Shown: positions 1 to 64,000 of the stretch, one piece after another
How the letters are laid out: each line of letters starts with the position of its first letter
How positions within the stretch are numbered: the first letter of the stretch is position 1
Origin: Gammaproteobacteria bacterium
GTDB lineage: Bacteria > Pseudomonadota > Gammaproteobacteria > Steroidobacterales > Woeseiaceae
NCBI GenBank assembly: GCA_009937615.1
Contig: JAACFB010000002.1
Location: 1 to 64,000 of the forward strand
Reading direction: 5' to 3'
Length of the DNA stretch: 64,000 bases
Translations under genes and position numbers: made by a program
The notes under the pieces: generated by a model
What the model was told of the DNA's origin: nothing
The model's database searches: none
What the model saw: only the letters and a program-made list of their open reading frames with translations

Positions 1-1098
1 AAGGCCCCACAGATCGAACAAGGTTGCGAGCGCTGTGTTTGCCGTGGTCAGCTCTTCGGCAAGCGCCAGCTGATCCTCAAGCGACACATAGGGCTCGGGT
101 TCGGCGGTATCGATGGCTGGCTTGGCTTCGACCACCTCGGCGGCAATTGGCTCGGCGGGCGCGGGCGTTGGCGCCTCGCTCGATGTCACGCGGTTTTGCA
201 GGGCTGACGATACGATCGCCGCAATGACAATTGTTGCCGCGATTCCGACCAGTGCACTTATCCATCGCGACTGCGGGCTGCGGTCGGTTTCGCCTTTGAC
301 CTCGGCCGCTGCGCGGCGGACGAGGCGTCGGCTGACCCGCCGGCTGCCCATACTGTAGGCGCCCAGCAGGGCGCGATCGCAGATCACGTTAATCAGCCGC
401 GGTACGCCCTGTGACAATCGATACACCTCGCGTTTCGCGCCCGCATCAAAGACTTCGCCGAGGGCGCCGGCAACCTTGAGCCGGTGTTCGATGTAATGAT
501 CGGTTTCGTCGCGTGACAGCGGTTCGAGGTGGTAGCGGCCCGTAATGCGTTGCGCCAGCTGGCGCAAATCGTTGCGAGCCAGCAAATCGCGCAGTTCCGG
601 TTGCCCGATCAGGATGATCTGCAGAAGTTTCTGCTTTGCTGTCTCGAGGTTCGTCAGCAGGCGGACCTGTTCGAGAACATCGGGGGCAAGATTCTGGGCT
701 TCGTCAACGATGAGGATTGTGCGCCGGCCCTCGGCGTGCGCACCGAGCAGGTAGCGATTCAGGGCGTCGATCAGCGCTTTGACGCTGCCTTTGGGCTCCG
801 GCACGGCCAGGCCGACCTCTTCACAAATGGCCTCGAGGAATTCCAGTGCCGAGAGCTGCGGGTTGAGTATGACGGCAACGTCCGCATTGGCCGGCATGCG
901 ATTGAGCAGCAGCGTGCGGCACAGCGTGGTCTTGCCCGTGCCGACTTCGCCCGTCAACTGGATGAATCCACCGCTCTCGGTAACGCCGTAGACCAGGTGC
1001 GCGAGTGCTTCGCCGTGGCGAGCGCTCATGAACAGGTAACGCGGGTCAGGCGTTATCGAAAACGGTTTCTCGTGGATTCCAAAAAAGCTGGTGTACAT
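1..1098 (-). CDS. ExeA/GspA-like AAA ATPase (3' end cut by window edge)
   Basis: Reading leftwards from the ATG at 1098 there are 366 codons with no stop, so the C-terminus lies outside the window. The product begins MYTSFFGIHEKPF, typical of ExeA/GspA and MshM-type ATPases. A Walker A (GEVGTGKT, about residues 50-57), a Walker B (ILIVDEAQN, about 128-136) and a conserved GQPEL motif near 165 are present. A basic stretch (MGSRRVSRRLVRR) is followed by one membrane helix near residues 280-300 and a Pro/Ala/Glu-rich region that would enter the periplasm. In ExeA the C-terminal part binds peptidoglycan and helps secretin assembly; that part is not visible here. The gene follows dinB by 39 bases on the same strand. 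Family assignment is firm; which secretion or pilus system it serves is not. Confidence 0.88.
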   Translation of the reverse strand, partial: MYTSFFGIHEKPFSITPDPRYLFMSARHGEALAHLVYGVTESGGFIQLTGEVGTGKTTLCRTLLLNRMPANADVAVILNPQLSALEFLEAICEEVGLAVPEPKGSVKALIDALNRYLLGAHAEGRRTILIVDEAQNLAPDVLEQVRLLTNLETAKQKLLQIILIGQPELRDLLARNDLRQLAQRITGRYHLEPLSRDETDHYIEHRLKVAGALGEVFDAGAKREVYRLSQGVPRLINVICDRALLGAYSMGSRRVSRRLVRRAAAEVKGETDRSPQSRWISALVGIAATIVIAAIVSSALQNRVTSSEAPTPAPAEPIAAEVVEAKPAIDTAEPEPYVSLEDQLALAEELTTANTALATLFDLWGL

Positions 1099-1137
1099 TA
1101 TTTTTCGTCGTCGGTCAGGTTCCCAATTCTAACCCAA

Positions 1138-2307
1138 TCAGGGCCGGTCCAAAGTCCTCGCGCGGCCGACTGAATTTACACCGAATTTCTCGCGGATTCG
1201 GTCAACCGCCGAATCGACATGATCGGACGTTGTTCGGGCGTCGTTCGCAAACAGATCGCCCTGTCCCGCAGGCGACAGCGTTTGGCCACCGACCCCGAGC
1301 AGGCGCACGCGGGCATCGGGGTTGGATTCGAGCCAGTGGCCAAGCAGCTCGCGCGCGACACCGAAGATCTGCTCGGTACTGCAGGCGGGCGGCTGCAGCC
1401 GCTTCTGGCGTGTGAAGGTTTGAAAGTCGGATTGCCGGATCTTGACCTGGACCGTGCCGGCCTGCAGCGATGCTTTGCGCAGACGCCGCGCCGTCACCTC
1501 CGCAAGGCGCAACAGCTCCCGCTCCATATCAGCACGATCGGCAAGGTCGATGTCATAAGTCTCCTCGCTGCTGATGGACTTCTCGATGCGGGAGGGCGTT
1601 ACGGGCCGACTGTCGATGCCGGCCGCGCGCTCCCGCGCACGGCGCGCGAAACGGCCAAAGATTGGCGCGAGAACGCGATCGGGCGCGCGACGCAGATCGG
1701 CCACGGTCGTGATATTCAGGGCATGCAGACGGCGTAACGTCTGCGGACCGATTCCCGGTATCACCTCCACCGGCAACGGGTCGAGTATCGCGCGGCAGCC
1801 ACTGGGAGTGACGATGACGAGGCCGTCCGGCTTGTCGAGGTCGGAAGCGATCTTTGCGACGAGCTTGTTCTCGGCGACGCCGACTGATGCAGTCAAGCCT
1901 GTCTGCTTCTGAATCCGCTCTTTGATCTGGCTTGCGACGGTGGGGCCGTCTCCGTGCAGGACCCGGCTTGCTGTGACATCGAGGAAGGCCTCGTCCAGGG
2001 AAAGTCCTTCGACCGTGGGCGTGAATTCCCGGAATATGCCGAAAATCTCTTCGGAGACCGCGCGGTAATGTGCCATTCGCGGCGCGACACGCACCAGCGT
2101 TGGGCAGCGTCTCTCGGCCTCGGTCATCGGCATTGCCGAACGCACGCCGAATTTGCGAACTTCGTAGCTGGCCGCGGCGACGACGCCACGCTTATTGCCG
2201 CCGACGACGACAGGCTGGCCGCGAAGTTGCGGGTTGTCCCGCTGCTCAATGGAGGCGTAAAAGGCATCCATGTCCACATGCAGTATGGTGCGGGCTTCGG
2301 CCGACAT
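1138..2307 (-). CDS. dinB: DNA polymerase IV (Y family)
   Basis: The 389-residue product is an error-prone translesion polymerase. The opening VDMDAFYASIE gives catalytic Asp12, and GLSLDEAFLD gives the Asp105/Glu106 pair, the metal-binding set of Y-family enzymes. The helix-hairpin-helix region (VIPGIGPQTLRRL) and a little-finger domain follow. The length is ordinary for DinB, but I do not recognise a clear C-terminal beta-clamp motif; the end reads NSVGRARTLDRP. The ATG at 2307 lies 11 bases after the stop of ispA, so it may be read from the ispA transcript, with the ExeA-like gene next. I see no convincing LexA box, because there is almost no space upstream. Confidence 0.95.
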   Translation of the reverse strand: MSAEARTILHVDMDAFYASIEQRDNPQLRGQPVVVGGNKRGVVAAASYEVRKFGVRSAMPMTEAERRCPTLVRVAPRMAHYRAVSEEIFGIFREFTPTVEGLSLDEAFLDVTASRVLHGDGPTVASQIKERIQKQTGLTASVGVAENKLVAKIASDLDKPDGLVIVTPSGCRAILDPLPVEVIPGIGPQTLRRLHALNITTVADLRRAPDRVLAPIFGRFARRARERAAGIDSRPVTPSRIEKSISSEETYDIDLADRADMERELLRLAEVTARRLRKASLQAGTVQVKIRQSDFQTFTRQKRLQPPACSTEQIFGVARELLGHWLESNPDARVRLLGVGGQTLSPAGQGDLFANDARTTSDHVDSAVDRIREKFGVNSVGRARTLDRP

Positions 2308-2318
2308 CCCGATGCGCT

Positions 2319-3209
2319 TCAGTGGCCGCGTTGGACGATGAATCGCGCAAGCCAGCGCAGCGCCGCGGCATCGCTCCCGAAGTCGTCGAGCTGCTCGAGT
2401 GACGCGCGAAGCAGTTCATCGCAGCGCCGCCGAGCTTCATCGATACCGAGCTGCCCCGGGTAGGAGGCCTTTTGCAGGCGCTCATCCGCGCCGGATTCCT
2501 TGCCGATCACCTCAGTGTCGCCCTCGACGTCGAGGATGTCGTCTTTAATTTGAAAAGCGATGCCGATCGAGCGGCCAAATGCATCGATTGAAGATGCGCG
2601 CTCCGGACTCAGTTTGTCGCTGAGCAGCGTAGCCGAGACAACGGCCGCATGTATCAGTGCGCCGGTTTTCATCGCGTAAATATGCTCGATTTTTTCGGCG
2701 GCGAGTGACCGGCCCTCGGCGGCCAGGTCGAGCGACTGGCCGCCGGTCATTCCCCGGGACCCGCAGGCGCCGGCGACGAGCTTTACGAGTCGTGCGCGGA
2801 TATCGCCCGGCACGCCCGGTATGTCGCTGAGCACACCGAACGCAAGCGGCTGCAGCGCGTCGGCCGCCAGGATCGCGGTGGCCTCATCGTAATGCCGGTG
2901 CAGTGTCGGCTTGCCGCGGCGCAGGTCGTCATCGTCCATCGCCGGCAAGTCGTCGTGCACGAGCGAGAACGCGTGAATGAGTTCGATCGCAACGGCCGGC
3001 GCGTCGAGCAGGTGCTCCGGCACGCTGAGACATTCACCGGTCGCATACACGAGCAAAGGCCGGATACGCTTGCCCCCATTGAATACGGCATAGCGCATCG
3101 CATCGTGCAGCCGTCGCGGCACCAGGGTTGCGGGTGGCAGGATTTCATCCAGCTTTTGAGCAACGCGGTCGGTGTAGTAAGCGACTCGATTCTCGAACGA
3201 TGCTGACAA
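2319..3209 (-). CDS. ispA: (2E,6E)-farnesyl diphosphate synthase
   Basis: This 296-residue trans-prenyltransferase condenses isopentenyl and dimethylallyl diphosphates to farnesyl diphosphate. The first aspartate-rich motif is DDLPAMDDDD (about residues 86-95) and the second is DDILD (about 223-227). GGKRIRPLL and GGQSLD are also in place. The start is a TTG at 3209, preceded by GGAG six bases away; no ATG fits the conserved N-terminus better. The gene stands back to back with the mevalonate operon and uses its product, so the two divergent units together form an isoprenoid locus. In many proteobacteria ispA sits beside xseB and dxs; here the mevalonate genes take that place. Confidence 0.95.
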   Translation of the reverse strand: MSASFENRVAYYTDRVAQKLDEILPPATLVPRRLHDAMRYAVFNGGKRIRPLLVYATGECLSVPEHLLDAPAVAIELIHAFSLVHDDLPAMDDDDLRRGKPTLHRHYDEATAILAADALQPLAFGVLSDIPGVPGDIRARLVKLVAGACGSRGMTGGQSLDLAAEGRSLAAEKIEHIYAMKTGALIHAAVVSATLLSDKLSPERASSIDAFGRSIGIAFQIKDDILDVEGDTEVIGKESGADERLQKASYPGQLGIDEARRRCDELLRASLEQLDDFGSDAAALRWLARFIVQRGH

Positions 3210-3282
3210 GATGGGCTCCGCAGTTGTTGGCCGGCGACCTAGCGTACACTCATTCGCTGCGCCGCGCGCGCAGGGGCTGGGC

Positions 3283-3288
3283 TATAAT
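3283..3288 (+). promoter_or_regulatory. Probable -10 element of the mevalonate operon promoter
   Basis: A perfect TATAAT lies 32 bases upstream of the mvaD ATG, in the 111-base divergent gap between ispA and mvaD. I see no good -35 hexamer at 16-18 bases spacing, so this is a partial sigma-70 promoter call from position and the -10 match alone. Confidence 0.5.
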
Positions 3289-3320
3289 TCGCGTCCCTTG
3301 ACGAACTGAATTCCAGGCCT

Positions 3321-4283
3321 ATGCGGGCAACTGCCAGAGCGCAGCCGAATATTGCGCTCATCAAATACTGGGGTAAACGCGACCCGGGCCGCAACCTGCC
3401 GGCAGTGGGTTCGATCTCCATTACGCTGGACGAGCTTTTCACCGAGATGCAGGTTGACCTCGATGCCGGGGAGCAGCGGGACCGGTTGCTGGTCAACGGT
3501 CTTGAAGACCGTCAGATGTTGCCAAGGGTGAGCCGCTGCCTCGACAGTGTCGGCGGCCCGGGCCGTCCGGCGGCCGTCGTTCGCAGCACCTGTAATTTTC
3601 CGATTGCCGCAGGCCTGGCGTCGTCGGCCGCAGCGTTTGCGGCGCTTGTCGTTGCCGCCGATGCGGCGCTGGCGGGGTCACGGGATACGGCGCAGTTGGC
3701 AAGTCTCGCGGGTCAGGCATCGGGGTCGGCGGCCCGCTCGTTGTATGGCGGGTTCGTCGAACTGACGAACCGCGACGACGACATCAGCGTGCAGCGCCTC
3801 CTGGCGGGCGACGGGTGGCCGCTCAAGGTTGTTGTCGCGATTACGACACCGTCTCATAAAGCCGTGGCATCTGGCGAGGCGATGGAAATAAGTCGTAAAA
3901 CGTCCCCGTTCTTTGGCCGCTGGGTCGATCAACAGGCCGCGGACCTCGACGAAGCCAGGGAGGCAATCGGTGCCCGGGACTTCGCCAGGCTGGGCGCGGT
4001 CGCAGAACACAACTGCCTGAAGATGCACTCGGTCATGTGGGCTTCGCGGCCGCCGATGATTTATTGGAACAGCGCAACACTTGCCTGCATGCAGGTCGTT
4101 CGGGACCTGCAGTCTGCCGGTGTTGCGGTGTTTTTTACGATCGATGCCGGTCCACAGCTCAAGGCGGTGTGCCTGCCAAATGACGAGGCACGCGTTCGCG
4201 AGGCACTTGCCGCCACGGACGGAGTGAGCAACGTCATGGTCAGCGGGCTGGGCGCAGGCGCGCGCCGTGTGAACGCCGCGTGA
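3321..4283 (+). CDS. mvaD: Diphosphomevalonate decarboxylase
   Basis: The 320-residue GHMP-fold enzyme carries out the ATP-dependent decarboxylation of diphosphomevalonate to isopentenyl diphosphate. The N-terminus ANIALIKYWGKRD-type motif (here PNIALIKYWGKRD), the glycine/serine-rich ATP loop (PIAAGLASSAAAFAAL) and the C-terminal FTIDAGPQLKAV with the catalytic Asp are all present, as in canonical MvaD. Because a phosphomevalonate kinase follows immediately, the classical diphosphate route is more likely than an archaeal-type phosphomevalonate decarboxylase. The stop TGA (4281-4283) overlaps the next ATG, indicating translational coupling. It is the first gene of the four-gene plus-strand operon. 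Confidence 0.95.
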   Translation: MRATARAQPNIALIKYWGKRDPGRNLPAVGSISITLDELFTEMQVDLDAGEQRDRLLVNGLEDRQMLPRVSRCLDSVGGPGRPAAVVRSTCNFPIAAGLASSAAAFAALVVAADAALAGSRDTAQLASLAGQASGSAARSLYGGFVELTNRDDDISVQRLLAGDGWPLKVVVAITTPSHKAVASGEAMEISRKTSPFFGRWVDQQAADLDEAREAIGARDFARLGAVAEHNCLKMHSVMWASRPPMIYWNSATLACMQVVRDLQSAGVAVFFTIDAGPQLKAVCLPNDEARVREALAATDGVSNVMVSGLGAGARRVNAA

Positions 4284-5272
4284 TGACCGCAAGCGCCAGC
4301 GCACCCGGCAAGATCGTGATTTGTGGGGAGTACGCGGTGCTCGATGGCGCGCCGGCCGTTGCCATGGCCGTTGACCGCCGCGCCGAGGCGACCGTGACGA
4401 TCAGCGGCGACGACTGGCACTCGGTCAGCGCACCCGGCTACACCTCCGAACGAGGCCGTTTTACGGCCAACCAGGGTCGTGTCGCCTGGCTTGACGGTCG
4501 CGAAACTTTCGGCCTCGTAGAGCAGGTTTGGCGGCTTGCCGGCCTGGATCCGTCGGAGAAGCTTGCGTTGAGACTGGATTCTGCAGCCTTTTATGATGCG
4601 TCCGGCGGCCGCAAGATCGGAATCGGGTCCAGTGCCGCGGTCGCGGTTGCGCTGACGGCGGCGCTGGCCGAGACGACCGGGGCGGACCTCGACGTGGACG
4701 CGATAGCGATGGAGGCGCATCGCCGCTTCCAGGGTGGCGCGGGGAGCGGTGTCGACGTGGCCTGCAGTGCTCATGGTGGTGTCATCGAGTACCGGATGGA
4801 GAAGGCGCAGCAGCGTCGCCTGCAGTGGCCGCCCGAGCTCGGTTTTGCCGTCTTTTGGAGCGGTGTGCCGGCGAGTACCGGATCCAGGCTCGATCACTTG
4901 CGTGCGGCGGCGACGAAACCGTCACGCCAGGCTCTCGTGACCGCCGCGGGCCGCGTGGCGACGACCTGGGCACGAGGTTCGGCGAAAGCGATTGTCGAAG
5001 AATTGAGGGCGTACACCGAAGCGTTGCGCCGCTTCAGCATTGACCACGACCTTGGCATATTCGATGCTGGGCACGCTGCGTTGGCCGACGCAGCAAAGGG
5101 CAAGGTTGTCTACAAGCCCTGCGGTGCCGGCGGCGGCGATATCGGGATTGCTTTGGCCAGTGACGAGAGAGAGCTGGCTGCGTTCATCGAGCTGGCCGTT
5201 ACGAAAGCGTTTCAGCACCTGCAAATGACGATGGATCCGCGTGGCGTACAGCGGGTCAGAGAAGCGAATTGA
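4283..5272 (+). CDS. mvaK2: Phosphomevalonate kinase (GHMP family)
   Basis: The product has about 329 residues. It has the GHMP motif 1 (SAPGKIVICGEYAVLDG), motif 2 (KIGIGSSAAVAVALTAAL) and a C-terminal motif 3 (PCGAGGGDIGIAL), with a central HRRFQGGAGSGVDVA. GHMP kinases of this pathway look alike; I call phosphomevalonate kinase because mevalonate kinase is supplied by the next gene and the decarboxylase by the previous one. The ATG at 4283 shares bases with the mvaD stop; a GTG at 4280 is in frame one codon earlier. The stop (5270-5272) overlaps the TTG start of the next gene. Expected cytosolic, producing diphosphomevalonate. Confidence 0.85.
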   Translation: MTASASAPGKIVICGEYAVLDGAPAVAMAVDRRAEATVTISGDDWHSVSAPGYTSERGRFTANQGRVAWLDGRETFGLVEQVWRLAGLDPSEKLALRLDSAAFYDASGGRKIGIGSSAAVAVALTAALAETTGADLDVDAIAMEAHRRFQGGAGSGVDVACSAHGGVIEYRMEKAQQRRLQWPPELGFAVFWSGVPASTGSRLDHLRAAATKPSRQALVTAAGRVATTWARGSAKAIVEELRAYTEALRRFSIDHDLGIFDAGHAALADAAKGKVVYKPCGAGGGDIGIALASDERELAAFIELAVTKAFQHLQMTMDPRGVQRVREAN

Positions 5273-7497
5273 GTGATTCCCGCATCAGTGGTCTGTACCG
5301 GCAGACGGTCGTCGAGCGTATCGACGAGCTGCAGAAACTCGGCTGGTTGTCGGCCGCGGACGCCGAGCTGCTGCGGCAGGGCCGGCACGTCCTGTCGAGC
5401 GTGTCAGCCGACAAGATTATCGAGAACGTTATCGGCGTATTCGGGCTGCCGTTTGCGATAGCACCTAATTTTATCGTCAACGGCCGCGACTACATCGTGC
5501 CGATGGTTGTCGAAGAGCCGTCGATCGTTGCGGCGACGAGCAATGCGGCGCGGCTGGCGCGCAGCAGCGGCGGTTTCGAGTCGATTAGCGACGAGTCACT
5601 GCTGATTGGCCAGGTGCACCTGGCCGGCATCGCAGACATCGGCGCGGCGCTGGAGGCGTTGAACGAGGAAAAGCAGGATCTCATCGATCGTGCCAATGCG
5701 GTACATCCCCGACTGGCGGCACGTGGCGGCGGCGTACGAGATATCGAGCTGCGACAGCTGCAACTTGCCGACTCGAGCGTTGTCCTCGCGGCACATGTTC
5801 TGGTCGATACCTGCGACGCCATGGGCGCTAACCTTGTCAACACGATTTGCGAGGCGGTGGCGCCTCGTTTAGCCGAGCTCTGTGGCGGGGACGTTGCCCT
5901 GCGCATCCTGTCAAACCTTGCGGACCGGTCCCTGGTAACGGCGACAGTGCGCTACCGACTTGCGGACCTCGGTGCATCAGGGTTCACGGCCGAAGCCGTT
6001 CGCGACGGCATCATCTTGGCGAGCGACATCGCGAGTGCCGACCCCTACCGGGCAGCGACACACAATAAGGGCATTATGAACGGCGTTGACGCGATAGCGA
6101 TCGCGACCGGCAATGACTGGCGTGCCGTCGAAGCCGGGGCGCATGCTTTCGCCGCAGCTTCGGGCCGTTATCTGCCGCTCGCGACGTGGTCCGCCGACCG
6201 CGACGGCAACCTGTGCGGCCAGATGCGTTTACCGCTCAAGGTCGGGACAGTCGGCGGCACGCTGGCGGCAAATCCGACGGCGGCTCTCGGTCTGCGGATT
6301 ACAGGAGTCAAGTCGGCGCGGGAGCTTGCGTGTCTTACGGCCGCCGTCGGACTGGCGCAGAATTTCGCAGCGCTGCTGGCATTGGCGACACACGGCATCC
6401 AGCAGGGTCACATGCGTCTGCATGCGCGCAGCGTCGCGAGCGCGGCCGGCGTACCTGGTGAAATGCACGAACAGGTCGTTGGCGAATTGCTTGCCGATGG
6501 CGAGGTAAAGGAATGGAGGGCGCGCGAAATCTTCGCGGCTGCGGTCGGCTCTGCCGAGCCCGGGGAATTACCGGCAGCAACGGCTGCCGGCAAAATAATA
6601 CTGTTAGGCGAGCATGCAGTCGTCTATGGCAAGCACGCACTGGCGCTGCCGATCGTTGATGCGGTCACGGCCCGGGTTGCAAAGCAATCGTCGGCGACGA
6701 CGTTGTCGATTCCGGAGTGGGGCATCCGGCAGACAGTAACGGCCGATACGAAGACGTATGGGGCAATTATGGCGTTGATCTTCCGGGAGCTCGATATTCG
6801 CGATTCCGGATTTTCCGTCGAACTGCACTCGAAGCTGCCGAGGGCGATGGGACTGGGCTCGTCAGCGGCGATTGCGGTTGCGCTCACGCGCGGGTTCGAT
6901 CAGGCGCTGAATCTCGGCATCGACAACGCCAGGATCAACGCAATCGCATTCGCGTGTGAACAATACGCGCACGGAACGCCCTCGGGCATCGACAATACGA
7001 TCGCAACCTATGCAGTACCAATTCTGTTCCGCAACACGGAGGCGCTGCAGCGACAAGAGCTCACGCTCGCCGAACCCGTGCCGCTTGTCGTTGCGTTCAG
7101 CCATCAGCCAGGATTAACCCGGGAACAGGTTGCCGGCGTTCGGGCGCGCCGCGATCGGCAGCGCGATCGATATGACGCGATCTTCGCCGAGATCGACGCG
7201 CTGAGTCAGGCCGGAGCCAGGGCGCTGGAGGCGGGGGATTACGAGGACCTCGGCGCGCTCATGAACATATGTCACGGGCTGCTGAATGCCCTCGAGGTGT
7301 CGACGGCAGAGCTGGAAAGCATCGTTGGCATCGCGCGTGCTGCCGGCGCGGTCGGTGCCAAACTGACTGGCTCCGGTGGTGGTGGCGCAGTCGTCGCACT
7401 GAGTCCGGGAAGGGTTGATGAAGTGACCGCCGCGCTGCAGGCGGCAGGCTTCGATACACTGGCATTGACCGGGCAGGAGAACACCATTAATGGATAG
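5269..7497 (+). CDS. HMG-CoA reductase (class II) fused to mevalonate kinase
   Basis: One uninterrupted 742-residue frame encodes two successive pathway enzymes. Residues 1 to about 430 are a class II HMG-CoA reductase: VVEEPS with Glu83, DAMGANLVNT at 183-192, Lys267 in HNKGIMNGVDA, Asp283 in GNDWRA and His381 in QGHMRLHAR. These are the four catalytic positions of the Pseudomonas mevalonii enzyme with the same numbering. From about 437 a mevalonate kinase begins: AAGKIILLGEHAVVYG (439-454), PRAMGLGSSAA (524-534), HGTPSGIDN with catalytic Asp575, and KLTGSGGGGAVVAL (698-711). The linker is only about 10 residues (SAEPGELPAA). The TTG start overlaps the previous stop by four bases. The fusion would pass mevalonate from one domain to the next; no frameshift or internal stop separates them. 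Confidence 0.93.
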   Translation: MSDSRISGLYRQTVVERIDELQKLGWLSAADAELLRQGRHVLSSVSADKIIENVIGVFGLPFAIAPNFIVNGRDYIVPMVVEEPSIVAATSNAARLARSSGGFESISDESLLIGQVHLAGIADIGAALEALNEEKQDLIDRANAVHPRLAARGGGVRDIELRQLQLADSSVVLAAHVLVDTCDAMGANLVNTICEAVAPRLAELCGGDVALRILSNLADRSLVTATVRYRLADLGASGFTAEAVRDGIILASDIASADPYRAATHNKGIMNGVDAIAIATGNDWRAVEAGAHAFAAASGRYLPLATWSADRDGNLCGQMRLPLKVGTVGGTLAANPTAALGLRITGVKSARELACLTAAVGLAQNFAALLALATHGIQQGHMRLHARSVASAAGVPGEMHEQVVGELLADGEVKEWRAREIFAAAVGSAEPGELPAATAAGKIILLGEHAVVYGKHALALPIVDAVTARVAKQSSATTLSIPEWGIRQTVTADTKTYGAIMALIFRELDIRDSGFSVELHSKLPRAMGLGSSAAIAVALTRGFDQALNLGIDNARINAIAFACEQYAHGTPSGIDNTIATYAVPILFRNTEALQRQELTLAEPVPLVVAFSHQPGLTREQVAGVRARRDRQRDRYDAIFAEIDALSQAGARALEAGDYEDLGALMNICHGLLNALEVSTAELESIVGIARAAGAVGAKLTGSGGGGAVVALSPGRVDEVTAALQAAGFDTLALTGQENTING

Positions 7498-8062
7498 CGC
7501 ACACAGGGTAGTGTCGTCGGATGCCGAGCAACTGGTTCTCGTGGATACCGACGACAGGGAAACCGGATTCCTTTCCAAGGCCGAGTGCCATGATGGCGCC
7601 GGCCTGCTGCATCGCGCGTTTTCGATATTCCTGTTCAATTCCGAGGGTGAGCTGCTGCTGCAGCGGCGCAGCACGTCGAAACGCCTGTGGCCTGGGTTCT
7701 GGTCGAATACCTGTTGCAGTCACCCGAGGCGGGGCGAATCGATGCCCGTTGCGACAATGCGGCGGCTTTACGACGAGTTGAATGTCCGGTCCGAGCTCGA
7801 GTTCGTATACAAGTTCGAATACCACGCGAGCTTCGGTTCCGAGGGTTCCGAGCACGAGCTTTGCCATGTCTTTCTGGGCGAGGCGGGCGACGACGTGCGG
7901 CCGAACGACCACGAGATCGCGGAAATTCGCTACCTGTCAGCTTACGATTTGCTGGCCGAGCTCGAAGCCAGACCGCAACAGTTCACGCCCTGGTTCAAAC
8001 TGGAATGGCTGGCTTTACTTGAGCAGCATCGCGGCGTCCTGACGCGCTATTGCAGCGCCTAG
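7490..8062 (+). CDS. idi: Isopentenyl-diphosphate delta-isomerase, type I
   Basis: The 190-residue Nudix-fold enzyme interconverts isopentenyl and dimethylallyl diphosphates. Characteristic blocks are LLHRAFSIFLFN, LLLQRRSTSKRLWPGFWSNTCCSHP with the catalytic Cys, and GSEHELCHVFLG with the acidic metal and proton-transfer residues. Type I is indicated; there is no similarity to the flavin-dependent type II enzyme. The ATG at 7490 lies inside the last codons of the fusion gene (eight-base overlap), so it closes the operon. Its stop codon shares a CTAG with the stop of the convergent mvaS. Confidence 0.95.
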   Translation: MDSAHRVVSSDAEQLVLVDTDDRETGFLSKAECHDGAGLLHRAFSIFLFNSEGELLLQRRSTSKRLWPGFWSNTCCSHPRRGESMPVATMRRLYDELNVRSELEFVYKFEYHASFGSEGSEHELCHVFLGEAGDDVRPNDHEIAEIRYLSAYDLLAELEARPQQFTPWFKLEWLALLEQHRGVLTRYCSA

Positions 8063-9543
8063 CCGACGTAGCGATAGTATTCGATGCCGAGGTCGGTGAA
8101 ATGACGCTCGTCGGTCGTGCCAACGTGCTCGATGACAAATTCGTTGTTCGGCACATAGTTCAGACCGGTTGGTTGGCGCCCATCATGCAGCGCCTTGTAT
8201 TGCTCGAAGTTCAGGTCGACGGCAAATTCCATGGTGTCACCGAAGCCTATGCGGCTCGTTGCTTCGCGCCACCGATCCGCCACGAAGAACGGAATGACCT
8301 CGGCGGCATCGCCGCTACCGTAACCGAGTGTCAGTATCTCCTCGCCGGCCTGCAGTGAATCTTCATCAAGCGCTTGCTCGAATCCGGCGGCCATCCAGGC
8401 CGGCAGCGCAGCCGTATACAGGTTGCCAAGGTCAAGCATCGTATCGCTGCCAAGCGCGAGCCGGTCGAGAATTTCACGGCGGAAGTGGCGCGAGGCGCGG
8501 AAAACGCGATACACGGCCATTGTCAGCGGATACGCCTCATGCTGGAGGCGATCGGGCTCGGCCAGTGCCGCTACGATTGGCTGGCTGTGCATTTCTGCAC
8601 GCAGCTGCTCCGGATCGATGCCGGCCTCGTAACAGTATGACGCGAGTTCAGCCCGATCGTCCGCGCGGCCCTGAAGCAGGGCAAACAGGTAGGAGACGGC
8701 CCAGCCGGTTTCCGGCATGCGCCGATACGGGCGATGCATGAACACGGTACGCAGGGAGCGAAAATAGTCGGCGGGATTGAGCTCGCGCTTGTCGTACATG
8801 TCGGTCAACGCGTGCAGGGTTTCATCGATGTAACAGGTCGTCGAATACTTGCCGTTGAATACCGGGAAATCCTGCACCTGGTGCGACTCTGAGCGATCCT
8901 GGCCGCAGAACCGTGACATGGGTTTGCGGAAATCCATGATTCGGTAGTCCGAAGCCGAACCGGACCGGGGCAGATCAACGATCGCAAGCGTTGGCTCTTC
9001 CTCGAGCAACATGGCGACGGCGCCTGCACCCTGGGTTGGTTCGCCGCTGCTGCCGCGAGCGTATTCGGCAATATCGGCGCAGACCACGATCGCCTGGCCG
9101 CCGGCGCCGTCGAGCGCCAGGTGCCGGATTGCCCCTTTCATGCCATACACGCCGCCCAGGCAGGCGTGCTTGAACTCAGGTACTTCGCAGCTTCTGGCGA
9201 TCGGTGGCTTGCCGCGTGCAACCAGCGCCCGGTCCACCATCCCTTTGACGATGATCGCGCCGGCCGAATTGTCCGTGCTCGACTCCGTTCCGAGACCGAG
9301 GAACTTTATCCGCGTAGGGTCAACGTCATACTGGTCGATCAGGCGCATGACCGCCGTCGCCGCCATCGTGTATACGCTTTGGTCAGGCCCGCGCACACGG
9401 AAGCTGCGCCCGACGACTTCGCGAACCTTAGGCCACTGCTGCCCGGTCCAGTCACACCAGTCCTCGAGCCAGACCCGGTACGGCGGTATGTAGGCGGCCA
9501 GGCCACTGATTCCGATGCGAGCTGATTGTCTGGATTGTTTCAT
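8059..9543 (-). CDS. mvaS: Hydroxymethylglutaryl-CoA synthase
   Basis: The 494-residue thiolase-fold enzyme condenses acetyl-CoA with acetoacetyl-CoA. In the chosen frame Glu87 (LGTESSTDNSAG), nucleophile Cys128 (FKHACLGGVYG) and His270 (VFMHRPYRRMP) make up the expected catalytic triad. The length is above the roughly 390 residues of Gram-positive MvaS and nearer that of longer HMG-CoA synthases. I place the start at the ATG at 9543 (MKQSRQSARIGISG); a TTG 54 bases upstream is in frame, but the extra residues look non-coding. It provides the substrate for the reductase domain encoded on the opposite strand. The stop is shared with idi through CTAG. Confidence 0.93.
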   Translation of the reverse strand: MKQSRQSARIGISGLAAYIPPYRVWLEDWCDWTGQQWPKVREVVGRSFRVRGPDQSVYTMAATAVMRLIDQYDVDPTRIKFLGLGTESSTDNSAGAIIVKGMVDRALVARGKPPIARSCEVPEFKHACLGGVYGMKGAIRHLALDGAGGQAIVVCADIAEYARGSSGEPTQGAGAVAMLLEEEPTLAIVDLPRSGSASDYRIMDFRKPMSRFCGQDRSESHQVQDFPVFNGKYSTTCYIDETLHALTDMYDKRELNPADYFRSLRTVFMHRPYRRMPETGWAVSYLFALLQGRADDRAELASYCYEAGIDPEQLRAEMHSQPIVAALAEPDRLQHEAYPLTMAVYRVFRASRHFRREILDRLALGSDTMLDLGNLYTAALPAWMAAGFEQALDEDSLQAGEEILTLGYGSGDAAEVIPFFVADRWREATSRIGFGDTMEFAVDLNFEQYKALHDGRQPTGLNYVPNNEFVIEHVGTTDERHFTDLGIEYYRYVG

Positions 9544-9601
9544 AGGCAGGATATTGTTCGGCTTCGGGATTTTAGTGTTCCGCGCCGTCCGCCACAACTA
9601 T

Positions 9602-10108
9602 CTATTCAACCGAAACCGTAATGATCTCCGACAGGACCGGCGGGTCGTGGGGGAGATGCCGATGGTCGCCCAGCAGCAGCTGCAGCGTGTGCTCGCCGGG
9701 ATCCAGTGACAGTTCGGTCGTGGTGCTGCCGTCGCCGAAGTGAACATGCTTTGCGTCAGCCGCGATCGGCTGCCCAAGGTCCGGCAGACCGGTATCAATG
9801 AGCAGGTGATGATGTCCCGAATAAGGGGTGTCGTCGCCGGCCTTGACGACCTGCATGCCCTCGATGCCAAACTCGATGATGACCGGGCTCGAGACCGTTT
9901 CGCCATCGGCCGGCGTTATGAAAAATGCGCGAGCGCCGGCTGCGGACGGCATCCGGGGTAGCGCTGCCACCTCTTGCTGAGCAGCCGGTGGCGCCGGCTC
10001 GGCTGCGGTCGTTGCATCGGGTTCCGGGCCGGCTTGCTGTCGGCCACAGCCGGAGAGAGCCAGTAAGGCTGTAGTAAGGAACATGAGCTGCGCCCTTCTG
10101 TCCTGCAT
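9602..10108 (-). CDS. DUF4399 domain lipoprotein
   Basis: A 168-residue exported protein. From the ATG at 10108 it starts MQDRRAQLMFLTTALLALSGC, a lipoprotein signal with the lipidated Cys at residue 21. A Pro/Ala/Glu-rich spacer follows, then a globular domain with YSGHHHLLID, HVHFGDGST and HTLQLLLGDHRHLPHDPPV, the His-rich signature of DUF4399. The clustered histidines suggest metal binding, which is inference. A TTG start 33 bases upstream is possible but would put extra residues before the lipoprotein signal. It follows the DUF3667 gene on the same strand and precedes mvaS by 58 bases. Its function is unknown. Confidence 0.82.
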   Translation of the reverse strand: MQDRRAQLMFLTTALLALSGCGRQQAGPEPDATTAAEPAPPAAQQEVAALPRMPSAAGARAFFITPADGETVSSPVIIEFGIEGMQVVKAGDDTPYSGHHHLLIDTGLPDLGQPIAADAKHVHFGDGSTTTELSLDPGEHTLQLLLGDHRHLPHDPPVLSEIITVSVE

Positions 10109-10181
10109 AACCGATCCCCTTGCGCTTGGAAACAAGGCCAATATTAAGGCTTTGTGGCCCGATTCACACGCTCAAATCCGT

Positions 10182-11561
10182 CTAAATCGAAAATGCCGCG
10201 ATTGCGAGCGCACCGAGCATCGTGGCAACAAATCCCGCGGCGTAGCTTACGGTCAGAGTAATGTACTTGAAAAGTGTTATCAGGCGGCCCTGACCGTAGA
10301 CCTTGCGCATGGCGACGAAGAGGTAAACGGGGATGTAGAAGGATATCGCGACCAGCGGCAGCACCACAGCGAATTCGGGTAGCGATAGCAGTGAACCCAG
10401 TCGGGCGTAAAGAATCTGTATCGTCAGTATCAGGAAGAAAAAAGCATGGAAGTGAACGAAAAACAGCAGGTGTTCGACGTAATAGCGCCGGGACAGCGGA
10501 TACAGCGCCTTGAGGATCAGGGCCATGAGCGGCAGCAGAACGATCAGCGCCGCCGGGACGTTGTCGAGCAGATTATCGAGCAGAGTCCGGCCGTCATCGA
10601 GTTGAGTGCGCTCGCATATGCGCTGCAGCCTTTCGGGCGTCAGGCGCCGGGCGAGCCAGCCCGGCATGTCGTCGATATCGCTTGCATCGAATTCGCAGCG
10701 CACCGCGGAATCGCTGGTGTCGGCCGATAGCGCTTCAAGCGCTCCATTGACATCGGAGGACGATTCTAAATGCAGGTTACCGACGACGACGGATCCCTCC
10801 CGCTCTATCTCGTCCAATACATGCTGTTTTCGGCGCTCGGCCTCACCGATCTGATCCTCGGGCGGCGTATCCCTGCCGCCTTCACTCATAGACACGCTCG
10901 CGGGTGCTTCAGGTTCGAATAGCACGCTGAGCTTCTCCCGCGGGTCGAAAAAAGCGACGAGGAAGAAAATCAGGCTCATTACGAGGTACATGCGAAACGG
11001 CGGCATGTAGCGGGCGCGGCGACCCTGTAAATAGTCATGAGTCAGGCGGCCTGGCCGGAATGTCAGCGGGACCAGGGTTTGCCACAGTCGGGAGTCGATT
11101 TCGAAAAGATCGCCAAAAGCGTCTGTGATCAATTCCCAGAGGCTGATCAGACGGCTGCGCGATCGCTGTCCGCAGGTTCCACAGTACTGGCCGCGCAGGC
11201 GCGCGCCGCAGTTCAGGCAGTCAGGCGAATCTCCCAGCGGGAAATCCCGCGCATCGTCTTCACGCAGTACCCTGTCGCCAAACGTGACTTGTTCGCCAAA
11301 GGCCGCCGCGATCCCGGTTTCGATATCGGCACTCTCGACCTCGACGAAGTCGTTAATCGCGTCGTCGACGACCTCGTACTGGCAGACGCGGCCCGCGCGG
11401 CCGGTCCCGTCACCTGGTACCACAAATGCCCGACAATCGGTGATCCCGGCTTTTTGGAGAGACTCTCGCGTCCGGACTTCGAGCCAGGCATCGAAATCGG
11501 CGAGGTTCTCCTGGTCCACGAAGAAGGTCACTTCGTAGATGGGCCCTTGTCGTCTTGGCAT
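10182..11561 (-). CDS. DUF4286-DUF3667 fusion membrane protein
   Basis: A 459-residue protein in two parts. The first 100 or so residues (PIYEVTFFVDQENLADFDAWL...) match the soluble DUF4286 ferredoxin-like fold. A zinc-ribbon-like segment (CLNCGARLRGQYCGTCGQRS) then leads into a DUF3667 region with the conserved DSRLWQTLVPLTFRPGRLTHDYLQGRRARYMPPFRMYL stretch, given here only as landmarks, followed by a hydrophilic domain of about 120 residues and four or five membrane helices near the end. The four cysteines are intact, so a zinc site is plausible. It starts nine bases after the fadE stop, so it is probably co-transcribed with fadE. No function is established for either domain. Confidence 0.8.
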   Translation of the reverse strand: MPRRQGPIYEVTFFVDQENLADFDAWLEVRTRESLQKAGITDCRAFVVPGDGTGRAGRVCQYEVVDDAINDFVEVESADIETGIAAAFGEQVTFGDRVLREDDARDFPLGDSPDCLNCGARLRGQYCGTCGQRSRSRLISLWELITDAFGDLFEIDSRLWQTLVPLTFRPGRLTHDYLQGRRARYMPPFRMYLVMSLIFFLVAFFDPREKLSVLFEPEAPASVSMSEGGRDTPPEDQIGEAERRKQHVLDEIEREGSVVVGNLHLESSSDVNGALEALSADTSDSAVRCEFDASDIDDMPGWLARRLTPERLQRICERTQLDDGRTLLDNLLDNVPAALIVLLPLMALILKALYPLSRRYYVEHLLFFVHFHAFFFLILTIQILYARLGSLLSLPEFAVVLPLVAISFYIPVYLFVAMRKVYGQGRLITLFKYITLTVSYAAGFVATMLGALAIAAFSI

Positions 11562-11570
11562 AGTAGTCGG

Positions 11571-14123
11571 TCAGGCCGTGTTGGCTTTTTGCTTGCTCTT
11601 TGCTTTCTTCTGGGTGCCGGGCTGGTTCTCTGTCGGTTGAACGGTCGCCGTGACCCGGTCTGACGCGCTAGTTGAACGCGCCAGCTCATGCGGGGCGAAA
11701 TCGTCTACCGACAGCAATTCGCCAACTTTTAGATCATAGTCCCGAAGCGCGTTGGCTTCTTCTCCGCTGATCACACCGGCGCGTTCGGCTTCGGTTATTT
11801 GCGCGGCCAGGTACTCGGAGTTGATCAGTCCCTCCTTTCGAGCCTGCTTCAGCCGGCGCTCGAGCGGCGCCAGCTTTTGTGACAACTCGAGCGCCTCCTG
11901 CAACAGACCGAGCGGATTCTCCGGCTCGAGGGTCGTGTAAGCCTGCTGACTCAATCGTTCGCGAGCCTCGCCAGGAACGGTCACGAGCTGGACAACCTTG
12001 CGGGCGATATCGTCGGATGGTGCCGAATAGGTTCTGCCGCGAGGAAAGATAAAGATTCTCAGGAATGCCGCAGCCCATCGGTTCGGAAGATTCCTGAGGA
12101 ACGCGTGCAGCGACTCCTGCGCTTCATACATCAGCGTGCGAACCGACCATTCGACAAGCGGCAAATCGGTCGCGCGGCGACCCTGGTTTTCAAAGTGCTT
12201 GAGTACGCAGGACGCCAGGTACATGGCGCTCAGTACGTCACCGAGACGGGCGGACAAAAGCTCGCGCTTCTTCAGTGCGCCACCAAGTGTCAGCATGGCG
12301 AAGTCCGACGCCAGCGCAAATGCCGCGCTGTAGCGATTTATGTTCTGGTAATAGCGCCGGGTCGGCGTATTCAGTGGCACCCGGCTGAACTTGGCGTGCG
12401 TCAACGCGAGGAAGAAGGACCGTGCCAGGTTGCTGATCCCATAGCCGAGATGGCCGAACAGTGCCTTGTCGAATTCGATCAGGCCTCGATCCGTATCCTC
12501 GTCGGCAGCGGACTGCAGTTCGCGCAGCACAAACGGATGACATCGTATGGCGCCCTGCCCGTAGATGATCAGGCTGCGGGTCAAGATGTTCGCCCCCTCG
12601 ACCGTTATCGCGATCGGTGTCGCCATGAAGGCGCGGCCCACATAGTTTTTCGGCCCGAGCATGATGGCCTTGCCGCCGTGAACATCCATCGTGTCGTTAG
12701 CGACCTTGCGAGCGAGTTCAGTGCAGTGGTACTTGAGAATCGCAGATGGCACGGCGGGTTTTTCACCCTGGTCGATAGCGCCGGAGGTTACCGAAACGGC
12801 AGCATTCATGACGTACGTGTAACCGGCGATGCGCGTCAGCGCCTCGCCGACACCTTCGAAATTGGCGATCGAGGTATTGAATTGCTTGCGGATGGTCGTA
12901 TAGGCACCGGAGCTGTAGGCGGCTGCCTGGCCGCCGCCCGCCGCCGTCGACGGCAATGTGATCGCGCGGCCCACGGACAGCAGTTCGACGAGCATCTTCC
13001 AGCCTTTACCGGCCATCTCCTGGCCGCCGATTATGACGTCGAGTGGCACGAAAACGTCCTTGCCCGAGGTCGGTCCGTTTTGAAACGGGATGCTCATCGG
13101 GTGATGGCGCCGGCCGACCTCAACGCCCGGGGTGTCCGTCGGAATCAATGCGGCGGTGATGCCATACTCATCTTGCTCACCGATCAGGTGGTCCGGATCG
13201 TAAAGCTTGAACGCCAGGCCCAGGACCGTGGCGATAGGCGCAAGCGTGATGTAGCGCTTGCTCCAGTTCAGGCGTATGCCGACGATCTGTTCGCCGTTCC
13301 AGTCGCCTTTGCAAACGACGCCGGTATCGATCAGCGACGCGGCGTCGGAGCCCGCTGCGGTCGAAGTCAGCGCAAAACACGGTATCTCGGTGCCCGCCGC
13401 AAGGCCGGGCAGATACCGTTCTTTTTGTTCATCCGTGCCATAGTGCAGCAGGAGCTCTGCGGGACCGAGCGAATTGGGCACGCCGATCGTCGACGAGGCG
13501 ACCGGACTGCGGCTCGCCAGCTTGGTAATCACCATCGAATTCGCGTACGCGGAAAACTCGAGACCGCCGTACTGCTTCGGAATAATCATCGCGAAAAATC
13601 GTTTTTCGATTATGAAGTCCCACACCCGCTTTGGCATATCGGCCCGCACATGCCCGATTTCCCAGTCATCGAGCATTCTGCAAAGGTCTTCGCACGGACC
13701 GTCGATAAACGCTTGCTCTTCTTCAGACAGAGAAGGAGCCGGGAAAGACATGAGCCTGTCCCAGTCCGGCATGCCCGAAAACAGCTCGCCGTCCCACCAG
13801 ACGCTACCGGCCTCGAGGGCTTCGCGTTCCGTATCCGACATCGTCGGCAGCATCTTTCGGTAGATATCGAGGGCCGGCTTCGTAATCTTGTCGCGGCGAA
13901 GCTCGTCGAGGTTCAGAACGATCATTACGGCCAAAGCAGCCCAAAGCGGCAGCACCCAGAGCCACCACCAGCCACCGCCAGCCGACGCATAGATCGTGTA
14001 GCCCAGAATGGCGATGCAGGCGGCGATTGTCGAGGTGCGCAGGTTGATGCGCTGATAGGCCAGGTAGATACCACCGCCAAAAAACAGCAGCAACCAGAAC
14101 AGACTAGGGAAAAAACTGGACAA
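11571..14123 (-). CDS. fadE: Acyl-CoA dehydrogenase FadE
   Basis: The 850-residue product is the long FadE-type flavoprotein that performs the first step of fatty acid beta-oxidation. Three hydrophobic helices occupy about residues 5-70. The acyl-CoA dehydrogenase core follows with FALTSTAAGSDAASL, the middle-domain PFQNGPTSGKDVFVPLD and a C-terminal helical region (MDVHGGKAIMLGPKNYVGRAF). The last 280 residues correspond to the FadE-specific DUF1974 domain. The tail is Lys/Gln/Ala-rich. E. coli FadE is 814 residues. The start is a TTG at 14123 preceded by GAGGTAGGA; there is no better ATG. The DUF3667 gene follows at nine bases. Membrane association through the N-terminus is expected. Confidence 0.93.
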   Translation of the reverse strand: MSSFFPSLFWLLLFFGGGIYLAYQRINLRTSTIAACIAILGYTIYASAGGGWWWLWVLPLWAALAVMIVLNLDELRRDKITKPALDIYRKMLPTMSDTEREALEAGSVWWDGELFSGMPDWDRLMSFPAPSLSEEEQAFIDGPCEDLCRMLDDWEIGHVRADMPKRVWDFIIEKRFFAMIIPKQYGGLEFSAYANSMVITKLASRSPVASSTIGVPNSLGPAELLLHYGTDEQKERYLPGLAAGTEIPCFALTSTAAGSDAASLIDTGVVCKGDWNGEQIVGIRLNWSKRYITLAPIATVLGLAFKLYDPDHLIGEQDEYGITAALIPTDTPGVEVGRRHHPMSIPFQNGPTSGKDVFVPLDVIIGGQEMAGKGWKMLVELLSVGRAITLPSTAAGGGQAAAYSSGAYTTIRKQFNTSIANFEGVGEALTRIAGYTYVMNAAVSVTSGAIDQGEKPAVPSAILKYHCTELARKVANDTMDVHGGKAIMLGPKNYVGRAFMATPIAITVEGANILTRSLIIYGQGAIRCHPFVLRELQSAADEDTDRGLIEFDKALFGHLGYGISNLARSFFLALTHAKFSRVPLNTPTRRYYQNINRYSAAFALASDFAMLTLGGALKKRELLSARLGDVLSAMYLASCVLKHFENQGRRATDLPLVEWSVRTLMYEAQESLHAFLRNLPNRWAAAFLRIFIFPRGRTYSAPSDDIARKVVQLVTVPGEARERLSQQAYTTLEPENPLGLLQEALELSQKLAPLERRLKQARKEGLINSEYLAAQITEAERAGVISGEEANALRDYDLKVGELLSVDDFAPHELARSTSASDRVTATVQPTENQPGTQKKAKSKQKANTA

Positions 14124-14205
14124 CTATCCTACCTCTGAGTAATTCGTTAATCGTTACAGCAAACCCTATCACCGCGGCGAGGGACGTACCATCGACTGCG
14201 TCATA

Positions 14206-15183
14206 TCAGAGCAGCGCTTCGACGGCAGATCGTTCCTCACGTAGTTCGACCTCGGTCGCCTGCATCCGTTCGCGACTAAATTCGTCGATGTTCAGGTCCT
14301 GAACGATTTCATAGTCACCGGCGCGGCATCGGACCGGGTACGAGTAAATGATTCCGGGCGCGATGCCGTAACTGCCATCAGATGGAACACCCATGCTGAC
14401 CCAGTTATCTTCGGCAGTTCCAAGCGACCAGTCATGCATGTGATCGATTGCGGCCGACGCAGCAGAGGCGGCCGATGAGGCGCCGCGTGCCTTGATGATC
14501 GCGGCGCCCCGCTGCTGCACGATCGGAATAAACTCACCGGCCAGCCAATCCCGATCCACGAGGTCGAGCGCCGCCACGCCATTGACCGTTGCATGAAACA
14601 CGTCCGGATACTGCGTGGCCGAGTGGTTGCCCCAGATCGTCATGCAGCGAACGTCACTGACATGGTTGCCGGTTTTTGCAGCGAGCTGGGCAATGGCGCG
14701 ATTATGGTCGAGTCGCGTCATCGCCGTGAACTGCCGCGGATCAATGTCCGGGGCATTGCTGCTCGCAATCAGTGCATTGGTATTGGCCGGATTGCCGACG
14801 ACGAGGACCCGAATGCTGGCACTTGCATGATCGTTGATAGCTTTACCCTGCACGGAAAATATCTGCGCGTTTGCTTCAAGAAGATCGTTGCGCTCCATGC
14901 CGGGGCCACGCGGCCGGGCGCCGACGAGTAACGCGAAATCGGAGTCGTTGAACGCCACGTTCGGATCGTCGGTGGCAACGGTACCTGCCAGCGTGTCGAA
15001 CGCGCAGTCGTCAAGTTCCATAACGACGCCCTCGAGTGCGGGCAGCGCCGGTGGAATCTCGAGCAACTGCAATATAACGGGCTGATCCTCGCCGAGCATT
15101 TGCCCGGAAGCAATTCGAAAGGCAAGCTGGTAGCCGATCTGGCCGGCAGCCCCGGTGATCGTAACGCGAACTGGTGGTTTCAT
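14206..15183 (-). CDS. mdh: Malate dehydrogenase
   Basis: The 325-residue NAD-dependent enzyme interconverts malate and oxaloacetate in the citric acid cycle. The N-terminal nucleotide loop is GAAGQIG (residues 11-17). [17 protein letters not shown] is the substrate loop, VGNPANTNA follows, and [13 protein letters not shown] carries the catalytic His. This is the LDH-like cytosolic type found in many beta- and gamma-proteobacteria. I start at the ATG at 15183, which has AGGA about eight bases upstream; an ATG 24 bases earlier is in frame but adds only a short basic extension. It stands alone, 82 bases upstream of fadE on the same strand. Confidence 0.94.
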
Positions 15184-15269
15184 TTTTTTTCCTGCGTGAA
15201 TCTTCAATGGTCAATCGCGCCGGGATTCTAGCATCGGCAGAGCCTTACGGCACGGTTCACGACTCTCGG

Positions 15270-15875
15270 TTATTGCGTACCGGCGCGAGGAAAGGCTTCG
15301 GCGAGTAGCTCCCTTTGCTCCTCGGCTTCGGCGAGAAAACCGTTTTTTTCGAGACGTTCAATGCACGCGAGCCAGGTCTCGACCGACCTTCGGGTCTCAT
15401 CATCGCAGTCCTGCGCTGCTGTCTCGCCAAGGTCTCCGGCATCGCGTGCCGTTCCGGTACCCGTTTTCTCGGAACTCCTGCTCTCAGGCATCCGTAACGC
15501 CGACGGTGCAGCGCGCTTCGGCTGCAGTGCTGCGGGCAGGGCGTCTGTCGTGGCGGTATCGGTGCTGAATTCACTTTCGCTCGATGGAGCATCTGCGGTG
15601 CCGGGCGGGAGACCTGGTGGCAACGTCTCGGGCCCGGGTAACCGGGTTAGCTGCAGCGTAATGGCCAGGCACAGCATGATCATTGCGGCCCAGGCGAGCG
15701 GCCTCGTCCAGCGCCTTGATCGTGCGTAGCCGCTTCGTGCCGCTCTTTTCGCGTCCTTTAGCACCTGGGTGTCCAGGTGGTCGGGCGTCTGCTCCTGGGC
15801 CAGCTCACGATAGAGACTCGACACTTCCCTGTGCTGTTCTGTCTCGATCCTGGCCTGTTCGCGCTCGTCGCTCAT
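15270..15875 (-). CDS. Single-pass membrane protein, probable sigma-factor partner
   Basis: A 201-residue protein with a charged cytoplasmic N-terminus (about 60 residues, rich in Glu, Gln, Arg), one membrane helix (PLAWAAMIMLCLAITLQLT, about residues 63-81) and a long Pro/Ser/Thr/Ala-rich periplasmic part ending in a short helical, acidic domain. Its ATG overlaps the sigma-factor stop (ATGA at 15872-15875), so the two are translationally coupled. That arrangement and topology suit an anti-sigma or sigma-regulating protein, but no Cys/His anti-sigma zinc motif is present and I do not recognise the family. Confidence 0.7.
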   Translation of the reverse strand: MSDEREQARIETEQHREVSSLYRELAQEQTPDHLDTQVLKDAKRAARSGYARSRRWTRPLAWAAMIMLCLAITLQLTRLPGPETLPPGLPPGTADAPSSESEFSTDTATTDALPAALQPKRAAPSALRMPESRSSEKTGTGTARDAGDLGETAAQDCDDETRRSVETWLACIERLEKNGFLAEAEEQRELLAEAFPRAGTQ

Positions 15876-16507
15876 AGTGTTTCCGCCGGCTCATTCATCG
15901 CATCACGAAGTTTTTTTACGGCATAGCGAAGTCGGCTTTTGGCTGTTTCCCGCTTGCAGCCGGTGATGCTGGCAATTTGTTCCAGGCTGAATCCCGCCTC
16001 CTCGTAAAGCAGAAAAACGTCGCGCTGTTCGTCGGGAAGCCCTTGCAAAGCGGCTTCGAGGCGCCGTCGCGCCAGTCTGCGTTCCGTCGCTGTCTCCGGC
16101 TGTTCGCCCGGGTGTGGTTGACTCTCCGGTTCGATGTCGATGGTCTGGGCATGGCGCTTGTTGCTGCGCACGTAATCGATAAAGCAGTTCTGAGCTACCC
16201 GGAAAAGAAACGTCGTGAACCTGGCGGTTGGGCGATAGTCAGCGCGCGCCTTGATGATCTTGCTCCAGACCTCCTGAAACAGGTCCTCGGCTGCGGCACG
16301 ATGCTGGCAGCGTCTTAACAGGTATCGGTAAAGCGCGTCATTATGACGGCGATACAGCGTCTCGAACGCGGCGATGTCGCCATCCTGGTAGCGCAGCATT
16401 AGTGCACTGTCTGCAGGCGCCCGATCCATGGGCCGAGCATAGGCGACGCCGGCCACTCGCGAAAGCGGCAGACCGTCTGAGACGAGCGATTCTGAGGCTG
16501 CGACCAT
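15872..16507 (-). CDS. ECF RNA polymerase sigma factor
   Basis: A 211-residue sigma-70 family member. Region 2 runs from LMLRYQDGDIAAFETLYRRH through AAAEDLFQEVWSKII; region 4 includes LQGLPDEQRDVFLLYEEAGFSLEQIA and a helix-turn-helix (GCKRETAKSRLRYAVKKLR). The start is uncertain: the ATG at 16507 has a purine-rich GGGAG very close, while an ATG at 16429 (MDRAPADSALML) better matches the usual N-terminus of the family. It overlaps the downstream membrane protein gene, its likely regulator. No target promoter was identified. Confidence 0.9.
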   Translation of the reverse strand: MVAASESLVSDGLPLSRVAGVAYARPMDRAPADSALMLRYQDGDIAAFETLYRRHNDALYRYLLRRCQHRAAAEDLFQEVWSKIIKARADYRPTARFTTFLFRVAQNCFIDYVRSNKRHAQTIDIEPESQPHPGEQPETATERRLARRRLEAALQGLPDEQRDVFLLYEEAGFSLEQIASITGCKRETAKSRLRYAVKKLRDAMNEPAETL

Positions 16508-16666
16508 GCTCCCGTGCTTTTCTGGATTCCGCTATCGACCGCGGACGGGATGCCGCCGAGCGCCAGTAAGCGAACACAAATTGTTGATAATCAACGTTTT
16601 TCAGTGAACTGCACTATGTATTAACGATCCCGAGCGGCGTTTTGGGTTAGCCGCAGAACAAAAAGC

Positions 16667-16694
16667 TTGCAAATTGTTTAATTAGTGTTATAGT
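16667..16694 (+). promoter_or_regulatory. Sigma-70-like promoter for the small membrane protein / gntR region
   Basis: TTGCAA (16667-16672) and TATAGT (16689-16694) are separated by 16 bases in an A+T-rich stretch inside otherwise G+C-rich sequence. The pair lies 45 bases upstream of the ATG at 16740, and no other gene lies between. It matches the consensus well at both hexamers. Confidence 0.6.
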
Positions 16695-16739
16695 TAACTA
16701 CAACACCAGATCACTAAGGTGAATTCGAGGAGAATTCCG

Positions 16740-17042
16740 ATGAAAGGCTCACTGGGGCAGCACATGAACGAAGTCGTCAGCCTCGCGATCATGGCATTGA
16801 TGGTCGTTGCACTGATTGCAGGGCAGGCGGACGCGACGATGCATGCCAAGGTAAAGAGCGATGCTCATTTTTCGGCGACAGACCTGGTTGCGATCCTCGA
16901 AACGGAATCAGAGCCTGCGACGACCCGCGCCGACGTGGTCATCCGGTTGAACCTGGATCGCATCATCGGGGCCGATGCCGCGAGCCGAGCGGTCGATTTG
17001 ATCGGCGAGCTTATTGACATTCAATTGACGACCGATGAGTAG
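16740..17042 (+). CDS. Small single-pass membrane protein of unknown function
   Basis: A 100-residue product from the ATG at 16740, which has a strong GAGGAG at the right distance. After a short N-terminus there is one hydrophobic segment (VVSLAIMALMVVALIAGQADA) that could be an uncleaved helix or a signal peptide ending in ADA-TM. The remaining 65 residues are a small soluble domain with alternating hydrophobic and acidic residues (VVIRLNLDRIIGADAASRAV). I do not recognise the family. It precedes the GntR/ABC operon by 117 bases and may be part of that unit. Confidence 0.7.
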   Translation: MKGSLGQHMNEVVSLAIMALMVVALIAGQADATMHAKVKSDAHFSATDLVAILETESEPATTRADVVIRLNLDRIIGADAASRAVDLIGELIDIQLTTDE

Positions 17043-17080
17043 ATTGCAGGCTCTCGAAATGCCGCAGGGTCATTTATTTT

Positions 17081-17140
17081 CCGCCGCGAAGACTGGTGAA
17101 CCAGCGGCGGAGTCATTGCGCCGGCGAAGGCAGCCGGCGC
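17081..17140 (+). other. Two adjacent strong inverted repeats upstream of gntR
   Basis: CCGCCGC (17081-17087) pairs with GCGGCGG (17104-17110), with an inner CTGGT/ACCAG pair (17093-17097 and 17100-17104, sharing a base). Directly after it GCGCCGGC (17118-17125) pairs perfectly with GCCGGCGC (17133-17140) across a seven-base loop. Neither is followed by a T-run, so they are not ordinary intrinsic terminators. They sit 20 bases before the gntR start and could be a GntR operator, an attenuator or an mRNA-stabilising element. Confidence 0.5.
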
Positions 17141-17159
17141 CTCTCTGAGCGGAAGAATC

Positions 17160-17543
17160 ATGGACCCTAAATGGAACGATGATTTGCCGATTTACCGACA
17201 GCTGCGAGACCGCGTCGTCGAAATGATTCTTGAAGGCGTACTCAGCGACGGTGATGTTCTACCGTCGGTTCGCAACGTCGCAGCCGAGTACCGGCTGAAT
17301 CCGCTAACCGTGCTGAAGGCTTACCAGGAACTGGTTGATGAAGGCCTGGTCGAGAAGAAGCGCGGGCGCGGCATGTTTGTTAACAACGGCGCGCAGGACC
17401 AGCTGTTGAAAGACGAGCGGCGCCGCTTCATCGAAAAGGAATGGCCCCTGGTGCGGGCTACGATCGAGCGCCTGGGTCTCGACGCTGCCGAACTGTTCCA
17501 AAAGGACAGCGCGCCGGCGGATGCAGGAGGCGAAAATGACTAG
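17160..17543 (+). CDS. GntR-family regulator, YtrA-like
   Basis: A 127-residue protein with an N-terminal winged helix-turn-helix (PIYRQLRDRVVEMILEG, then LPSVRNVAAEYRLNPLTVLKAYQEL and GLVEKKRGRGMFV) and a short helical C-terminus instead of a large effector domain. This is the YtrA subfamily layout, whose members normally repress the ABC transporter operon in which they are encoded. The start has GGAAG eight bases upstream. It overlaps the ATPase gene by eight bases. The paired inverted repeats just upstream are candidate binding sites. Confidence 0.9.
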   Translation: MDPKWNDDLPIYRQLRDRVVEMILEGVLSDGDVLPSVRNVAAEYRLNPLTVLKAYQELVDEGLVEKKRGRGMFVNNGAQDQLLKDERRRFIEKEWPLVRATIERLGLDAAELFQKDSAPADAGGEND

Positions 17544-18393
17544 TTTGGTCAGTGCGCGCGGTGTCTCAAAGCACTTCGGCGATGTTCGTGCAGTTGACAA
17601 CGTCAGCTTCGAGATCGAGAAGGGCAAGATCATGGGATTGATCGGTCCGAACGGGGCCGGTAAGACGACGTTGCTCAAAGCCGTGCTGGGGCTGACCGAC
17701 TGTGACGGCGAACTCTCGGTCTTAGGCCTCGATCCTTTCAAGCAACGTAAGGAGCTGATGCAGAATATCAGCTTCATCGCCGATGTCGCGGTACTGCCGC
17801 GCTGGATTCGCGTCACCCAGTTACTCGACTTCATGCAGGCGACGCACCCAAACTTTTCGCGGTCGCGTGCCGAAGAATTGCTGGCACGGACACAGGTACG
17901 CCGCGACGCCGTCGTCAGGGAGCTGTCCAAAGGCATGGTGACGCAGCTGCATCTTTCCATCATCACTGCGATCGATGCTCGGCTGCTGGTGCTGGACGAG
18001 CCTACGCTCGGACTCGATATCATCTTCCGTAAGGAGTTTTATGGGAACTTGCTGAATGATTACTTTGACGGTGAGAGAACCATACTGATCACGACACATC
18101 AGGTTGAAGAAATAGAAAACCTGCTGACCGACATCATGTTCATCAACAATGGCGGTATTCTCCTGGATACGAGTATGGATTCGTTGTCCGGGACCTATGT
18201 CGAGCTTGCCGTTGTTGGTGAGAATGCAGATAAGGCGCGACGCTTCAACCCGATTTATGAGCGAGACGTATTCGGCAAGAAGGTAATGACATTCGAAGGT
18301 GTCGATCGTGACCAGCTCGATGAATTGGGCGAGGTTCATACGCCTTCAGTCGCGGATCTTTTCGTCGCCAAAATCAAAGGAGCCGCCGCATGA
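17536..18393 (+). CDS. ABC transporter ATP-binding protein
   Basis: From the ATG at 17536 (GGAGG upstream) the product has 285 residues. Walker A is GPNGAGKT (residues 37-44), the signature is the degenerate LSKGMVTQLHLS near residue 130, and Walker B is LLVLDEPTLGLD, with the H-loop in TTHQVEE. The missing SGG in the signature (LSKGM) is common in the YtrB/CcmA-like group that pairs with GntR regulators. The C-terminal 80 residues are an accessory domain. It couples to the permease by a four-base overlap (18390-18393). Substrate unknown; cell-envelope stress or lipid-related roles are typical of the group. Confidence 0.9.
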   Translation: MTSLVSARGVSKHFGDVRAVDNVSFEIEKGKIMGLIGPNGAGKTTLLKAVLGLTDCDGELSVLGLDPFKQRKELMQNISFIADVAVLPRWIRVTQLLDFMQATHPNFSRSRAEELLARTQVRRDAVVRELSKGMVTQLHLSIITAIDARLLVLDEPTLGLDIIFRKEFYGNLLNDYFDGERTILITTHQVEEIENLLTDIMFINNGGILLDTSMDSLSGTYVELAVVGENADKARRFNPIYERDVFGKKVMTFEGVDRDQLDELGEVHTPSVADLFVAKIKGAAA

Positions 18394-19307
18394 TTACGCA
18401 TCAACTGGCGTTGCTTAAGCGCGAGATCTGGGAGCACCGCTCGATCTACGTGGCGCCCATCTCAGTGGCCGTCGTGATGTCGCTCTTGTCAATCGCCGGC
18501 CTTGTCACGATGTCGGCTTTCGACAGTGAGGTTCGGCTGGCTCTCCTCGGCGCATCGAACATTGTTGGTGACAACGAGCGCCAGGCGGCAATGACGATGT
18601 TCTTCCTCGGCACTTCCTGGGTTTTCATGCTGACGCTCGCAATACTGACCGTATTTTATTCGCTCGACTCTCTGTACGCAGAGCGTAAAGACAAAAGCAT
18701 CCTTTTCTGGCGGTCGCTCCCGGTTACCGATGTCGAGACCGTCGTTTCTAAATTGTTGGTTGCGGTCCTGGTTCTTCCTCTCGTAACGATTGCTGCGATT
18801 ATTGCAACGCACCTCGTAAACCTGGTTTCGTCCAGCATTTGGGTTTCGATCAAAGGTGGTGACTCGAGCCATCTTGTCTGGGGCTCGGCAGCGCTACTTG
18901 ACAACTGGCTTGCTGCATTCGTCGTTGTCGTTGCAAGCGCACTCTGGATGTCGCCGTTTATTGGCTGGTTCCTGTTCGTGTCCGCCTGGACAAAGCGCTC
19001 CCCATTGCTGATGGCGTTCATGCCGCTTGCGATTGTTCCGCTGATCGAGCTTATCTTCCTGCGCTCTTCCGTGTTCGCCGAGGCGGTTTTCGGCCGGGGC
19101 GGCATGATGCCGCTTTTCAGAGGCATCGATCTTGGGCGTTTCTTCGATGAGGAGCGATTACAGGTCGATGGCGAGGCCGTCAGACTGCTGACACATCTTG
19201 ACCTTGGCAAGTTTTTTGCGAGTCCGTCTCTGTGGGCCGGACTGATAGTTTGTGGCCTGTTCTGTACCGCTGCGATTTACGTGCGCCGGTACCGCGACGA
19301 AAGCTGA
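18390..19307 (+). CDS. ABC-2 type permease
   Basis: The 305-residue membrane protein has about six helices, at roughly residues 18-42, 68-92, 112-136, 165-195, 200-225 and 280-300. A characteristic YAERKDKSILFWRSLPV loop after the second helix is typical of ABC-2 export permeases paired with GntR-linked ATPases. It overlaps the ATPase gene by four bases and is the last gene of the unit. It stops eight bases before the convergent pspF stop. The exported substrate cannot be told from the sequence. Confidence 0.85.
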   Translation: MITHQLALLKREIWEHRSIYVAPISVAVVMSLLSIAGLVTMSAFDSEVRLALLGASNIVGDNERQAAMTMFFLGTSWVFMLTLAILTVFYSLDSLYAERKDKSILFWRSLPVTDVETVVSKLLVAVLVLPLVTIAAIIATHLVNLVSSSIWVSIKGGDSSHLVWGSAALLDNWLAAFVVVVASALWMSPFIGWFLFVSAWTKRSPLLMAFMPLAIVPLIELIFLRSSVFAEAVFGRGGMMPLFRGIDLGRFFDEERLQVDGEAVRLLTHLDLGKFFASPSLWAGLIVCGLFCTAAIYVRRYRDES

Positions 19308-19315
19308 AACAGATG

Positions 19316-20344
19316 TCAGCTGTTACGCAATGGGGGCCGGCCTGAAATATCGTGTTTGCGCATTTTGCCGCGGAGCTGGTGATAGCTGAGTCCCAGCAAG
19401 TCCGCGGCAATTCGCTGGTTATACCGCGATTTCTCCAGCGCAGCATTCACAAAGTCTCTTTCGGTGTCACGTAATCGTTGCTTCAGGTCCGTGGGCAGCA
19501 GTGGTGCGCGCGGAACCGGCATTTGCGCTGACGGCCGCTGATTGTTCCGCGACTCGAGCTTGAAAGGAGAATCGAACGGGTCAAAGGCGATCTTTGATAT
19601 CGGGCGTTCCGGATCGGCGGATCGATATACCGAGCGCTCAATGGAGTTCTTCAGCTCACGGACGTTTCCAGGCCAGTCATGCCGAAGCAGCGCTGAAGAC
19701 GCACGCGGACTGAACCCCGGAAAATAGGCGCGTTTGAGTTCACTGACCATGTTGATTGCGAAGGCGTAAGACAGCGGCAGAACGTCCTCGAGGCGCTCAC
19801 GTAACGGCGGTACGGTAATAACGTCGAATGCCAGCCGGTCCAGGAGGTCATCGCGGAAACGGCCTTCGGCCGAGAGTGCCGGCAGGTCAGAATTCGTTGA
19901 GCCCACGATTCGCACATCAACGCGGATGGTCTCGCTGCCACCGACCCGTTGCAGTTCTCCGTACTCGATCACGCGGAGAATCTTCTCCTGCATGCGTAAC
20001 GAAATCGTTGCGAGTTCATCGAGAACCAATGTGCCGCCGTCGGCCCGCTCAAAGTGCCCTACGTGCGTGCGAGCCGCCCCGGTGAACGCGCCGGCTTCAT
20101 GACCGAACAGTTCCGACTCGAGAATCGATTCCGTCAGCGCAGCACAGTTGACCTTGACAATCCGCTGCTCCCAGCGCTCCGAGAGAAAGTGCAGTCGCGA
20201 GGCAATCAATTCCTTTCCGGTGCCGCGTTCGCCGACGACCAGCACCGGCTTGTCGAGTGGCGCGGCTCGTGAGACATGTTCAAGCATCTCCAGAAAAACC
20301 GGAGCTTCGCCGATGATCTGCTGTGCGGATTGCGATGTCGCCAT
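19316..20344 (-). CDS. pspF: Phage shock operon activator PspF (sigma-54 enhancer-binding protein)
   Basis: A 342-residue AAA+ activator with no N-terminal sensor domain, as in PspF. Walker A is GERGTGKE (38-45), the sigma-54 contact loop is GAFTGA (85-90), Walker B is GGTLVLDEL, and the arginine-finger region RFRDDLLDRL is intact. A Fis-type helix-turn-helix ends the protein (NQRIAADLLGLSYHQLRGK). It is divergent from pspA across a 190-base region containing a sigma-54 promoter. In known systems PspA binds and restrains PspF until membrane stress releases it. Confidence 0.95.
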   Translation of the reverse strand: MATSQSAQQIIGEAPVFLEMLEHVSRAAPLDKPVLVVGERGTGKELIASRLHFLSERWEQRIVKVNCAALTESILESELFGHEAGAFTGAARTHVGHFERADGGTLVLDELATISLRMQEKILRVIEYGELQRVGGSETIRVDVRIVGSTNSDLPALSAEGRFRDDLLDRLAFDVITVPPLRERLEDVLPLSYAFAINMVSELKRAYFPGFSPRASSALLRHDWPGNVRELKNSIERSVYRSADPERPISKIAFDPFDSPFKLESRNNQRPSAQMPVPRAPLLPTDLKQRLRDTERDFVNAALEKSRYNQRIAADLLGLSYHQLRGKMRKHDISGRPPLRNS

Positions 20345-20478
20345 TTGTTAATTTGACCAAAATATCGTCAAAAATGCGAATAGATAGTAAAAAATGCTAA
20401 ATGCGACAGCAGGCCAGGCAGACTAAAAAACCCGAAATTGCCATTAAAAACAGTTTATTGGGGGGTTATCGAGTATTT

Positions 20479-20494
20479 TGGCACGAAAGCTGCA
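20479..20494 (+). promoter_or_regulatory. Sigma-54 promoter of the psp operon
   Basis: TGGCACG (20479-20485), four bases, then CTGCA (20490-20494) closely matches the -24/-12 consensus TGGCACG-N4-TTGCA, with one mismatch in the -12 element. It lies 40 bases before the pspA ATG and faces it, while the divergent gene encodes the sigma-54 activator PspF. Activator sites should lie upstream, between about 20345 and 20440, in A+T-rich sequence; I could not define them. Confidence 0.9.
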
Positions 20495-20534
20495 GCATCA
20501 TTGACGAGATTCACCAATCAATGAGGGCAGATCA

Positions 20535-21218
20535 ATGGGCATATTCACGAGATTTTCCGACATCGTGAACTCGAACATCAACGCCATTCTCGACAAGGCT
20601 GAGGACCCCGAGAAAATCGTGCGGCTGATGATCCAGGAGATGGAGGATACGCTGGTTGAAGTTCGATCGGCGGCGGCACGCTCAATTGCCGACAAGAAAG
20701 ACCTGAACCGCAAGCTCGGCTCCCTCGAGGGCGAACTTGCGGACTGGGACGATAAGGCCGAACTCGCAATGCGTAAGGGTCGCGAGGACCTGGCCAAGGC
20801 GGCGTTGGTCGAAAAATCAAGAGCCGCATCGGCGGCGGAGGTTCTGAAGCAGGATTACCTTGCCGTTGACGAGGGTCTGGGCAAGTTGAACGAGGATATC
20901 GCGAGGTTGGAGGCCAAGCTAGAAGACGCCAAAACACGACAAAAAGCGTTGCTGGCCCGTCACAAGACCGCAAGCAGCCGACTTGCAGCCCGGAAAAAGA
21001 TTCACGACTACAAGATCGACGATGCGATGATCCGGTTTGAACAGTACACGCGGCGTATCGACGATGTTGAAGGGCGCGTCGAAGCCTACGATCTCGGGCT
21101 GCCGAAAGATCTCAACCATGAGTTCGCGAGCCTGGAAGCCGAGGAGTCCGTGCAGAAGGAACTCGACGATCTGAAAAAACGCCTGGCTGCGGAACAGAAG
21201 CAGGCGGCTGAGGGTTAA
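20535..21218 (+). CDS. pspA: Phage shock protein A
   Basis: The 227-residue PspA/IM30 (ESCRT-III-like) protein is almost wholly helical and coiled coil. The amphipathic N-terminus MGIFTRFSDIVNSNINAIL is conserved, followed by the DPEKIVRLMIQEMEDTLVEVR block. It binds stressed inner membrane and, when not engaged, inhibits PspF. The start follows AGGGCAG, eight bases upstream. It is the first gene of the operon and follows the sigma-54 promoter. Confidence 0.96.
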   Translation: MGIFTRFSDIVNSNINAILDKAEDPEKIVRLMIQEMEDTLVEVRSAAARSIADKKDLNRKLGSLEGELADWDDKAELAMRKGREDLAKAALVEKSRAASAAEVLKQDYLAVDEGLGKLNEDIARLEAKLEDAKTRQKALLARHKTASSRLAARKKIHDYKIDDAMIRFEQYTRRIDDVEGRVEAYDLGLPKDLNHEFASLEAEESVQKELDDLKKRLAAEQKQAAEG

Positions 21219-21220
21219 CG

Positions 21221-21475
21221 GTGACTGTAGAACTGATGCTTTCCATTGCGCTGCTGCTGTTCATCACGGTTGCCTTGCCGATATTCATCGTTTTGCATTT
21301 CATTACCAGGTGGAAAAGGTCCAGAGAGATTTCGCGCGATGACGAGCAGATGCTCGAGGACCTCTGGCAGTTATCACAGCGGCTGGAGGACCGACTTGGA
21401 ACGCTTGAGAGAATCCTTGACGATGACCTACCAGAAAGAAGGAGACGATATGAGTCGACGCACGTGGAACATTGA
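21221..21475 (+). CDS. pspB: Phage shock protein B
   Basis: An 84-residue protein with an N-terminal membrane helix (MLSIALLLFITVALPIFIVLH) and a cytoplasmic coiled coil containing the conserved LEDLWQLSQRLEDRLGTLERIL. The start is a GTG two bases after the pspA stop, with GAGGG in the pspA tail as ribosome site. The frame overlaps pspC by 26 bases. With PspC it senses envelope stress and recruits PspA. Confidence 0.9.
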   Translation: MTVELMLSIALLLFITVALPIFIVLHFITRWKRSREISRDDEQMLEDLWQLSQRLEDRLGTLERILDDDLPERRRRYESTHVEH

Positions 21476-21743
21476 CGACGGCCCGCTTCGTGGACTTTAC
21501 CGCGATCGTGAGAGCGCCTGGATCTTTGGTGTCTGTGCGGGAGTCGCGGACCGATTTAATTTTCAAGTTGGTACGGTGCGTGTCATTGCTGTCATTTGCC
21601 TGGTGCTGTTCTTTTGGCCGACGGTAGCGATATACATCGGTGCCACACTGCTTATTCGTGAGAAACCGTTGATCTACTCAGGGAGACGGACAGAGTATGA
21701 GTTTTGGCGCCGGCGTAGCAGCGACTACTGGAGTCGATCATGA
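21450..21743 (+). CDS. pspC: Phage shock protein C
   Basis: From the ATG at 21450 (GGAG close upstream) the product has 97 residues. A short N-terminus (GPLRGLYRDRESAWIFGVCAGVADRF) leads into the PspC-domain helices (RVIAVICLVLFFWPTVAIYIGATLLI), ending in a basic, aromatic tail. It is shorter than E. coli PspC (119 residues), lacking the cytoplasmic tail, which the next gene has. Its stop overlaps the next start as ATGA. Confidence 0.88.
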   Translation: MSRRTWNIDDGPLRGLYRDRESAWIFGVCAGVADRFNFQVGTVRVIAVICLVLFFWPTVAIYIGATLLIREKPLIYSGRRTEYEFWRRRSSDYWSRS

Positions 21744-22129
21744 ACGCGTTTGCAGCGACAGAGCAGCGAGGCCTTTATCGCAACGCCGACAAAGCTCTGC
21801 TGGGTGGCGTCTGCGCAGGGCTTGCCGAGTATTTCGGTTTCAATCTCAGGGTAACCCGTTTCCTTGCGTTCGTGGGGTTCCTCATGGCAATGCCGATGGC
21901 AATAATCACCTATATTGTCGCATTGTTTCTGATTCCCGCTCGTACCGGGGCTGGCCTGCGAGCAGGCCCCGCGGATCCCGGGTTCAGGAAAACCTTGCGC
22001 GCATCCCCAGTACAGGCGGCCGGCGATGTAAGACGTCGCTTTCGGTCGCTCGACCGACGTCTTGCAAGGATGGAAAAATATGTAACTTCGTCGCGCTATC
22101 AGCTCGATCGGGAGTTCAGAGACCTGTGA
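21740..22129 (+). CDS. Second PspC-domain protein
   Basis: A 129-residue protein with a second, complete PspC domain: GLYRNADKALLGGVCAGLAEYFGFN followed by a hydrophobic region (FLAFVGFLMAMPMAIITYIVALFLIP), then a basic C-terminal tail with a short coiled coil (VRRRFRSLDRRLARMEKYV). It overlaps pspC by ATGA, so it is in the same unit. The tail looks like the part missing from the first PspC. It may be a partner or divided-function paralogue; this is inference. Confidence 0.85.
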   Translation: MNAFAATEQRGLYRNADKALLGGVCAGLAEYFGFNLRVTRFLAFVGFLMAMPMAIITYIVALFLIPARTGAGLRAGPADPGFRKTLRASPVQAAGDVRRRFRSLDRRLARMEKYVTSSRYQLDREFRDL

Positions 22130-22160
22130 TGCGCGCACCAAACCGGGGACGGAAAAACTA

Positions 22161-22379
22161 ATGAATATGTGGTTTGCTATTTTCGCTATTGTGGCGGTCG
22201 TGATGATTGCCGACACAGTGCAGAAAGTCGCCAAAGCGAAAGCACAGAAAAAGTCCGGAGATGCCGAGCTGAATACCATGCTGGCACGCATTGATGAACT
22301 AGAGGAACGAGTCCGCGTACTCGAGAGAATCGTGACCGAGGACAAGCGCGACCTGCGCCGTGAAATCAACCGTCTCTAA
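22161..22379 (+). CDS. Small membrane protein with coiled coil, end of psp operon
   Basis: The 72-residue product has one N-terminal helix (MWFAIFAIVAVVMIADTVQ) followed by a basic linker and a heptad-patterned segment (LARIDELEERVRVLERIV). The overall plan is that of PspB, but it is not a close copy. It starts 31 bases after the second pspC gene, with GGGGA upstream. Its place at the end of the operon suggests a role in the same membrane-stress response. Confidence 0.75.
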   Translation: MNMWFAIFAIVAVVMIADTVQKVAKAKAQKKSGDAELNTMLARIDELEERVRVLERIVTEDKRDLRREINRL

Positions 22380-22435
22380 ATGGTATCCGCGCTCCGGGAA
22401 ACGCTGCCGCCAGCAGGCTAGGACCAATTATCCAG

Positions 22436-22804
22436 TTATTGTTTTGCCTGTCTCGCAGCGTTGTAGGCTCTGACCTGCTGATTGAATTCTTCGCCGACGA
22501 GCGCTTTCTCGTCATTCGCCGCGTCAAATTTCTTGGTCAGCATTTCGTCGCGCCGCTCCAGGTCTGCCTGATTCGGATTTTCCAAAGCCGCGACTGCCGC
22601 CTTTTCATCATTCTCAATGCACGCCAGGTAGACATCGACGCCAGCCAGGTAGTTAGTGACCGACTCTTTTGCGGCTAACATATCATCCTTTGTCGCGGTC
22701 GACCCATCGGGAATCTGCGGGCGCTCCGGGTAATCACAGGCAAACGCAAGTGATGTGGCGAAAAGAATAATTCCACCTAGTGCAATCGTGATTAATTTTT
22801 TCAT
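22436..22804 (-). CDS. Small exported protein of unknown function
   Basis: From the ATG at 22804 the product has 122 residues. MKKLITIALGGIILFATSLAFA is a clear signal peptide. The mature part starts CDYPERP and is mainly helical, acidic and Ala/Asn-rich, with only a few Cys residues (CDYPERP and YLACIEND), which could form a disulfide. I do not recognise a named family. In-frame codons upstream to 22882 lack a signal and are unlikely to be translated. It is convergent with the psp operon. Confidence 0.75.
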   Translation of the reverse strand: MKKLITIALGGIILFATSLAFACDYPERPQIPDGSTATKDDMLAAKESVTNYLAGVDVYLACIENDEKAAVAALENPNQADLERRDEMLTKKFDAANDEKALVGEEFNQQVRAYNAARQAKQ

Positions 22805-22957
22805 TGAGTCAACTTTGGTTGGGACCTGTGTCAGGCCTTGTGGCCTACAGGCCGGTTGAATTACGTTGCGTAATTTAAGCATGATGAAACGCTGGAGTGA
22901 AGCGTGGCGAATTCAAGAGTAAAATCAGCGACTTGTGATAATGGCGACTTGTTGACC

Positions 22958-25408
22958 TCAGCCAAAAAGTGCGCGATGCGTATCGGTGCCATCGATCTGC
23001 GCCAGCAGCAGCTCCAGGAAGTTATCAGAGCTCATCGGGTCTCCGAACAATAGCCCCTGAACATAACTGCATTCAAGTCGTTGCAGGTGGTTAAGCTGGT
23101 CTTCTGTCTCGACGCCCTCCGCCACGACATCCATATTCAGGTTATTCCCCATCTGTATGATCGTGCCGACAAGCGTAGCGTCGTCAGGGTTCGTTGCCAC
23201 ATCACGCACGAATGACTTGTCAATCTTGAGCGTGCTAATTGGAAACTGCTGCAGCGCGCTTAACGACGAGTACCCGGTGCCGAAATCATCGATCGCGAGG
23301 TGCAGGCCGAGACCGTAAAGCTGGTCAAGAATTTTTATCGTGCGCTTCGGATTCTCCATGAGCGTTGTTTCGGTTATTTCCAACTCGAGCGACGTCGGTG
23401 AAACTTCATGTCCGCGCATGATTGCACTGATTCGATTGATGAAATTAGGCTGCCTGAGCTGCTTGAGTGACAGGTTCACCGAGACCCGCCCCGCCGATGA
23501 GACCGAGCGTTGCCAAATTCGAAAATCTTCGCAGACTTTGTCGAGGACCCACTCGCCGATTTCAATGATCAGGTTCGAGTCCTCGGCGATTGGAATGAAA
23601 TCGGAAGGCAATATCAGGCCGCGATCCGGGAGTTCCCATCTCACCAGCGCTTCAGCACCGGCGATCTTGCCGGTTTCAAGATTATATTTTGGCTGGTAGT
23701 GCACCAGCAGCTCATCTCGCTCGAATGCGCGTTTGAGCCTGCTCTTTGTCATCAGCCGCTCGACCGCCGCCTCATTCATTTGCGGTTTGTAATACGAGAA
23801 CATGTTGCCGCCGGATTTTTTTGCGCTGTAGAGAGCGGCATCCGCATTCCGAATCAGATCTATAACATTGGCAGCGTCTTTGGGGTAATACGCGACACCC
23901 ATACTCGCTGTCATGAACACTTCATGCCCTTGAACGAAGAACGGGTCAGCCAGCCGGTCAAGAAGTGACCTGGCGAGTTTATCGGTTGCCGCGCGGCCGG
24001 CCGCGTCCGGACCGAGACTCGACACGATAACGGCGAACTCGTCGCCAGCGAGCCGGCCGATTATGGAATTGTCCGGTAAAGCGGCGCTTAGTCTCTCAGC
24101 TACAGTTTCAAGAGTCGTATCGCCCGCGAGGTGGCCAAACGTATCATTGATTTCCTTGAAATGATCGATGTCGATGTAGAACAGACACAATGGGCTGCGG
24201 GCGCGGCGCGCGCGCGCGATCGCCCGCTGCAGCAAGTGCTGAAACTGCATGCGGTTCGGGATCTTGGTCAGTGCGTCGATGCGGGCAAGATAACGAATGC
24301 GCTGCTCGGCACGGCGGCGCTCCGTGATATTTTGCGCCGCATAAACCCTGACCTGGTTCTCGCCATCACGGCCCTCGACGATCGAACATGTGTAGGAAAC
24401 GGGAATCGACTCGCCGAATTTGCCCCTGAAGAACGCTTCTCTAGGCACGTCAGATATTTCGTTTTCGAGCAACGAACTGGACTTGTCCAGATTCACGATG
24501 GAATCGATTTGCTCGCCAAGCAGCTCATCTTTGTCGTAACTCAGCAGCAGGTTCGTCGCTTTGTTGATGCGCTTAATCTCGCCGTCCTGCGATGTGACAA
24601 TGATCGCTTCGTTCATGCCAGAGAGAATATTGTCGACATAGTTTCGTGAAACCGTCGTGACCTGCAGCTGATCACGCATGTCGTTAAACACGGCAGCGAG
24701 CTCCCCCAAGGCATCGTCACCCGTTTCTGCGAGCGGCTCGCCGAAATCGGCGTCGCGGAGCTTCTCTGCCTGAACGCGAAGATCGTCGATTCGCTGTGTT
24801 TGCCGGCGAATGATCAGCCAAACGAAAACCCCGAATGTGAAGAGCGTTGCAAGCGTACCGAGCCCGATCCAGAGGTAGCTGATCCGACGGCTAGTGAGTT
24901 CCTTGTCAAGCAAGTCCTTGGCGAAGGCGGCCGATTCCGCCCGTATCTCGCTTACCCGAAACGCACCGGTAAGCAGTCCCAGATACTGGCCGTCACGAGT
25001 GACCGGATGGGACATGACCATAATGTCCGGTAGCCAGGAAAGGACTTTGCCGGCATGTTCATCGGGAAAATCACCGACGGTAAGCGGACCGAGATCGGTA
25101 CTGTCGAAGCGCAGGCCCACCAAAGCATCAATCTCGGTCAGCGAGCGAGCGAGTGTTTCGTGCGGCCCTGAACGGTCAGCAGTATCGCTGTCAATAACGA
25201 GCCGGTCTGCCAATAGCCGCAGTTGCGCACCGGCACCGCGCTCGAAACCTGCCTCTATGAATGAATCATGTTCCGCGGTGCTGGTAGTGAGAATTTCATT
25301 GGCGAGCCATTGGTACTGGGCATAGAAAAGCGCCAGCATGATAATGCCGACGGCGCCGCCAAGCGCCGATAAGAGAAAAAGATACCGCGGTATTTTGCTG
25401 CCGATCAT
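22958..25408 (-). CDS. Membrane sensor with HAMP, PAS, GGDEF and EAL domains
   Basis: An 816-residue cyclic-di-GMP enzyme. Two helices (about 10-32 and 176-198) bracket a periplasmic sensor domain of about 140 residues. HAMP follows to about 250, PAS to about 370, GGDEF to about 540 and EAL to the end. The active-site loop reads RLAGDEF, the AGDEF variant that is often still active. The EAL domain has EALVRW, the NLSLKQLRQPNF segment, DDFGTGYSSL and EGVE, so phosphodiesterase activity is expected. Whether synthesis or breakdown dominates cannot be told. It is a single gene; a 216-base gap separates it from bactofilin. Confidence 0.92.
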   Translation of the reverse strand: MIGSKIPRYLFLLSALGGAVGIIMLALFYAQYQWLANEILTTSTAEHDSFIEAGFERGAGAQLRLLADRLVIDSDTADRSGPHETLARSLTEIDALVGLRFDSTDLGPLTVGDFPDEHAGKVLSWLPDIMVMSHPVTRDGQYLGLLTGAFRVSEIRAESAAFAKDLLDKELTSRRISYLWIGLGTLATLFTFGVFVWLIIRRQTQRIDDLRVQAEKLRDADFGEPLAETGDDALGELAAVFNDMRDQLQVTTVSRNYVDNILSGMNEAIIVTSQDGEIKRINKATNLLLSYDKDELLGEQIDSIVNLDKSSSLLENEISDVPREAFFRGKFGESIPVSYTCSIVEGRDGENQVRVYAAQNITERRRAEQRIRYLARIDALTKIPNRMQFQHLLQRAIARARRARSPLCLFYIDIDHFKEINDTFGHLAGDTTLETVAERLSAALPDNSIIGRLAGDEFAVIVSSLGPDAAGRAATDKLARSLLDRLADPFFVQGHEVFMTASMGVAYYPKDAANVIDLIRNADAALYSAKKSGGNMFSYYKPQMNEAAVERLMTKSRLKRAFERDELLVHYQPKYNLETGKIAGAEALVRWELPDRGLILPSDFIPIAEDSNLIIEIGEWVLDKVCEDFRIWQRSVSSAGRVSVNLSLKQLRQPNFINRISAIMRGHEVSPTSLELEITETTLMENPKRTIKILDQLYGLGLHLAIDDFGTGYSSLSALQQFPISTLKIDKSFVRDVATNPDDATLVGTIIQMGNNLNMDVVAEGVETEDQLNHLQRLECSYVQGLLFGDPMSSDNFLELLLAQIDGTDTHRALFG

Positions 25409-25624
25409 TTGTCTTTATCGGTCCTGTCGGAATTGCGCTCGGTTCCGGGCGCATTCCTTCCCACAGGCCATTATTAGTTATTCTTATTTTTAGGATCCTG
25501 CTTTTGAGCCAGTTTAGCACCCGACCGCGAACGTGGCGCACATTTCCGCTGCAACGTCTTTCACGCGAGAATCTATCCAGACTGCACCCATATATGGAAA
25601 AAAAACGGCATATATAGAAGATTT

Positions 25625-26029
25625 TTAGTCCACGCTTCGTTGGCGTTTTTCCACAAACGGCATCGGCTCGGACTTGCCAGTCGTTTTCATGACCCCCTCG
25701 ACGACCGCGCCTTCGGCCACGGCGATCGCCTCTCCCGCGACGGTACCGGTGATACGGGCCGTGTCGGTGATTTCAACTTTTCCTCGCGCCTCGATGTCGC
25801 CGTCGAGGCGCCCGGCGACAATTACATCGTCCGCCTTGATCGCACCGTTCCAGATTCCGTTCCTTGCGAGCGTGAGAGTACCGCGCAAATCGCACTCGCC
25901 CTCGACTTCCCCGTTAACCAGAAAATCACCGCTGCCAGTTATCAGTCCGACAATCTTGCAGCCTTCGCTGATCAATGTGGCCGGTCCGGAGGTCCGGTCG
26001 CGCGTACGCCGTAATCGAGAGTCACTCAT
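25625..26029 (-). CDS. Bactofilin (polymer-forming cytoskeletal protein)
   Basis: The 134-residue product is a bactofilin. An unstructured basic N-terminus is followed by a repetitive beta-helix region (ISEGCKIVGLITGSGDFLVNGEVEGECDL, then DDVIVAGRLDGDIEARGKVEI and TARITGTVAGEAIAVAEGAVVEG). Such proteins polymerise without nucleotide and scaffold cell-shape or pole-localised factors. No M23 peptidase partner gene lies beside it here. The start ATG is at 26029. Confidence 0.9.
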   Translation of the reverse strand: MSDSRLRRTRDRTSGPATLISEGCKIVGLITGSGDFLVNGEVEGECDLRGTLTLARNGIWNGAIKADDVIVAGRLDGDIEARGKVEITDTARITGTVAGEAIAVAEGAVVEGVMKTTGKSEPMPFVEKRQRSVD

Positions 26030-26115
26030 AAGCCAACAGCTCCATCATTTTTTTTGGCCGGTCCGCATGAGTGTAGTGATTAGCATGCGACGGCATAAGT
26101 TCCATGGTTCAGCTT

Positions 26116-26505
26116 CTATCGGGTCCGGTATCCGTAACCTAGCGGCTCGATCGTCACAAGGATGCCGCCTTCGAACAACAGGCGCTGCATCAGCTTTCGA
26201 GGCCCAAAATTGTATACGTATTCGACGATGACGACTTCTTCACTTAGCTGGCTATAGCCGCGGTCATGGTGTATGGCCCACCCTGACCCGGGCTGCCTGC
26301 GCATTCGACTATCGTATCCGCGGACCGCGAAACCAAGGTGCCTGCTAGTCGCGGGTTCTCCGCAGATAGCGATAACCTGCTGCTCGTGCATGCCGTCGTT
26401 GACAAGCTTGCTGCCACAGCGAAACGCCTCGGCCCGATCCGCGGCCAGCATGACGAGTAGGATTGCGGCGGCCACCCTGACGTTTGTTCTGATGCGATGC
26501 TCCAT
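26116..26505 (-). CDS. DUF2845 exported protein
   Basis: From the ATG at 26505 the product has 129 residues with a signal peptide (VRVAAAILLVMLAADRAEA) and a mature domain starting FRCGSKLVNDGMHEQQVIAICGEP, which is the hallmark of DUF2845. The two cysteines of that block probably form a disulfide. The rest is beta-rich (EEVVIVEYVYNFGPRKLMQRLLFEGG). Function is unknown. It is divergent from gshA. Confidence 0.82.
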   Translation of the reverse strand: MEHRIRTNVRVAAAILLVMLAADRAEAFRCGSKLVNDGMHEQQVIAICGEPATSRHLGFAVRGYDSRMRRQPGSGWAIHHDRGYSQLSEEVVIVEYVYNFGPRKLMQRLLFEGGILVTIEPLGYGYRTR

Positions 26506-26658
26506 GAATGGATCGTTTACCTGCCGATCAGGCGATGATGTCCATAGTAATGCACCCGCCCGCATGATGCGCCATTCAATCTATGGCCAAAGCACCATTA
26601 ACACGATGTCAGCGTTTCAGGACTTTATCGCCTGTCGATTACACGGAGCTCGCTCGCT

Positions 26659-26724
26659 TATGGTAAAAAAGCGCATCCTGCGGTATCTCCGCGGATGGAG
26701 ACGACCACTTGAGCCGGGAATTTG
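26659..26724 (+). other. Possible gshA leader: 21-codon ORF and hairpin over the ribosome-binding site
   Basis: A short frame starts ATGGTAAAAAAGCGC at 26659 and ends at 26722-26724 inside gshA. Within it CATCC-T-GCGG (26674-26683) can pair with CCGC-GGATG (26689-26697), leaving one bulged T and the loop TATCT. The right arm ends on the first base of the GGAG that serves the gshA TTG start at 26709. The hairpin could limit initiation at gshA; the short ORF may be chance. Confidence 0.35.
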
Positions 26725-28277
26725 ACAAGCGAATCGATGCTATCGCCGCGGTGGCGGAGAGTCTCCTGGCTGGCGGACTGAAGGGCGTCGAGAAAGAATC
26801 ACTGCGAGTCGACGCTGCAGGTGAGCTGTCCCAGTCGCCCCATCCTCGTGCCCTCGGATCGGCTTTGACCAATCGTTATATCACGACCGATTTCTCGGAG
26901 GCTTTGCTCGAATTCATCACGCCCGCCTACTCCAGTACCTGGGAAACGCTACGCTTTCTTTGCGACATTCATCAGTTCAGTTACGAGCGGCTCGAAGACG
27001 ATCTGCTTTGGACCGCGAGCATGCCCTGCCGCATACCGTCAGACTTGGGCATTCCGCTCGCCCGCTACGGAAAATCGAATGTCGGGCAGATGAAGACCGC
27101 TTATCGTCGCGGGCTGGGCCACCGTTATGGCCGGCCCATGCAGACGATTGCCGGTGTCCACTTCAACTATTCGCTGCCACCGCATTTCTGGCCCGCGTAT
27201 CGCGATATTCTAGAGGATGGCCAGACGGAAAGTCTGTTTCGATCCGCGCATTATCTGGGGCTTGTGCGAAATTTCCGGCGCTTCGGCTGGCTGGTGCTGT
27301 ATCTGTTCGGAGCTTCCCCGGCGATGTGTAAGTCGTTTAAAGGTTCCGAAGGATCCACAATGCCGGAACTCAACCCGGCTACCTGGTACGAACCCTTCGG
27401 TACTTCACTGCGAATGAGTGACCTGGGGTACAGCAATCAGAACCAGTCGAGAATCAATATCTCGTTGAACAGCCTCGAAGACTATATAGACGACCTCGGC
27501 GAGGCGATCATGACACCTGAACCTGCGTACGCGGGCATCGGCGTCAAAGTCGACGGTGTCTACCAACAATTGAGCGCGAACCGGCTGCAAATTGAAAATG
27601 AGTATTACAGCCCAATACGGCCGAAGCGCGTCGCGAAGTCGGGGGAACGACCGACCGCGGCCCTGCGTCGCGGCGGCATAGAGTATGTCGAGATCCGATC
27701 CTTGGATATCAGTATCGACGACCCGGCAGGGATCAATCAAAACACGATGCGCTTCATGGAGGCGTTCCTAATCTACTGCCTGATCGAGGACAGTCCCCTT
27801 TTTGACGACCAGTCGCTCGAAGAAACGAAATGGAATCAAACCGCAACGGCCAAGCAGGGCCGCGATCCCGAATTTCGTCTGCGGCGTGAAGGTGGCACCG
27901 TTACGCTGACTTCATGGGCCAGCGAAATTCTTGGCAAGGTGTTGACGATTGCAGGGCTGATCGATCGAGCGGAGGGTGGCGACAGCTATGCTGAGTCAGT
28001 TCGGCTGATGCGCTCGATTGTCGATGACCCGGATTTGACACCGTCGGCGCGACTGCTGAATGAACTGCGAGAAACCAATGCCGGATTTTGCGAGTTCATC
28101 CTATCGGTTGCCCGGGGACATCGAGACTATTTTGCATCGATAACACCATTGCTGGACGAGCGCAGAGAGCAGTTCGAGACCGAAGTTCTGCAGTCTCTCA
28201 ATCGACAGGCCGAAATCGAAGCGAGCGACCAATTGAGTTTCGATGAGTACCTGTCGACGTACTATCGGTCGGGCTGA
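26709..28277 (+). CDS. gshA: Glutamate-cysteine ligase
   Basis: The 522-residue enzyme makes gamma-glutamylcysteine, the first step of glutathione synthesis. The GVEKESLRVDAAGELSQSPHP opening, TTDFSEALLEFITP, and the GVHFNYSLP and QNQSRINISLNSLEDY blocks are diagnostic of the gamma-proteobacterial class 1 enzyme. E. coli GshA is 518 residues. The start is a TTG with GGAG upstream; the N-terminus would be too short from the next ATG. It is divergent from the DUF2845 gene with a 203-base gap. Confidence 0.96.
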   Translation: MSREFDKRIDAIAAVAESLLAGGLKGVEKESLRVDAAGELSQSPHPRALGSALTNRYITTDFSEALLEFITPAYSSTWETLRFLCDIHQFSYERLEDDLLWTASMPCRIPSDLGIPLARYGKSNVGQMKTAYRRGLGHRYGRPMQTIAGVHFNYSLPPHFWPAYRDILEDGQTESLFRSAHYLGLVRNFRRFGWLVLYLFGASPAMCKSFKGSEGSTMPELNPATWYEPFGTSLRMSDLGYSNQNQSRINISLNSLEDYIDDLGEAIMTPEPAYAGIGVKVDGVYQQLSANRLQIENEYYSPIRPKRVAKSGERPTAALRRGGIEYVEIRSLDISIDDPAGINQNTMRFMEAFLIYCLIEDSPLFDDQSLEETKWNQTATAKQGRDPEFRLRREGGTVTLTSWASEILGKVLTIAGLIDRAEGGDSYAESVRLMRSIVDDPDLTPSARLLNELRETNAGFCEFILSVARGHRDYFASITPLLDERREQFETEVLQSLNRQAEIEASDQLSFDEYLSTYYRSG

Positions 28278-28553
28278 AGCGGCTTAGCTTTATCGTGCGG
28301 CCTGCGGTCGCATTCGACGGTACTATCTGCGGATTCGCTGCGAGGTCAGCCGGGCCGGAACCAAACCGTAACGGCAGGCGGGTAAACGGCAAATTGAACT
28401 GCTTTCGTGCACGCACAGGCTAGATATTCGGCAATGTTGTGCGCTCCGTCACAAATCCAGCCGAGGATGGTGTGACGTCCAGGGTGATTTAACTAAACTC
28501 TGAATCCGGCGCCCGAACGGGCGAATGTTGCAACAAAATCACGGACCAGTAAT

Positions 28554-29129
28554 TTGTTCAAGAGTCTCATCGCAGGATTTTTTCTCGGCATCGTAGTTAC
28601 GGCCGCCGCGTTGTACTATGTGCCTGCCGTTGATCAGCATCGGGAGCGTTCACTCGTGGCGGTGATGCCCAACGGTGGAAACACGGAGACATTTCATGTC
28701 AACGTGCCATTCGACCGCATCATGATGGGCGCCTCCGGACAGCGCACGGCTTTGCCGGCAGGACTCGAGTGGCCGGACGACGAAAAGCTCGAAGGCATAA
28801 GCGCCGAGCTTTTCAAGGTTCGCAATAGCGATGACGCCGTCATTGGCGTGGCCAGCAGAATCGAAGCAGGGAGTCATGAGGCGGACAGAATCATTGAGTG
28901 GGTGCTGCACTTGCCGGCACGTGGGTCTGTTTACCTGTCGATGCGGTCGGAGGCTGCAGGTGACGGATATCGTGTCGGGCAGCTGCGCGCCGGTACACGC
29001 GAGTTTCAAAATAAGACCGGTAAGGTAACCGAACGGTGGATTGCCGCTGAGGCTGAGTCGCCAGACACTCCCGCAGGTCAGATCGAGCTCGTTACGGCAT
29101 TCATTGCGACCGCGGAGGGTAGCCGATGA
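28554..29129 (+). CDS. Membrane-anchored protein of unknown function (pair, first gene)
   Basis: A 191-residue product from a TTG at 28554 (MFKSLIAGFFLGIVVTAAALYYVP). The first 25 residues form a membrane anchor or uncleaved signal; the rest is a mixed soluble domain with no motif I recognise. A central IEWVLHLPARGSVYLSM resembles DSVWHIVLPDRGSLFI in the next gene, so the two may be distantly related. Its stop overlaps the next start (ATGA at 29126-29129). A short GCCCG/CGGGC inverted repeat (about 28511-28523) lies upstream. Confidence 0.72.
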   Translation: MFKSLIAGFFLGIVVTAAALYYVPAVDQHRERSLVAVMPNGGNTETFHVNVPFDRIMMGASGQRTALPAGLEWPDDEKLEGISAELFKVRNSDDAVIGVASRIEAGSHEADRIIEWVLHLPARGSVYLSMRSEAAGDGYRVGQLRAGTREFQNKTGKVTERWIAAEAESPDTPAGQIELVTAFIATAEGSR

Positions 29130-29836
29130 AGTACCTGATCTCGGCGACAATCGGCACGCTTTTCGGCGTTGCCGCGTGCCTGTCACTCGTCTACTACAAC
29201 CCGCTGCATACGCAAGATGACCTGTCGCCGCTCGCGGTTACGGACAACCAGATAATCAGTCTGAATTATTCTGCGGTTGCCGACGATACCCTGCTTTACA
29301 CCAACGATGGTGCATCCCAGGTGGATCCCTATCCGGCCAAGGTGCAGGAGCTCTGGGAATCGCCTATTCGCCTCACGACGGTGATGGTTACCCGGCTGCT
29401 TGACAGCCGTAATGAGGTTGCCGGTCTCGGCATCAAGTTTTTGTCGGATTCCGAGCGTACAAGCGTCCTCAACGGCGAGTTGCTCGTCGACAGCGTCTGG
29501 CATATCGTCTTGCCGGATCGTGGCAGCCTGTTTATCGAGCAAACTGAAAACTATTGGGCCTATGTGCGCGACATCGTAATCCCGGCGTACTGGAGTTCCG
29601 GCGATAGCTGGCGCGGTCTTTGGCGCCATAACATTACGGCGGGCCCCACGGCGCTCGCCACCGCCCGGGTAGCAGGAGCTAGCGGGCAGCTTGCAGGGGT
29701 AGACACCGAAGCCGTCGAGGCGCTTGCTGCTCGCGCTTACTCGGTGGAGCAGGGCCCGGTCGCGATGCAGGGCGAACTGTCGATCGAACTACCACGCGCC
29801 GGGGAAGCCGGCGACGGATCGACCGGGCAGGACTAG
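29126..29836 (+). CDS. Membrane-anchored protein of unknown function (pair, second gene)
   Basis: A 236-residue product with the same layout as the preceding gene: an N-terminal hydrophobic anchor (ISATIGTLFGVAACLSLVYY) and a soluble domain with DSVWHIVLPDRGSLFIEQTENYWAYV. The C-terminus is low complexity (Ala, Glu, Gly). The two genes are coupled by ATGA. Its stop TAG shares CTAG with the convergent flavoprotein gene. No family recognised. Confidence 0.75.
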   Translation: MKYLISATIGTLFGVAACLSLVYYNPLHTQDDLSPLAVTDNQIISLNYSAVADDTLLYTNDGASQVDPYPAKVQELWESPIRLTTVMVTRLLDSRNEVAGLGIKFLSDSERTSVLNGELLVDSVWHIVLPDRGSLFIEQTENYWAYVRDIVIPAYWSSGDSWRGLWRHNITAGPTALATARVAGASGQLAGVDTEAVEALAARAYSVEQGPVAMQGELSIELPRAGEAGDGSTGQD

Positions 29837-31050
29837 AGAAAATCCTTCAAAGCAGTGCTGCCGTCCGCGAGCTGCTGCGGGTTTATGACCGCACGCGTAG
29901 CGATCAGCGCCTTGGACTGCATGAAGTCGCGGGGTGAATTGATGGCGTCGACAGCAATCAGGGCACCATCTTTCAAGTAAAGGCAGGCAAATTTGCCGCC
30001 TGCCGGATTGCCCCGCAGGACAACTTCATCATAACCCTGCGAGAGCCCAGCGATCTGTAACTTGATGTCGTACTGATCCGACCAGAACCAGGGCACCTGC
30101 TCGTAACGTGCCTCGTCACCACAGATATTGGCCGCCGCGGTCTTTGCTTGCTCTACGGCATTGTGGACAGACTCGAGCCTTATGCGGCGGCCGTAAATGC
30201 CGTTTGGATGAGAGGTGCAGTCACCCACTGCGTAAATATCCGGCTCTGCTGTCTGGCAGCGATCGTCCACTACTATCCCGTTGTCGGTCTTGAGACCGGC
30301 CGCTGCTGCGAGCTCCACGTTTGGTTCTATGCCAACGCCGACAACGACCAGGTCTGCGGAAATCGAACTGCCATCCGATATCGTCACGCCGGTTACGCGA
30401 CCCTTGCTGCCTGCAAAACCGGCGAGGCCGGTCGAAAGCATAAGCGTTACGCCGTGATGGGCGTGCTGCTGTTGATAAAAATCGGATATCTGCGGGGAGA
30501 CGACGCGACTCATCACGCGTTCCGCCATTTCCACAACGGTTACCTGCAGTCCGAGTTGGCGGCATACGGCGGCCACTTCGAGACCGATATAGCCGGCGCC
30601 GACAACGACCAGCCGCTTACCGGCGCCTATTTCTTCTCGAATTGCCTGAACATCCGCAATGTTGCGCAGGTAATGTACGCCAGCCAGATCGGCCCCGGGA
30701 ACCGGCAGTTTGCGTACGCGTGAGCCAAGGGCAAGCACGAGTTTGTCGTAAGAGAATTCATCGCCGTTTGCATCTCGAACGCATCTGGCACCAGGATCAA
30801 TGACGTCGACACGGGTGTTCAGATGGACGTCAATTTGCGGGTCGTCATAAAAACTTGTCGGTTTGAAGTACAGGCGCTCGGCCGGTAACTCGCCGGCAAG
30901 GAACTTCTTCGATAGCGGTGGCCGCTGGTAGGGGAGATAGGGCTCTTCGCCAAGCAGCACAATTCGTCCGGCATACTGCTTTTGCTTGAGCGTCGAAACG
31001 ACCTGGCCGGCTGCGTGGCCGGCGCCGACAATAACGAGTGTCTCGGTCAT
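29833..31050 (-). CDS. FAD-dependent ferredoxin/rubredoxin reductase family oxidoreductase
   Basis: From the ATG at 31050 (AGGGGA just upstream) the product has 405 residues. FAD loop LVIVGAGHAAGQVVSTL opens the protein; LSKKFLAGEL follows, then the NAD loop LVVVGAGYIGLEVAAV near residue 150 and the second FAD motif (YAVGDCTSHPN). This is the type that feeds electrons from NADH to ferredoxin or rubredoxin of mono- and dioxygenases (ThcD, PutidaR, HcaD-like). No ferredoxin or oxygenase gene is adjacent, so the partner is elsewhere. It follows the SLC13 permease by 25 bases, probably in the same transcript. Confidence 0.88.
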   Translation of the reverse strand: MTETLVIVGAGHAAGQVVSTLKQKQYAGRIVLLGEEPYLPYQRPPLSKKFLAGELPAERLYFKPTSFYDDPQIDVHLNTRVDVIDPGARCVRDANGDEFSYDKLVLALGSRVRKLPVPGADLAGVHYLRNIADVQAIREEIGAGKRLVVVGAGYIGLEVAAVCRQLGLQVTVVEMAERVMSRVVSPQISDFYQQQHAHHGVTLMLSTGLAGFAGSKGRVTGVTISDGSSISADLVVVGVGIEPNVELAAAAGLKTDNGIVVDDRCQTAEPDIYAVGDCTSHPNGIYGRRIRLESVHNAVEQAKTAAANICGDEARYEQVPWFWSDQYDIKLQIAGLSQGYDEVVLRGNPAGGKFACLYLKDGALIAVDAINSPRDFMQSKALIATRAVINPQQLADGSTALKDFL

Positions 31051-31075
31051 ATCCCCTGCTTCGACTGAAGCGCCC

Positions 31076-33436
31076 TCAAATAGCCTGTAACGGCCATAGT
31101 ATCGGTAGCAATACCATGACGGCAATGAACACCACGATGGTCAGGGGTACACCGACCTTGAGATAGTCAATGAACCGATAGCCGCCTGGGCCCATAACGA
31201 GAATATTTGCGGGGTGTGATATCGGGCTCGTAAAGCTGGCGGAAGCCGCCATGGCCACGGCCATCATCGCGGTTTCCGGCTGCAGGCCCATATCTGCCAT
31301 CGCTGACAGCACGATAGGCGACATTAGTACGACGAGCGCCGCCGTCGGTATGATCATCGTCGCCATCGCCGTCAGGACGTAAAGGCCCATGATCACCGGC
31401 CATGGGCCGGCTTCGCCCAAGAACGCCATCACCTGGTTGGCGAGGTATGTCGCGGCACCCGTATCCTGCATTGCGGTGCCTAGCGGCAGCATGCCGGCGA
31501 TCAAAAAAATCGCTCGCCAGTCTATCGCGCGATAGGCCTGTTCCATATTCAGGCAACCCGTCAGGACCATGATGCTGCCGCCCACAACGGCAGCTATCGA
31601 AATCGGGGCGTAACCGAGCATCACAGTGAGTACGACACCTAACATGATTGCGGCCGCAAGCGGTGCGCGCCGCGTATCCGGAGGCTTCTGCCCAAGCGGC
31701 GTGAGTACCAGGAAGTCAGAGTCTGACTCCAGCAGCTGCAGGCGATCGCGCGGCCCAAGCAGCAGCAACGCGTCGCCGATATGCAGACGTTCCTCCGCGA
31801 GATCCGCGCCGACCGTCTCGCCTTCGCGCCAGATACCGGCAAGTTCGATGCCGTAGCGTTCACGAAAGTTGAGTTCACCAACGGTGCGGCCTGCCAGCCG
31901 ACTGCGTGGATCGAGCGTTGCATCCATCAAAGTAAGGCGCTCGGATTCAAACGCGCCGTGTTTTGCCGGGACGCTCGTTTCGATGACAAGCTCCTGCAGT
32001 CCGCGCAATACTTCCAGGTCTTCGAGTTGTCCCTCGACCAGCAGCAGGTCACCACCGACCAGCTCTTCGTCGTCGCGCGGCATCACATTGAGAGTACCCT
32101 CGCGGAAAACTGCGACGACACGGAAATCGAACACATCGGCGAGCCGACTTTTGCTCAATGTCGCGCCGACAAGGTCGCTCGCTTTGGGAATGCGCACCAC
32201 AAACATTCGTTCTTTCGTATGATATTGCTCCTCGAGCCGATCCGGCTCGAGCTTCACGACTTCGGAGAAATCGGAGAACTTATCGAGTTGTTCGATCGCC
32301 TCTACCTCACCCTGCACGAGTACTCGCTCGTTCTTTCTCAAAGGAACGTAGGCCAGGTTTGTCAGCCGATATTGATTTTGGCGGCGCAAGCCGACGACCG
32401 ACACGTTGAAACGCCGTCTGAAGGCGGCGTGCCGTAAGAGTTCCGAAACCAGGGGCGATGTGTCCGCGATAGTCACCTCGGCATAGGCCACCTTGGCTGC
32501 GACCATGGATTTTAGTACGGGCGCTTCCCGTTCAATGACGAGGTCGCTCCATCGCCGCAGTTCCCGAAACTGATCGAGCCGTCCCTGCACCAAGATGCCG
32601 TCCCCACCGCGCAGCACGGTCTGACGATTCGGCAGCGTCTCACTGCGGCCATCCCGCACCAGCGCGAGAATAATCAGATCCGTTGAGGTGCCAACGCGAC
32701 TTTCGGCGAGCGTTTTGCCCACCAGTATCGAACGCCTGGGTACGCGTAGCATGAACGTGTGCTCGTGCAGCTTGTACCGGGCGCGCAAGCTGCGTTGGCT
32801 GACATGCTTGCCGCGAGCGGCACGGTGCTTGGGCAACAGAAAGCGGCCCAGGAAGGCGACAAACAGGACGCCGACGATCATGACGCCACCGCCGAGCGGC
32901 GTAAAATCGAACAGTTTGAATGGCGCGTAACCATTCTGTGTCATCGACTCGCTGATCAGCAGGTTGGGCGGCGTGCCGATAAGAGTCATCAGGCCACCCA
33001 GCAAGGTCGAATAGGCGAGTGGCATGAGCAGGCGCGAGGCTGGGATACGGGTTCGGCGCGAAACCTCCACAACTACCGGCAGCATCAACGCGGCAACACC
33101 AATATTGTTCATGAATGCGGACAGTACGGCGCCTGTGACCATGATGACGAATATCATGGCCATTTCGCGCCGGCCGCCGATGCGCATCACCTGGCGCCCT
33201 ATGATGTCGGCGATCCCCGTGCGTGTGAGGCCTTCGCTAAGGATGAACATGGCCCAGACGGTGATGACCGCGCTGTTCGAAAAACCTGCGAACGCCTGAT
33301 CCGCGTCGACGAGTCCCCTGACGGCCAGCGCGCAGAGCACGAGCAATGCGACCAGGTCCATGCGAATGATTTCGCTGATGAACAGGATTAGCGAGACGAC
33401 GAGGACGCCAAGGACAAAAGCGATTTCTGGCGTCAT
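31076..33436 (-). CDS. SLC13-family permease with four RCK_C-like repeats
   Basis: The 786-residue protein has an N-terminal SLC13/ArsB-like membrane half (to about residue 205, with MNNIGVAALMLPVVVEVSRR and GTPPNLLIS) and a C-terminal membrane half (from about 590, with IPTAALVVLMSPIVLSAM and SHPANILVMGPGGY). Between them lie four TrkA-C/RCK_C-like repeats at roughly 226-300, 318-388, 408-480 and 500-572, each ending in a GD/ERxLVQG-like strand (GDGILVQG, NERVLVQG, GDLLLVEG, GDALLLLG). Family members usually have two. Such proteins carry sulfate, dicarboxylates or other anions; the substrate here is not evident. Confidence 0.88.
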   Translation of the reverse strand: MTPEIAFVLGVLVVSLILFISEIIRMDLVALLVLCALAVRGLVDADQAFAGFSNSAVITVWAMFILSEGLTRTGIADIIGRQVMRIGGRREMAMIFVIMVTGAVLSAFMNNIGVAALMLPVVVEVSRRTRIPASRLLMPLAYSTLLGGLMTLIGTPPNLLISESMTQNGYAPFKLFDFTPLGGGVMIVGVLFVAFLGRFLLPKHRAARGKHVSQRSLRARYKLHEHTFMLRVPRRSILVGKTLAESRVGTSTDLIILALVRDGRSETLPNRQTVLRGGDGILVQGRLDQFRELRRWSDLVIEREAPVLKSMVAAKVAYAEVTIADTSPLVSELLRHAAFRRRFNVSVVGLRRQNQYRLTNLAYVPLRKNERVLVQGEVEAIEQLDKFSDFSEVVKLEPDRLEEQYHTKERMFVVRIPKASDLVGATLSKSRLADVFDFRVVAVFREGTLNVMPRDDEELVGGDLLLVEGQLEDLEVLRGLQELVIETSVPAKHGAFESERLTLMDATLDPRSRLAGRTVGELNFRERYGIELAGIWREGETVGADLAEERLHIGDALLLLGPRDRLQLLESDSDFLVLTPLGQKPPDTRRAPLAAAIMLGVVLTVMLGYAPISIAAVVGGSIMVLTGCLNMEQAYRAIDWRAIFLIAGMLPLGTAMQDTGAATYLANQVMAFLGEAGPWPVIMGLYVLTAMATMIIPTAALVVLMSPIVLSAMADMGLQPETAMMAVAMAASASFTSPISHPANILVMGPGGYRFIDYLKVGVPLTIVVFIAVMVLLPILWPLQAI

Positions 33437-33507
33437 GCGATCATGTCAGTCTTGTAAATCCATCCAGTACTGTATAAAAATACAGATAGTCTCCGGGAGG
33501 GCATATA

Positions 33508-35607
33508 GTGCAAGCGGCTCCGCGCATCGACGATTATCTGGAAACGCTGAACAAGGCACAACGTCAGGCCGCCGAGTACGGTGAATTTGACGACACGAAT
33601 TCACTTCGGGCAGGACCGCTTCTGGTGATCGCGGGCGCCGGGACCGGGAAGACAATGACGCTTGCGCACCGGGTTGCCCACCTGATTGTTTCCGGGATCA
33701 GCCCGCAGCGAATACTGTTGCTGACATTCACGCGGCGTGCTGCCCAGGATATGACTCGACGTGTCGATGCGATCGTACGCAAAGCCCTCGCCGAGCATCA
33801 TCCAGGTCTGTCGCCTGCTGGTGTGTTGCCGTGGTCCGGGACTTTTCACTCAATTGCCAATCGCCTGTTGCGGCGGTATGCGGCCAACCTTGGGTTGGAT
33901 CCGGGATTCTCCGTGCTTGATCGTGGTGACGCTGCCGATATTATCGATGTTACGCGCCACGACTTGGATTTGTCACGGACCGCTCGCCGTTTTCCGAAAA
34001 AAGATACGTGCCTGGCCATCTATTCACGCTGCGTCAATTCACAAAAGTCGTTACCCGATGTTCTGAATGAATCCTATCCGTGGTGTTCTGACTGGGAAGA
34101 TGCGCTGCGGAATTTGTTCCGTCATTACGTCGAGCGCAAGCAACAGACCCAGTCACTGGACTACGATGACTTGTTGCTCTACTGGGCGCATCTGGTCGCC
34201 GACTCTGAATTTGCTGCGGAAATTGGCTCCTGGTTCGATCATGTTCTTGTCGACGAGTACCAGGATACCAACCTCGTGCAGGCGCAGATCTTGCGCGCAC
34301 TCAAACCCGATGGTAACGGGTTAACCGTCGTTGGCGACGACGCGCAGTCCATATACTCGTTTCGAGCGGCCGAGGTCGAGAATATCCTTGGCTTTCCGAA
34401 ACAGTTTTCGCCGAGTGCGCAAGTTATATCGCTGGAGGAGAACTATCGTTCGACGCAGCCGATACTCGACACGGCAAACTGTCTTATTGCCGAAAGTGAC
34501 CGCCAATATCGCAAGAATCTTTACTCCGATTGTCGTGAGGGCGGGCCGCCTGAGTATGTAACGGTCGAGGATGCGGAGGCTGAGGCGGAATTCGTCGTCT
34601 CGAAAGTCCTGGAGAATTGCGAGGGTGGTCTGCGGTTGATGGATCAGGCTGTCCTGTTTCGCGGTTCACATCACAGCGACCGGCTCGAGCTCGAGCTGGT
34701 GCGGCGTAATATCCCTTACGTCAAGTACGGTGGGCTGAAGTTCCTGGAGGCAGGACATGTCAAGGATGTCCTGTCGGTGCTGAAATGGGCCGACAACCCC
34801 AAGAACGAAGTCGCCGCGTTTCGGGTGCTGAAGCTCCTGCCTGGCATGGGTCCCGTGAATGCGAAGCGCTGTTACGAAACGCTCGGGCGCGAAGCTTTTC
34901 TATTTTCGGCACTCGACGAGTTCCGGCCGCCTGCGGCTGCTGCCGGCGGCTGGTCGAAGCTCTGTGGCTTGTTGAAGTCTCTGGCTGCCACAGAGTCTGA
35001 AGACACCGCCTGGCAAAGCCAACTCGTACAGGTGCGGCGCTGGTATCAGCCGCATCTCGAGCGCCTGTACGACGGTCTGGACACCCGGGAGGCGGATCTC
35101 GAGCAGCTTGAGCAGATTTCAGGGCGCTATCCGACCCGGGAAAGATTCCTGACCGAGCTGACCCTGGATCCGCCAAGCGCGGCGGGTGATCTTGCGGGCG
35201 ACCCACTGCTTGATGAGGACTACCTGATACTGTCAACCGTGCACTCGGCCAAAGGGCAGGAATGGGAAGCGGTTTTTGTACTCAACGTTGCCGACGGCAA
35301 CTTTCCGTCCGAGTTCGCGACCGGCAAGCCGGCTACGATTGAAGAAGAAAGACGCCTGTTGTATGTCGCAATGACCCGTGCCCGGCAGTCGCTTGCATTG
35401 ATCGCGCCGTTGAAATACCACGTCACGCAGCAGCGGCGCGATGGTGATAAGCACGTCTATGGCGCACGCAGCCGTTTTGTAACCGACAGCCTGCTTGGGA
35501 CGATGCGCCAGTGTTTTCATGGCCGCGCAGAGGCGCGATCTGACCGGCAGTTGCCGCGGACGGACAGGCGCCTCGACGTTGGGTCGCGGTTACGCGACAT
35601 GTGGTAG
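33508..35607 (+). CDS. UvrD/Rep-family ATP-dependent DNA helicase
   Basis: A 699-residue superfamily 1A helicase. It carries LNKAQRQAAEY (Q motif), Walker A GAGTGKT (43-49), LLLTFTRRAAQDM (Ia), DEYQDTN near 248 (II), GDDAQSIYSFR (III), LEENYRS near 312 (IV), STVHSAKGQEWE near 577 (V) and LLYVAMTRAR near 615 (VI). All canonical motifs are intact. It is shorter than UvrD or PcrA, has no Tudor-like C-terminal domain that I can see and ends in a basic stretch. The start is a GTG with GGGAGG at a good distance. It stands alone; role in repair or replication restart is inferred from the family. Confidence 0.92.
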   Translation: MQAAPRIDDYLETLNKAQRQAAEYGEFDDTNSLRAGPLLVIAGAGTGKTMTLAHRVAHLIVSGISPQRILLLTFTRRAAQDMTRRVDAIVRKALAEHHPGLSPAGVLPWSGTFHSIANRLLRRYAANLGLDPGFSVLDRGDAADIIDVTRHDLDLSRTARRFPKKDTCLAIYSRCVNSQKSLPDVLNESYPWCSDWEDALRNLFRHYVERKQQTQSLDYDDLLLYWAHLVADSEFAAEIGSWFDHVLVDEYQDTNLVQAQILRALKPDGNGLTVVGDDAQSIYSFRAAEVENILGFPKQFSPSAQVISLEENYRSTQPILDTANCLIAESDRQYRKNLYSDCREGGPPEYVTVEDAEAEAEFVVSKVLENCEGGLRLMDQAVLFRGSHHSDRLELELVRRNIPYVKYGGLKFLEAGHVKDVLSVLKWADNPKNEVAAFRVLKLLPGMGPVNAKRCYETLGREAFLFSALDEFRPPAAAAGGWSKLCGLLKSLAATESEDTAWQSQLVQVRRWYQPHLERLYDGLDTREADLEQLEQISGRYPTRERFLTELTLDPPSAAGDLAGDPLLDEDYLILSTVHSAKGQEWEAVFVLNVADGNFPSEFATGKPATIEEERRLLYVAMTRARQSLALIAPLKYHVTQQRRDGDKHVYGARSRFVTDSLLGTMRQCFHGRAEARSDRQLPRTDRRLDVGSRLRDMW

Positions 35608-35807
35608 AAGAAAGCGCGGCAGCCTGGAGCAGCCGCCAGGCACAATAGATCAGGCAGCATGAGGAATTTCCGGTTTGTCGCGTCGCTTGCCGGGTTTCGA
35701 CAAACGATTATCGGCGAGGCTGCAGACTAATTGGAATGTAGAGCTTCGATATGCCAAAAAGAGAGTTTCGCCTGCAAACGAATACGTGATTGACGGAGGA
35801 AGCACAA

Positions 35808-36569
35808 ATGGCCGGGAGCAGCTCGATTCGTGAGCAGGTGTCTGACGAGGAGTGGCAGCAGCGCGTCGATCTGGCCGCCTGTTACAGGCTCATTGCGATG
35901 TACGGTTGGGACGATATCGTGTTCACGCACGTGTCGGCACGGGTGCCGGGCCCGGATGAGCACTTCCTGATCAACGCCTACGGCATGCTGTTTGAAGAAA
36001 TAACCGCGAGCAGCCTCGTCAAGATCGATCTCCAGGGCGACAAAGTTGTCGACTCGCCGCACATGGTGAATCCCGCCGGATTCGTCATACACAGTGCGGT
36101 GCATGCGGCCAGGCACGACGTCGGTTGCGTACTGCACACCCACACCAAAGCCGGCATCGCAGTATCGGCGCAGGCTGACGGGCTGCTGCCAATTTCGCAG
36201 ACGTCGCTGTTTCCTTTCGCGACGCTCGCCTATCACGATTATGAGGGTATCGCGCTTAACGACGCGGAAAAGCCGCGACTGGTGGCCGACCTCGGACACA
36301 ACAACGCCCTCATTCTGCGAAATCACGGCCTGTTGACGACAGGCGCGACTGTCGCGGACGCTTTTCTGATGATGTACATGCTCGAGACGGCGTGTCAGAT
36401 CCAGGTGCTCGCGCAGGCGGGTGGAAACAATCTCATCATGGTGCCGCGGCCGATCGTCGAAGGCATCCAGGCGCAGGCTGAAAAGGCTACAGAAGGTCTC
36501 GGCGGACAGCTGGTATGGCCAGGGCTGCTGCGCAAGCTGGATAGGCGGGACACATCGTTTCGGGATTAG
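35808..36569 (+). CDS. Class II aldolase/adducin family protein
   Basis: From the ATG at 35808, with GGAGGA six bases upstream, the product has 253 residues. It has the family fold: RLIAMYGWDDIVFTHVSARVP, a zinc site in HTHTKAG, and RNHGLLTTGATVADAF. The N-terminus lacks motifs for a specific sugar phosphate, so the substrate is open. Many such genes in proteobacteria are not in sugar operons. It is convergent with ilvA, five bases apart. The TTG at 35790 is in frame but lies upstream of the ribosome site. Confidence 0.88.
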   Translation: MAGSSSIREQVSDEEWQQRVDLAACYRLIAMYGWDDIVFTHVSARVPGPDEHFLINAYGMLFEEITASSLVKIDLQGDKVVDSPHMVNPAGFVIHSAVHAARHDVGCVLHTHTKAGIAVSAQADGLLPISQTSLFPFATLAYHDYEGIALNDAEKPRLVADLGHNNALILRNHGLLTTGATVADAFLMMYMLETACQIQVLAQAGGNNLIMVPRPIVEGIQAQAEKATEGLGGQLVWPGLLRKLDRRDTSFRD

Positions 36570-36574
36570 CCGGG

Positions 36575-38086
36575 CTATGAAAGGAACATTGCAAACGCGG
36601 GATTATCACTCTCCTCCCAGTGTGGGTAACCGAGTTCTGCGAGATGCGCTTCCAGTTCGTCGGTTTCTTCTTCCGGCACGTCGATGCCGGCAAGTATTCT
36701 GCCGTAATCGGAGCCGTGGTTCCGATAGTGAAACAAGCTGATGTTCCAGTCCGTTCCAATGGCATTGAGAAAGTCCAGCAGTGCGCCAGGTCGTTCCGGA
36801 AATTCGAATCGAAAAAGGCGCTCGTTCTCGATGCCCGGCGACCTGCCGCCGACCATGTGGCGCACGTGCAGTTTCGCCATTTCATTGTCGCTGAGGTCTT
36901 CTACGGGGTAACCGACGTCACGTAATTCGGCGACGAGTTCCCTGCGCTCCTGCAATCCGCCAGTCAATTGCACGCCGACAAAAATATGCGCATTCGTGCG
37001 ATCGCTGTAGCGATAATTGAACTCGGTGATGCCCCGGCGGCCAATGGCTTCACAGAACTTGCGGAAGCTCCCCGGTGCTTCGGGGATCTCGACGGCCAGC
37101 AGCATCTCGGCCTGCTCGCCGACTGCGGCACGCTCGGCAATATGCCTAAGCCGGTCGAAATTAACGTTTGCGCCGCAATTGATCGTCACGAAAGACTGAT
37201 TCTTGAGACCATGTTCCGCTATGTATTTTTTCATGCCGGCGATAGCCAGTCCGCCGGCGGGCTCGACGATCGAGCGCGTGTCTTCAAAAATGTCGCGAAT
37301 CGCCGCGCAGACCTGATCCGTATCCACCGTGATGAATTCGTCGACGAACTGCTGGCAAAGCCGGAAGGTTTCGTCTCCAACCCGGCGCACAGCGACGCCG
37401 TCAGCGAATATGCCTACATGGTCCAGCGTCACCGGTTTGCCGGCCTCGATCGAATCACGCATTGCGGTGGAGTCTTCCGGCTCCACGCCGATGATCCGAA
37501 TGTCGGGACGCAGTGACTTGACGTAGGTAGCGATGCCGGCGATTAGGCCGCCGCCGCCGATCGGTATGAATATAGCGTCTATGTCCTCACTGGCCTGCTC
37601 CAGGATCTCCATGCCGATTGTGCCCTGTCCCGCGATAACCACGGGGTCATCGAATGGATGGATGAAGACGAGTCCTTCGGTGTGCTCGAGCTCGCGGGCG
37701 TGAGCATAAGCCTCATCATAATTATCGCCGAATAAAATCACCTCGCCGCCAAGCGAGAGGACTGCATCGACTTTTATCGATGGCGTTGTGACAGGCATGA
37801 CGATGACGGCGCGAACACCGCGGCGCTGAGCAGCCAGCGCAACGCCCTGCGCATGATTGCCCGCCGAGCTGCATAGCACGCCGTTACTGAGTTGCCGATC
37901 TGTCAGGGATGCGAGCTTGTTATAGGCACCACGCAACTTGAATGAGAATACGGGCTGCAAATCCTCACGCTTCAGCCAGACTCGATTTTCAAGCCGCGAT
38001 GACAGATTGCGCGCGAATTCGAGTGGCGACTTGATGGCCACGTCGTAAACGTGAGAATGCTGTATTTGCTCGATGTAATCGCTCAT
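36575..38086 (-). CDS. ilvA: Threonine ammonia-lyase, biosynthetic
   Basis: From the ATG at 38086 the product has 503 residues. The pyridoxal phosphate Lys is at about residue 50 in PVFSFKLRGAYNK; SSAGNHAQGVAL and GGGGLIAG bind the cofactor phosphate. Two ACT-like domains follow residue 330 (LAVEIPEAPGSFRKF and FRFEFPERPGALLDF), so it should be inhibited by isoleucine as in E. coli IlvA. An in-frame ATG at 38110 would add eight residues. No leucine/isoleucine-rich leader peptide is visible upstream. Divergent from the exporter adaptor. Confidence 0.95.
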   Translation of the reverse strand: MSDYIEQIQHSHVYDVAIKSPLEFARNLSSRLENRVWLKREDLQPVFSFKLRGAYNKLASLTDRQLSNGVLCSSAGNHAQGVALAAQRRGVRAVIVMPVTTPSIKVDAVLSLGGEVILFGDNYDEAYAHARELEHTEGLVFIHPFDDPVVIAGQGTIGMEILEQASEDIDAIFIPIGGGGLIAGIATYVKSLRPDIRIIGVEPEDSTAMRDSIEAGKPVTLDHVGIFADGVAVRRVGDETFRLCQQFVDEFITVDTDQVCAAIRDIFEDTRSIVEPAGGLAIAGMKKYIAEHGLKNQSFVTINCGANVNFDRLRHIAERAAVGEQAEMLLAVEIPEAPGSFRKFCEAIGRRGITEFNYRYSDRTNAHIFVGVQLTGGLQERRELVAELRDVGYPVEDLSDNEMAKLHVRHMVGGRSPGIENERLFRFEFPERPGALLDFLNAIGTDWNISLFHYRNHGSDYGRILAGIDVPEEETDELEAHLAELGYPHWEESDNPAFAMFLS

Positions 38087-38200
38087 TGCCCGGCCAAAAC
38101 GATGTTGCATCCCGGGTTATCGCACAACCGGCGCTACCCCGCAAAAATTCTGCATAGTGCCGGGAATTTCCGGTCGTTACCTTTCGCATGCCGTGCTTGC

Positions 38201-39466
38201 ATGATTGCCATGACGACGAAGCCAAGCCTGTACCGAAATTCGGCGATTCAAGCCGCGGGACATCGCTGGTTTTCGGCGGTGCCGGTCGTTGCACCGCCGA
38301 CCATGCTGCCGGCGATGATCATCGCGCTGGGTGCACTCGCCTGCCTTGCATTGGCGGCGATCGTGATCGAGATTCCCGAGCGCGTCCCGGCAGCCGGCGT
38401 GTTGTTGCCGAGCAAAGGTCTGCTCAAGGTTCGTGTGCGGCAGTCCGGCTGGGTCGAGGAGGTCCGGGTCACGAACGGCGCGGTTGTAGCCGAGGGCCAG
38501 CCGCTATTGCGGCTGATCGATGCGGAGCGCGCGCCTGAGCGGCAGCCTGCGAGCACCCTTAGACTTGCTTCGTTGCGGAGTGAGGTCGAGCTGCTCGACA
38601 TCGCGGTCCGGCAGGAACTGACCACCATTGATGGCCGCATTCGGCACCATGAGCGGCGTATGCGCTTGCTCGATCAAAGACTGCAGGCAGCACGGCAAGA
38701 GCACGACACCCGTGCGCAGGAATCCGCTCTGCAGGACGAGCTAACGGCCAGGCTCGATAGACTGGCCGGGCAAGGACTGGTTGCGCGGCAGCGGGCCGAA
38801 GATGCGGCTGCGGCAGCACTTAAGGTGAAGGCCGCATGTGCTGAGGCGCGGCAGCGTGTACTGGGATTGCAGGAAGCGCTCGTAGTGCTTCAGCAACAGC
38901 TCGAAGATGATGCCGGAGCCGCCGCTTTGCTGCGAACTCGCGGCAAGATTCGCCAGGAGACGATTCTCCGCGAGATTGCGGCGGTGGAGATGCGCTCTGC
39001 GACCGAGGTCACCGCGCCCGGTGAGGGCATCGTCGCGGGTCTCAGCGTTCGACAGGGCAGCTATGTTCAGTCGGGCGAGGTCGTCATGACCCTTCACGAT
39101 CCAGCCGACCGCCTGGAGGCGCGCCTCTATGTGAGTGCCCGTAATGCCGCCATGATTACCACGGGACAGCGCGTCGAGCTTCAGCTGCAAGCCTATCCCA
39201 AGCAGTTGTTCGGCACTCAGTCCGCTGTAATCACAGCGATTTCGACAGCCGCACTTCAGGCAAAGGAATTTGGTGCGCCCACCACGGTGCAGGGGACAGT
39301 TTTCGAAATTCGCGCACGGCTGGACTCGACGCAAATCAGGGCGCGAGGTCGGGCATGGCAGTTGCCGCCCGGCACGACCTTCACTGCGGACCTCGTGCGC
39401 CGTCGATGGCCCCTTTTTCGATGGTTGTTCCGCGGGGGAGACGACGCGGGCACGGAAAATGCGTAG
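38201..39466 (+). CDS. HlyD-family adaptor of a peptide exporter
   Basis: From the ATG at 38201 the product has 421 residues (a second ATG is at 38210). A basic N-terminus precedes one inner-membrane helix (MLPAMIIALGALACLALAAI). A biotinyl-lipoyl half (GWVEEVRVTNGAVVAEGQPLL), a long coiled coil (about 115-260) and the second lipoyl half with a barrel (VTAPGEGIVAGLSVRQGSYVQSGE) follow. This is the CvaA/MchE/RaxA type adaptor, partner of C39 ABC exporters. The stop overlaps the next gene by eight bases. An outer-membrane TolC partner is not in the window. Confidence 0.87.
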   Translation: MIAMTTKPSLYRNSAIQAAGHRWFSAVPVVAPPTMLPAMIIALGALACLALAAIVIEIPERVPAAGVLLPSKGLLKVRVRQSGWVEEVRVTNGAVVAEGQPLLRLIDAERAPERQPASTLRLASLRSEVELLDIAVRQELTTIDGRIRHHERRMRLLDQRLQAARQEHDTRAQESALQDELTARLDRLAGQGLVARQRAEDAAAAALKVKAACAEARQRVLGLQEALVVLQQQLEDDAGAAALLRTRGKIRQETILREIAAVEMRSATEVTAPGEGIVAGLSVRQGSYVQSGEVVMTLHDPADRLEARLYVSARNAAMITTGQRVELQLQAYPKQLFGTQSAVITAISTAALQAKEFGAPTTVQGTVFEIRARLDSTQIRARGRAWQLPPGTTFTADLVRRRWPLFRWLFRGGDDAGTENA

Positions 39467-41516
39467 GCGGTGCCCTCTCGTATTGCAGGCGGAACAGGCC
39501 GAATGCGGGCTGGCGTCGCTCGCGATGATCGCAGGTTACTTCGGTCATCGTCTTCAACTGAGCAGTATACGTCGGCGTTTCGCGGCGATTAATGACGGTC
39601 CGACTCTGCGCTCGATACTGACAATGGGTGACGCGCTCGGCCTGATACCGAGGCCCGTACGGCTCGAACTCGATGACCTGCGCAGACTCACTTTGCCGGC
39701 GATCCTGCACTGGCGGTTTGACCATTTCGTCGTGCTGGTACGCTTCGGTCGTAGCGGTGTGCTGGTGCACGATCCGGCAGTAGGCCGCCGCACGGTAAGC
39801 TGGCGACAGCTAGACGACGACTTTACCGGTGTTGCCGTGGAGTTCGTTCGCGCGCCGGACTTCAAGTCCATATCTGATCGGCGAAGCTCACTGTTGACCG
39901 GCCTGACGCGTTCATTCGACGGCCTGCCCAGGTTCATGGTGCTGATGCTTGTCCTACTCTTTGTAACGCACGCCCTGGGACTGGTTGTGCCGGTGGCGAC
40001 GCAGCTGCTGATAGATGAGATCGTTCTAGGGCAGGATCAGGCCTGGTTGCGCAAGGTGCTTGGCGGTATCGCGCTGGTGCTGCTGACCATGACGGTCATT
40101 GACGCACTGCGCCGCTGGATCGCGCTTTATGCTGGCACGCGCCTGGCGGCTGACAGCACGACAGCGGTGGTCAGCCATCTGCTGCACCTGCCGGCCGGAA
40201 CGGTCGCGCAGAGGCCTGTGGGAGACCTGCTGTCGCGCCTTGATTCCCTGCGGCCGATTCGCCATGCGCTGTTGGAAACCGCTGTAGCCGGTATGGTCCA
40301 GGTCGTGATCGTGATGACGACACTGACGGTAATGTTCTACTACAGCCCCCGGCTGACTCTGCTTTCGGTCGTCTCATTATTATTAGTCGTCACTCTGCAC
40401 GCTGCAATGCTGCCCGTGATGCGAGCGTTGAATATGGAGTCCGTGGTCGCGACCGCGCGGGCGAACAATTCGCTGATCGAGTCCTTGCGGGGCTTTTCGT
40501 CGCTGCGGGTTCTGGGTCTCGAAACCCAGCGACTGGCGCACTGGCAGCAAGCGTTCAATGCTGCCACCGACTCCGGAGCGCGGCAGGCCCGGTTGGCCAT
40601 CATTGCGACATTCGCGCAGGGGCTTGCAGGCTCAGCCGAGCAGCTGTTGTTTCTCGCGATAGGCGTTAGCGGCGTCATGAGCAAGCAATTGACACTCGGC
40701 ATATTGTTCGCGTTTCTGAGCCTGAGAGGCCGTTTGAGCTCGGCGGTGCTGCAGCTTATTACCGTCTCGCGCGAGCTGTACTTTCTGCGCTCGCACATTC
40801 AGCGCGTTGGCGAGCTGGTCGCCGAGCCGGTCGAAGCGGCGGTGTCGGCAGGCGCATTCCGGCAGCGTCTACAGGGCACAATCGTGTGCCGGCAGGTCGC
40901 GTTTCGATACCCGGGCGGGCCCTGTATCCTGCGGCGATTCGACTGTCGAATCGAAGCACGCGAATCTGTTGTGCTGGCCGGCCCATCAGGCGCGGGGAAA
41001 ACGACGCTGCTGCAGCTGCTGTGTGGAAGCCTGGCGCCGGATAGAGGCGCGATCCTGTTTGACGGCGTCGAGTTGCCGCTGTGGGATCTCCAGGCACTGC
41101 GGTGCCAGTTCGGCGTTGTTCTGCAGAATGACCGCCTGTTCCAGGGCTCGGTTGCGGACAATATTTGCTGCTTCGAGACAGCTCCGGATATCGGCAGGCT
41201 CCGGGAAGCGGCCTGCATTGCCTGTATCTGGGACGATCTGCAGCGGCTGCCGATGTCCCTGCACACGCCGATCGGGTCCTGCGGAACCGGCTTCTCCGGT
41301 GGCCAGACGCAGAGGATTCTTCTTGCGCGTGCGCTCTACCGCCAGCCGAGGGTCCTGTTTCTCGACGAAGCGACCTGCCAGCTGGACGGCCAGACTGAGC
41401 GCACGGTGCTCGATAACCTTAAATCCTTGGAGCTTACGATCGTCAGCGTCGCACATCGCGAGAGTGCTATTGCACGCGGTGGCAGGATTGTGGAGTTACA
41501 AAGCGCCGTTCGATAA
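39459..41516 (+). CDS. C39 peptidase-containing ABC peptide exporter
   Basis: From the ATG at 39459, which overlaps the end of the adaptor gene, the product has 685 residues. The N-terminal C39 peptidase keeps Gln10, nucleophile Cys16 (LQAEQAECGLASL), His89 (HFVVLV) and Asp105 (VHDPAVG), so it should cleave double-glycine leaders. A six-helix membrane domain spans about 165-430. The ATPase domain has Walker A GPSGAGKT near 508, signature GFSGGQ near 613, Walker B VLFLDEA near 632 and SVAHRES. It resembles CvaB/MchF/RaxB bacteriocin or signal-peptide exporters. No double-glycine precursor is seen nearby. Confidence 0.9.
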   Translation: MRRRCPLVLQAEQAECGLASLAMIAGYFGHRLQLSSIRRRFAAINDGPTLRSILTMGDALGLIPRPVRLELDDLRRLTLPAILHWRFDHFVVLVRFGRSGVLVHDPAVGRRTVSWRQLDDDFTGVAVEFVRAPDFKSISDRRSSLLTGLTRSFDGLPRFMVLMLVLLFVTHALGLVVPVATQLLIDEIVLGQDQAWLRKVLGGIALVLLTMTVIDALRRWIALYAGTRLAADSTTAVVSHLLHLPAGTVAQRPVGDLLSRLDSLRPIRHALLETAVAGMVQVVIVMTTLTVMFYYSPRLTLLSVVSLLLVVTLHAAMLPVMRALNMESVVATARANNSLIESLRGFSSLRVLGLETQRLAHWQQAFNAATDSGARQARLAIIATFAQGLAGSAEQLLFLAIGVSGVMSKQLTLGILFAFLSLRGRLSSAVLQLITVSRELYFLRSHIQRVGELVAEPVEAAVSAGAFRQRLQGTIVCRQVAFRYPGGPCILRRFDCRIEARESVVLAGPSGAGKTTLLQLLCGSLAPDRGAILFDGVELPLWDLQALRCQFGVVLQNDRLFQGSVADNICCFETAPDIGRLREAACIACIWDDLQRLPMSLHTPIGSCGTGFSGGQTQRILLARALYRQPRVLFLDEATCQLDGQTERTVLDNLKSLELTIVSVAHRESAIARGGRIVELQSAVR

Positions 41517-41595
41517 TTGGGGATGAACTTGGCATTTCTGCTGCATCCCTCGCATACTCCGGACTTTCCTACTGCCTGAAAACTCAAAACAAAGG

Positions 41596-42945
41596 ATGAC
41601 GGCATTGAACAAGCTGCTGATCAAAAATGCACGCCTGATCAATGAGGGTGTAATTCGCGATGCTGACGTGCTCATATCGGGCGACAGAATCGCAAAGATC
41701 GACACCGTGATCTCGGCCCAGAACGGGGTCGACGTCATCGATGCGCGCGACTGTTACCTGATGCCGGGGATGATCGACGACCAGGTACACTTCCGGGAGC
41801 CCGGTCTCACGCATAAAGGTGATTTTGCGACAGAGTCAGCGGCTGCCGCTGCGGGCGGGATTACGAGTTTCATGGACATGCCCAACGTCAATCCGCAAAC
41901 GACGACCCGGCAGGCTCTCGCGGACAAATACCGCATCGCAGAGCAGCGTTGCAGCGCAAACTACGGATTTTATTTGGGTGCAACAAATCGCAACATAGAT
42001 GAAATTCGCGGTCTGCAGCTCGACGAGGCGTGTGGAATCAAGGTTTTCATGGGTGCGTCCACCGGCGATATGCTTGTGGATGACGCCGACGTACTCGACA
42101 GTATCTTCGAGTCCGCGCCGCTAATGATTGTTACTCATTGCGAACATTCGCCGACGATCTGGGAGAACGAGGCGCATGCAAGGGAGCAGTTCGGCGACGA
42201 CGTGCCGATGTCGGAACACCCACGGATACGCTCGGCCAACGCGTGCCTGACGTCGTCCAGCTTCGCAGTAGAACTTGCTCAGCGGCACGATGCACTGCTG
42301 CACATCCTGCACCTGACAACGGCAATCGAGATGGGACTCTTTTCGCCGGCCCATCGTTCAGAGAAGCGGATCACGGCCGAAGTTTGCGTGCATCATTTGT
42401 GGTTTGATGAGTCTCGTTATGATGAGCTGGGGACACGTATCAAGTGCAATCCCGCGATCAAGACCGGCGATGATCGCGCGGCTCTGGTAAAGGCGGTGAA
42501 TGAGGGGCGGATAGACATTATCGCAACCGATCACGCGCCGCATACGCTGGCAGAGAAGAACGACAGCTACTTCAAGGCGCCGGCGGGACTCCCGCTGGTT
42601 CAGCACGCTGTACTGACGCTGTTCGATCTCGCCAAGCGCGGAGAGATTAGTTACGAAATGCTGGTCGAGCGTTGCTGCCATGCGCCCGCGGACATATTTG
42701 GCGTGAAGGAACGAGGCTACGCACGTGAAGGTTGGTATGCCGATCTCGTAATTGTCGATCCCAGCAGTCCCTATCGCGTCGAGAGCTCGAATGTGCTCAG
42801 CAAATGTGCTTGGTCACCTTTTGAAGGGCACCAGTTTTCGGCATCGATCGATACGACGATTATTAACGGGCAGGTCGTTTATCGCGACGGCGCGCTGACC
42901 GGGGCCGTCGTTGGGCGACGCCTTGAATTTGGCAGATTACGATAA
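41596..42945 (+). CDS. pyrC: Dihydroorotase (class I, amidohydrolase)
   Basis: The 449-residue zinc enzyme closes carbamoyl aspartate to dihydroorotate in pyrimidine synthesis. Metal ligands are visible in IDDQVHFREPG, the lysine to be carbamylated in GIKVFMGAS, His in VTHCEH and ILHLTT, and the catalytic Asp in ATDHAPH. The length is that of the class I/AllB-like type rather than the short E. coli PyrC, so allantoinase or dihydropyrimidinase cannot be wholly excluded. The start is the ATG at 41596. It lies 63 bases upstream of the flavoprotein gene on the same strand and may share its transcript. Confidence 0.85.
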   Translation: MTALNKLLIKNARLINEGVIRDADVLISGDRIAKIDTVISAQNGVDVIDARDCYLMPGMIDDQVHFREPGLTHKGDFATESAAAAAGGITSFMDMPNVNPQTTTRQALADKYRIAEQRCSANYGFYLGATNRNIDEIRGLQLDEACGIKVFMGASTGDMLVDDADVLDSIFESAPLMIVTHCEHSPTIWENEAHAREQFGDDVPMSEHPRIRSANACLTSSSFAVELAQRHDALLHILHLTTAIEMGLFSPAHRSEKRITAEVCVHHLWFDESRYDELGTRIKCNPAIKTGDDRAALVKAVNEGRIDIIATDHAPHTLAEKNDSYFKAPAGLPLVQHAVLTLFDLAKRGEISYEMLVERCCHAPADIFGVKERGYAREGWYADLVIVDPSSPYRVESSNVLSKCAWSPFEGHQFSASIDTTIINGQVVYRDGALTGAVVGRRLEFGRLR

Positions 42946-43008
42946 TTGTTTACTTTCCGTTCGATCCCGTTATGCTAGCGGCCAACAGAGGATCAGCCAG
43001 CGTGTCGC

Positions 43009-44856
43009 GTGACGGAAGAAAGCCGGCATGGCATGGAAATGAAACCGACTGATACTTCCAATCCCGATTACTTTCACAAGGTCGTCGACTGCCAGTGGGC
43101 CTGTCCGGCCCATACCGACGTACCGGAGTACATCAGGCTCATTGCCCAGGGCCGCTTCAGCGACGCGTACATCGAGAATCGCAAGTCGAACGTATTTCCA
43201 GGGATCCTCGGCAGGGTCTGCGATCGGCCGTGCGAGCCGGCCTGCAGGCGCGGGCGTGTTGAAGACCGGCCAGTCGCAATCTGCCGCCTGAAGCGCGTAG
43301 CCGCCGATCATCGAGACGATATCACCGGGCGTTTGCCAAAGGCAGCGGCAAAAAGCAACGGCAAGAAAGTTGCGCTGATCGGCGCCGGTTGCGCGTCACT
43401 CACGGTTGCAAATGATTTGTGCCCTCTGGGCTATGAGGTCACCATTTTCGAAGCGCTGGCTACGACGGGCGGATTGATGCGTACCAATATTCCGCAGTTC
43501 AGGTTGCCACCGAAAGTACTCGACGAGGAAATCGGTTACATCGTCGATATGGGCGTCGATCTCAAGCTCAATCATCGCGTCGACAGCATGCAGGCGCTGC
43601 TCGCCGAGGGCTTTGACGCGATTTTCGTAGGCACGGGTGCGCCGCGCGGCAAGAACCTCGAAATACCCGGACGATACGAAAGCGAGAACATACATATCGG
43701 CATCGACTGGCTCGAGTCGGTTGCTTTCGATCACGTTGACCGGATTGGCAAGAAAGTACTGATTATCGGCGTGGGTAACACGGCGATGGATTGTTGCCGA
43801 ACGTCACTGCGCCTCGGCGCCGAAGACGTCAAGGTCATGGCGCGAAAGCCGCGCGGTTTTTTCAAGGCATCCGACTGGGAACTCGAGGATGCCGAGGAAG
43901 AAAACGTCGAAATCGTTGTCAATCACTCGCCAAAGGATTTTGTCATCGAGGACGGCAAGCTCGTTGGTATGACGTTCGAACTCATGGAGTACCAGGTTGA
44001 CGAAAACGGGCGAATCGACCGCGGCACCGTCGCCGGCGAGAAGTTTATTCCCTGCGACGATGTGATTCTGGCGATAGGCCAGGACAATGCCTTTCCATGG
44101 ATAGAGCGCGATATCGGGATCGAGTTCGATCAGTGGGAGTGCCCAATCGTTGACGAGACGACAATGATGTGCGCGCGCGATGGAGTGTTCTTCGGCGGTG
44201 ATTCGGCATTCGGCCCAAAAAACATCATCTGGGCCGTCGCCCACGGCCACGAAGCCGCGATTTCGATCCACAAGTATTGCCAGGGCAAAAACCTGACGGA
44301 TCGACTGCCGCGCGGCGTCAATCTCGCGAGCCAGAAGATGGGCATGCACGAGTGGAGCTACTCGAATGACTATGACCCGGCGACAAGGCGGCTGATGCCA
44401 CATGTCGATCTCCGGGAGCGATTCAAAAAGCTCGATATCGAAGTCGAGCTGGGTTTCACGGCGGAGCAGGCGGCCAAAGAGGTGGAGCGCTGCCTGAATT
44501 GCGATATCCAGACCGTATTCAGCGAGAGTTTGTGTATCGAGTGTGATGCCTGCATCGACATTTGCCCGGTCAATTGCCTGACCATCACGAGTAATGGCCC
44601 GGAGGCCGAGCTCAGAACACGACTTTCAGCGCCTGCCGAGAACCTGGAACAGGCTTTGTACGTGTCTGCCGGTTTGCCACAAACGCAACGGGTCATGGTG
44701 AAAGATGAGGATCTTTGTGTTCACTGTGGACTCTGTGCCGAGCGATGCCCGACAGGTGCCTGGGATATGCAGAAGTCCACCGTGCTGATGCCGTATGCAG
44801 GCGATGACTCCGATGACGATCGCAGCGCGGCCGTGCCACAGCATACTGCCGCCTAG
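43009..44856 (+). CDS. GltD-like flavoprotein fused to a two-[4Fe-4S] ferredoxin
   Basis: A 615-residue protein. Residues 1 to about 115 hold the Cys-rich Fer4_20 domain of glutamate synthase small subunit (CQWACPAHTDVPEYI, then CDRPCEPACRRG). FAD and NAD(P) binding domains follow (LIGAGCASLTVANDL near 125, VLIIGVGNTAMDCC near 250). The last 110 residues carry two ferredoxin motifs, CIECDACIDICPVNC near 508 and CVHCGLCAERCPTG near 569. The start is a GTG at 43009; an in-frame ATG lies at 43033. The gene leads the KorA and KorB genes, so it probably moves electrons between NAD(P) and that enzyme's ferredoxin. This is inference. Confidence 0.9.
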   Translation: MTEESRHGMEMKPTDTSNPDYFHKVVDCQWACPAHTDVPEYIRLIAQGRFSDAYIENRKSNVFPGILGRVCDRPCEPACRRGRVEDRPVAICRLKRVAADHRDDITGRLPKAAAKSNGKKVALIGAGCASLTVANDLCPLGYEVTIFEALATTGGLMRTNIPQFRLPPKVLDEEIGYIVDMGVDLKLNHRVDSMQALLAEGFDAIFVGTGAPRGKNLEIPGRYESENIHIGIDWLESVAFDHVDRIGKKVLIIGVGNTAMDCCRTSLRLGAEDVKVMARKPRGFFKASDWELEDAEEENVEIVVNHSPKDFVIEDGKLVGMTFELMEYQVDENGRIDRGTVAGEKFIPCDDVILAIGQDNAFPWIERDIGIEFDQWECPIVDETTMMCARDGVFFGGDSAFGPKNIIWAVAHGHEAAISIHKYCQGKNLTDRLPRGVNLASQKMGMHEWSYSNDYDPATRRLMPHVDLRERFKKLDIEVELGFTAEQAAKEVERCLNCDIQTVFSESLCIECDACIDICPVNCLTITSNGPEAELRTRLSAPAENLEQALYVSAGLPQTQRVMVKDEDLCVHCGLCAERCPTGAWDMQKSTVLMPYAGDDSDDDRSAAVPQHTAA

Positions 44857-44869
44857 ACGGGAATAGACC

Positions 44870-46672
44870 GTGGCCAGCGTAAACGACGTTGTAATAAAAA
44901 TAGCAACGGTCAACGGTACCGGGTCGGCAAGTGCGAATGGGCTGCTGATGAAGTCCATTTTCCGCATGGGCATACCTGTTGTCGGCAAGAATTATTTTCC
45001 GTCGAATATCCAGGGCCTGCCAACCTGGTACGAAATACGGGTAACGGGGGACGGCTACAAGTCGCGATCGGATCGCGTTGACCTAATGGTCGCCATGAAT
45101 GCGCAGACTTACGCGGCGGATTTGCAAGAGGTCTCACCGGGCGGCTGGCTTATCTACGATTCCACCTGGCCGCGCCACGCGCTGTTGAATCGAGACGATG
45201 TCACGGTTCTCGGTGTTCCGCTTTCCAAAATGTGCAACGAGCACTTCGAGGGTGCTCGCGCTCGCGTACTAATGAAGAACATTGGCTATGTCGGCGCAGT
45301 CGCTGCGCTGCTCGAAATCGACCTCGATGTAATCACGAGCCTGCTCGAGGAAACGTTTGCCGACAAAAAGCACCTGATCGAATCCAATATGCGGGCCATC
45401 CGGTTTGGTTACGACTACGCCAGTGAGAATTTTGTTTGCCCCTTACCGAGCAAAGTGGCCGCGATGGACGGCACGCAGGGGCATATCGTCATAGACGGCA
45501 ATACCGCCGCCGGGCTTGGCTGCATGTACGCCGGCGCGACTGTCGGTGCGTGGTATCCGATCACGCCATCGACGTCGTTAATGGACGCCTTCCGGTCCTT
45601 CTGCGATAAATACCGGGTGGATCCCAGGACGGGCAAGCGCACTTACTGCATTATCCAGGCAGAAGATGAGCTTGCTGCAATTGGAATGGTACTCGGTGCA
45701 AGCTGGAACGGCGCGCGATCATTCACGCCGACCAGCGGTCCCGGCATATCCTTGATGAGCGAGTTCCTGGGCTTCGCGTATTACGCCGAAATCCCGGCTG
45801 TCATTTTCAACGTGCAGCGAACGGGACCATCGACGGGCATGCCGACGCGCACGCAGCAGAGCGACATTCTGAGTTGCGCCTATGCGTCCCATGGCGACAC
45901 CAGGCATGTGCTGTTATTTCCGGCGGATCCGAATGAATGTTTTTATATGGCGCAGTCGGCATTCGATTATGCGGAAAGACTGCAGACGCCAGTGATGGTT
46001 CTATCGGATCTCGATGTTGGCATGAATGACTGGATGGTGCCGGAATTCGATTTTGACGATAAAAAGGTACCCGACCGCGGCAAGGTTTTGTCTGCCGCCG
46101 AACTCGACGAAATGGAAAAGTTCCATCGCTACCTCGACGTCGACGGCGATGGTATCCCGTATCGCACCTTGCCTGGCACGCATCCAAAAGGGGCGTATTT
46201 TACCCGCGGTTCGGGGCATACGAAGTATGGCGGTTATACTGAAGATTCCGGCGCCTACCAGGAAGTCGTCGATCGCCTGCTGGTCAAGTGGGAAACGGCG
46301 CGTTCGATCCTCCCTGAACCCGAAATTCGTTACTCGGAATTCAACAAGGCAGCGATTCTTACGATCGGCAGCGGTCACGGGGCCTGCGAAGAGGCCCTGG
46401 ACAGGCTGAAAAAAGTAAACGTTTCGCTCAACTATTGCCGTGTCCGCGCATTTCCATGTTCCGACGCGGTCAAGGAGTTCATCGGTAAGCATGAGGTAGT
46501 CTACGTTGTCGAGCAGAATCGCGACGCGCAGTTCAGGTCACTGCTGATTCTCGACAGTGGAGCCGATCCAGCGAAGCTGGTGTCACTGTTGCATTACAAT
46601 GGAATGCCGCTGAATGCGGGTTTTGTCGTGGACAAGGTGCGTGAAGAAATTTCAAAAGGGCAGGCCGCTTAA
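44870..46672 (+). CDS. korA: 2-oxoacid:acceptor oxidoreductase, fused gamma-alpha subunit
   Basis: The 600-residue product has the gamma domain first (VNGTGSASANGLLMKSIFRMGIPVVGKNYFPSNIQG, shown as a landmark) and the alpha domain from about 205 (YPITPSTSLMDAFRSF, then RTGPSTGMPTRTQQSD). It catalyses, with the beta subunit, ferredoxin-linked oxidation or reductive carboxylation of a 2-oxoacid, probably 2-oxoglutarate. The start is a GTG at 44870, 13 bases after the flavoprotein stop. It is the second gene of the operon. No separate delta subunit gene is seen; the ferredoxin part of the previous gene may take that role. Confidence 0.88.
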   Translation: MASVNDVVIKIATVNGTGSASANGLLMKSIFRMGIPVVGKNYFPSNIQGLPTWYEIRVTGDGYKSRSDRVDLMVAMNAQTYAADLQEVSPGGWLIYDSTWPRHALLNRDDVTVLGVPLSKMCNEHFEGARARVLMKNIGYVGAVAALLEIDLDVITSLLEETFADKKHLIESNMRAIRFGYDYASENFVCPLPSKVAAMDGTQGHIVIDGNTAAGLGCMYAGATVGAWYPITPSTSLMDAFRSFCDKYRVDPRTGKRTYCIIQAEDELAAIGMVLGASWNGARSFTPTSGPGISLMSEFLGFAYYAEIPAVIFNVQRTGPSTGMPTRTQQSDILSCAYASHGDTRHVLLFPADPNECFYMAQSAFDYAERLQTPVMVLSDLDVGMNDWMVPEFDFDDKKVPDRGKVLSAAELDEMEKFHRYLDVDGDGIPYRTLPGTHPKGAYFTRGSGHTKYGGYTEDSGAYQEVVDRLLVKWETARSILPEPEIRYSEFNKAAILTIGSGHGACEEALDRLKKVNVSLNYCRVRAFPCSDAVKEFIGKHEVVYVVEQNRDAQFRSLLILDSGADPAKLVSLLHYNGMPLNAGFVVDKVREEISKGQAA

Positions 46673-46693
46673 GGCCAATCCAGGAAGTCGAGC

Positions 46694-47749
46694 ATGAGCT
46701 ATATTGCGAAACCTAAAGTTGCGCACCCGAAAATGCCGCGCAACGAACTCGGGTTGACGGCACGGGATTATGAAGGGGCGGTGTCTACCCTGTGCGCTGG
46801 CTGCGGTCACGATTCGGTTACGGCGGCGATAATCCAGGCTGTATTCGAACTTAGTATAGAGCCGCACAAGCTTGCAAAGATGAGCGGCATAGGCTGTTCG
46901 TCGAAAACGCCAGCCTACTTCGTCAGCCAGTCGCACGGCTTTAACTCGGTCCACGGGCGCATGCCCTCGGTTACGACGGGGGCCAACGCGGCCAACCGTA
47001 CGCTGACCTATATAGGCGTGTCAGGGGACGGCGACTCGCTCTCGATCGGCGCAGGTCAGTTCGTGCACGCAATTCGCCGCAACCTGAACATGTGCTACAT
47101 CATCGAAAACAACGGCGTATACGGCCTGACGAAAGGACAGTTCTCCGCGTCTGCCGATATTGGCAGCAAACCGAAAAAGGGCATGCCCAATCAGCAGGAG
47201 CCGATCGATCCGGTCAGCACGGCGCTGTCACTGGGCGCGACCTATATCGCGCGGAGTTTTTCCGGCGACAAGGAACAACTCGTACCGCTGATCCAGGGCG
47301 CGCTGCTGCATCCAGGATTTGCTCTGGTCGACGTTATCAGCCCGTGTGTCACATTCAACGATCACGAGGGTTCGACGAAAAGCTACGCGCATACGCGCCA
47401 GTTCTACCACCACGTCGTCGATGCCGATTTCATCCCGCCGGCGGAGGAGATCAAGGCGGCGTATGAGGAGGGATCGGCGATGCCGGTCGAACTGCATGAC
47501 GGCAGCAAGATCGTCCTGCGCAAGGTTGACAAGGACTACGATCCCACCAGTCGCGCCACTTCTTTCAAATACCTCCGCGAGCACTTCAATGCAGGCGAGA
47601 TAACGACAGGCCTGCTCTACATGGACGAGTCGCGCAAAGAAATGCACGACCTGATGGGTAATACCGACACTCCCCTGTCGGAACTGCCGCTCGATACGCT
47701 GCACCCGGGCAAGGAAGAACTCAAGAAGATCCTCAACCGCTACCGTTAG
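46694..47749 (+). CDS. korB: 2-oxoacid:acceptor oxidoreductase, beta subunit (thiamine diphosphate)
   Basis: The 351-residue product carries the thiamine diphosphate site. Cluster ligands lie in LCAGCGHDS and GIGCSSKTP. GDGDSLSIGAGQ with NNGVYGLTKGQ holds the diphosphate and Mg. This is the layout of KorB-type 2-oxoglutarate and related oxidoreductases. A C-terminal extension of about 60 residues follows the usual end. It starts 21 bases after the korA-like stop and ends the operon; a 445-base gap follows. Confidence 0.9.
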   Translation: MSYIAKPKVAHPKMPRNELGLTARDYEGAVSTLCAGCGHDSVTAAIIQAVFELSIEPHKLAKMSGIGCSSKTPAYFVSQSHGFNSVHGRMPSVTTGANAANRTLTYIGVSGDGDSLSIGAGQFVHAIRRNLNMCYIIENNGVYGLTKGQFSASADIGSKPKKGMPNQQEPIDPVSTALSLGATYIARSFSGDKEQLVPLIQGALLHPGFALVDVISPCVTFNDHEGSTKSYAHTRQFYHHVVDADFIPPAEEIKAAYEEGSAMPVELHDGSKIVLRKVDKDYDPTSRATSFKYLREHFNAGEITTGLLYMDESRKEMHDLMGNTDTPLSELPLDTLHPGKEELKKILNRYR

Positions 47750-48194
47750 CCGCAGGGGGTAGCTCTGCCGCCGACGCGGCGCACCCGCAGGCCCAGTACT
47801 TCATAGTGCGCAAAGGACGAGTACGGCAGCTCCTTCGGGCTGATCCAGGAGCCGGCATCGAGGATCGTGATTGATCCGCTTGATCCGTTTGAGCTCGGCG
47901 GGTCGGCCGCTCAGGCTGAATCGACTGGCCGCAGTAACGGTCCGAAACCTCATGCGGCTTCGTGGCAAGGCCACTATCATTAATGGTAGACCGAGGAGAT
48001 CGGTTTGGCTGACCGGGATCGCAGCTTGCGCGACTGCTAAGAGCAACGCCGTGCTGGTCTTTTGATGGGCGCTCTTAACCGTAATAATAATAAAAAACAA
48101 TAACTTATAATTCTGCATCCAAACAGCTCGGCAGAAGCATCTACAAGATGAGAACTGCTGCTACAGCAGAAATTGGACAAGAGGAGAAAAGACC
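47750..48194. other. 445-base gap with short inverted repeats
   Basis: No convincing gene was found between the KorB-like gene and 48195. Three short inverted repeats stand in a row: GTGGC-AAG-GCCAC (47962-47974), CTATCAT-TA-ATGGTAG (47974-47989, one G-U pair) and ACCGA-GGAGA-TCGGT (47990-48004). On the minus strand a 54-codon stretch without a start codon, ending at 47746, reads like protein (LDAGSWISPKELPYSSF, VLGLRVRR) and may be a decayed gene. A TATAAT at 48106-48111 in A+T-rich sequence could be the -10 of the following operon. A structured RNA is possible but unproven. Confidence 0.4.
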
Positions 48195-48554
48195 GTGGAA
48201 GGGATACTCATACCTATCTCACTATTTATTGGAATTACCATCGTGTTATGTATGTCATTCTGGTTCCGTTATCGGATGCGAAGCGACATGCAGCAGACGG
48301 TCCGCACCGCGATCGATAAGGGGCAGGAGCTGAGCCCCGAAATTATTGATCGTCTCGGACAACCGAAAGCCAGTAAGGATCGTGATTTGCGACTGGCGCT
48401 GATCTGGGTTGCGATAGGCATTGCGCTTACCGTGTTTGGGTTCTCGGTACCCGATGATGAAGCGAATCAGATATTCATGGGCATTGCCGCGTTTCCGTTC
48501 AGCCTGGGAGTGGCGTATTTTGTAATTTGGCGATTCGCGGATCGTAAGTCGTAA
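48195..48554 (+). CDS. Small membrane protein (DUF6249-like) of a sigma operon
   Basis: A 119-residue protein with three hydrophobic segments: IPISLFIGITIVLCMSFWF near the start and two around LALIWVAIGIALTVFGF and IFMGIAAFPFSLGVAYFVIW. Between the first and second is a charged loop with TAIDKGQELSPEIIDRL. This resembles DUF6249 proteins that sit beside ECF sigma factors; I give that name with reserve. Its ATG is preceded by a good purine tract and the sigma factor starts 14 bases after its stop. Confidence 0.75.
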   Translation: MEGILIPISLFIGITIVLCMSFWFRYRMRSDMQQTVRTAIDKGQELSPEIIDRLGQPKASKDRDLRLALIWVAIGIALTVFGFSVPDDEANQIFMGIAAFPFSLGVAYFVIWRFADRKS

Positions 48555-48568
48555 CAGAGAGGGCAGAG

Positions 48569-49117
48569 ATGGATGGCGACGATCAGTATCTCGTTGCGCG
48601 AGCCGTGTCCGCGCAGGATACGGCCGCGTTCGGCGAACTGATCCGCCGCCACCAGTCGCAGATACGCAATTTCCTGCGAAAGTTGACTGGCGACATTTCG
48701 TTTGCCGACGACCTGGCCCAGGACTGCTTTCTGCACGCCTGGAACAAACTGCAGACCTTCACGGGTCGCGGCTCGTTCGTCGGCTGGCTGCTGAAGATTG
48801 CTTACACGACGTTTCTGCAATCAAAGCGCAAGTCGAAGCGTTACAGCGAAGTTCTCGACAGCGCCGGACATGCCGCCGTTATCGAGGGAAGGAGCTACAC
48901 TAACCCGAAGGACGAAGTTCACGATCTGGGCAAGATGCTTGCAGTTTTAACTGAAGAGGAGCGTGCAATTATGGTGATGTCCTATGCCTGCGGACTCTCC
49001 CATCGGGAAATTGGCGAAGCAACAGGACAACCTGTTGGCACGATCAAGTCCATGATTTATCGTGGCAAAGAAAAAATCAGGACCAACTTTGACATCGAAG
49101 ATCATAAACATGGTTGA
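48569..49117 (+). CDS. ECF RNA polymerase sigma factor
   Basis: The 182-residue product has region 2 (FGELIRRHQSQIRNFLRKL, DDLAQDCFLHAWNKL) and region 4 (AVLTEEERAIMVMSYACGL with SHREIGEATGQPVGTIKSMIYRGKEKI). It is a separate ECF group from the one at 15872. The gene downstream overlaps it by eight bases and encodes a small membrane protein; with the gene upstream it forms a three-gene unit. Confidence 0.9.
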   Translation: MDGDDQYLVARAVSAQDTAAFGELIRRHQSQIRNFLRKLTGDISFADDLAQDCFLHAWNKLQTFTGRGSFVGWLLKIAYTTFLQSKRKSKRYSEVLDSAGHAAVIEGRSYTNPKDEVHDLGKMLAVLTEEERAIMVMSYACGLSHREIGEATGQPVGTIKSMIYRGKEKIRTNFDIEDHKHG

Positions 49118-49445
49118 CAGGGCTAAAGACGCTGAAGACCGTTTGCTCGAATCGATATTTGCAGCAGAGCCAATCGCGGACGATGGCTTCAGCAATCGCA
49201 TCGTAAGGCGCATACGACGGCAGATATGGATTCGGCGGCTGGCGCTGCCAACGGCAATGCTGGTCGGCGGAGTCATTGCGATCAAACCGGCATTACACCT
49301 TGTTACGGCCGGTTCCAGGCTGCTGAGCGCGGTACCGCCGGAGCTGCTTACAACGCCGGCAGGCTGGGTACCGCAGCTGCCGGTGATGTTGCTCGGCGGT
49401 GCCCTGCTGGTGATCGGCATGCTCGGCACGCGCATGATCGACTAA
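49110..49445 (+). CDS. Small membrane protein coupled to the ECF sigma gene
   Basis: From the ATG at 49110 the product has 111 residues. A charged N-terminus (MVDRAKDAEDRLLESIF) is followed by two hydrophobic segments, about 53-72 (LALPTAMLVGGVIAIKPAL) and 92-108 (LPVMLLGGALLVIGMLG). Its start lies inside the end of the sigma gene, so translation is coupled. Such a position is usual for an anti-sigma factor, but no zinc motif is seen and the identity is unknown. Confidence 0.75.
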   Translation: MVDRAKDAEDRLLESIFAAEPIADDGFSNRIVRRIRRQIWIRRLALPTAMLVGGVIAIKPALHLVTAGSRLLSAVPPELLTTPAGWVPQLPVMLLGGALLVIGMLGTRMID

Positions 49446-49503
49446 TAAGCGGCCAGGCAGCGTTTCCGTTGTCACGGGCGAACCGCTCGGTTACATTGCG
49501 CCC

Positions 49504-49710
49504 ATGACGCTTCGTGATCAAGTCGAACAACTGCTGCCCGAGTGGGAGCGCTGGTACCCGAGCCTGTTCGACGCAGCCAGCGACCTCGGGTTGATCAAAG
49601 CCGAAGTCTGCGATCCCAATTCACTGCTGCTGACGCGCCGGCACTCGAAAGTTCGCCAGCGCGCTGAAGACGCTCATCGTGAGAAGTGGGGCGGTAAAGC
49701 ACAGGAATAA
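49504..49710 (+). CDS. Small protein of unknown function
   Basis: A 68-residue soluble product (MTLRDQVEQLLPEWERWYPS...), charged, without Cys, signal or membrane segment. It resembles no family I can name. It stands alone in the gap before the desulfurase-like gene, 38 bases upstream of that gene's start. No clear ribosome-binding site is present. The composition (Glu, Arg, Leu, Trp) suggests a real folded helical protein. Confidence 0.55.
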   Translation: MTLRDQVEQLLPEWERWYPSLFDAASDLGLIKAEVCDPNSLLLTRRHSKVRQRAEDAHREKWGGKAQE

Positions 49711-49748
49711 TTCATCGGCCCTCCGGCCGGTTCAACTCGGGGAATACT

Positions 49749-51047
49749 ATGTCACTCGTCGCTCCAAATACCGGCATGTCCATTGATCTGGAGGTGATTC
49801 GGCAGCAGTTTCCGGCCCTGTCGGATGCCGATGACGGCATCGCGCGCGTCTACTTCGATAACCCAGCCGGCACGCAGGTGCCGCAGCAGGTTGCAGATCG
49901 CATGACGGATTGCCTGCTGCATGCCAATGCAAACATCGGCGGCTACTTCCGGACCTCGGAGCTTGCTACGGCCATTGCCACCGAGGCTCGTCAGGCGATG
50001 GCCGACTTCGTCAATGCGCCGTCTCCTGATGAGATCATTTTCGGGCAAAACATGACGAGCATCACGTTTCATGTTGCGCGATCGATAGGCCGGCATCTTA
50101 AGGCGGGTGACGAGATTATCGTTACGCACATGGATCACGACGCAAACGTGGAGCCCTGGGTGCTGCTCGCACGCGATCATGACCTGACGATTCGTTGGTT
50201 GCCTTTCAATACAGAAAGCTACGAATTCGAACTCGATCAACTGGATAAAATACTCAACGAAAAGACACGGCTGGTCTGCGTTGGCGGCGCGAGTAACCTG
50301 ACCGGAACGATCAATGACGTCACGGCGATATGTGCCAGGGCTCGCGATGCCGGGGCCTGGACCTATATCGACGCCGTGCAGTCGGCACCACACGTAGCGA
50401 CCGATGTGCAGGCAATAGGCTGCGACTTCCTTGTGTGTTCGGCCTACAAATTTTTTGGGCCGCATCAGGGGATTCTGTGGGGCCGCACTGAGGTCTTCGA
50501 GCATCTCGAACCTTACCGGGTGCGTCCGGCGCCGGCGGAATTGCCCTGGAGCTTCGAGCCCGGCACGCAAAGCCATGAAGGCATGGCAGGGACTAACGCT
50601 GCTGTTGACTACTTCGCCTGGGTCGGTGCGACGATGGCCGGCGCTGAATCCACATCGAGCAACAACGGCCTGCCGGTTCGCACGCGAGCAGTGCACGCAG
50701 CGTTCGCTAGTCTGTTTGCGCACGAGAAGGACCTGGCGGCGCACCTGATTAACGGGCTGCAGGCGTTACCCGGCATCAAGATTCATGGCGTAACCGCGCC
50801 CGACGCCCTGGATCGTCGAGTATCGACCGTTTCGTTCACCCATGACACTCATGCGCCGGCGTCGATTGCCGAAGCCCTTGCGAAGCGCAATATTTTTGTC
50901 TGGAATGGTCATAACTATGCGCTCGAGCTGGTGAAAGCACTGGGCATCTTCGAGTCTGGCGGCACGGTTCGGGTTGGAGCCGTGCACTACAATTCGATCA
51001 GTGAGATTGATCTCTTGCTGAACGCCCTCGAGGACGTGCTTGGCTGA
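49749..51047 (+). CDS. Cysteine desulfurase-like aminotransferase class V
   Basis: A 432-residue pyridoxal phosphate enzyme. VYFDNPAGTQVPQQV opens the fold, FGQNMTSITFHVAR lies in the cofactor pocket, and the lysine in SAYKFFGPHQGILWG near residue 233 is the Schiff-base site. It matches the cysteine desulfurase-like subgroup whose substrate is not settled; NifS/SufS partner genes (isc, suf) are not nearby. The gene ends in a strong bidirectional terminator at 51111-51134. Confidence 0.88.
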   Translation: MSLVAPNTGMSIDLEVIRQQFPALSDADDGIARVYFDNPAGTQVPQQVADRMTDCLLHANANIGGYFRTSELATAIATEARQAMADFVNAPSPDEIIFGQNMTSITFHVARSIGRHLKAGDEIIVTHMDHDANVEPWVLLARDHDLTIRWLPFNTESYEFELDQLDKILNEKTRLVCVGGASNLTGTINDVTAICARARDAGAWTYIDAVQSAPHVATDVQAIGCDFLVCSAYKFFGPHQGILWGRTEVFEHLEPYRVRPAPAELPWSFEPGTQSHEGMAGTNAAVDYFAWVGATMAGAESTSSNNGLPVRTRAVHAAFASLFAHEKDLAAHLINGLQALPGIKIHGVTAPDALDRRVSTVSFTHDTHAPASIAEALAKRNIFVWNGHNYALELVKALGIFESGGTVRVGAVHYNSISEIDLLLNALEDVLG

Positions 51048-51110
51048 CGTTCCGACCATCGCTCCTACGCTCGGAACAGGGTCATTCGAAACGGGAGCAT
51101 GGTCCAAAAG

Positions 51111-51134
51111 AAAAGCCGCTCAAGAGCGGCTTTT
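51111..51134. terminator. Bidirectional intrinsic terminator
   Basis: AAAAGCCGCT (51111-51120) pairs perfectly with AGCGGCTTTT (51125-51134) across CAAG. With a T-run on each strand it can stop transcription from the desulfurase-like gene on the plus strand and from the minigene on the minus strand. Confidence 0.93.
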
Positions 51135-51161
51135 CGTGAGATAGGTGTTTGAAAACGGTGG

Positions 51162-51242
51162 TCAGAGGAAGTTGGAAGGTTGCTCCATCATCCGTAGAAG
51201 ACCGAAGTGTTTTCGCAGCACCTTAGTTATCTCACTAGACAT
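51162..51242 (-). CDS. 26-residue minigene with near-perfect ribosome-binding site
   Basis: The minus strand carries an ATG at 51242 that reads 26 codons to a TGA at 51162-51164. The peptide begins MSSEITKVLRKHFG and ends LLRMMEQPSNFL. It has no Cys, no signal and no double glycine; it is basic in the middle and could form an amphipathic helix. AAAGGAGGTGATCC stands just upstream, matching the anti-Shine-Dalgarno tail of 16S rRNA over 13 or more bases, with six bases from AGGAGG to ATG. The strong terminator at 51111-51134 follows 28 bases after the stop. A complete little transcription unit is therefore present. I know no family for the peptide; it may be a secreted or leader peptide, or a small regulatory protein. 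Confidence 0.7.
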   Translation of the reverse strand: MSSEITKVLRKHFGLLRMMEQPSNFL

Positions 51243-51256
51243 GGATCACCTCCTTT
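51243..51256 (-). promoter_or_regulatory. Extended Shine-Dalgarno of the minigene
   Basis: Read on the minus strand this is AAAGGAGGTGATCC directly before the ATG at 51242. Read on the plus strand it is GGATCACCTCCTTT, the sequence of the 16S rRNA 3' end, but nothing else of 16S rRNA flanks it. No other gene in the window has such a long match. Confidence 0.8.
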
Positions 51257-51430
51257 CAAGTAGTTTGCCCGCGGCAGAGTATGTCGCGAATACTAACGAA
51301 TTCCAAGCGAAAAGTTGAAAAAGAACAGCGCTATAAATGTGATAACTCATGCGATATGATATTCGGCCATTTCCGCGTAGCCGGTTTGTAAGAGATCTCC
51401 CCATTGTGAGCGGCTGCGCCGGAATTCGCG

Positions 51431-52762
51431 ATGCGCGAGGTTGATCATCAGCTAACTGAAGCTTCACCGGTCGCGGCCAGCCCCGTCAGCGGCACCGAGC
51501 GTTTCGCGAGTCTCGACACACTGCGAGGCGTTGCGATTCTCGGCATTCTTGTCATGAATATCTACGCGTTTGCAATGCCGTTTGCCGCGTACAGCAACCC
51601 TATGGCGATGGGAGGAACGGACTACCGAAATATCGCTATCTGGTTTTTTACGCACATTTTCTTCGATCAGAAGTTTCTAAGTATCTTTGCCATGTTGTTC
51701 GGTGCAGGTGTCGTTCTGATTGCCGATCATGCCGAGCAACGCGGCGTCGGGTCCGTTCGACTGCATTACCGTCGCCAGTTAATTCTGCTCGTCCTCGGGG
51801 CACTGCACGCCTATTTTCTTTGGGTCGGAGACATTCTTTTTGCCTATGCCGCGGTGGGGATGGTTGTCTATCCATTCCGAAAGCTGATGCCGCGCATGTT
51901 GATCATCATCGCCTGCCTTATGTTGCCAATAACATTCGCGGCCATGCATGGCTTCTCTTACGTTATCGAAGATATGCAGGTCAAAGCTGCTGATTACCAG
52001 GCGCGTGTTGCCGCAGGCGAAACGCTGGATGAAAAGCAAAAGAAAATCCTCGAACGATGGGATGCGTCGCGCGGCTTTATGGCGCCTGAACCAGAGGATC
52101 TGCAGGTCGATATCCAGGCCTACCGAAGCGGATATCCTGAAATCATTCTGTACCGGGCGCCTGTTGTCCTGAGCATGCAACAGGGAATGCTGTTGCTCTT
52201 TTCCTGGCGCATTGCCGCGCTGATGTTTATCGGCATGGCGTTGATGAAGCTGGGCATATTGTCGGGCCGGCGACCAGTCAACTTTTACAGAAGATTAACG
52301 TTTGCGGCTTATGGCCTGGGTCTGCCGCTTGCGGTTTTCAGCGGATTCAACCTGTTCGTTCATGATTTCGATCCTATTTTTGCGGCGCGGTACGGCATGG
52401 CTGCTAACTATTTCGGCAGCATTTTGGTTGCGCTGGGTCACATAGGATCGGTCATGCTAGTTCTCAAGGCCGGCCTCTGGCAGCGGCTCATGGATCGCTT
52501 TGCCGCCGTGGGCCGAATGGCCCTGACTAACTATCTGATGCACTCGCTGATTCTGACGACCGTCTTCTATGGCTACGGCCTGGGGTTGTATGCGCAGCTT
52601 TCCCGCACTTCGCAAATGGGTCTTGTAATCGTCGTCATTGCCATTCAGTTGCTTCTGAGTCCGTGGTGGCTAGGGCGATACCGCTTCGGGCCGGTCGAGT
52701 GGCTGTCGCGCTCGCTGACCTACTGGCGACGGCAGCCGATGCGCCGCGAGATAGTGATCTGA
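51431..52762 (+). CDS. DUF418 family membrane protein (YeiB-like)
   Basis: A 443-residue inner membrane protein. It opens with RFASLDTLRGVAILGILVMNI, typical of the family, and has about ten hydrophobic segments. The conserved C-terminal part contains FAAVGRMALTNYLMHSL and PWWLGRYRFGPVEWLSRSLTYW, the DUF418 signature. Members are often described as putative acyltransferase-like or transport proteins without proven function. The start is the ATG at 51431. It lies in divergent orientation to the minigene. Confidence 0.88.
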   Translation: MREVDHQLTEASPVAASPVSGTERFASLDTLRGVAILGILVMNIYAFAMPFAAYSNPMAMGGTDYRNIAIWFFTHIFFDQKFLSIFAMLFGAGVVLIADHAEQRGVGSVRLHYRRQLILLVLGALHAYFLWVGDILFAYAAVGMVVYPFRKLMPRMLIIIACLMLPITFAAMHGFSYVIEDMQVKAADYQARVAAGETLDEKQKKILERWDASRGFMAPEPEDLQVDIQAYRSGYPEIILYRAPVVLSMQQGMLLLFSWRIAALMFIGMALMKLGILSGRRPVNFYRRLTFAAYGLGLPLAVFSGFNLFVHDFDPIFAARYGMAANYFGSILVALGHIGSVMLVLKAGLWQRLMDRFAAVGRMALTNYLMHSLILTTVFYGYGLGLYAQLSRTSQMGLVIVVIAIQLLLSPWWLGRYRFGPVEWLSRSLTYWRRQPMRREIVI

Positions 52763-52857
52763 CACGATGAAACTCCTGCCAAATGGCGTGTATACTGCAG
52801 GCAAAACTGCGCTGCGGCCACCGCATTGCAATAACTAGAACCGAAAGAGAGACGATA

Positions 52858-53304
52858 ATGGCAATCGCAGATCTAAAAAATGTATTGAAAATCTTTGGCG
52901 GCGCCGAGGTTGGCGAGGAAGCTCAGCAAGAACTGTTCAAGGAAGTATTGATGATGACCCTGGCCAGGGCGGCGGATGCCGATATCAGCATTCAAGCGGT
53001 CGAGGTCGACAGGATCCGTGAGATCATTAAAGAGCATACCGGTGAGGAAGTCAGTTCTGCCGATATTCGGGTTGCGGCCCGTGCCGAGCTATATGCAGAA
53101 GCGACGCTGCTTAAATATCTGTCCAGCGTACGCAAGAAAATGGCCAACAAGGACCGTGTCAGTATCGTGCATGCGCTTGCCGACGTGTTTCGAATCGATA
53201 AAGCGGTCAGTGTCCTCGAGATCGACTTTTTTAATGGTGTCGCGGAAGCGTTGCAGGTGACTCCGGCGGAAATCGCCGGGCTTGTCGCAGGGAGCGTAGA
53301 CTGA
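52858..53304 (+). CDS. TerB-family protein
   Basis: From the ATG at 52858 (purine-rich AGAGAGACGATA before it) the product has 148 residues. It is all-helical with the TerB pattern: an EEAQQELFKEVLMMTLARAADADIS-type first helix region, an acidic loop, and DRVSIVHALADVFRIDKAVSVLE with the calcium-binding-like acidic residues. TerB-like proteins are linked to tellurite and envelope stress; the rest of a ter cluster is not present. Its 3' end overlaps the convergent EamA gene by 74 bases. Confidence 0.82.
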   Translation: MAIADLKNVLKIFGGAEVGEEAQQELFKEVLMMTLARAADADISIQAVEVDRIREIIKEHTGEEVSSADIRVAARAELYAEATLLKYLSSVRKKMANKDRVSIVHALADVFRIDKAVSVLEIDFFNGVAEALQVTPAEIAGLVAGSVD

Positions 53305-54172
53305 CACCGATCTCCCGGTAGACAACAAAAAGGCCGGAGGCGATGATCGTTAATGCCCCGACGACGGTCCAGCGGTCCGGCACTTCGTCCCAGATCAGGT
53401 AGCCGGCGATCGCGGCGCCCACGATGGCCGTGTACTCAAACGGTGCGAGCAGCGCCGGCGGCGCGCGCCGATAACCGCCGATAATTCCGATCCATGCGAT
53501 GACCGAGCAGGCGCCTGCGAGCAAGAACAGCAGCCAGCCGCTTGCGTCGGGCGCCTGCCAGCCACCGCGGCTCAACATGGAGGCTGAAACAAACATTGGG
53601 CCCGTTATGACATAAATAGAAAGCGCGTAAGTACTTTCAGTTGTTGCCAGCTTGCGCGCGGTAATCGCGAGACACGCGTAACAAAACGAGCCAAACAGGG
53701 TGGCCAGCGCGGCGACAGAAACCTCACCGGTGCCAGGGCGAAGGATAATCAGAACGCCTGTAAAGCCAACGACAACCGCGACCCATCGACGCCAGCCGAC
53801 CTGCTCGCCGAGTACCGGAACGGACAGCGCTGTGACCATAAGCGGCGCCGTGAATCCAAGGGTCAGTGCACTGACCAACGGCATCCGCGCGAGCCCATAG
53901 AAGAAACCGAACATGGCTCCGGTCGCGAACAGAGTCCGCAGAAAATGTGCTGGCCACTTCCGCGTCAGCAGGCTTTTTACCCCGCCGAATTGGCGCGCGA
54001 GAAGAAGAAATATTGTCAGGCCGATCGCGCTACGAAGGAATACGAACTGTTCCAACGGGTAGTTTGCCAGCAAAGCCTTGGCGCAAAGATCGAGACCCAG
54101 TCCACCGGCAACGCCGAGTAGCAGAAAGGCTACGGCAGAAGTGGTCGAATCCTGGGCGGAGGGAAGACTCAT
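53231..54172 (-). CDS. EamA/DMT-family transporter
   Basis: From the ATG at 54172 the product has 313 residues with about ten helices in two EamA repeats. The first repeat includes FLRSAIGLTIFLLLARQF and PLVSALTLGFTAPLMV; the second contains GAACSVIAWIGIIGGY-like helices and PALLAPFEYTAIVGAAIAGYLIWDEVPD. These are usually exporters of amino acids or other metabolites; the substrate is unknown. The C-terminal 24 codons overlap the convergent TerB gene. Confidence 0.88.
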   Translation of the reverse strand: MSLPSAQDSTTSAVAFLLLGVAGGLGLDLCAKALLANYPLEQFVFLRSAIGLTIFLLLARQFGGVKSLLTRKWPAHFLRTLFATGAMFGFFYGLARMPLVSALTLGFTAPLMVTALSVPVLGEQVGWRRWVAVVVGFTGVLIILRPGTGEVSVAALATLFGSFCYACLAITARKLATTESTYALSIYVITGPMFVSASMLSRGGWQAPDASGWLLFLLAGACSVIAWIGIIGGYRRAPPALLAPFEYTAIVGAAIAGYLIWDEVPDRWTVVGALTIIASGLFVVYREIGVSLRSLRQARRFPPESPATLPRHH

Positions 54173-54311
54173 TTGTGGGAAGCCGGGCGATGAAACAGAA
54201 CGAGAGCTGAACATCATCTCACGCCCGTATCGACGAGCCTATAGATTCAGCTTCGATTCAGTGACGCAACCGCTTAATGGGTGTCAACGTACACGAATCG
54301 AGGCCAATGAC

Positions 54312-55217
54312 ATGGCGACCAGAAAAAGTCCCGCGATATATGCAAAGTTGCTCGTGCTGATGCTGGCGGCCAACGGAATGCTCAACGTGGCGGCACAGGC
54401 CCAAGATAATGCAGGCGAGAATATTGGGCGATTGTCGACAACGACGCAGTTTCCACGGCAACAGCGCGACCGTGGTGAAAGCGGAACCGTCGTCGAGAAT
54501 GAGTTTGAACCGCTCGAAACGAAAGGCTCGCGGGTTACAGGCAAGCAATCGGGGACCACAAAAACCGGCGCTGCAGCGGCCCAGTCAACAAGTTCAGAAT
54601 TCTGGTTTTATGCGGCGGACGTGGTCCTGTTCAATGATCACGATGTTGATGGCTATTTTAGTGGAATCGACCTGCTTTTCGACGCGGACACGTATTTCAG
54701 CCGCGCTGAGGTATATGCGGTTGTCTACCTGAGTCTCGAAGGTGGGCCATGGAACGAATTGGCCGCTACCGACGACTTCAGTATTTTCGGTGCTTCGGCA
54801 GACGATGAGTACGTCATTGTGACGGAGCTGGTTTCAGGCTACCCAAGCGGCAGTTACGATTTGTTGATAGAGCTGTTCGACGCCCGTGACGATACTTTCT
54901 TGGCCAGCTTTGGTCCGGAAGACACTTCGGACCTCGCATTTCTGAGCCTCGAGGACGCAGAGCGCGACGCGCCCCAGGGTACGGCGATTATTATCAGGGA
55001 GCAGGGTGGCGGTGCGCTGGGTTGGCCGATGCTTCTGCTGCTGTTCTTGTCAAGGCGAGCCTCTTTGAGACATTGGCCTGGATCATCAGCAGGCACGGGG
55101 TCAACAGCAGCGTCAGTACGGTTGCAAACGCAAGACCACCGGCGACCGATGAGGCAAGCTGCATCCACCATTGTGAACTCGGCGCGCCAACCAGGATTTC
55201 GCGTGAGATCAGATTGA
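54312..55217 (+). CDS. Choice-of-anchor H family protein with GlyGly-CTERM signal and extra tail
   Basis: From the ATG at 54312 the product has 301 residues with a signal peptide (LLVLMLAANGMLNVAAQA). A middle region in YFSGIDLLFDADTYFSRAEVY, YLSLEGGPWNEL and YPSGSYDLLIELFDARDD matches the choice-of-anchor H family, surface proteins with alternative C-terminal anchors. Near residues 231-250 a GlyGly-CTERM sorting signal appears: GGGALGW, a hydrophobic run, then SRR. Normally the protein stops there; this frame runs 50 residues further, over the end of the RND gene. A TGA in another frame (55069-55071) would end it at the normal place, so a frameshift or lost stop is likely. No rhombosortase is in the window. 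Confidence 0.78.
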   Translation: MATRKSPAIYAKLLVLMLAANGMLNVAAQAQDNAGENIGRLSTTTQFPRQQRDRGESGTVVENEFEPLETKGSRVTGKQSGTTKTGAAAAQSTSSEFWFYAADVVLFNDHDVDGYFSGIDLLFDADTYFSRAEVYAVVYLSLEGGPWNELAATDDFSIFGASADDEYVIVTELVSGYPSGSYDLLIELFDARDDTFLASFGPEDTSDLAFLSLEDAERDAPQGTAIIIREQGGGALGWPMLLLLFLSRRASLRHWPGSSAGTGSTAASVRLQTQDHRRPMRQAASTIVNSARQPGFRVRSD

Positions 55218-58146
55218 TATTAACGCCCAGCACCATCGGCATCAGGCCGACGATTGTCGTCACTGTTGTTAGCAATACAGGGCGCAGGCGAATCGCACAG
55301 GTTCGGAGGATTGCGTCGGTCTCCGCAGTGCCGCGGGAGCGAAGAACATTATAGGTGTCGATCAGTACGATGTTGTTATTGACCACGATGCCTGCGAGCG
55401 TAATGACGCCCACGCTGCTCATAATCACGCCGAATGGCATGCCCATCACGAGATGTCCAAGAAGGACGCCACCGGTAGAAAAGAGTACTGCCGTAAGAAT
55501 CAGAAACGCCTGGTAGATGTTATTGAACTGTGTAACCAGAATGATGGCCATGATGGCAAGCGCCGCCAACATCGCGTTGCCGAGGAATTTTTCGTCCTCT
55601 TCCTGATCCTCGATCGTGCCGCGAAACTCTGCGCTCACACTCGAGTGGAGTCCGGCTGCCGGAAGCAGTGAACGCAGTTCGGCAATCACCTCCGGTGCCA
55701 GGTATCCCTGTGCAACGTCAGCTTGCAGTGTCATTGTACGGCGCATATCGGTTCGAGTAATTGTGCTGACCTTCTGCGCAGGCACGCGCTCGACGAAGGT
55801 GCTGATGGGCACTAGGCCGTCCGGCGTAGGAATGCGAAGCTCATCGATTTGCGACAAGCTGCGTTTGTCTGCCGGATAACGAACCCGGATGTCAATCTCG
55901 TCGTCGCTGTCATCGGGCCGGTATTCGCCGATCTTAATGCCGTTGGTCACGAGCTGCACCATGGCGCCGACTAGCGTGATGTCGGCCCCAAACCGCGCAG
56001 CCTCCGCCCGATCAACCTTGATTTGCCACTCAATGCCCGGGAGAGGCCGGCTGTCTTCGATATTTGTGACGGCTTCGTGCTGTTCGAGCAGAGCCCGCAC
56101 CTTTGCAATGGATTCAACGACCAAATCGCCATCGCGTGCCGAAAACTCGATGAAGATCGGCTTGCCTTGCGGAGGGCCGGCATCGGGCTTGCGCGTTTCG
56201 ATCGTGATGCCGGCCAGGTCAGCTGTCCTGGCACGAATGTCGGCCAGTATCTGATTGGCCGTCCTGCGCAGATCCCAGTCGATGAAGTTAAGCGTGATTG
56301 AACCGATCCGATCCTCAGAGCCCTTTGCGCCGCCTGTCTTGGCGTACATGTACTCAATTTCGGGCATGTTCGCTATGCGTTCCTCGACCTGACGGACCAG
56401 GAAATCTTTCTCATCGGTCGAGAGGTCGCCGCGTGCCCGAATATCGACCATCGCAAACGGCGGCTCAATTTCCGGAAAGTATTCGACGCCGCGACCAAGC
56501 ACGAAGAAGCCTGTATAGATAACCATAAGCAGCCCCGAGACGGCTGCAACACTGCGCCACGGATGCCGCAGAGACTTCCGCAGAAATCGGATATAGCGGC
56601 CCGTTAGCCCGGTGATCGTGTCGAGGTCGCCCGTTTCCGCAGCTGCGAGCTGCCGGCGTTCCTCGGCGCTGACTGCCCCGGACCGACCAAACAGTGAACC
56701 CAGGGTCGGCACGATCAGCAGCGCCATGAGCAATGATGCAGCCAGCACTGCGATCAGCGTAATCGGTAGAAATTTCATGAATTCGCCGGACATTCCCGGC
56801 CAGAAGGCAAGCGGTACGAATGCCGCGAGCGTGGTACACGTCGACGCGATGATCGGTGAAGACATGCGAATGGCGGCACGCGAATACGCGGTACGCCGTG
56901 AGTCGCCTTCCGCAAGGCGCCTGTCCGCCATTTCGGTAACAACAATGGCACCGTCCACGAGCAGGCCAACAGCCATGATCAGCGCAAACAGCACCATCAT
57001 GTTGATCGTCATGCCAAACGCGCCAATGAGCAGAATACCGAGCAGAAAGCTGCCCGGAATCGCCACTCCAACGAGCAGTGCAGAGCGCATCCCGAGGATT
57101 CCGATTATCACAATGAACACGAGCAGTACCGCGGCCAACACGCTGTTCTGAAGCTCCGTCAGCAGCTCGTTGACTTCTTCCGACTTGTCACGCGATGCAC
57201 TGATTTCGATTTCGTCAGGCCAGTAGCGCCTCTCCTCCTCGATGATGGCCATCACCTGCTCAATCGCTTCAATCAGGTTGGCGCCGCCACGCTGGACGAC
57301 CTCGATCGCGAGCGCGGGCTTTCCGTTCAAGCGGGCATAGCTCTCGGCATCCTTGTAGGTGCGCCGCACTTCTGCAATGTCCTTGAAGTGCACGATTCTG
57401 TCGCCGACCGCCTTGATGGGCAGATCGAGTACATCCTGCGGCGACTCGAATACGCCGGGAACCTTGACTGGAAAGCGTCCCTCGGTTGATTGCAGCGCGC
57501 CGGCGGCTACTAGCTTGTTGTTATTCGCGACAAACTGGATGATTTGCGCCTGGTCGAGTCCGTAACTTTCCATTGCCAGCGGATCAACAATTACCTCCAT
57601 CAGTTCTTCGCGTTTGCCGACAAGATTGACCTCGAGTACGCCGCTGACTCCTTCGAACTTCTCCTTGAGGTTTTCGGCAATACGGGTCAACGACCGTTCC
57701 GGAACGTTGCCCGCAAGGTTCAGAACCAGCATCGGATCTTCCTGGGTCAGCTTGGCTTCAGAGATCGTCGGGTCGTCTGTTTCGCTCGGCAGTTCCGCCG
57801 CCGCGTTGTCGACGCGTTCCCTGATGTCCTGCAAAGCGCGGTCCGTATTAATGCCAGCCTCGAACTCGACTATCACACTGGCACCGCCTTCATAGGCTTC
57901 GGCGACCATCTCCTTGATACCCTCGACGGTGCGAATCTCCTGTTCCATCGGGCGTACCAAGAGTCGCTCCGCGTCCTCCGGGGAAATCCCGTCATGCGTC
58001 ATCTGAACGTAGATGACCGGAATTTCGATATCGGGCTCCGCCTCTTTCGGGATGGTTATGTAGGTGTATATCCCGGCGACGACAATCGTGATCAACCCGA
58101 GGATGACCGTACGGTAACGGGACATTGCGACGTCGATAAGCTGCAT
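54994..58146 (-). CDS. RND efflux pump permease
   Basis: From the ATG at 58146, two bases after the adaptor stop, the product has 1050 residues. It has the RND fold: the first helix (TVILGLITIVVAGIYTYITIP), a large periplasmic part with GISPEDAERLLVRPMEQEI, proton-relay helix GLLVDGAIVVTEMADRR, a second periplasmic part, and a last membrane block (MSSVGVITLAGIVVNNNIVLIDT). The substrate class cannot be told; this half-way between AcrB- and CzcA-like type is common in multidrug exporters. It is under the same promoter as padR and the adaptor. The end overlaps the choice-of-anchor H gene. Confidence 0.92.
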   Translation of the reverse strand: MQLIDVAMSRYRTVILGLITIVVAGIYTYITIPKEAEPDIEIPVIYVQMTHDGISPEDAERLLVRPMEQEIRTVEGIKEMVAEAYEGGASVIVEFEAGINTDRALQDIRERVDNAAAELPSETDDPTISEAKLTQEDPMLVLNLAGNVPERSLTRIAENLKEKFEGVSGVLEVNLVGKREELMEVIVDPLAMESYGLDQAQIIQFVANNNKLVAAGALQSTEGRFPVKVPGVFESPQDVLDLPIKAVGDRIVHFKDIAEVRRTYKDAESYARLNGKPALAIEVVQRGGANLIEAIEQVMAIIEEERRYWPDEIEISASRDKSEEVNELLTELQNSVLAAVLLVFIVIIGILGMRSALLVGVAIPGSFLLGILLIGAFGMTINMMVLFALIMAVGLLVDGAIVVTEMADRRLAEGDSRRTAYSRAAIRMSSPIIASTCTTLAAFVPLAFWPGMSGEFMKFLPITLIAVLAASLLMALLIVPTLGSLFGRSGAVSAEERRQLAAAETGDLDTITGLTGRYIRFLRKSLRHPWRSVAAVSGLLMVIYTGFFVLGRGVEYFPEIEPPFAMVDIRARGDLSTDEKDFLVRQVEERIANMPEIEYMYAKTGGAKGSEDRIGSITLNFIDWDLRRTANQILADIRARTADLAGITIETRKPDAGPPQGKPIFIEFSARDGDLVVESIAKVRALLEQHEAVTNIEDSRPLPGIEWQIKVDRAEAARFGADITLVGAMVQLVTNGIKIGEYRPDDSDDEIDIRVRYPADKRSLSQIDELRIPTPDGLVPISTFVERVPAQKVSTITRTDMRRTMTLQADVAQGYLAPEVIAELRSLLPAAGLHSSVSAEFRGTIEDQEEDEKFLGNAMLAALAIMAIILVTQFNNIYQAFLILTAVLFSTGGVLLGHLVMGMPFGVIMSSVGVITLAGIVVNNNIVLIDTYNVLRSRGTAETDAILRTCAIRLRPVLLTTVTTIVGLMPMVLGVNINLISREILVGAPSSQWWMQLASSVAGGLAFATVLTLLLTPCLLMIQANVSKRLALTRTAAEASANPAHRHPAP

Positions 58147-58148
58147 CG

Positions 58149-59288
58149 CTAGTCGGCCTGGTCGTCTGCCTTGATTGCCACGGCTGTGTCTATGTCGCTT
58201 TCGGGGACGGTTTGCACCATCGTCCCGCTGGTCACGAAACCCTGGCCGACCGTTATGATCGTTGCCGTCTCGGGCAGGCCCGCAAGCCAAACGCCATCGT
58301 GCGACGACAACGCGATATCCGCGACCACGAATTCAACTTCGCCAGCTTCATTGATAATTTTGACGCCCACGTTGCCAGCGTCATCGAGCGTCAACAGTGA
58401 CGGCGAGACGTGGTGCGCGTAGATGGTCTCGGCAGGAATAAACAATTCGGCCGTACCGCCTGCGCGCAGCGAACCATCGTGGTTATCAACCTCGAGTTCT
58501 ACGAGGAAGGTTCGTGTCGCCTCGTCCGCAACAGGCGCAACAAAGCGAATTCTGCCGTGTACGCGTTCGCCCGTCGCGAGTCTCGCTTCGGCGGGCTCCC
58601 CGACGTTGACGAATCCTGCATCAAACTCGGATACATTCGCGGACACGATCATCGTTCTGTTATCGACGAACGTGGCTACGGGATCACCAAGCTTCAAGAA
58701 GTCGCCGACTTCGACGATGCGTGACTGCAGTGCGCCATCGAATGGAGCACGAATCGTCATGTATTCGAGGTCAAGCTGCGCGCGCTTCAGCTCCGTCCTG
58801 GCGGCTTCGAGCAGAGCAATGCCTTCCTGTAACTGCGCTTCCGAAACGTAGCTTTCGGCTTTTAACCGGACCCGCCCTTCGTATTCGACTTGGCGCTGCT
58901 TTACCATGGCTTGCGCCTGGGCCAGCCTCGCGCGGCGGTCTCTTTCATCCAGCTGCACAATGACTTCGCCGGCCGATACGTTGGCGCCACGTTCGGCACC
59001 GATCTTGACGGCGCGACCGTCTGTTTCGACCGAAAGCTCGACGATACGCGCAGGCGCCGTCTTGCCGTTGACGGCTATCGTGCGGGTGATCTTTTCAGCA
59101 GCCTGCGTGCGGACCCTGACTCTGCTTTGCGGCGCTGTGACGGTCGTCGCAAGTCCGCCGTCCGGCGCAGACCCCGGCATGTCGTCGTTGCTTTCGAATT
59201 GACCGGATACCAGCCACAGCGTTATCAGCACGGCTATTCCGGCAGAATAAAGCCATGAGCGGTACCTTTTGAGTCTGTCCAATTTCAT
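58149..59288 (-). CDS. RND periplasmic adaptor (membrane fusion protein)
   Basis: The 379-residue product has an N-terminal helix (LYSAGIAVLITLWLVSG), a lipoyl half (TDGRAVKIGAERGANVSAGEVIVQLDERD), a coiled coil (about 115-170), the second half (IRAPFDGALQSRIVEVGDFLKLGDP) and a beta-barrel. It bridges the RND permease to an outer-membrane channel, which is not encoded here. The start is the ATG at 59288, 50 bases after padR. The pump gene follows at once. Confidence 0.9.
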   Translation of the reverse strand: MKLDRLKRYRSWLYSAGIAVLITLWLVSGQFESNDDMPGSAPDGGLATTVTAPQSRVRVRTQAAEKITRTIAVNGKTAPARIVELSVETDGRAVKIGAERGANVSAGEVIVQLDERDRRARLAQAQAMVKQRQVEYEGRVRLKAESYVSEAQLQEGIALLEAARTELKRAQLDLEYMTIRAPFDGALQSRIVEVGDFLKLGDPVATFVDNRTMIVSANVSEFDAGFVNVGEPAEARLATGERVHGRIRFVAPVADEATRTFLVELEVDNHDGSLRAGGTAELFIPAETIYAHHVSPSLLTLDDAGNVGVKIINEAGEVEFVVADIALSSHDGVWLAGLPETATIITVGQGFVTSGTMVQTVPESDIDTAVAIKADDQAD

Positions 59289-59338
59289 CTCTAGTCGACC
59301 TGTGATGGGTAGATGCCGTCAACGGACGGAGTATCAAT

Positions 59339-59887
59339 TCAAGCCGTTGCGTTTTGTTTGGGTGTTTCCTGTGCCTCGAACAACATGTGCCCATGTTCCT
59401 CGATGTAGCCCCGCATCGCGTTCATGTAGGCTCGCCCAAGGCCGACCGTGAACACCATGCCGCCCGACGACTCGTTCATGCATGAGGCCTCGAAATCATC
59501 GAAGAGTTGCATGTAACGCTCGATTTCGGCGATCCGATTATGGAGAACCGTCTGGATTTGCTCGGCCGTCATGAGGTGGGCAAAGCACATCGTGGCCAGG
59601 AACTCGGAGCGTACCTTGTGGCTGGGATTCGGATTGTCCAGCTCCTCGAGCAGTCTTTGCCGCCCCTGCTCCGTGATTCGATAGACCTTTCGATCAGGCT
59701 TTCCTGCCTGGGCGATCTCCCTGCACTGAACGAATCCTTGCTCGGCAAGCGAAGCCAGTGCCGGGTAAATCGAGCCGTAGCCAGCGGCAAAGAAATGGCC
59801 AAAAGACGATTCGAAGTTCTTTTTGAGGTCATAGCCTGAAGCCTCGCCATCGGTCAGCATGCCCAGGCAAACTGTCTTTACATCCAT
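59339..59887 (-). CDS. PadR-family transcriptional regulator
   Basis: From the ATG at 59887 the product has 182 residues. The N-terminal PadR winged helix (MDVKTVCLGMLTDGEASGYDLKKNF, YGSIYPALASLAEQGFVQ, KVYRITEQGRQRLLEEL) is followed by a C-terminal helical domain typical of the longer PadR/Vir group. It probably represses its own operon, including the downstream adaptor and RND pump. A nearly perfect 15-base inverted repeat lies 30 bases upstream (59917-59953). Confidence 0.9.
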   Translation of the reverse strand: MDVKTVCLGMLTDGEASGYDLKKNFESSFGHFFAAGYGSIYPALASLAEQGFVQCREIAQAGKPDRKVYRITEQGRQRLLEELDNPNPSHKVRSEFLATMCFAHLMTAEQIQTVLHNRIAEIERYMQLFDDFEASCMNESSGGMVFTVGLGRAYMNAMRGYIEEHGHMLFEAQETPKQNATA

Positions 59888-59916
59888 CGGGATCCACCAT
59901 GCGGCCAAGGCCGTTC

Positions 59917-59953
59917 ATATATCGGATTGATGTATAGTATCAATCTGATATAT
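59917..59953. promoter_or_regulatory. Likely PadR operator
   Basis: ATATATCGGATTGAT (59917-59931) and ATCAATCTGATATAT (59939-59953) are inverted copies with one mismatch, separated by GTATAGT. It lies 30 bases upstream of the padR ATG, in an A+T-rich patch that also contains a -10-like TACTAT on the minus strand. A bound dimer would cover that promoter, so autorepression of padR and the pump is expected. Confidence 0.8.
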
Positions 59954-60152
59954 AAAGTCCAGACGAAATTTGTAAGCAATTGTTTCAATGCGGAAAAATG
60001 CAATCAAAACAGTCGCCTGATCAAGCGAGTCAACGATTGTGCAGGACCTGCTGGCAGCAGGAACACGGCCCGATGCGCTGGCTCGGAAGGTGCGGAAGAC
60101 CCCGGGTGACCAGTGACTTGTTTGTGGGCGTTGACTGACGCAAGCTAGCGTG

Positions 60153-61169
60153 ATGAGCAGTGCCGTCAAAACAGTGGCGAGCGGGGCCAGGCTCGCGGCC
60201 TCCCGTATCGGAGCCATAGTTCGCGAGACGCCCCTGGTGCATTCACCAGCACTGAGTGAAATGACGGGTGGCGAGGTCTATCTGAAGCTGGAGAACCTGC
60301 AGCACACCGGATCGTTCAAGCTGCGCGGGGCGACTAATCGCCTGCTGACCCTGTCTCAAGACGAGCGGGCCCGGGGGTGCGTTGCGGCATCGAGTGGCAA
60401 TCACGGAGCCGCCGTTGCCTATGCGATGCAAAAACTCGACGTTAACGGCGTCATATTTGTCCCGGAACAGACCTCCGTGGCAAAAGTCGAGGCGATTCGT
60501 GGCTATGGCGGCAACGTGCGTTTTTACGGCACCGATGGCCTCGATACTGAACAACATGCGCGTGAGTATGCGGAACAGCATGACATGGTTTATCTCTCGC
60601 CCTACAACGATCCGGAAGTCATTATCGGGCAGGCGACCTGCGGCGCGGAGATCATTGACCAGCTCGCGGAACTCGATGCCGTGTTTGTTGCTGTCGGCGG
60701 CGGCGGCCTTATCAGCGGCATCGGCAGCGTTCTGAAGCAGCATGATCCCGATATCGACGTTTTCGGCTGTCAACCGGAGGCTTCTGCCGTCATGGCGAAG
60801 TCCATCGACGCGGGCCGCATTCTCGACCTGAGCAGCGATCCGACGCTGTCAGATGGCACGGCGGGCGGCATCGAGCCCGATGCGATTACTTTCGCTCTCT
60901 GCGCCGAGCTCGTGGATGATTTCATCCTGGTCAGTGAGGATGAGATCGCTGCGGCAATGCGGCGCTTCATGGCGGATCACGAGTACGTCGTCGAAGGTGC
61001 AGCCGGTGTCGCCGTCGCAGCCGCCCTGGCCCGCCGTGATCTCGTCTCGGGGAGGAAGGTCGTGATCGTAATTTGTGGCGGCAACGTCAGTCAGGCGACG
61101 CTCGACTCGATTTCAGGAACCGCGAAAACCCAGGGCGCTCAAATAAGTGGTGAGATTCAACCCGGGTGA
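60153..61169 (+). CDS. Threonine/serine dehydratase (catabolic type)
   Basis: From the ATG at 60153 (an in-frame GTG is three bases upstream) the product has 338 residues. The cofactor Lys is in TGSFKLRGATNR, with ASSGNHGAAVAYA and AVGGGGLISG binding the phosphate. There is no ACT domain, so unlike IlvA at 36575 it should not be feedback-inhibited. Related enzymes act on threonine, serine or hydroxyectoine breakdown products; no ectoine genes are present. It is followed after four bases by the amidohydrolase gene. Confidence 0.88.
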   Translation: MSSAVKTVASGARLAASRIGAIVRETPLVHSPALSEMTGGEVYLKLENLQHTGSFKLRGATNRLLTLSQDERARGCVAASSGNHGAAVAYAMQKLDVNGVIFVPEQTSVAKVEAIRGYGGNVRFYGTDGLDTEQHAREYAEQHDMVYLSPYNDPEVIIGQATCGAEIIDQLAELDAVFVAVGGGGLISGIGSVLKQHDPDIDVFGCQPEASAVMAKSIDAGRILDLSSDPTLSDGTAGGIEPDAITFALCAELVDDFILVSEDEIAAAMRRFMADHEYVVEGAAGVAVAAALARRDLVSGRKVVIVICGGNVSQATLDSISGTAKTQGAQISGEIQPG

Positions 61170-61173
61170 TTCG

Positions 61174-62514
61174 ATGAGACGTCAGTTGCTGCTCGGCCTG
61201 GTATTTCTGTCGCTGCCTGCGTTGGCGTCAGCGACGAGTGTGTTCGTCAACGTCAATGTCGTGCCCATGACCTCGGAGCGCATTGACAGGAACCAGACCG
61301 TCGTTGTGACAGATGGCATGGTTGCGAGCATCGGTGATGTCGAAAGCATTCCTATTCCGGAAGGTGCGCTAGTGGTCGATGGCACCGACCGGTACCTGAT
61401 TCCGGGCCTTGCCGAAATGCACGCACATGTTCCCCCCGGCAATTCGCAGGATCTCGACAGGGTGCTGACATTGTTCGCTGCAAACGGGGTCACCACGATT
61501 CGCGGTATGCTCGGTCACGTATCGCATCTGGCACTTCGGCAAAAGCTTCTCGCTGGCGAGATTTTCGGCCCGCGACTGATTACATCCGGGCCCTCGCTCA
61601 ATGGCAACTCGGTCAGCGGCGCAGAGGATGGCGCGCGCCAGGTCCGCGCACAGCGCGCTGCAGGTTATGACTTCATCAAGATTCACCCCGGACTGACGTC
61701 ATCCGAATTTTCTGCAATAGCGAAAACAGCGAACGAGCTCGGTATCCCCTTTGCGGGTCACGTGCCCGCAGCCGTCGGTGTCGACGGTGCAATGGCTGCG
61801 GGCATTGCAACGATCGATCACCTCGATGGCTATTTCGCCGCACTGATGCCCTCCGACAACGACCCGTCTGGCGGCTACGGCGGCTTTTTCGACATCCTGC
61901 TCGCCGACAAGCTCGATACGGACCGGATTAGCGAGCTGGCGTCGCGCACCGCGGCGGCGCGAACCTGGAACGTGCCAACAGAATCGGTCGTCGAGCATCG
62001 CATCTCGGACGTGACGACCGCCGATCTCCGCAGTCGCCCGGAGATGCGCTATATGCCGCGCGCGACCGTTGCACAGTGGACGCGCGCAAAAGAGCGCCAG
62101 GAAAGCGAGCGTGGTTTCAATGCCGACATTGCGGCCCGCGCCATACAGATTCGACGTAGTTTGATTTCGGCCTTGCACGAGGAAGGAGCGGGGCTTCTTC
62201 TGGGCTCCGATGCGCCCCAGGTATTCAATGTACCGGGTTTTTCGATACACCGAGAACTTGCGTTCCTCGTCGCCGCCGGGCTGACGCCGTATCAGGCATT
62301 GCGGACCGGAACGACCGCCGTCGCGGAGTTTTTCGGCAGCGATACTGGCACCGTTGCCGTCGGCCGCGAAGCGGACCTCGTCTTGCTCGACGCAAATCCC
62401 CTGGAGGAGATAGGCAATTCCCGCAGAATCCACGGGGTCATGCTGCGCGGTGTCTGGCATTCGCATAATGATCTGGAGCAACGTCTATCTGTGTTCATCG
62501 AGCGCGACGACTGA
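61174..62514 (+). CDS. Exported amidohydrolase
   Basis: From the ATG at 61174 the product has 446 residues. A signal peptide (LLLGLVFLSLPALASA) is followed by the amidohydrolase barrel. Metal ligands are His83 and His85 (EMHAHV), a lysine in FIKIHPG, His in AGHVPAAVG and IDHLDGY, and Asp in LLLGSDAP. It resembles imidazolonepropionase/Xaa-Pro dipeptidase-type amidohydrolases. The substrate is not clear. It probably shares the transcript of the threonine dehydratase gene. Confidence 0.85.
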   Translation: MRRQLLLGLVFLSLPALASATSVFVNVNVVPMTSERIDRNQTVVVTDGMVASIGDVESIPIPEGALVVDGTDRYLIPGLAEMHAHVPPGNSQDLDRVLTLFAANGVTTIRGMLGHVSHLALRQKLLAGEIFGPRLITSGPSLNGNSVSGAEDGARQVRAQRAAGYDFIKIHPGLTSSEFSAIAKTANELGIPFAGHVPAAVGVDGAMAAGIATIDHLDGYFAALMPSDNDPSGGYGGFFDILLADKLDTDRISELASRTAAARTWNVPTESVVEHRISDVTTADLRSRPEMRYMPRATVAQWTRAKERQESERGFNADIAARAIQIRRSLISALHEEGAGLLLGSDAPQVFNVPGFSIHRELAFLVAAGLTPYQALRTGTTAVAEFFGSDTGTVAVGREADLVLLDANPLEEIGNSRRIHGVMLRGVWHSHNDLEQRLSVFIERDD

Positions 62515-62706
62515 TCCGCAGCCCGTTGTGATTGTGCCGGCGCCGGCGCGGTCCGCCGATCAAAAATCAAGTCTTCCAGGCCGTGCGCGGGCATTTCTGC
62601 GCGGTTTCCGCGCGTACTGCTAGAATAAAAAGAAGCGGGTGCCAGCGGCCGCCGGCGCGGCGCCCCGAAAATAACAACTCGCGACAAGCGAATAAGGGGT
62701 GGCAGC

Positions 62707-63138
62707 ATGAAACTCGTACAACATTTGCTCGATAAAAAAGGTCGCCAGATCTTCTCGGTGGGGCCGGATGATTCCGTACTGGAAGCGATAAAGATAATGG
62801 CCGAAAAAGGCATCGGATCGCTGGTCGTCCTGCAGGATGAGACCCTGCTGGGCATATTGTCCGAGCGCGACTATGCGAGAAAAGTGATCATCAAAGGCCG
62901 GTCCTCCGAGACCACCCGGGTTTCGGAGATCATGACTGAAGATGTGCTGACAACGTCTAGCGGGCAGACCGTTAACCAGTGCATGAACCTTATGACCGAG
63001 AAGAAAATTCGTCACCTCCCGGTCGTTGAAGACGGAGTTGTGGTCGGTATGATATCGATTGGTGATCTTGTCGAAGCAATTATTTCCGATCAGCAGGAAG
63101 AGATCGAACAACTGGAGCAATATATCAGTGGCCACTAA
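62707..63138 (+). CDS. CBS domain protein
   Basis: The 143-residue product is two CBS motifs in tandem ([35 protein letters not shown] and [39 protein letters not shown], shown as landmarks). Stand-alone CBS pairs bind adenosine nucleotides and often serve as regulatory modules. It overlaps the downstream hydrolase gene by 11 bases and has GGGGTGG upstream of its ATG. A TAGAAT about 86 bases upstream may be part of its promoter. Confidence 0.92.
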
Positions 63139-64000
63139 ACCTGAATACGACCAAGAAATCCTTAACCTGTTCGACGGCTACGTGCATGGCACGCTGACCC
63201 GACGGCAATTTATCGATCGCGCCGCAGCCTTTACGGCGGCCGGTGCGACAGCGGCATCGGTACTGGCCAGTCTCAGCCCCGATTACGCGCTGGCGCAGCA
63301 GGTGGCGCCGAACGACGAGTCGATCTCTACCAGTTACCAGGAGTATGCGTCGCCGAAGGGTGCGGGCGTCATGCGTGGTTACCTGGCGCGTCCGGCCGGC
63401 GCGGAGCAAAAGCTCCCCGGAGTGGTTGTCATCCATGAGAACCGGGGTCTCAACCCCTATATCGAAGACGTGGCGCGCCGGCTGGCTGTAGCCGGCTTCA
63501 TGGCGTTCGCGCCCGACGCTCTGACGCCGCTCGGCGGATACCCGGGGAACGATGACGATGGCCGGACAATGCAGCGTGAGCGCGACGGCGATGAAATGAC
63601 GGAGGACTTCATCGCAGCCGCCGAGTTCCTGCAGTCGCATCCTGATTGCACGGGCAAGGTTGGCGCTGTGGGCTTTTGCTTCGGCGGCGGCATGGTGATG
63701 CAGCTAGCGCTTCGTATTCCGAGCCTCGCGGCCGCGGTGCCATTTTATGGGCGGCATCCGGCGCCAGAAGCCGCTGCGAGTATCCAGTGCCCCCTGATGC
63801 TGCATCATGCGGGGCTCGATGACCGGGTCAATGCCAGCTGGCCGGCCTTCGAAAAAGGTCTGCAGGACGCTGGTCGTGACTACACCAACTTTATGTATGC
63901 TGATGTCAATCATGGTTTCCACAACGATACGACGCCTCGATATGATCAAGCGGCGGCGGAACTCGCATGGCAGCGCACTATCGACCATTTCTCACGACAC
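63128..64000 (+). CDS. Tat-exported dienelactone hydrolase (3' end cut by window edge)
   Basis: Starting at the GTG at 63128, inside the CBS gene, 291 codons are visible without a stop. [13 protein letters not shown] (about residues 22-34), followed by an Ala-rich hydrophobic stretch and ALAQQ, is a twin-arginine signal peptide after a short cytoplasmic extension. The alpha/beta hydrolase domain has the dienelactone triad: Cys184 (GFCFGGG), Asp231 (GLDDRVN) and His262 (NHGFHND). The length and the end near IDHFSRH suggest that at most a few residues are missing. Confidence 0.85.

What the first reader, a model, noticed from the sequence alone, without database searches (positions are those of the whole stretch)
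51111..51256. Complete minus-strand minigene encoding a 26-residue peptide
The sequence shows a 14-base match to the 16S anti-Shine-Dalgarno tail, correctly spaced ATG, 26 codons, stop, and a perfect hairpin with T-run 28 bases downstream. Nothing else in the window has such a ribosome site. A small peptide of this kind (MSSEITKVLRKHFG... LLRMMEQPSNFL), basic and without Cys, would be missed by gene callers. It could be a small regulatory or membrane-active peptide, or a precursor. No function is claimed.
Basis: partly seen in the sequence, partly recalled or inferred. Interest (0 to 1): 0.8.

Follow-up and report, generated by a model that had tools for sequence, protein, structure and literature searches.

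The report
Conserved stand-alone mini-messenger RNA
A tiny gene makes a short RNA with a near-perfect ribosome-binding site and a 26-codon reading frame; relatives keep the RNA fold and the open frame much more strictly than the peptide, which points to an RNA whose translation, rather than its product, matters.

Summary
The minigene is real. Minus strand 51306-51106 holds a sigma70-like promoter pattern, a ~28-nt leader, a site complementary to the 16S rRNA 3' tail (its 12-base core occurs once in the held genome), a 26-codon ORF and a terminator-like hairpin. Relatives are Woeseiaceae-type Gammaproteobacteria. A covariance model finds it in 52 of 61 genomes of the genus and 93 of 296 of the order, own included. 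Of 53 distinct copies, 52 have exactly 26 codons, one has 31, none an in-frame stop; 39 and 29 have stops in the other two frames. Amino-acid selection is weak, and not detected in codons 17-26. Codons 3-5 are held as RNA: they pair with the bases just before the terminator (helix P1). P1 lies at the same place, with other letters, in Rfam RF01867 (CC2171, a Caulobacter sRNA) and its alphaproteobacterial relatives. I found no conserved downstream gene. I read it as the gammaproteobacterial branch of a CC2171-like class: a stand-alone, probably translated, structured RNA in which an extreme Shine-Dalgarno sequence lets a ribosome open P1. A plain small-protein gene and a 30S decoy remain rivals. 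Expression, translation and function are untested.

The parts
51301..51306 (-). -35-like hexamer TTGGAA
   Evidence: TTGnnn-N16/17-nATACT at a fixed place in 44 of 45 copies examined; 0.18% of base-shuffled sequences
51278..51283 (-). -10-like hexamer CATACT after a 17-base spacer; 35 bases lie between it and the ATG
51258..51270 (-). 5' leader GGGCAAACTACTT; transcript start inferred near 51270
   Evidence: conserved GGGCAAAC block; the start is inferred from the -10 position
51243..51257 (-). extended Shine-Dalgarno GAAAGGAGGTGATCC, complementary to the 16S rRNA 3' tail
   Evidence: AAGGAGGTGAT in 46 of 46 copies not selected by the DNA pattern (most were found with a model trained on such sites)
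51162..51242 (-). 26-codon ORF with stop
   Evidence: 52 of 53 distinct copies have exactly 26 codons
51229..51235 (-). helix P1, 5' arm GTGAGAT (codon 3 to codon 5)
51136..51142 (-). helix P1, 3' arm ATCTCAC, directly before the terminator
51106..51135 (-). terminator-like hairpin (11-bp stem) and TTTT
   Evidence: changes on both sides with pairing kept in 7 of 9 counted pairs, 37 copies

Best explanation
It is a stand-alone, structured mini-mRNA of the CC2171 (RF01867) kind, most likely a translation-gated regulatory RNA. Supported by comparison: its own promoter pattern, a near-complete 16S-complementary Shine-Dalgarno, an open frame kept at a lineage-typical length, a long-range helix P1 between codons 3-5 and the bases before the terminator, a terminator-like hairpin, and no conserved downstream gene. 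Inferred mechanism: P1 closes the ORF into a loop and blocks the mRNA track just after the start codon; only a 30S subunit held by the extreme Shine-Dalgarno can open it. Translation to the stop codon, which lies before the P1 3' arm, then exposes or protects the 3' part of the RNA, so that the RNA's activity or lifetime follows ribosome availability. The peptide itself would be secondary. What the freed RNA acts on is unknown.
For: Conservation: 52 of 61 genomes of the genus, 93 of 296 of the order, own included. Frame: 0 of 53 copies with an in-frame stop against 39 and 29 in frames +1 and +2; 52 of 53 with 26 codons, the exception having a 15-base in-frame insertion. Little selection on the amino acids. 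Codon 3 is AGT, CGT, GGT or TGT and codon 4 GAG or GGG in 46 of 46 copies not chosen by the DNA pattern, so GTGAG or GTGGG always stands there, which can pair with the CTCAC found after the stop in 42 of 46. P1: Infernal aligned GUGAGAU/AUCUCAC of the window to the P1 columns of RF01867, 7 of 7 standard pairs, 6 of them differing from the Rfam consensus pair on both sides (my reading of the alignment). Cognate arms -15.3 against -10.7 kcal/mol for swapped arms, 0 of 20,000 permutations, 20 hand-picked lineages; alpha alone (12) 2 of 20,000; gamma alone (8) 255 of 20,000; one copy per distinct heptamer (22) 1 of 20,000; codons 9-15 as control 14,596 of 20,000. No conserved downstream gene.
Against: No expression, translation or target data. 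In the 37-copy gamma alignment P1 hardly varies (4 of 5 pairs invariant), and many of those copies were found with a pattern that fixes part of the 5' arm, so support for P1 comes from comparing lineages. The cognate partner was the best-ranked one for only 4 of 20 lineages, and a neighbouring-segment control was mildly positive (673 of 20,000). P1 had a pair of probability above 0.5 in 45 of 61 gamma and 12 of 20 alpha copies, and in alpha copies codons 2-5 were predicted no less open (0.43) than the Shine-Dalgarno (0.41). The window scores 30.8 bits with RF01867 against a cut-off of 75. ORF length drifts outside the genus (14-37 codons). Some peptide conservation in codons 6-16.
Confidence: 0.5

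Rival explanations
1. Plain small-protein gene: the 26-residue peptide is the functional product and the RNA features only ensure strong expression.
For: Frame kept without stops; MSSE, MSSG or MSRG starts and a loose pattern (VS, P, LG, EQPS, seen by eye) shared by the genus and a second family; codons 6-16 beat column shuffles (5 of 400).
Against: Codons 17-26 show no detectable amino-acid selection (158 of 400); the second family shows none (239 of 1000, 12 copies); codons 3-4 vary S/R/G/C and E/G while the paired bases stay; length and sequence differ in alpha lineages; no Pfam match at E 0.001 (a 26-residue query has little power).
Confidence: 0.22
2. 30S decoy: the RNA titrates small ribosomal subunits through its 16S complement, with P1 holding the complex before accommodation.
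For: The 12-base 16S complement is single in the held genome; the site is among the most conserved blocks and is shared with alpha copies; P1 starts right after the start codon.
Against: A pure decoy needs no open frame, yet the frame is kept. One RNA species would have to be very abundant; abundance is unknown.
Confidence: 0.15
3. Leader peptide or attenuator of a downstream gene.
For: Short ORF with a strong ribosome site followed by a terminator; in 2 of 3 second-family copies looked at (L013, L043) the next gene is on the same strand.
Against: Those two next genes differ from each other (by eye greB-like and TetR-like); in the genus the next gene is convergent; no same-strand downstream family is shared at a constant place among the 23 loci; no run of one amino acid's codons seen by eye.
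Confidence: 0.04
4. Incidental ORF in a noncoding sRNA: the RNA is an Rfam-type sRNA and the frame means nothing.
For: RF01867 is catalogued as an sRNA; RNA structure is the strongest signal.
Against: 39 and 29 of 53 copies have stops in the other two frames and none in this one.
Confidence: 0.09

Closest known systems
Rfam RF01867, CC2171 (Caulobacter sRNA)
   Same: GAAAGGAGGUGAUCC block, start codon + UCU, helix between codons 3-5 and the pre-terminator segment, terminator hairpin, no shared downstream gene
   Different: Below its gathering score (30.8 against 75 bits); ATG where the two families above the cut-off have GTG; 26 codons against 21-27 in 9 of those 10 hits (the tenth, L147, was missed by my pattern); most P1 letters differ. 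I saw only Rfam's table line and model alignment, which mention no ORF
Dual-function sRNAs with a short ORF (RNAIII/delta-haemolysin, SgrS/SgrT; recalled, no call)
   Same: Short stand-alone RNA with an ORF and a terminator
   Different: No target known here; peptide hardly conserved; homology not tested
Extended Shine-Dalgarno messages of Staphylococcus aureus (PMC13009471; search listing and start of abstract only)
   Same: Extended Shine-Dalgarno motifs and unannotated small ORFs
   Different: There a general feature of initiation; here a locus of its own with a conserved fold
CreT tRNA-sequestering RNA toxins (PMC8501985; search listing and start of abstract only; details recalled)
   Same: Short RNA in which translation of a mini-ORF is the activity
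   Different: No conserved rare-codon run seen by eye; CRISPR neighbourhood not looked for

Membership tests
RF01867 (CC2171) | Score above the curated gathering cut-off | tested here: not met
   30.8 against 75 bits, full length 1-159, E 4.3e-5 for 261 bases
RF01867 (CC2171) | 16S-complementary 5' block followed by start codon and UCU | tested here: met
RF01867 (CC2171) | P1 closing helix before the terminator | tested here: met
   7 of 7 pairs in the Infernal alignment; permutation test across lineages
Dual-function sRNA | Conserved, probably translated frame | tested here: met
   (comparative only; no ribosome data)
Dual-function sRNA | Base pairing with target mRNAs | not tested
   no target search was run
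Leader peptide / attenuator | Conserved same-strand downstream gene | tested here: not met
Functional small protein | Purifying selection on amino acids over the ORF | tested here: inconclusive
   codons 6-16 yes (5/400), codons 17-26 no (158/400), codons 6-26 together 16/400; second family no (239/1000)
CreT-like tRNA-sequestering RNA | Conserved rare-codon run in the mini-ORF (feature recalled) | tested here: inconclusive
   none seen by eye in the codons; no statistic computed

The most novel reading that the evidence does not exclude
A class of free-standing ribosome-gated RNAs spans Alpha- and Gammaproteobacteria: a carrier genome has usually one, it bears the complement of the 16S tail, a lineage-specific mini-ORF kept open but largely free in sequence, and a helix just behind the start codon that only a 30S subunit can open, making the RNA a sensor or buffer of free ribosomes.
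Probability: 0.3. Interest if true: 0.85.

Novelty: new variant of a known kind. Interest (0 to 1): 0.62.

Why it matters
It would turn an Rfam family known as a Caulobacter sRNA, for which my searches found no function, into part of a wider, apparently translated class. It gives that class a testable anatomy (16S complement, P1, ORF) and offers a simple case for asking whether cells use the act of translating a short ORF to control a small RNA.

Tried and rejected
A second helix between the 5' leader and the segment before CTCAC, which would make a pseudoknot with P1, was proposed from a few copies and failed: 45 genus-type copies, permutation p 0.66; 23 copies of the other clade, p 0.07.

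An internal anti-Shine-Dalgarno that would pair with the ribosome site: mean z -0.69 over 32 chosen copies, below -2 in 7 of them, one gamma (L046) and six alpha (L139, L141, L144, L150, L154, L158). Kept as a lead, not claimed.

Leader/attenuator: disfavoured. Antisense fragment of a 16S gene: not supported, since promoter pattern, frame and hairpin order all fit the minus strand; not tested further.

The generic promoter and terminator scan found nothing here. Rfam at gathering level found nothing in the whole window. Literature: I found nothing on a function of CC2171 in these searches: CC2171 (17 papers, two looked at by passages), Caulobacter and Shine-Dalgarno terms, sRNA and anti-Shine-Dalgarno terms, Woeseiaceae and small RNA (one paper, not opened), alpha orders and short ORF (no paper), extended Shine-Dalgarno. 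PMC4117421 was read by passages only: it says that two earlier predicted Caulobacter ncRNAs are in fact translated, without naming them in what I saw. PMC5082802: abstract, outline and one passage. The library holds open-licence papers only.

Rows dropped and selection: L022 (Minicystis, chance match) and L020 (cut at a contig end) were left out of the alignments. Copies were found with a pattern that fixes GGAGGTGAT, ATGTCT and part of codons 3-5, so their invariance there is built in; one search recounts 46 copies not found that way. Not all hits were fetched. One search's set is genus genomes plus contigs with the same gene neighbourhood, filtered for an ATACT-like -10; one locus (L094) failed that filter and is counted only, where 45 of 45 copies have 26 codons; one search left out the 31-codon locus by my choice of loci. 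In one search my terminator finder failed on 16 of 106 copies, the window's own among them, so these are not, whose 20 lineages I picked by hand. One search used only 26-codon copies, so its zero stop count is built in; one search repeats the count without that filter.

Full report
1. On the minus strand, GAAAGGAGGTGATCC (51257-51243) is followed by ATG (51242), 26 codons, TGA (51164-51162) and an 11-bp hairpin at 51135-51110 with four T. The 14-base ribosome site is the only exact one in the window; the next best have 3 mismatches, as chance gives. Its 12-base core is single in the 3.36-Mb genome held (the assembly is 89% complete). A same-genus genome shows a 16S gene that ends ...TGGATCACCTCCTTTC (1 of 41 genomes matched the 16S pattern).

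2. It is conserved. tblastn with the 26 residues found it in 11 of 60 genomes, own included, all of the same genus. A pattern scan of the genome collection gave 41 stretches, one a chance match in Minicystis; the rest carry Woeseiaceae, Gammaproteobacteria, Proteobacteria, proteobacterium or Chromatiales MAG titles. A covariance model from 37 copies found 52 of 61 genomes of the genus, 93 of 296 of the order, in six families, and 4 of 321 across the class: own, one of the genus and two of a further family, both with 26 codons (stricter filters). Own genome is counted in each. Of the nine genus genomes without a match, three have 1.4-1.5 Mb, the others 2.0-3.8 Mb; several are incomplete.

3. 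Anatomy. 44 of 45 copies have TTGnnn, 16 or 17 bases, nATACT, ending 32-35 bases before the ATG. The alignment of 43 copies shows the order leader, Shine-Dalgarno, ORF, CTCAC or a variant, hairpin. In the genus the gene downstream is convergent: an aminotransferase class V gene, sometimes with another opposite-strand gene before it; the upstream gene where held is a DUF418 or EamA gene. In a second family (L013, L024, L043) the neighbours differ, and in two of the three the next gene is on the same strand.

4. Translation. Of 53 distinct copies taken without a length filter, 52 have 26 codons, one has 31 (a 15-base in-frame insertion), and none has a stop in frame; 39 and 29 have stops in the other two frames and 28 in the antisense frame. 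In the 46 copies not selected by the DNA pattern the count is 45 and 1. The amino acids are weakly held: with 33 distinct 26-codon copies, codons 6-16 beat column shuffles (BLOSUM 5 of 400; synonymous fraction 16 of 400), codons 17-26 do not (158 and 325 of 400), all of 6-26 together 16 and 90 of 400, and third positions are no more variable than the others (0.402, 0.418, 0.419). In the second family (12 copies) there is no such signal (239 and 464 of 1000), and zero stops came up in 43 of 1000 shuffles, so the frame evidence is weaker there.

5. RNA structure. The window's RNA folds better than 200 of 200 shuffles (z -3.8). Codons 3-5 (GTGAGAT) pair with ATCTCAC before the terminator. In 46 copies not selected by the pattern, codon 3 is AGT 32, CGT 12, GGT 1, TGT 1 and codon 4 GAG 30, GGG 16; CTCAC follows the stop within 60 bases in 42. 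Amino acids change, the pairing stays. cmscan at relaxed threshold found RF01867 (CC2171) over the full length and laid the window's two arms on the Rfam helix, six of seven pairs changed on both sides by my reading. RF01867 hits 50 of 299 phylum genomes, 10 above the cut-off, and of 14 named control genomes only Caulobacter vibrioides. A 5'-block pattern hits 43 of 398 genomes, own included, once each but for one with two. The alpha copies have GTG or ATG, mostly followed by TCT, ORFs of lineage-typical length (14 codons in 9 of 9 copies of one family, 18 in 5 of 5 of another, 18 in 5 of 8 of a third; 15-27 in the rest) and varied P1 letters. Cognate P1 arms pair better than swapped arms (figures under best explanation, with the weaker gamma-only result). 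The terminator stems show compensatory changes.

6. Reading. An RNA that keeps a start, a stop and an open frame but hardly the peptide, with a helix just behind the start codon and an extreme Shine-Dalgarno, looks like one whose translation is the point. That a strong Shine-Dalgarno can offset structure at a start site is established knowledge (recalled; de Smit and van Duin). What follows from opening P1 is inference. Shared anatomy with RF01867 suggests common descent, but convergence is not excluded, because the 16S complement contributes much of the score.

7. Limits. No expression data, no named alpha genome other than Caulobacter, no target search, supplementary files not readable.

Noticed in passing
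window 51341-51361 (minus strand, upstream of the promoter): A further conserved stretch (consensus about tAt.ATAaCgCA..AaaTg) lies upstream of the promoter in the genus; it may be an operator or part of the divergent promoter of the neighbouring gene.
   Followed up: no
L061 and L132 (both from genome G064): One genome of the genus carries two full copies of the RNA, at 174 and 143 bits.
   Followed up: no
L016, L019, L025, L031, L032, L034, L035, L039, L041, L045, L050, L055, about +160 to +1100 after the ATG: In 12 of 13 genus loci picked for a wide gap, an opposite-strand gene for a protein with a signal-peptide-like start and a PVETYTCNY-like motif (by eye) sits between the minigene and the aminotransferase gene; it is absent from the window.
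   Followed up: partly
L201 and L203 (IMG/VR contigs): Alpha-type copies of the RNA occur on contigs classed as viral; they may be prophage borders or host DNA.
   Followed up: no
L139, L141, L144, L150 (alpha copies): Anti-Shine-Dalgarno-like stretches inside the ORF (for example TCACCTCC in L139), which could pair with the ribosome site.
   Followed up: partly
genomes G004, G011, G073: The smallest genomes of the genus (1.4-1.5 Mb) have no match to the RNA model; six larger ones have none either.
   Followed up: no
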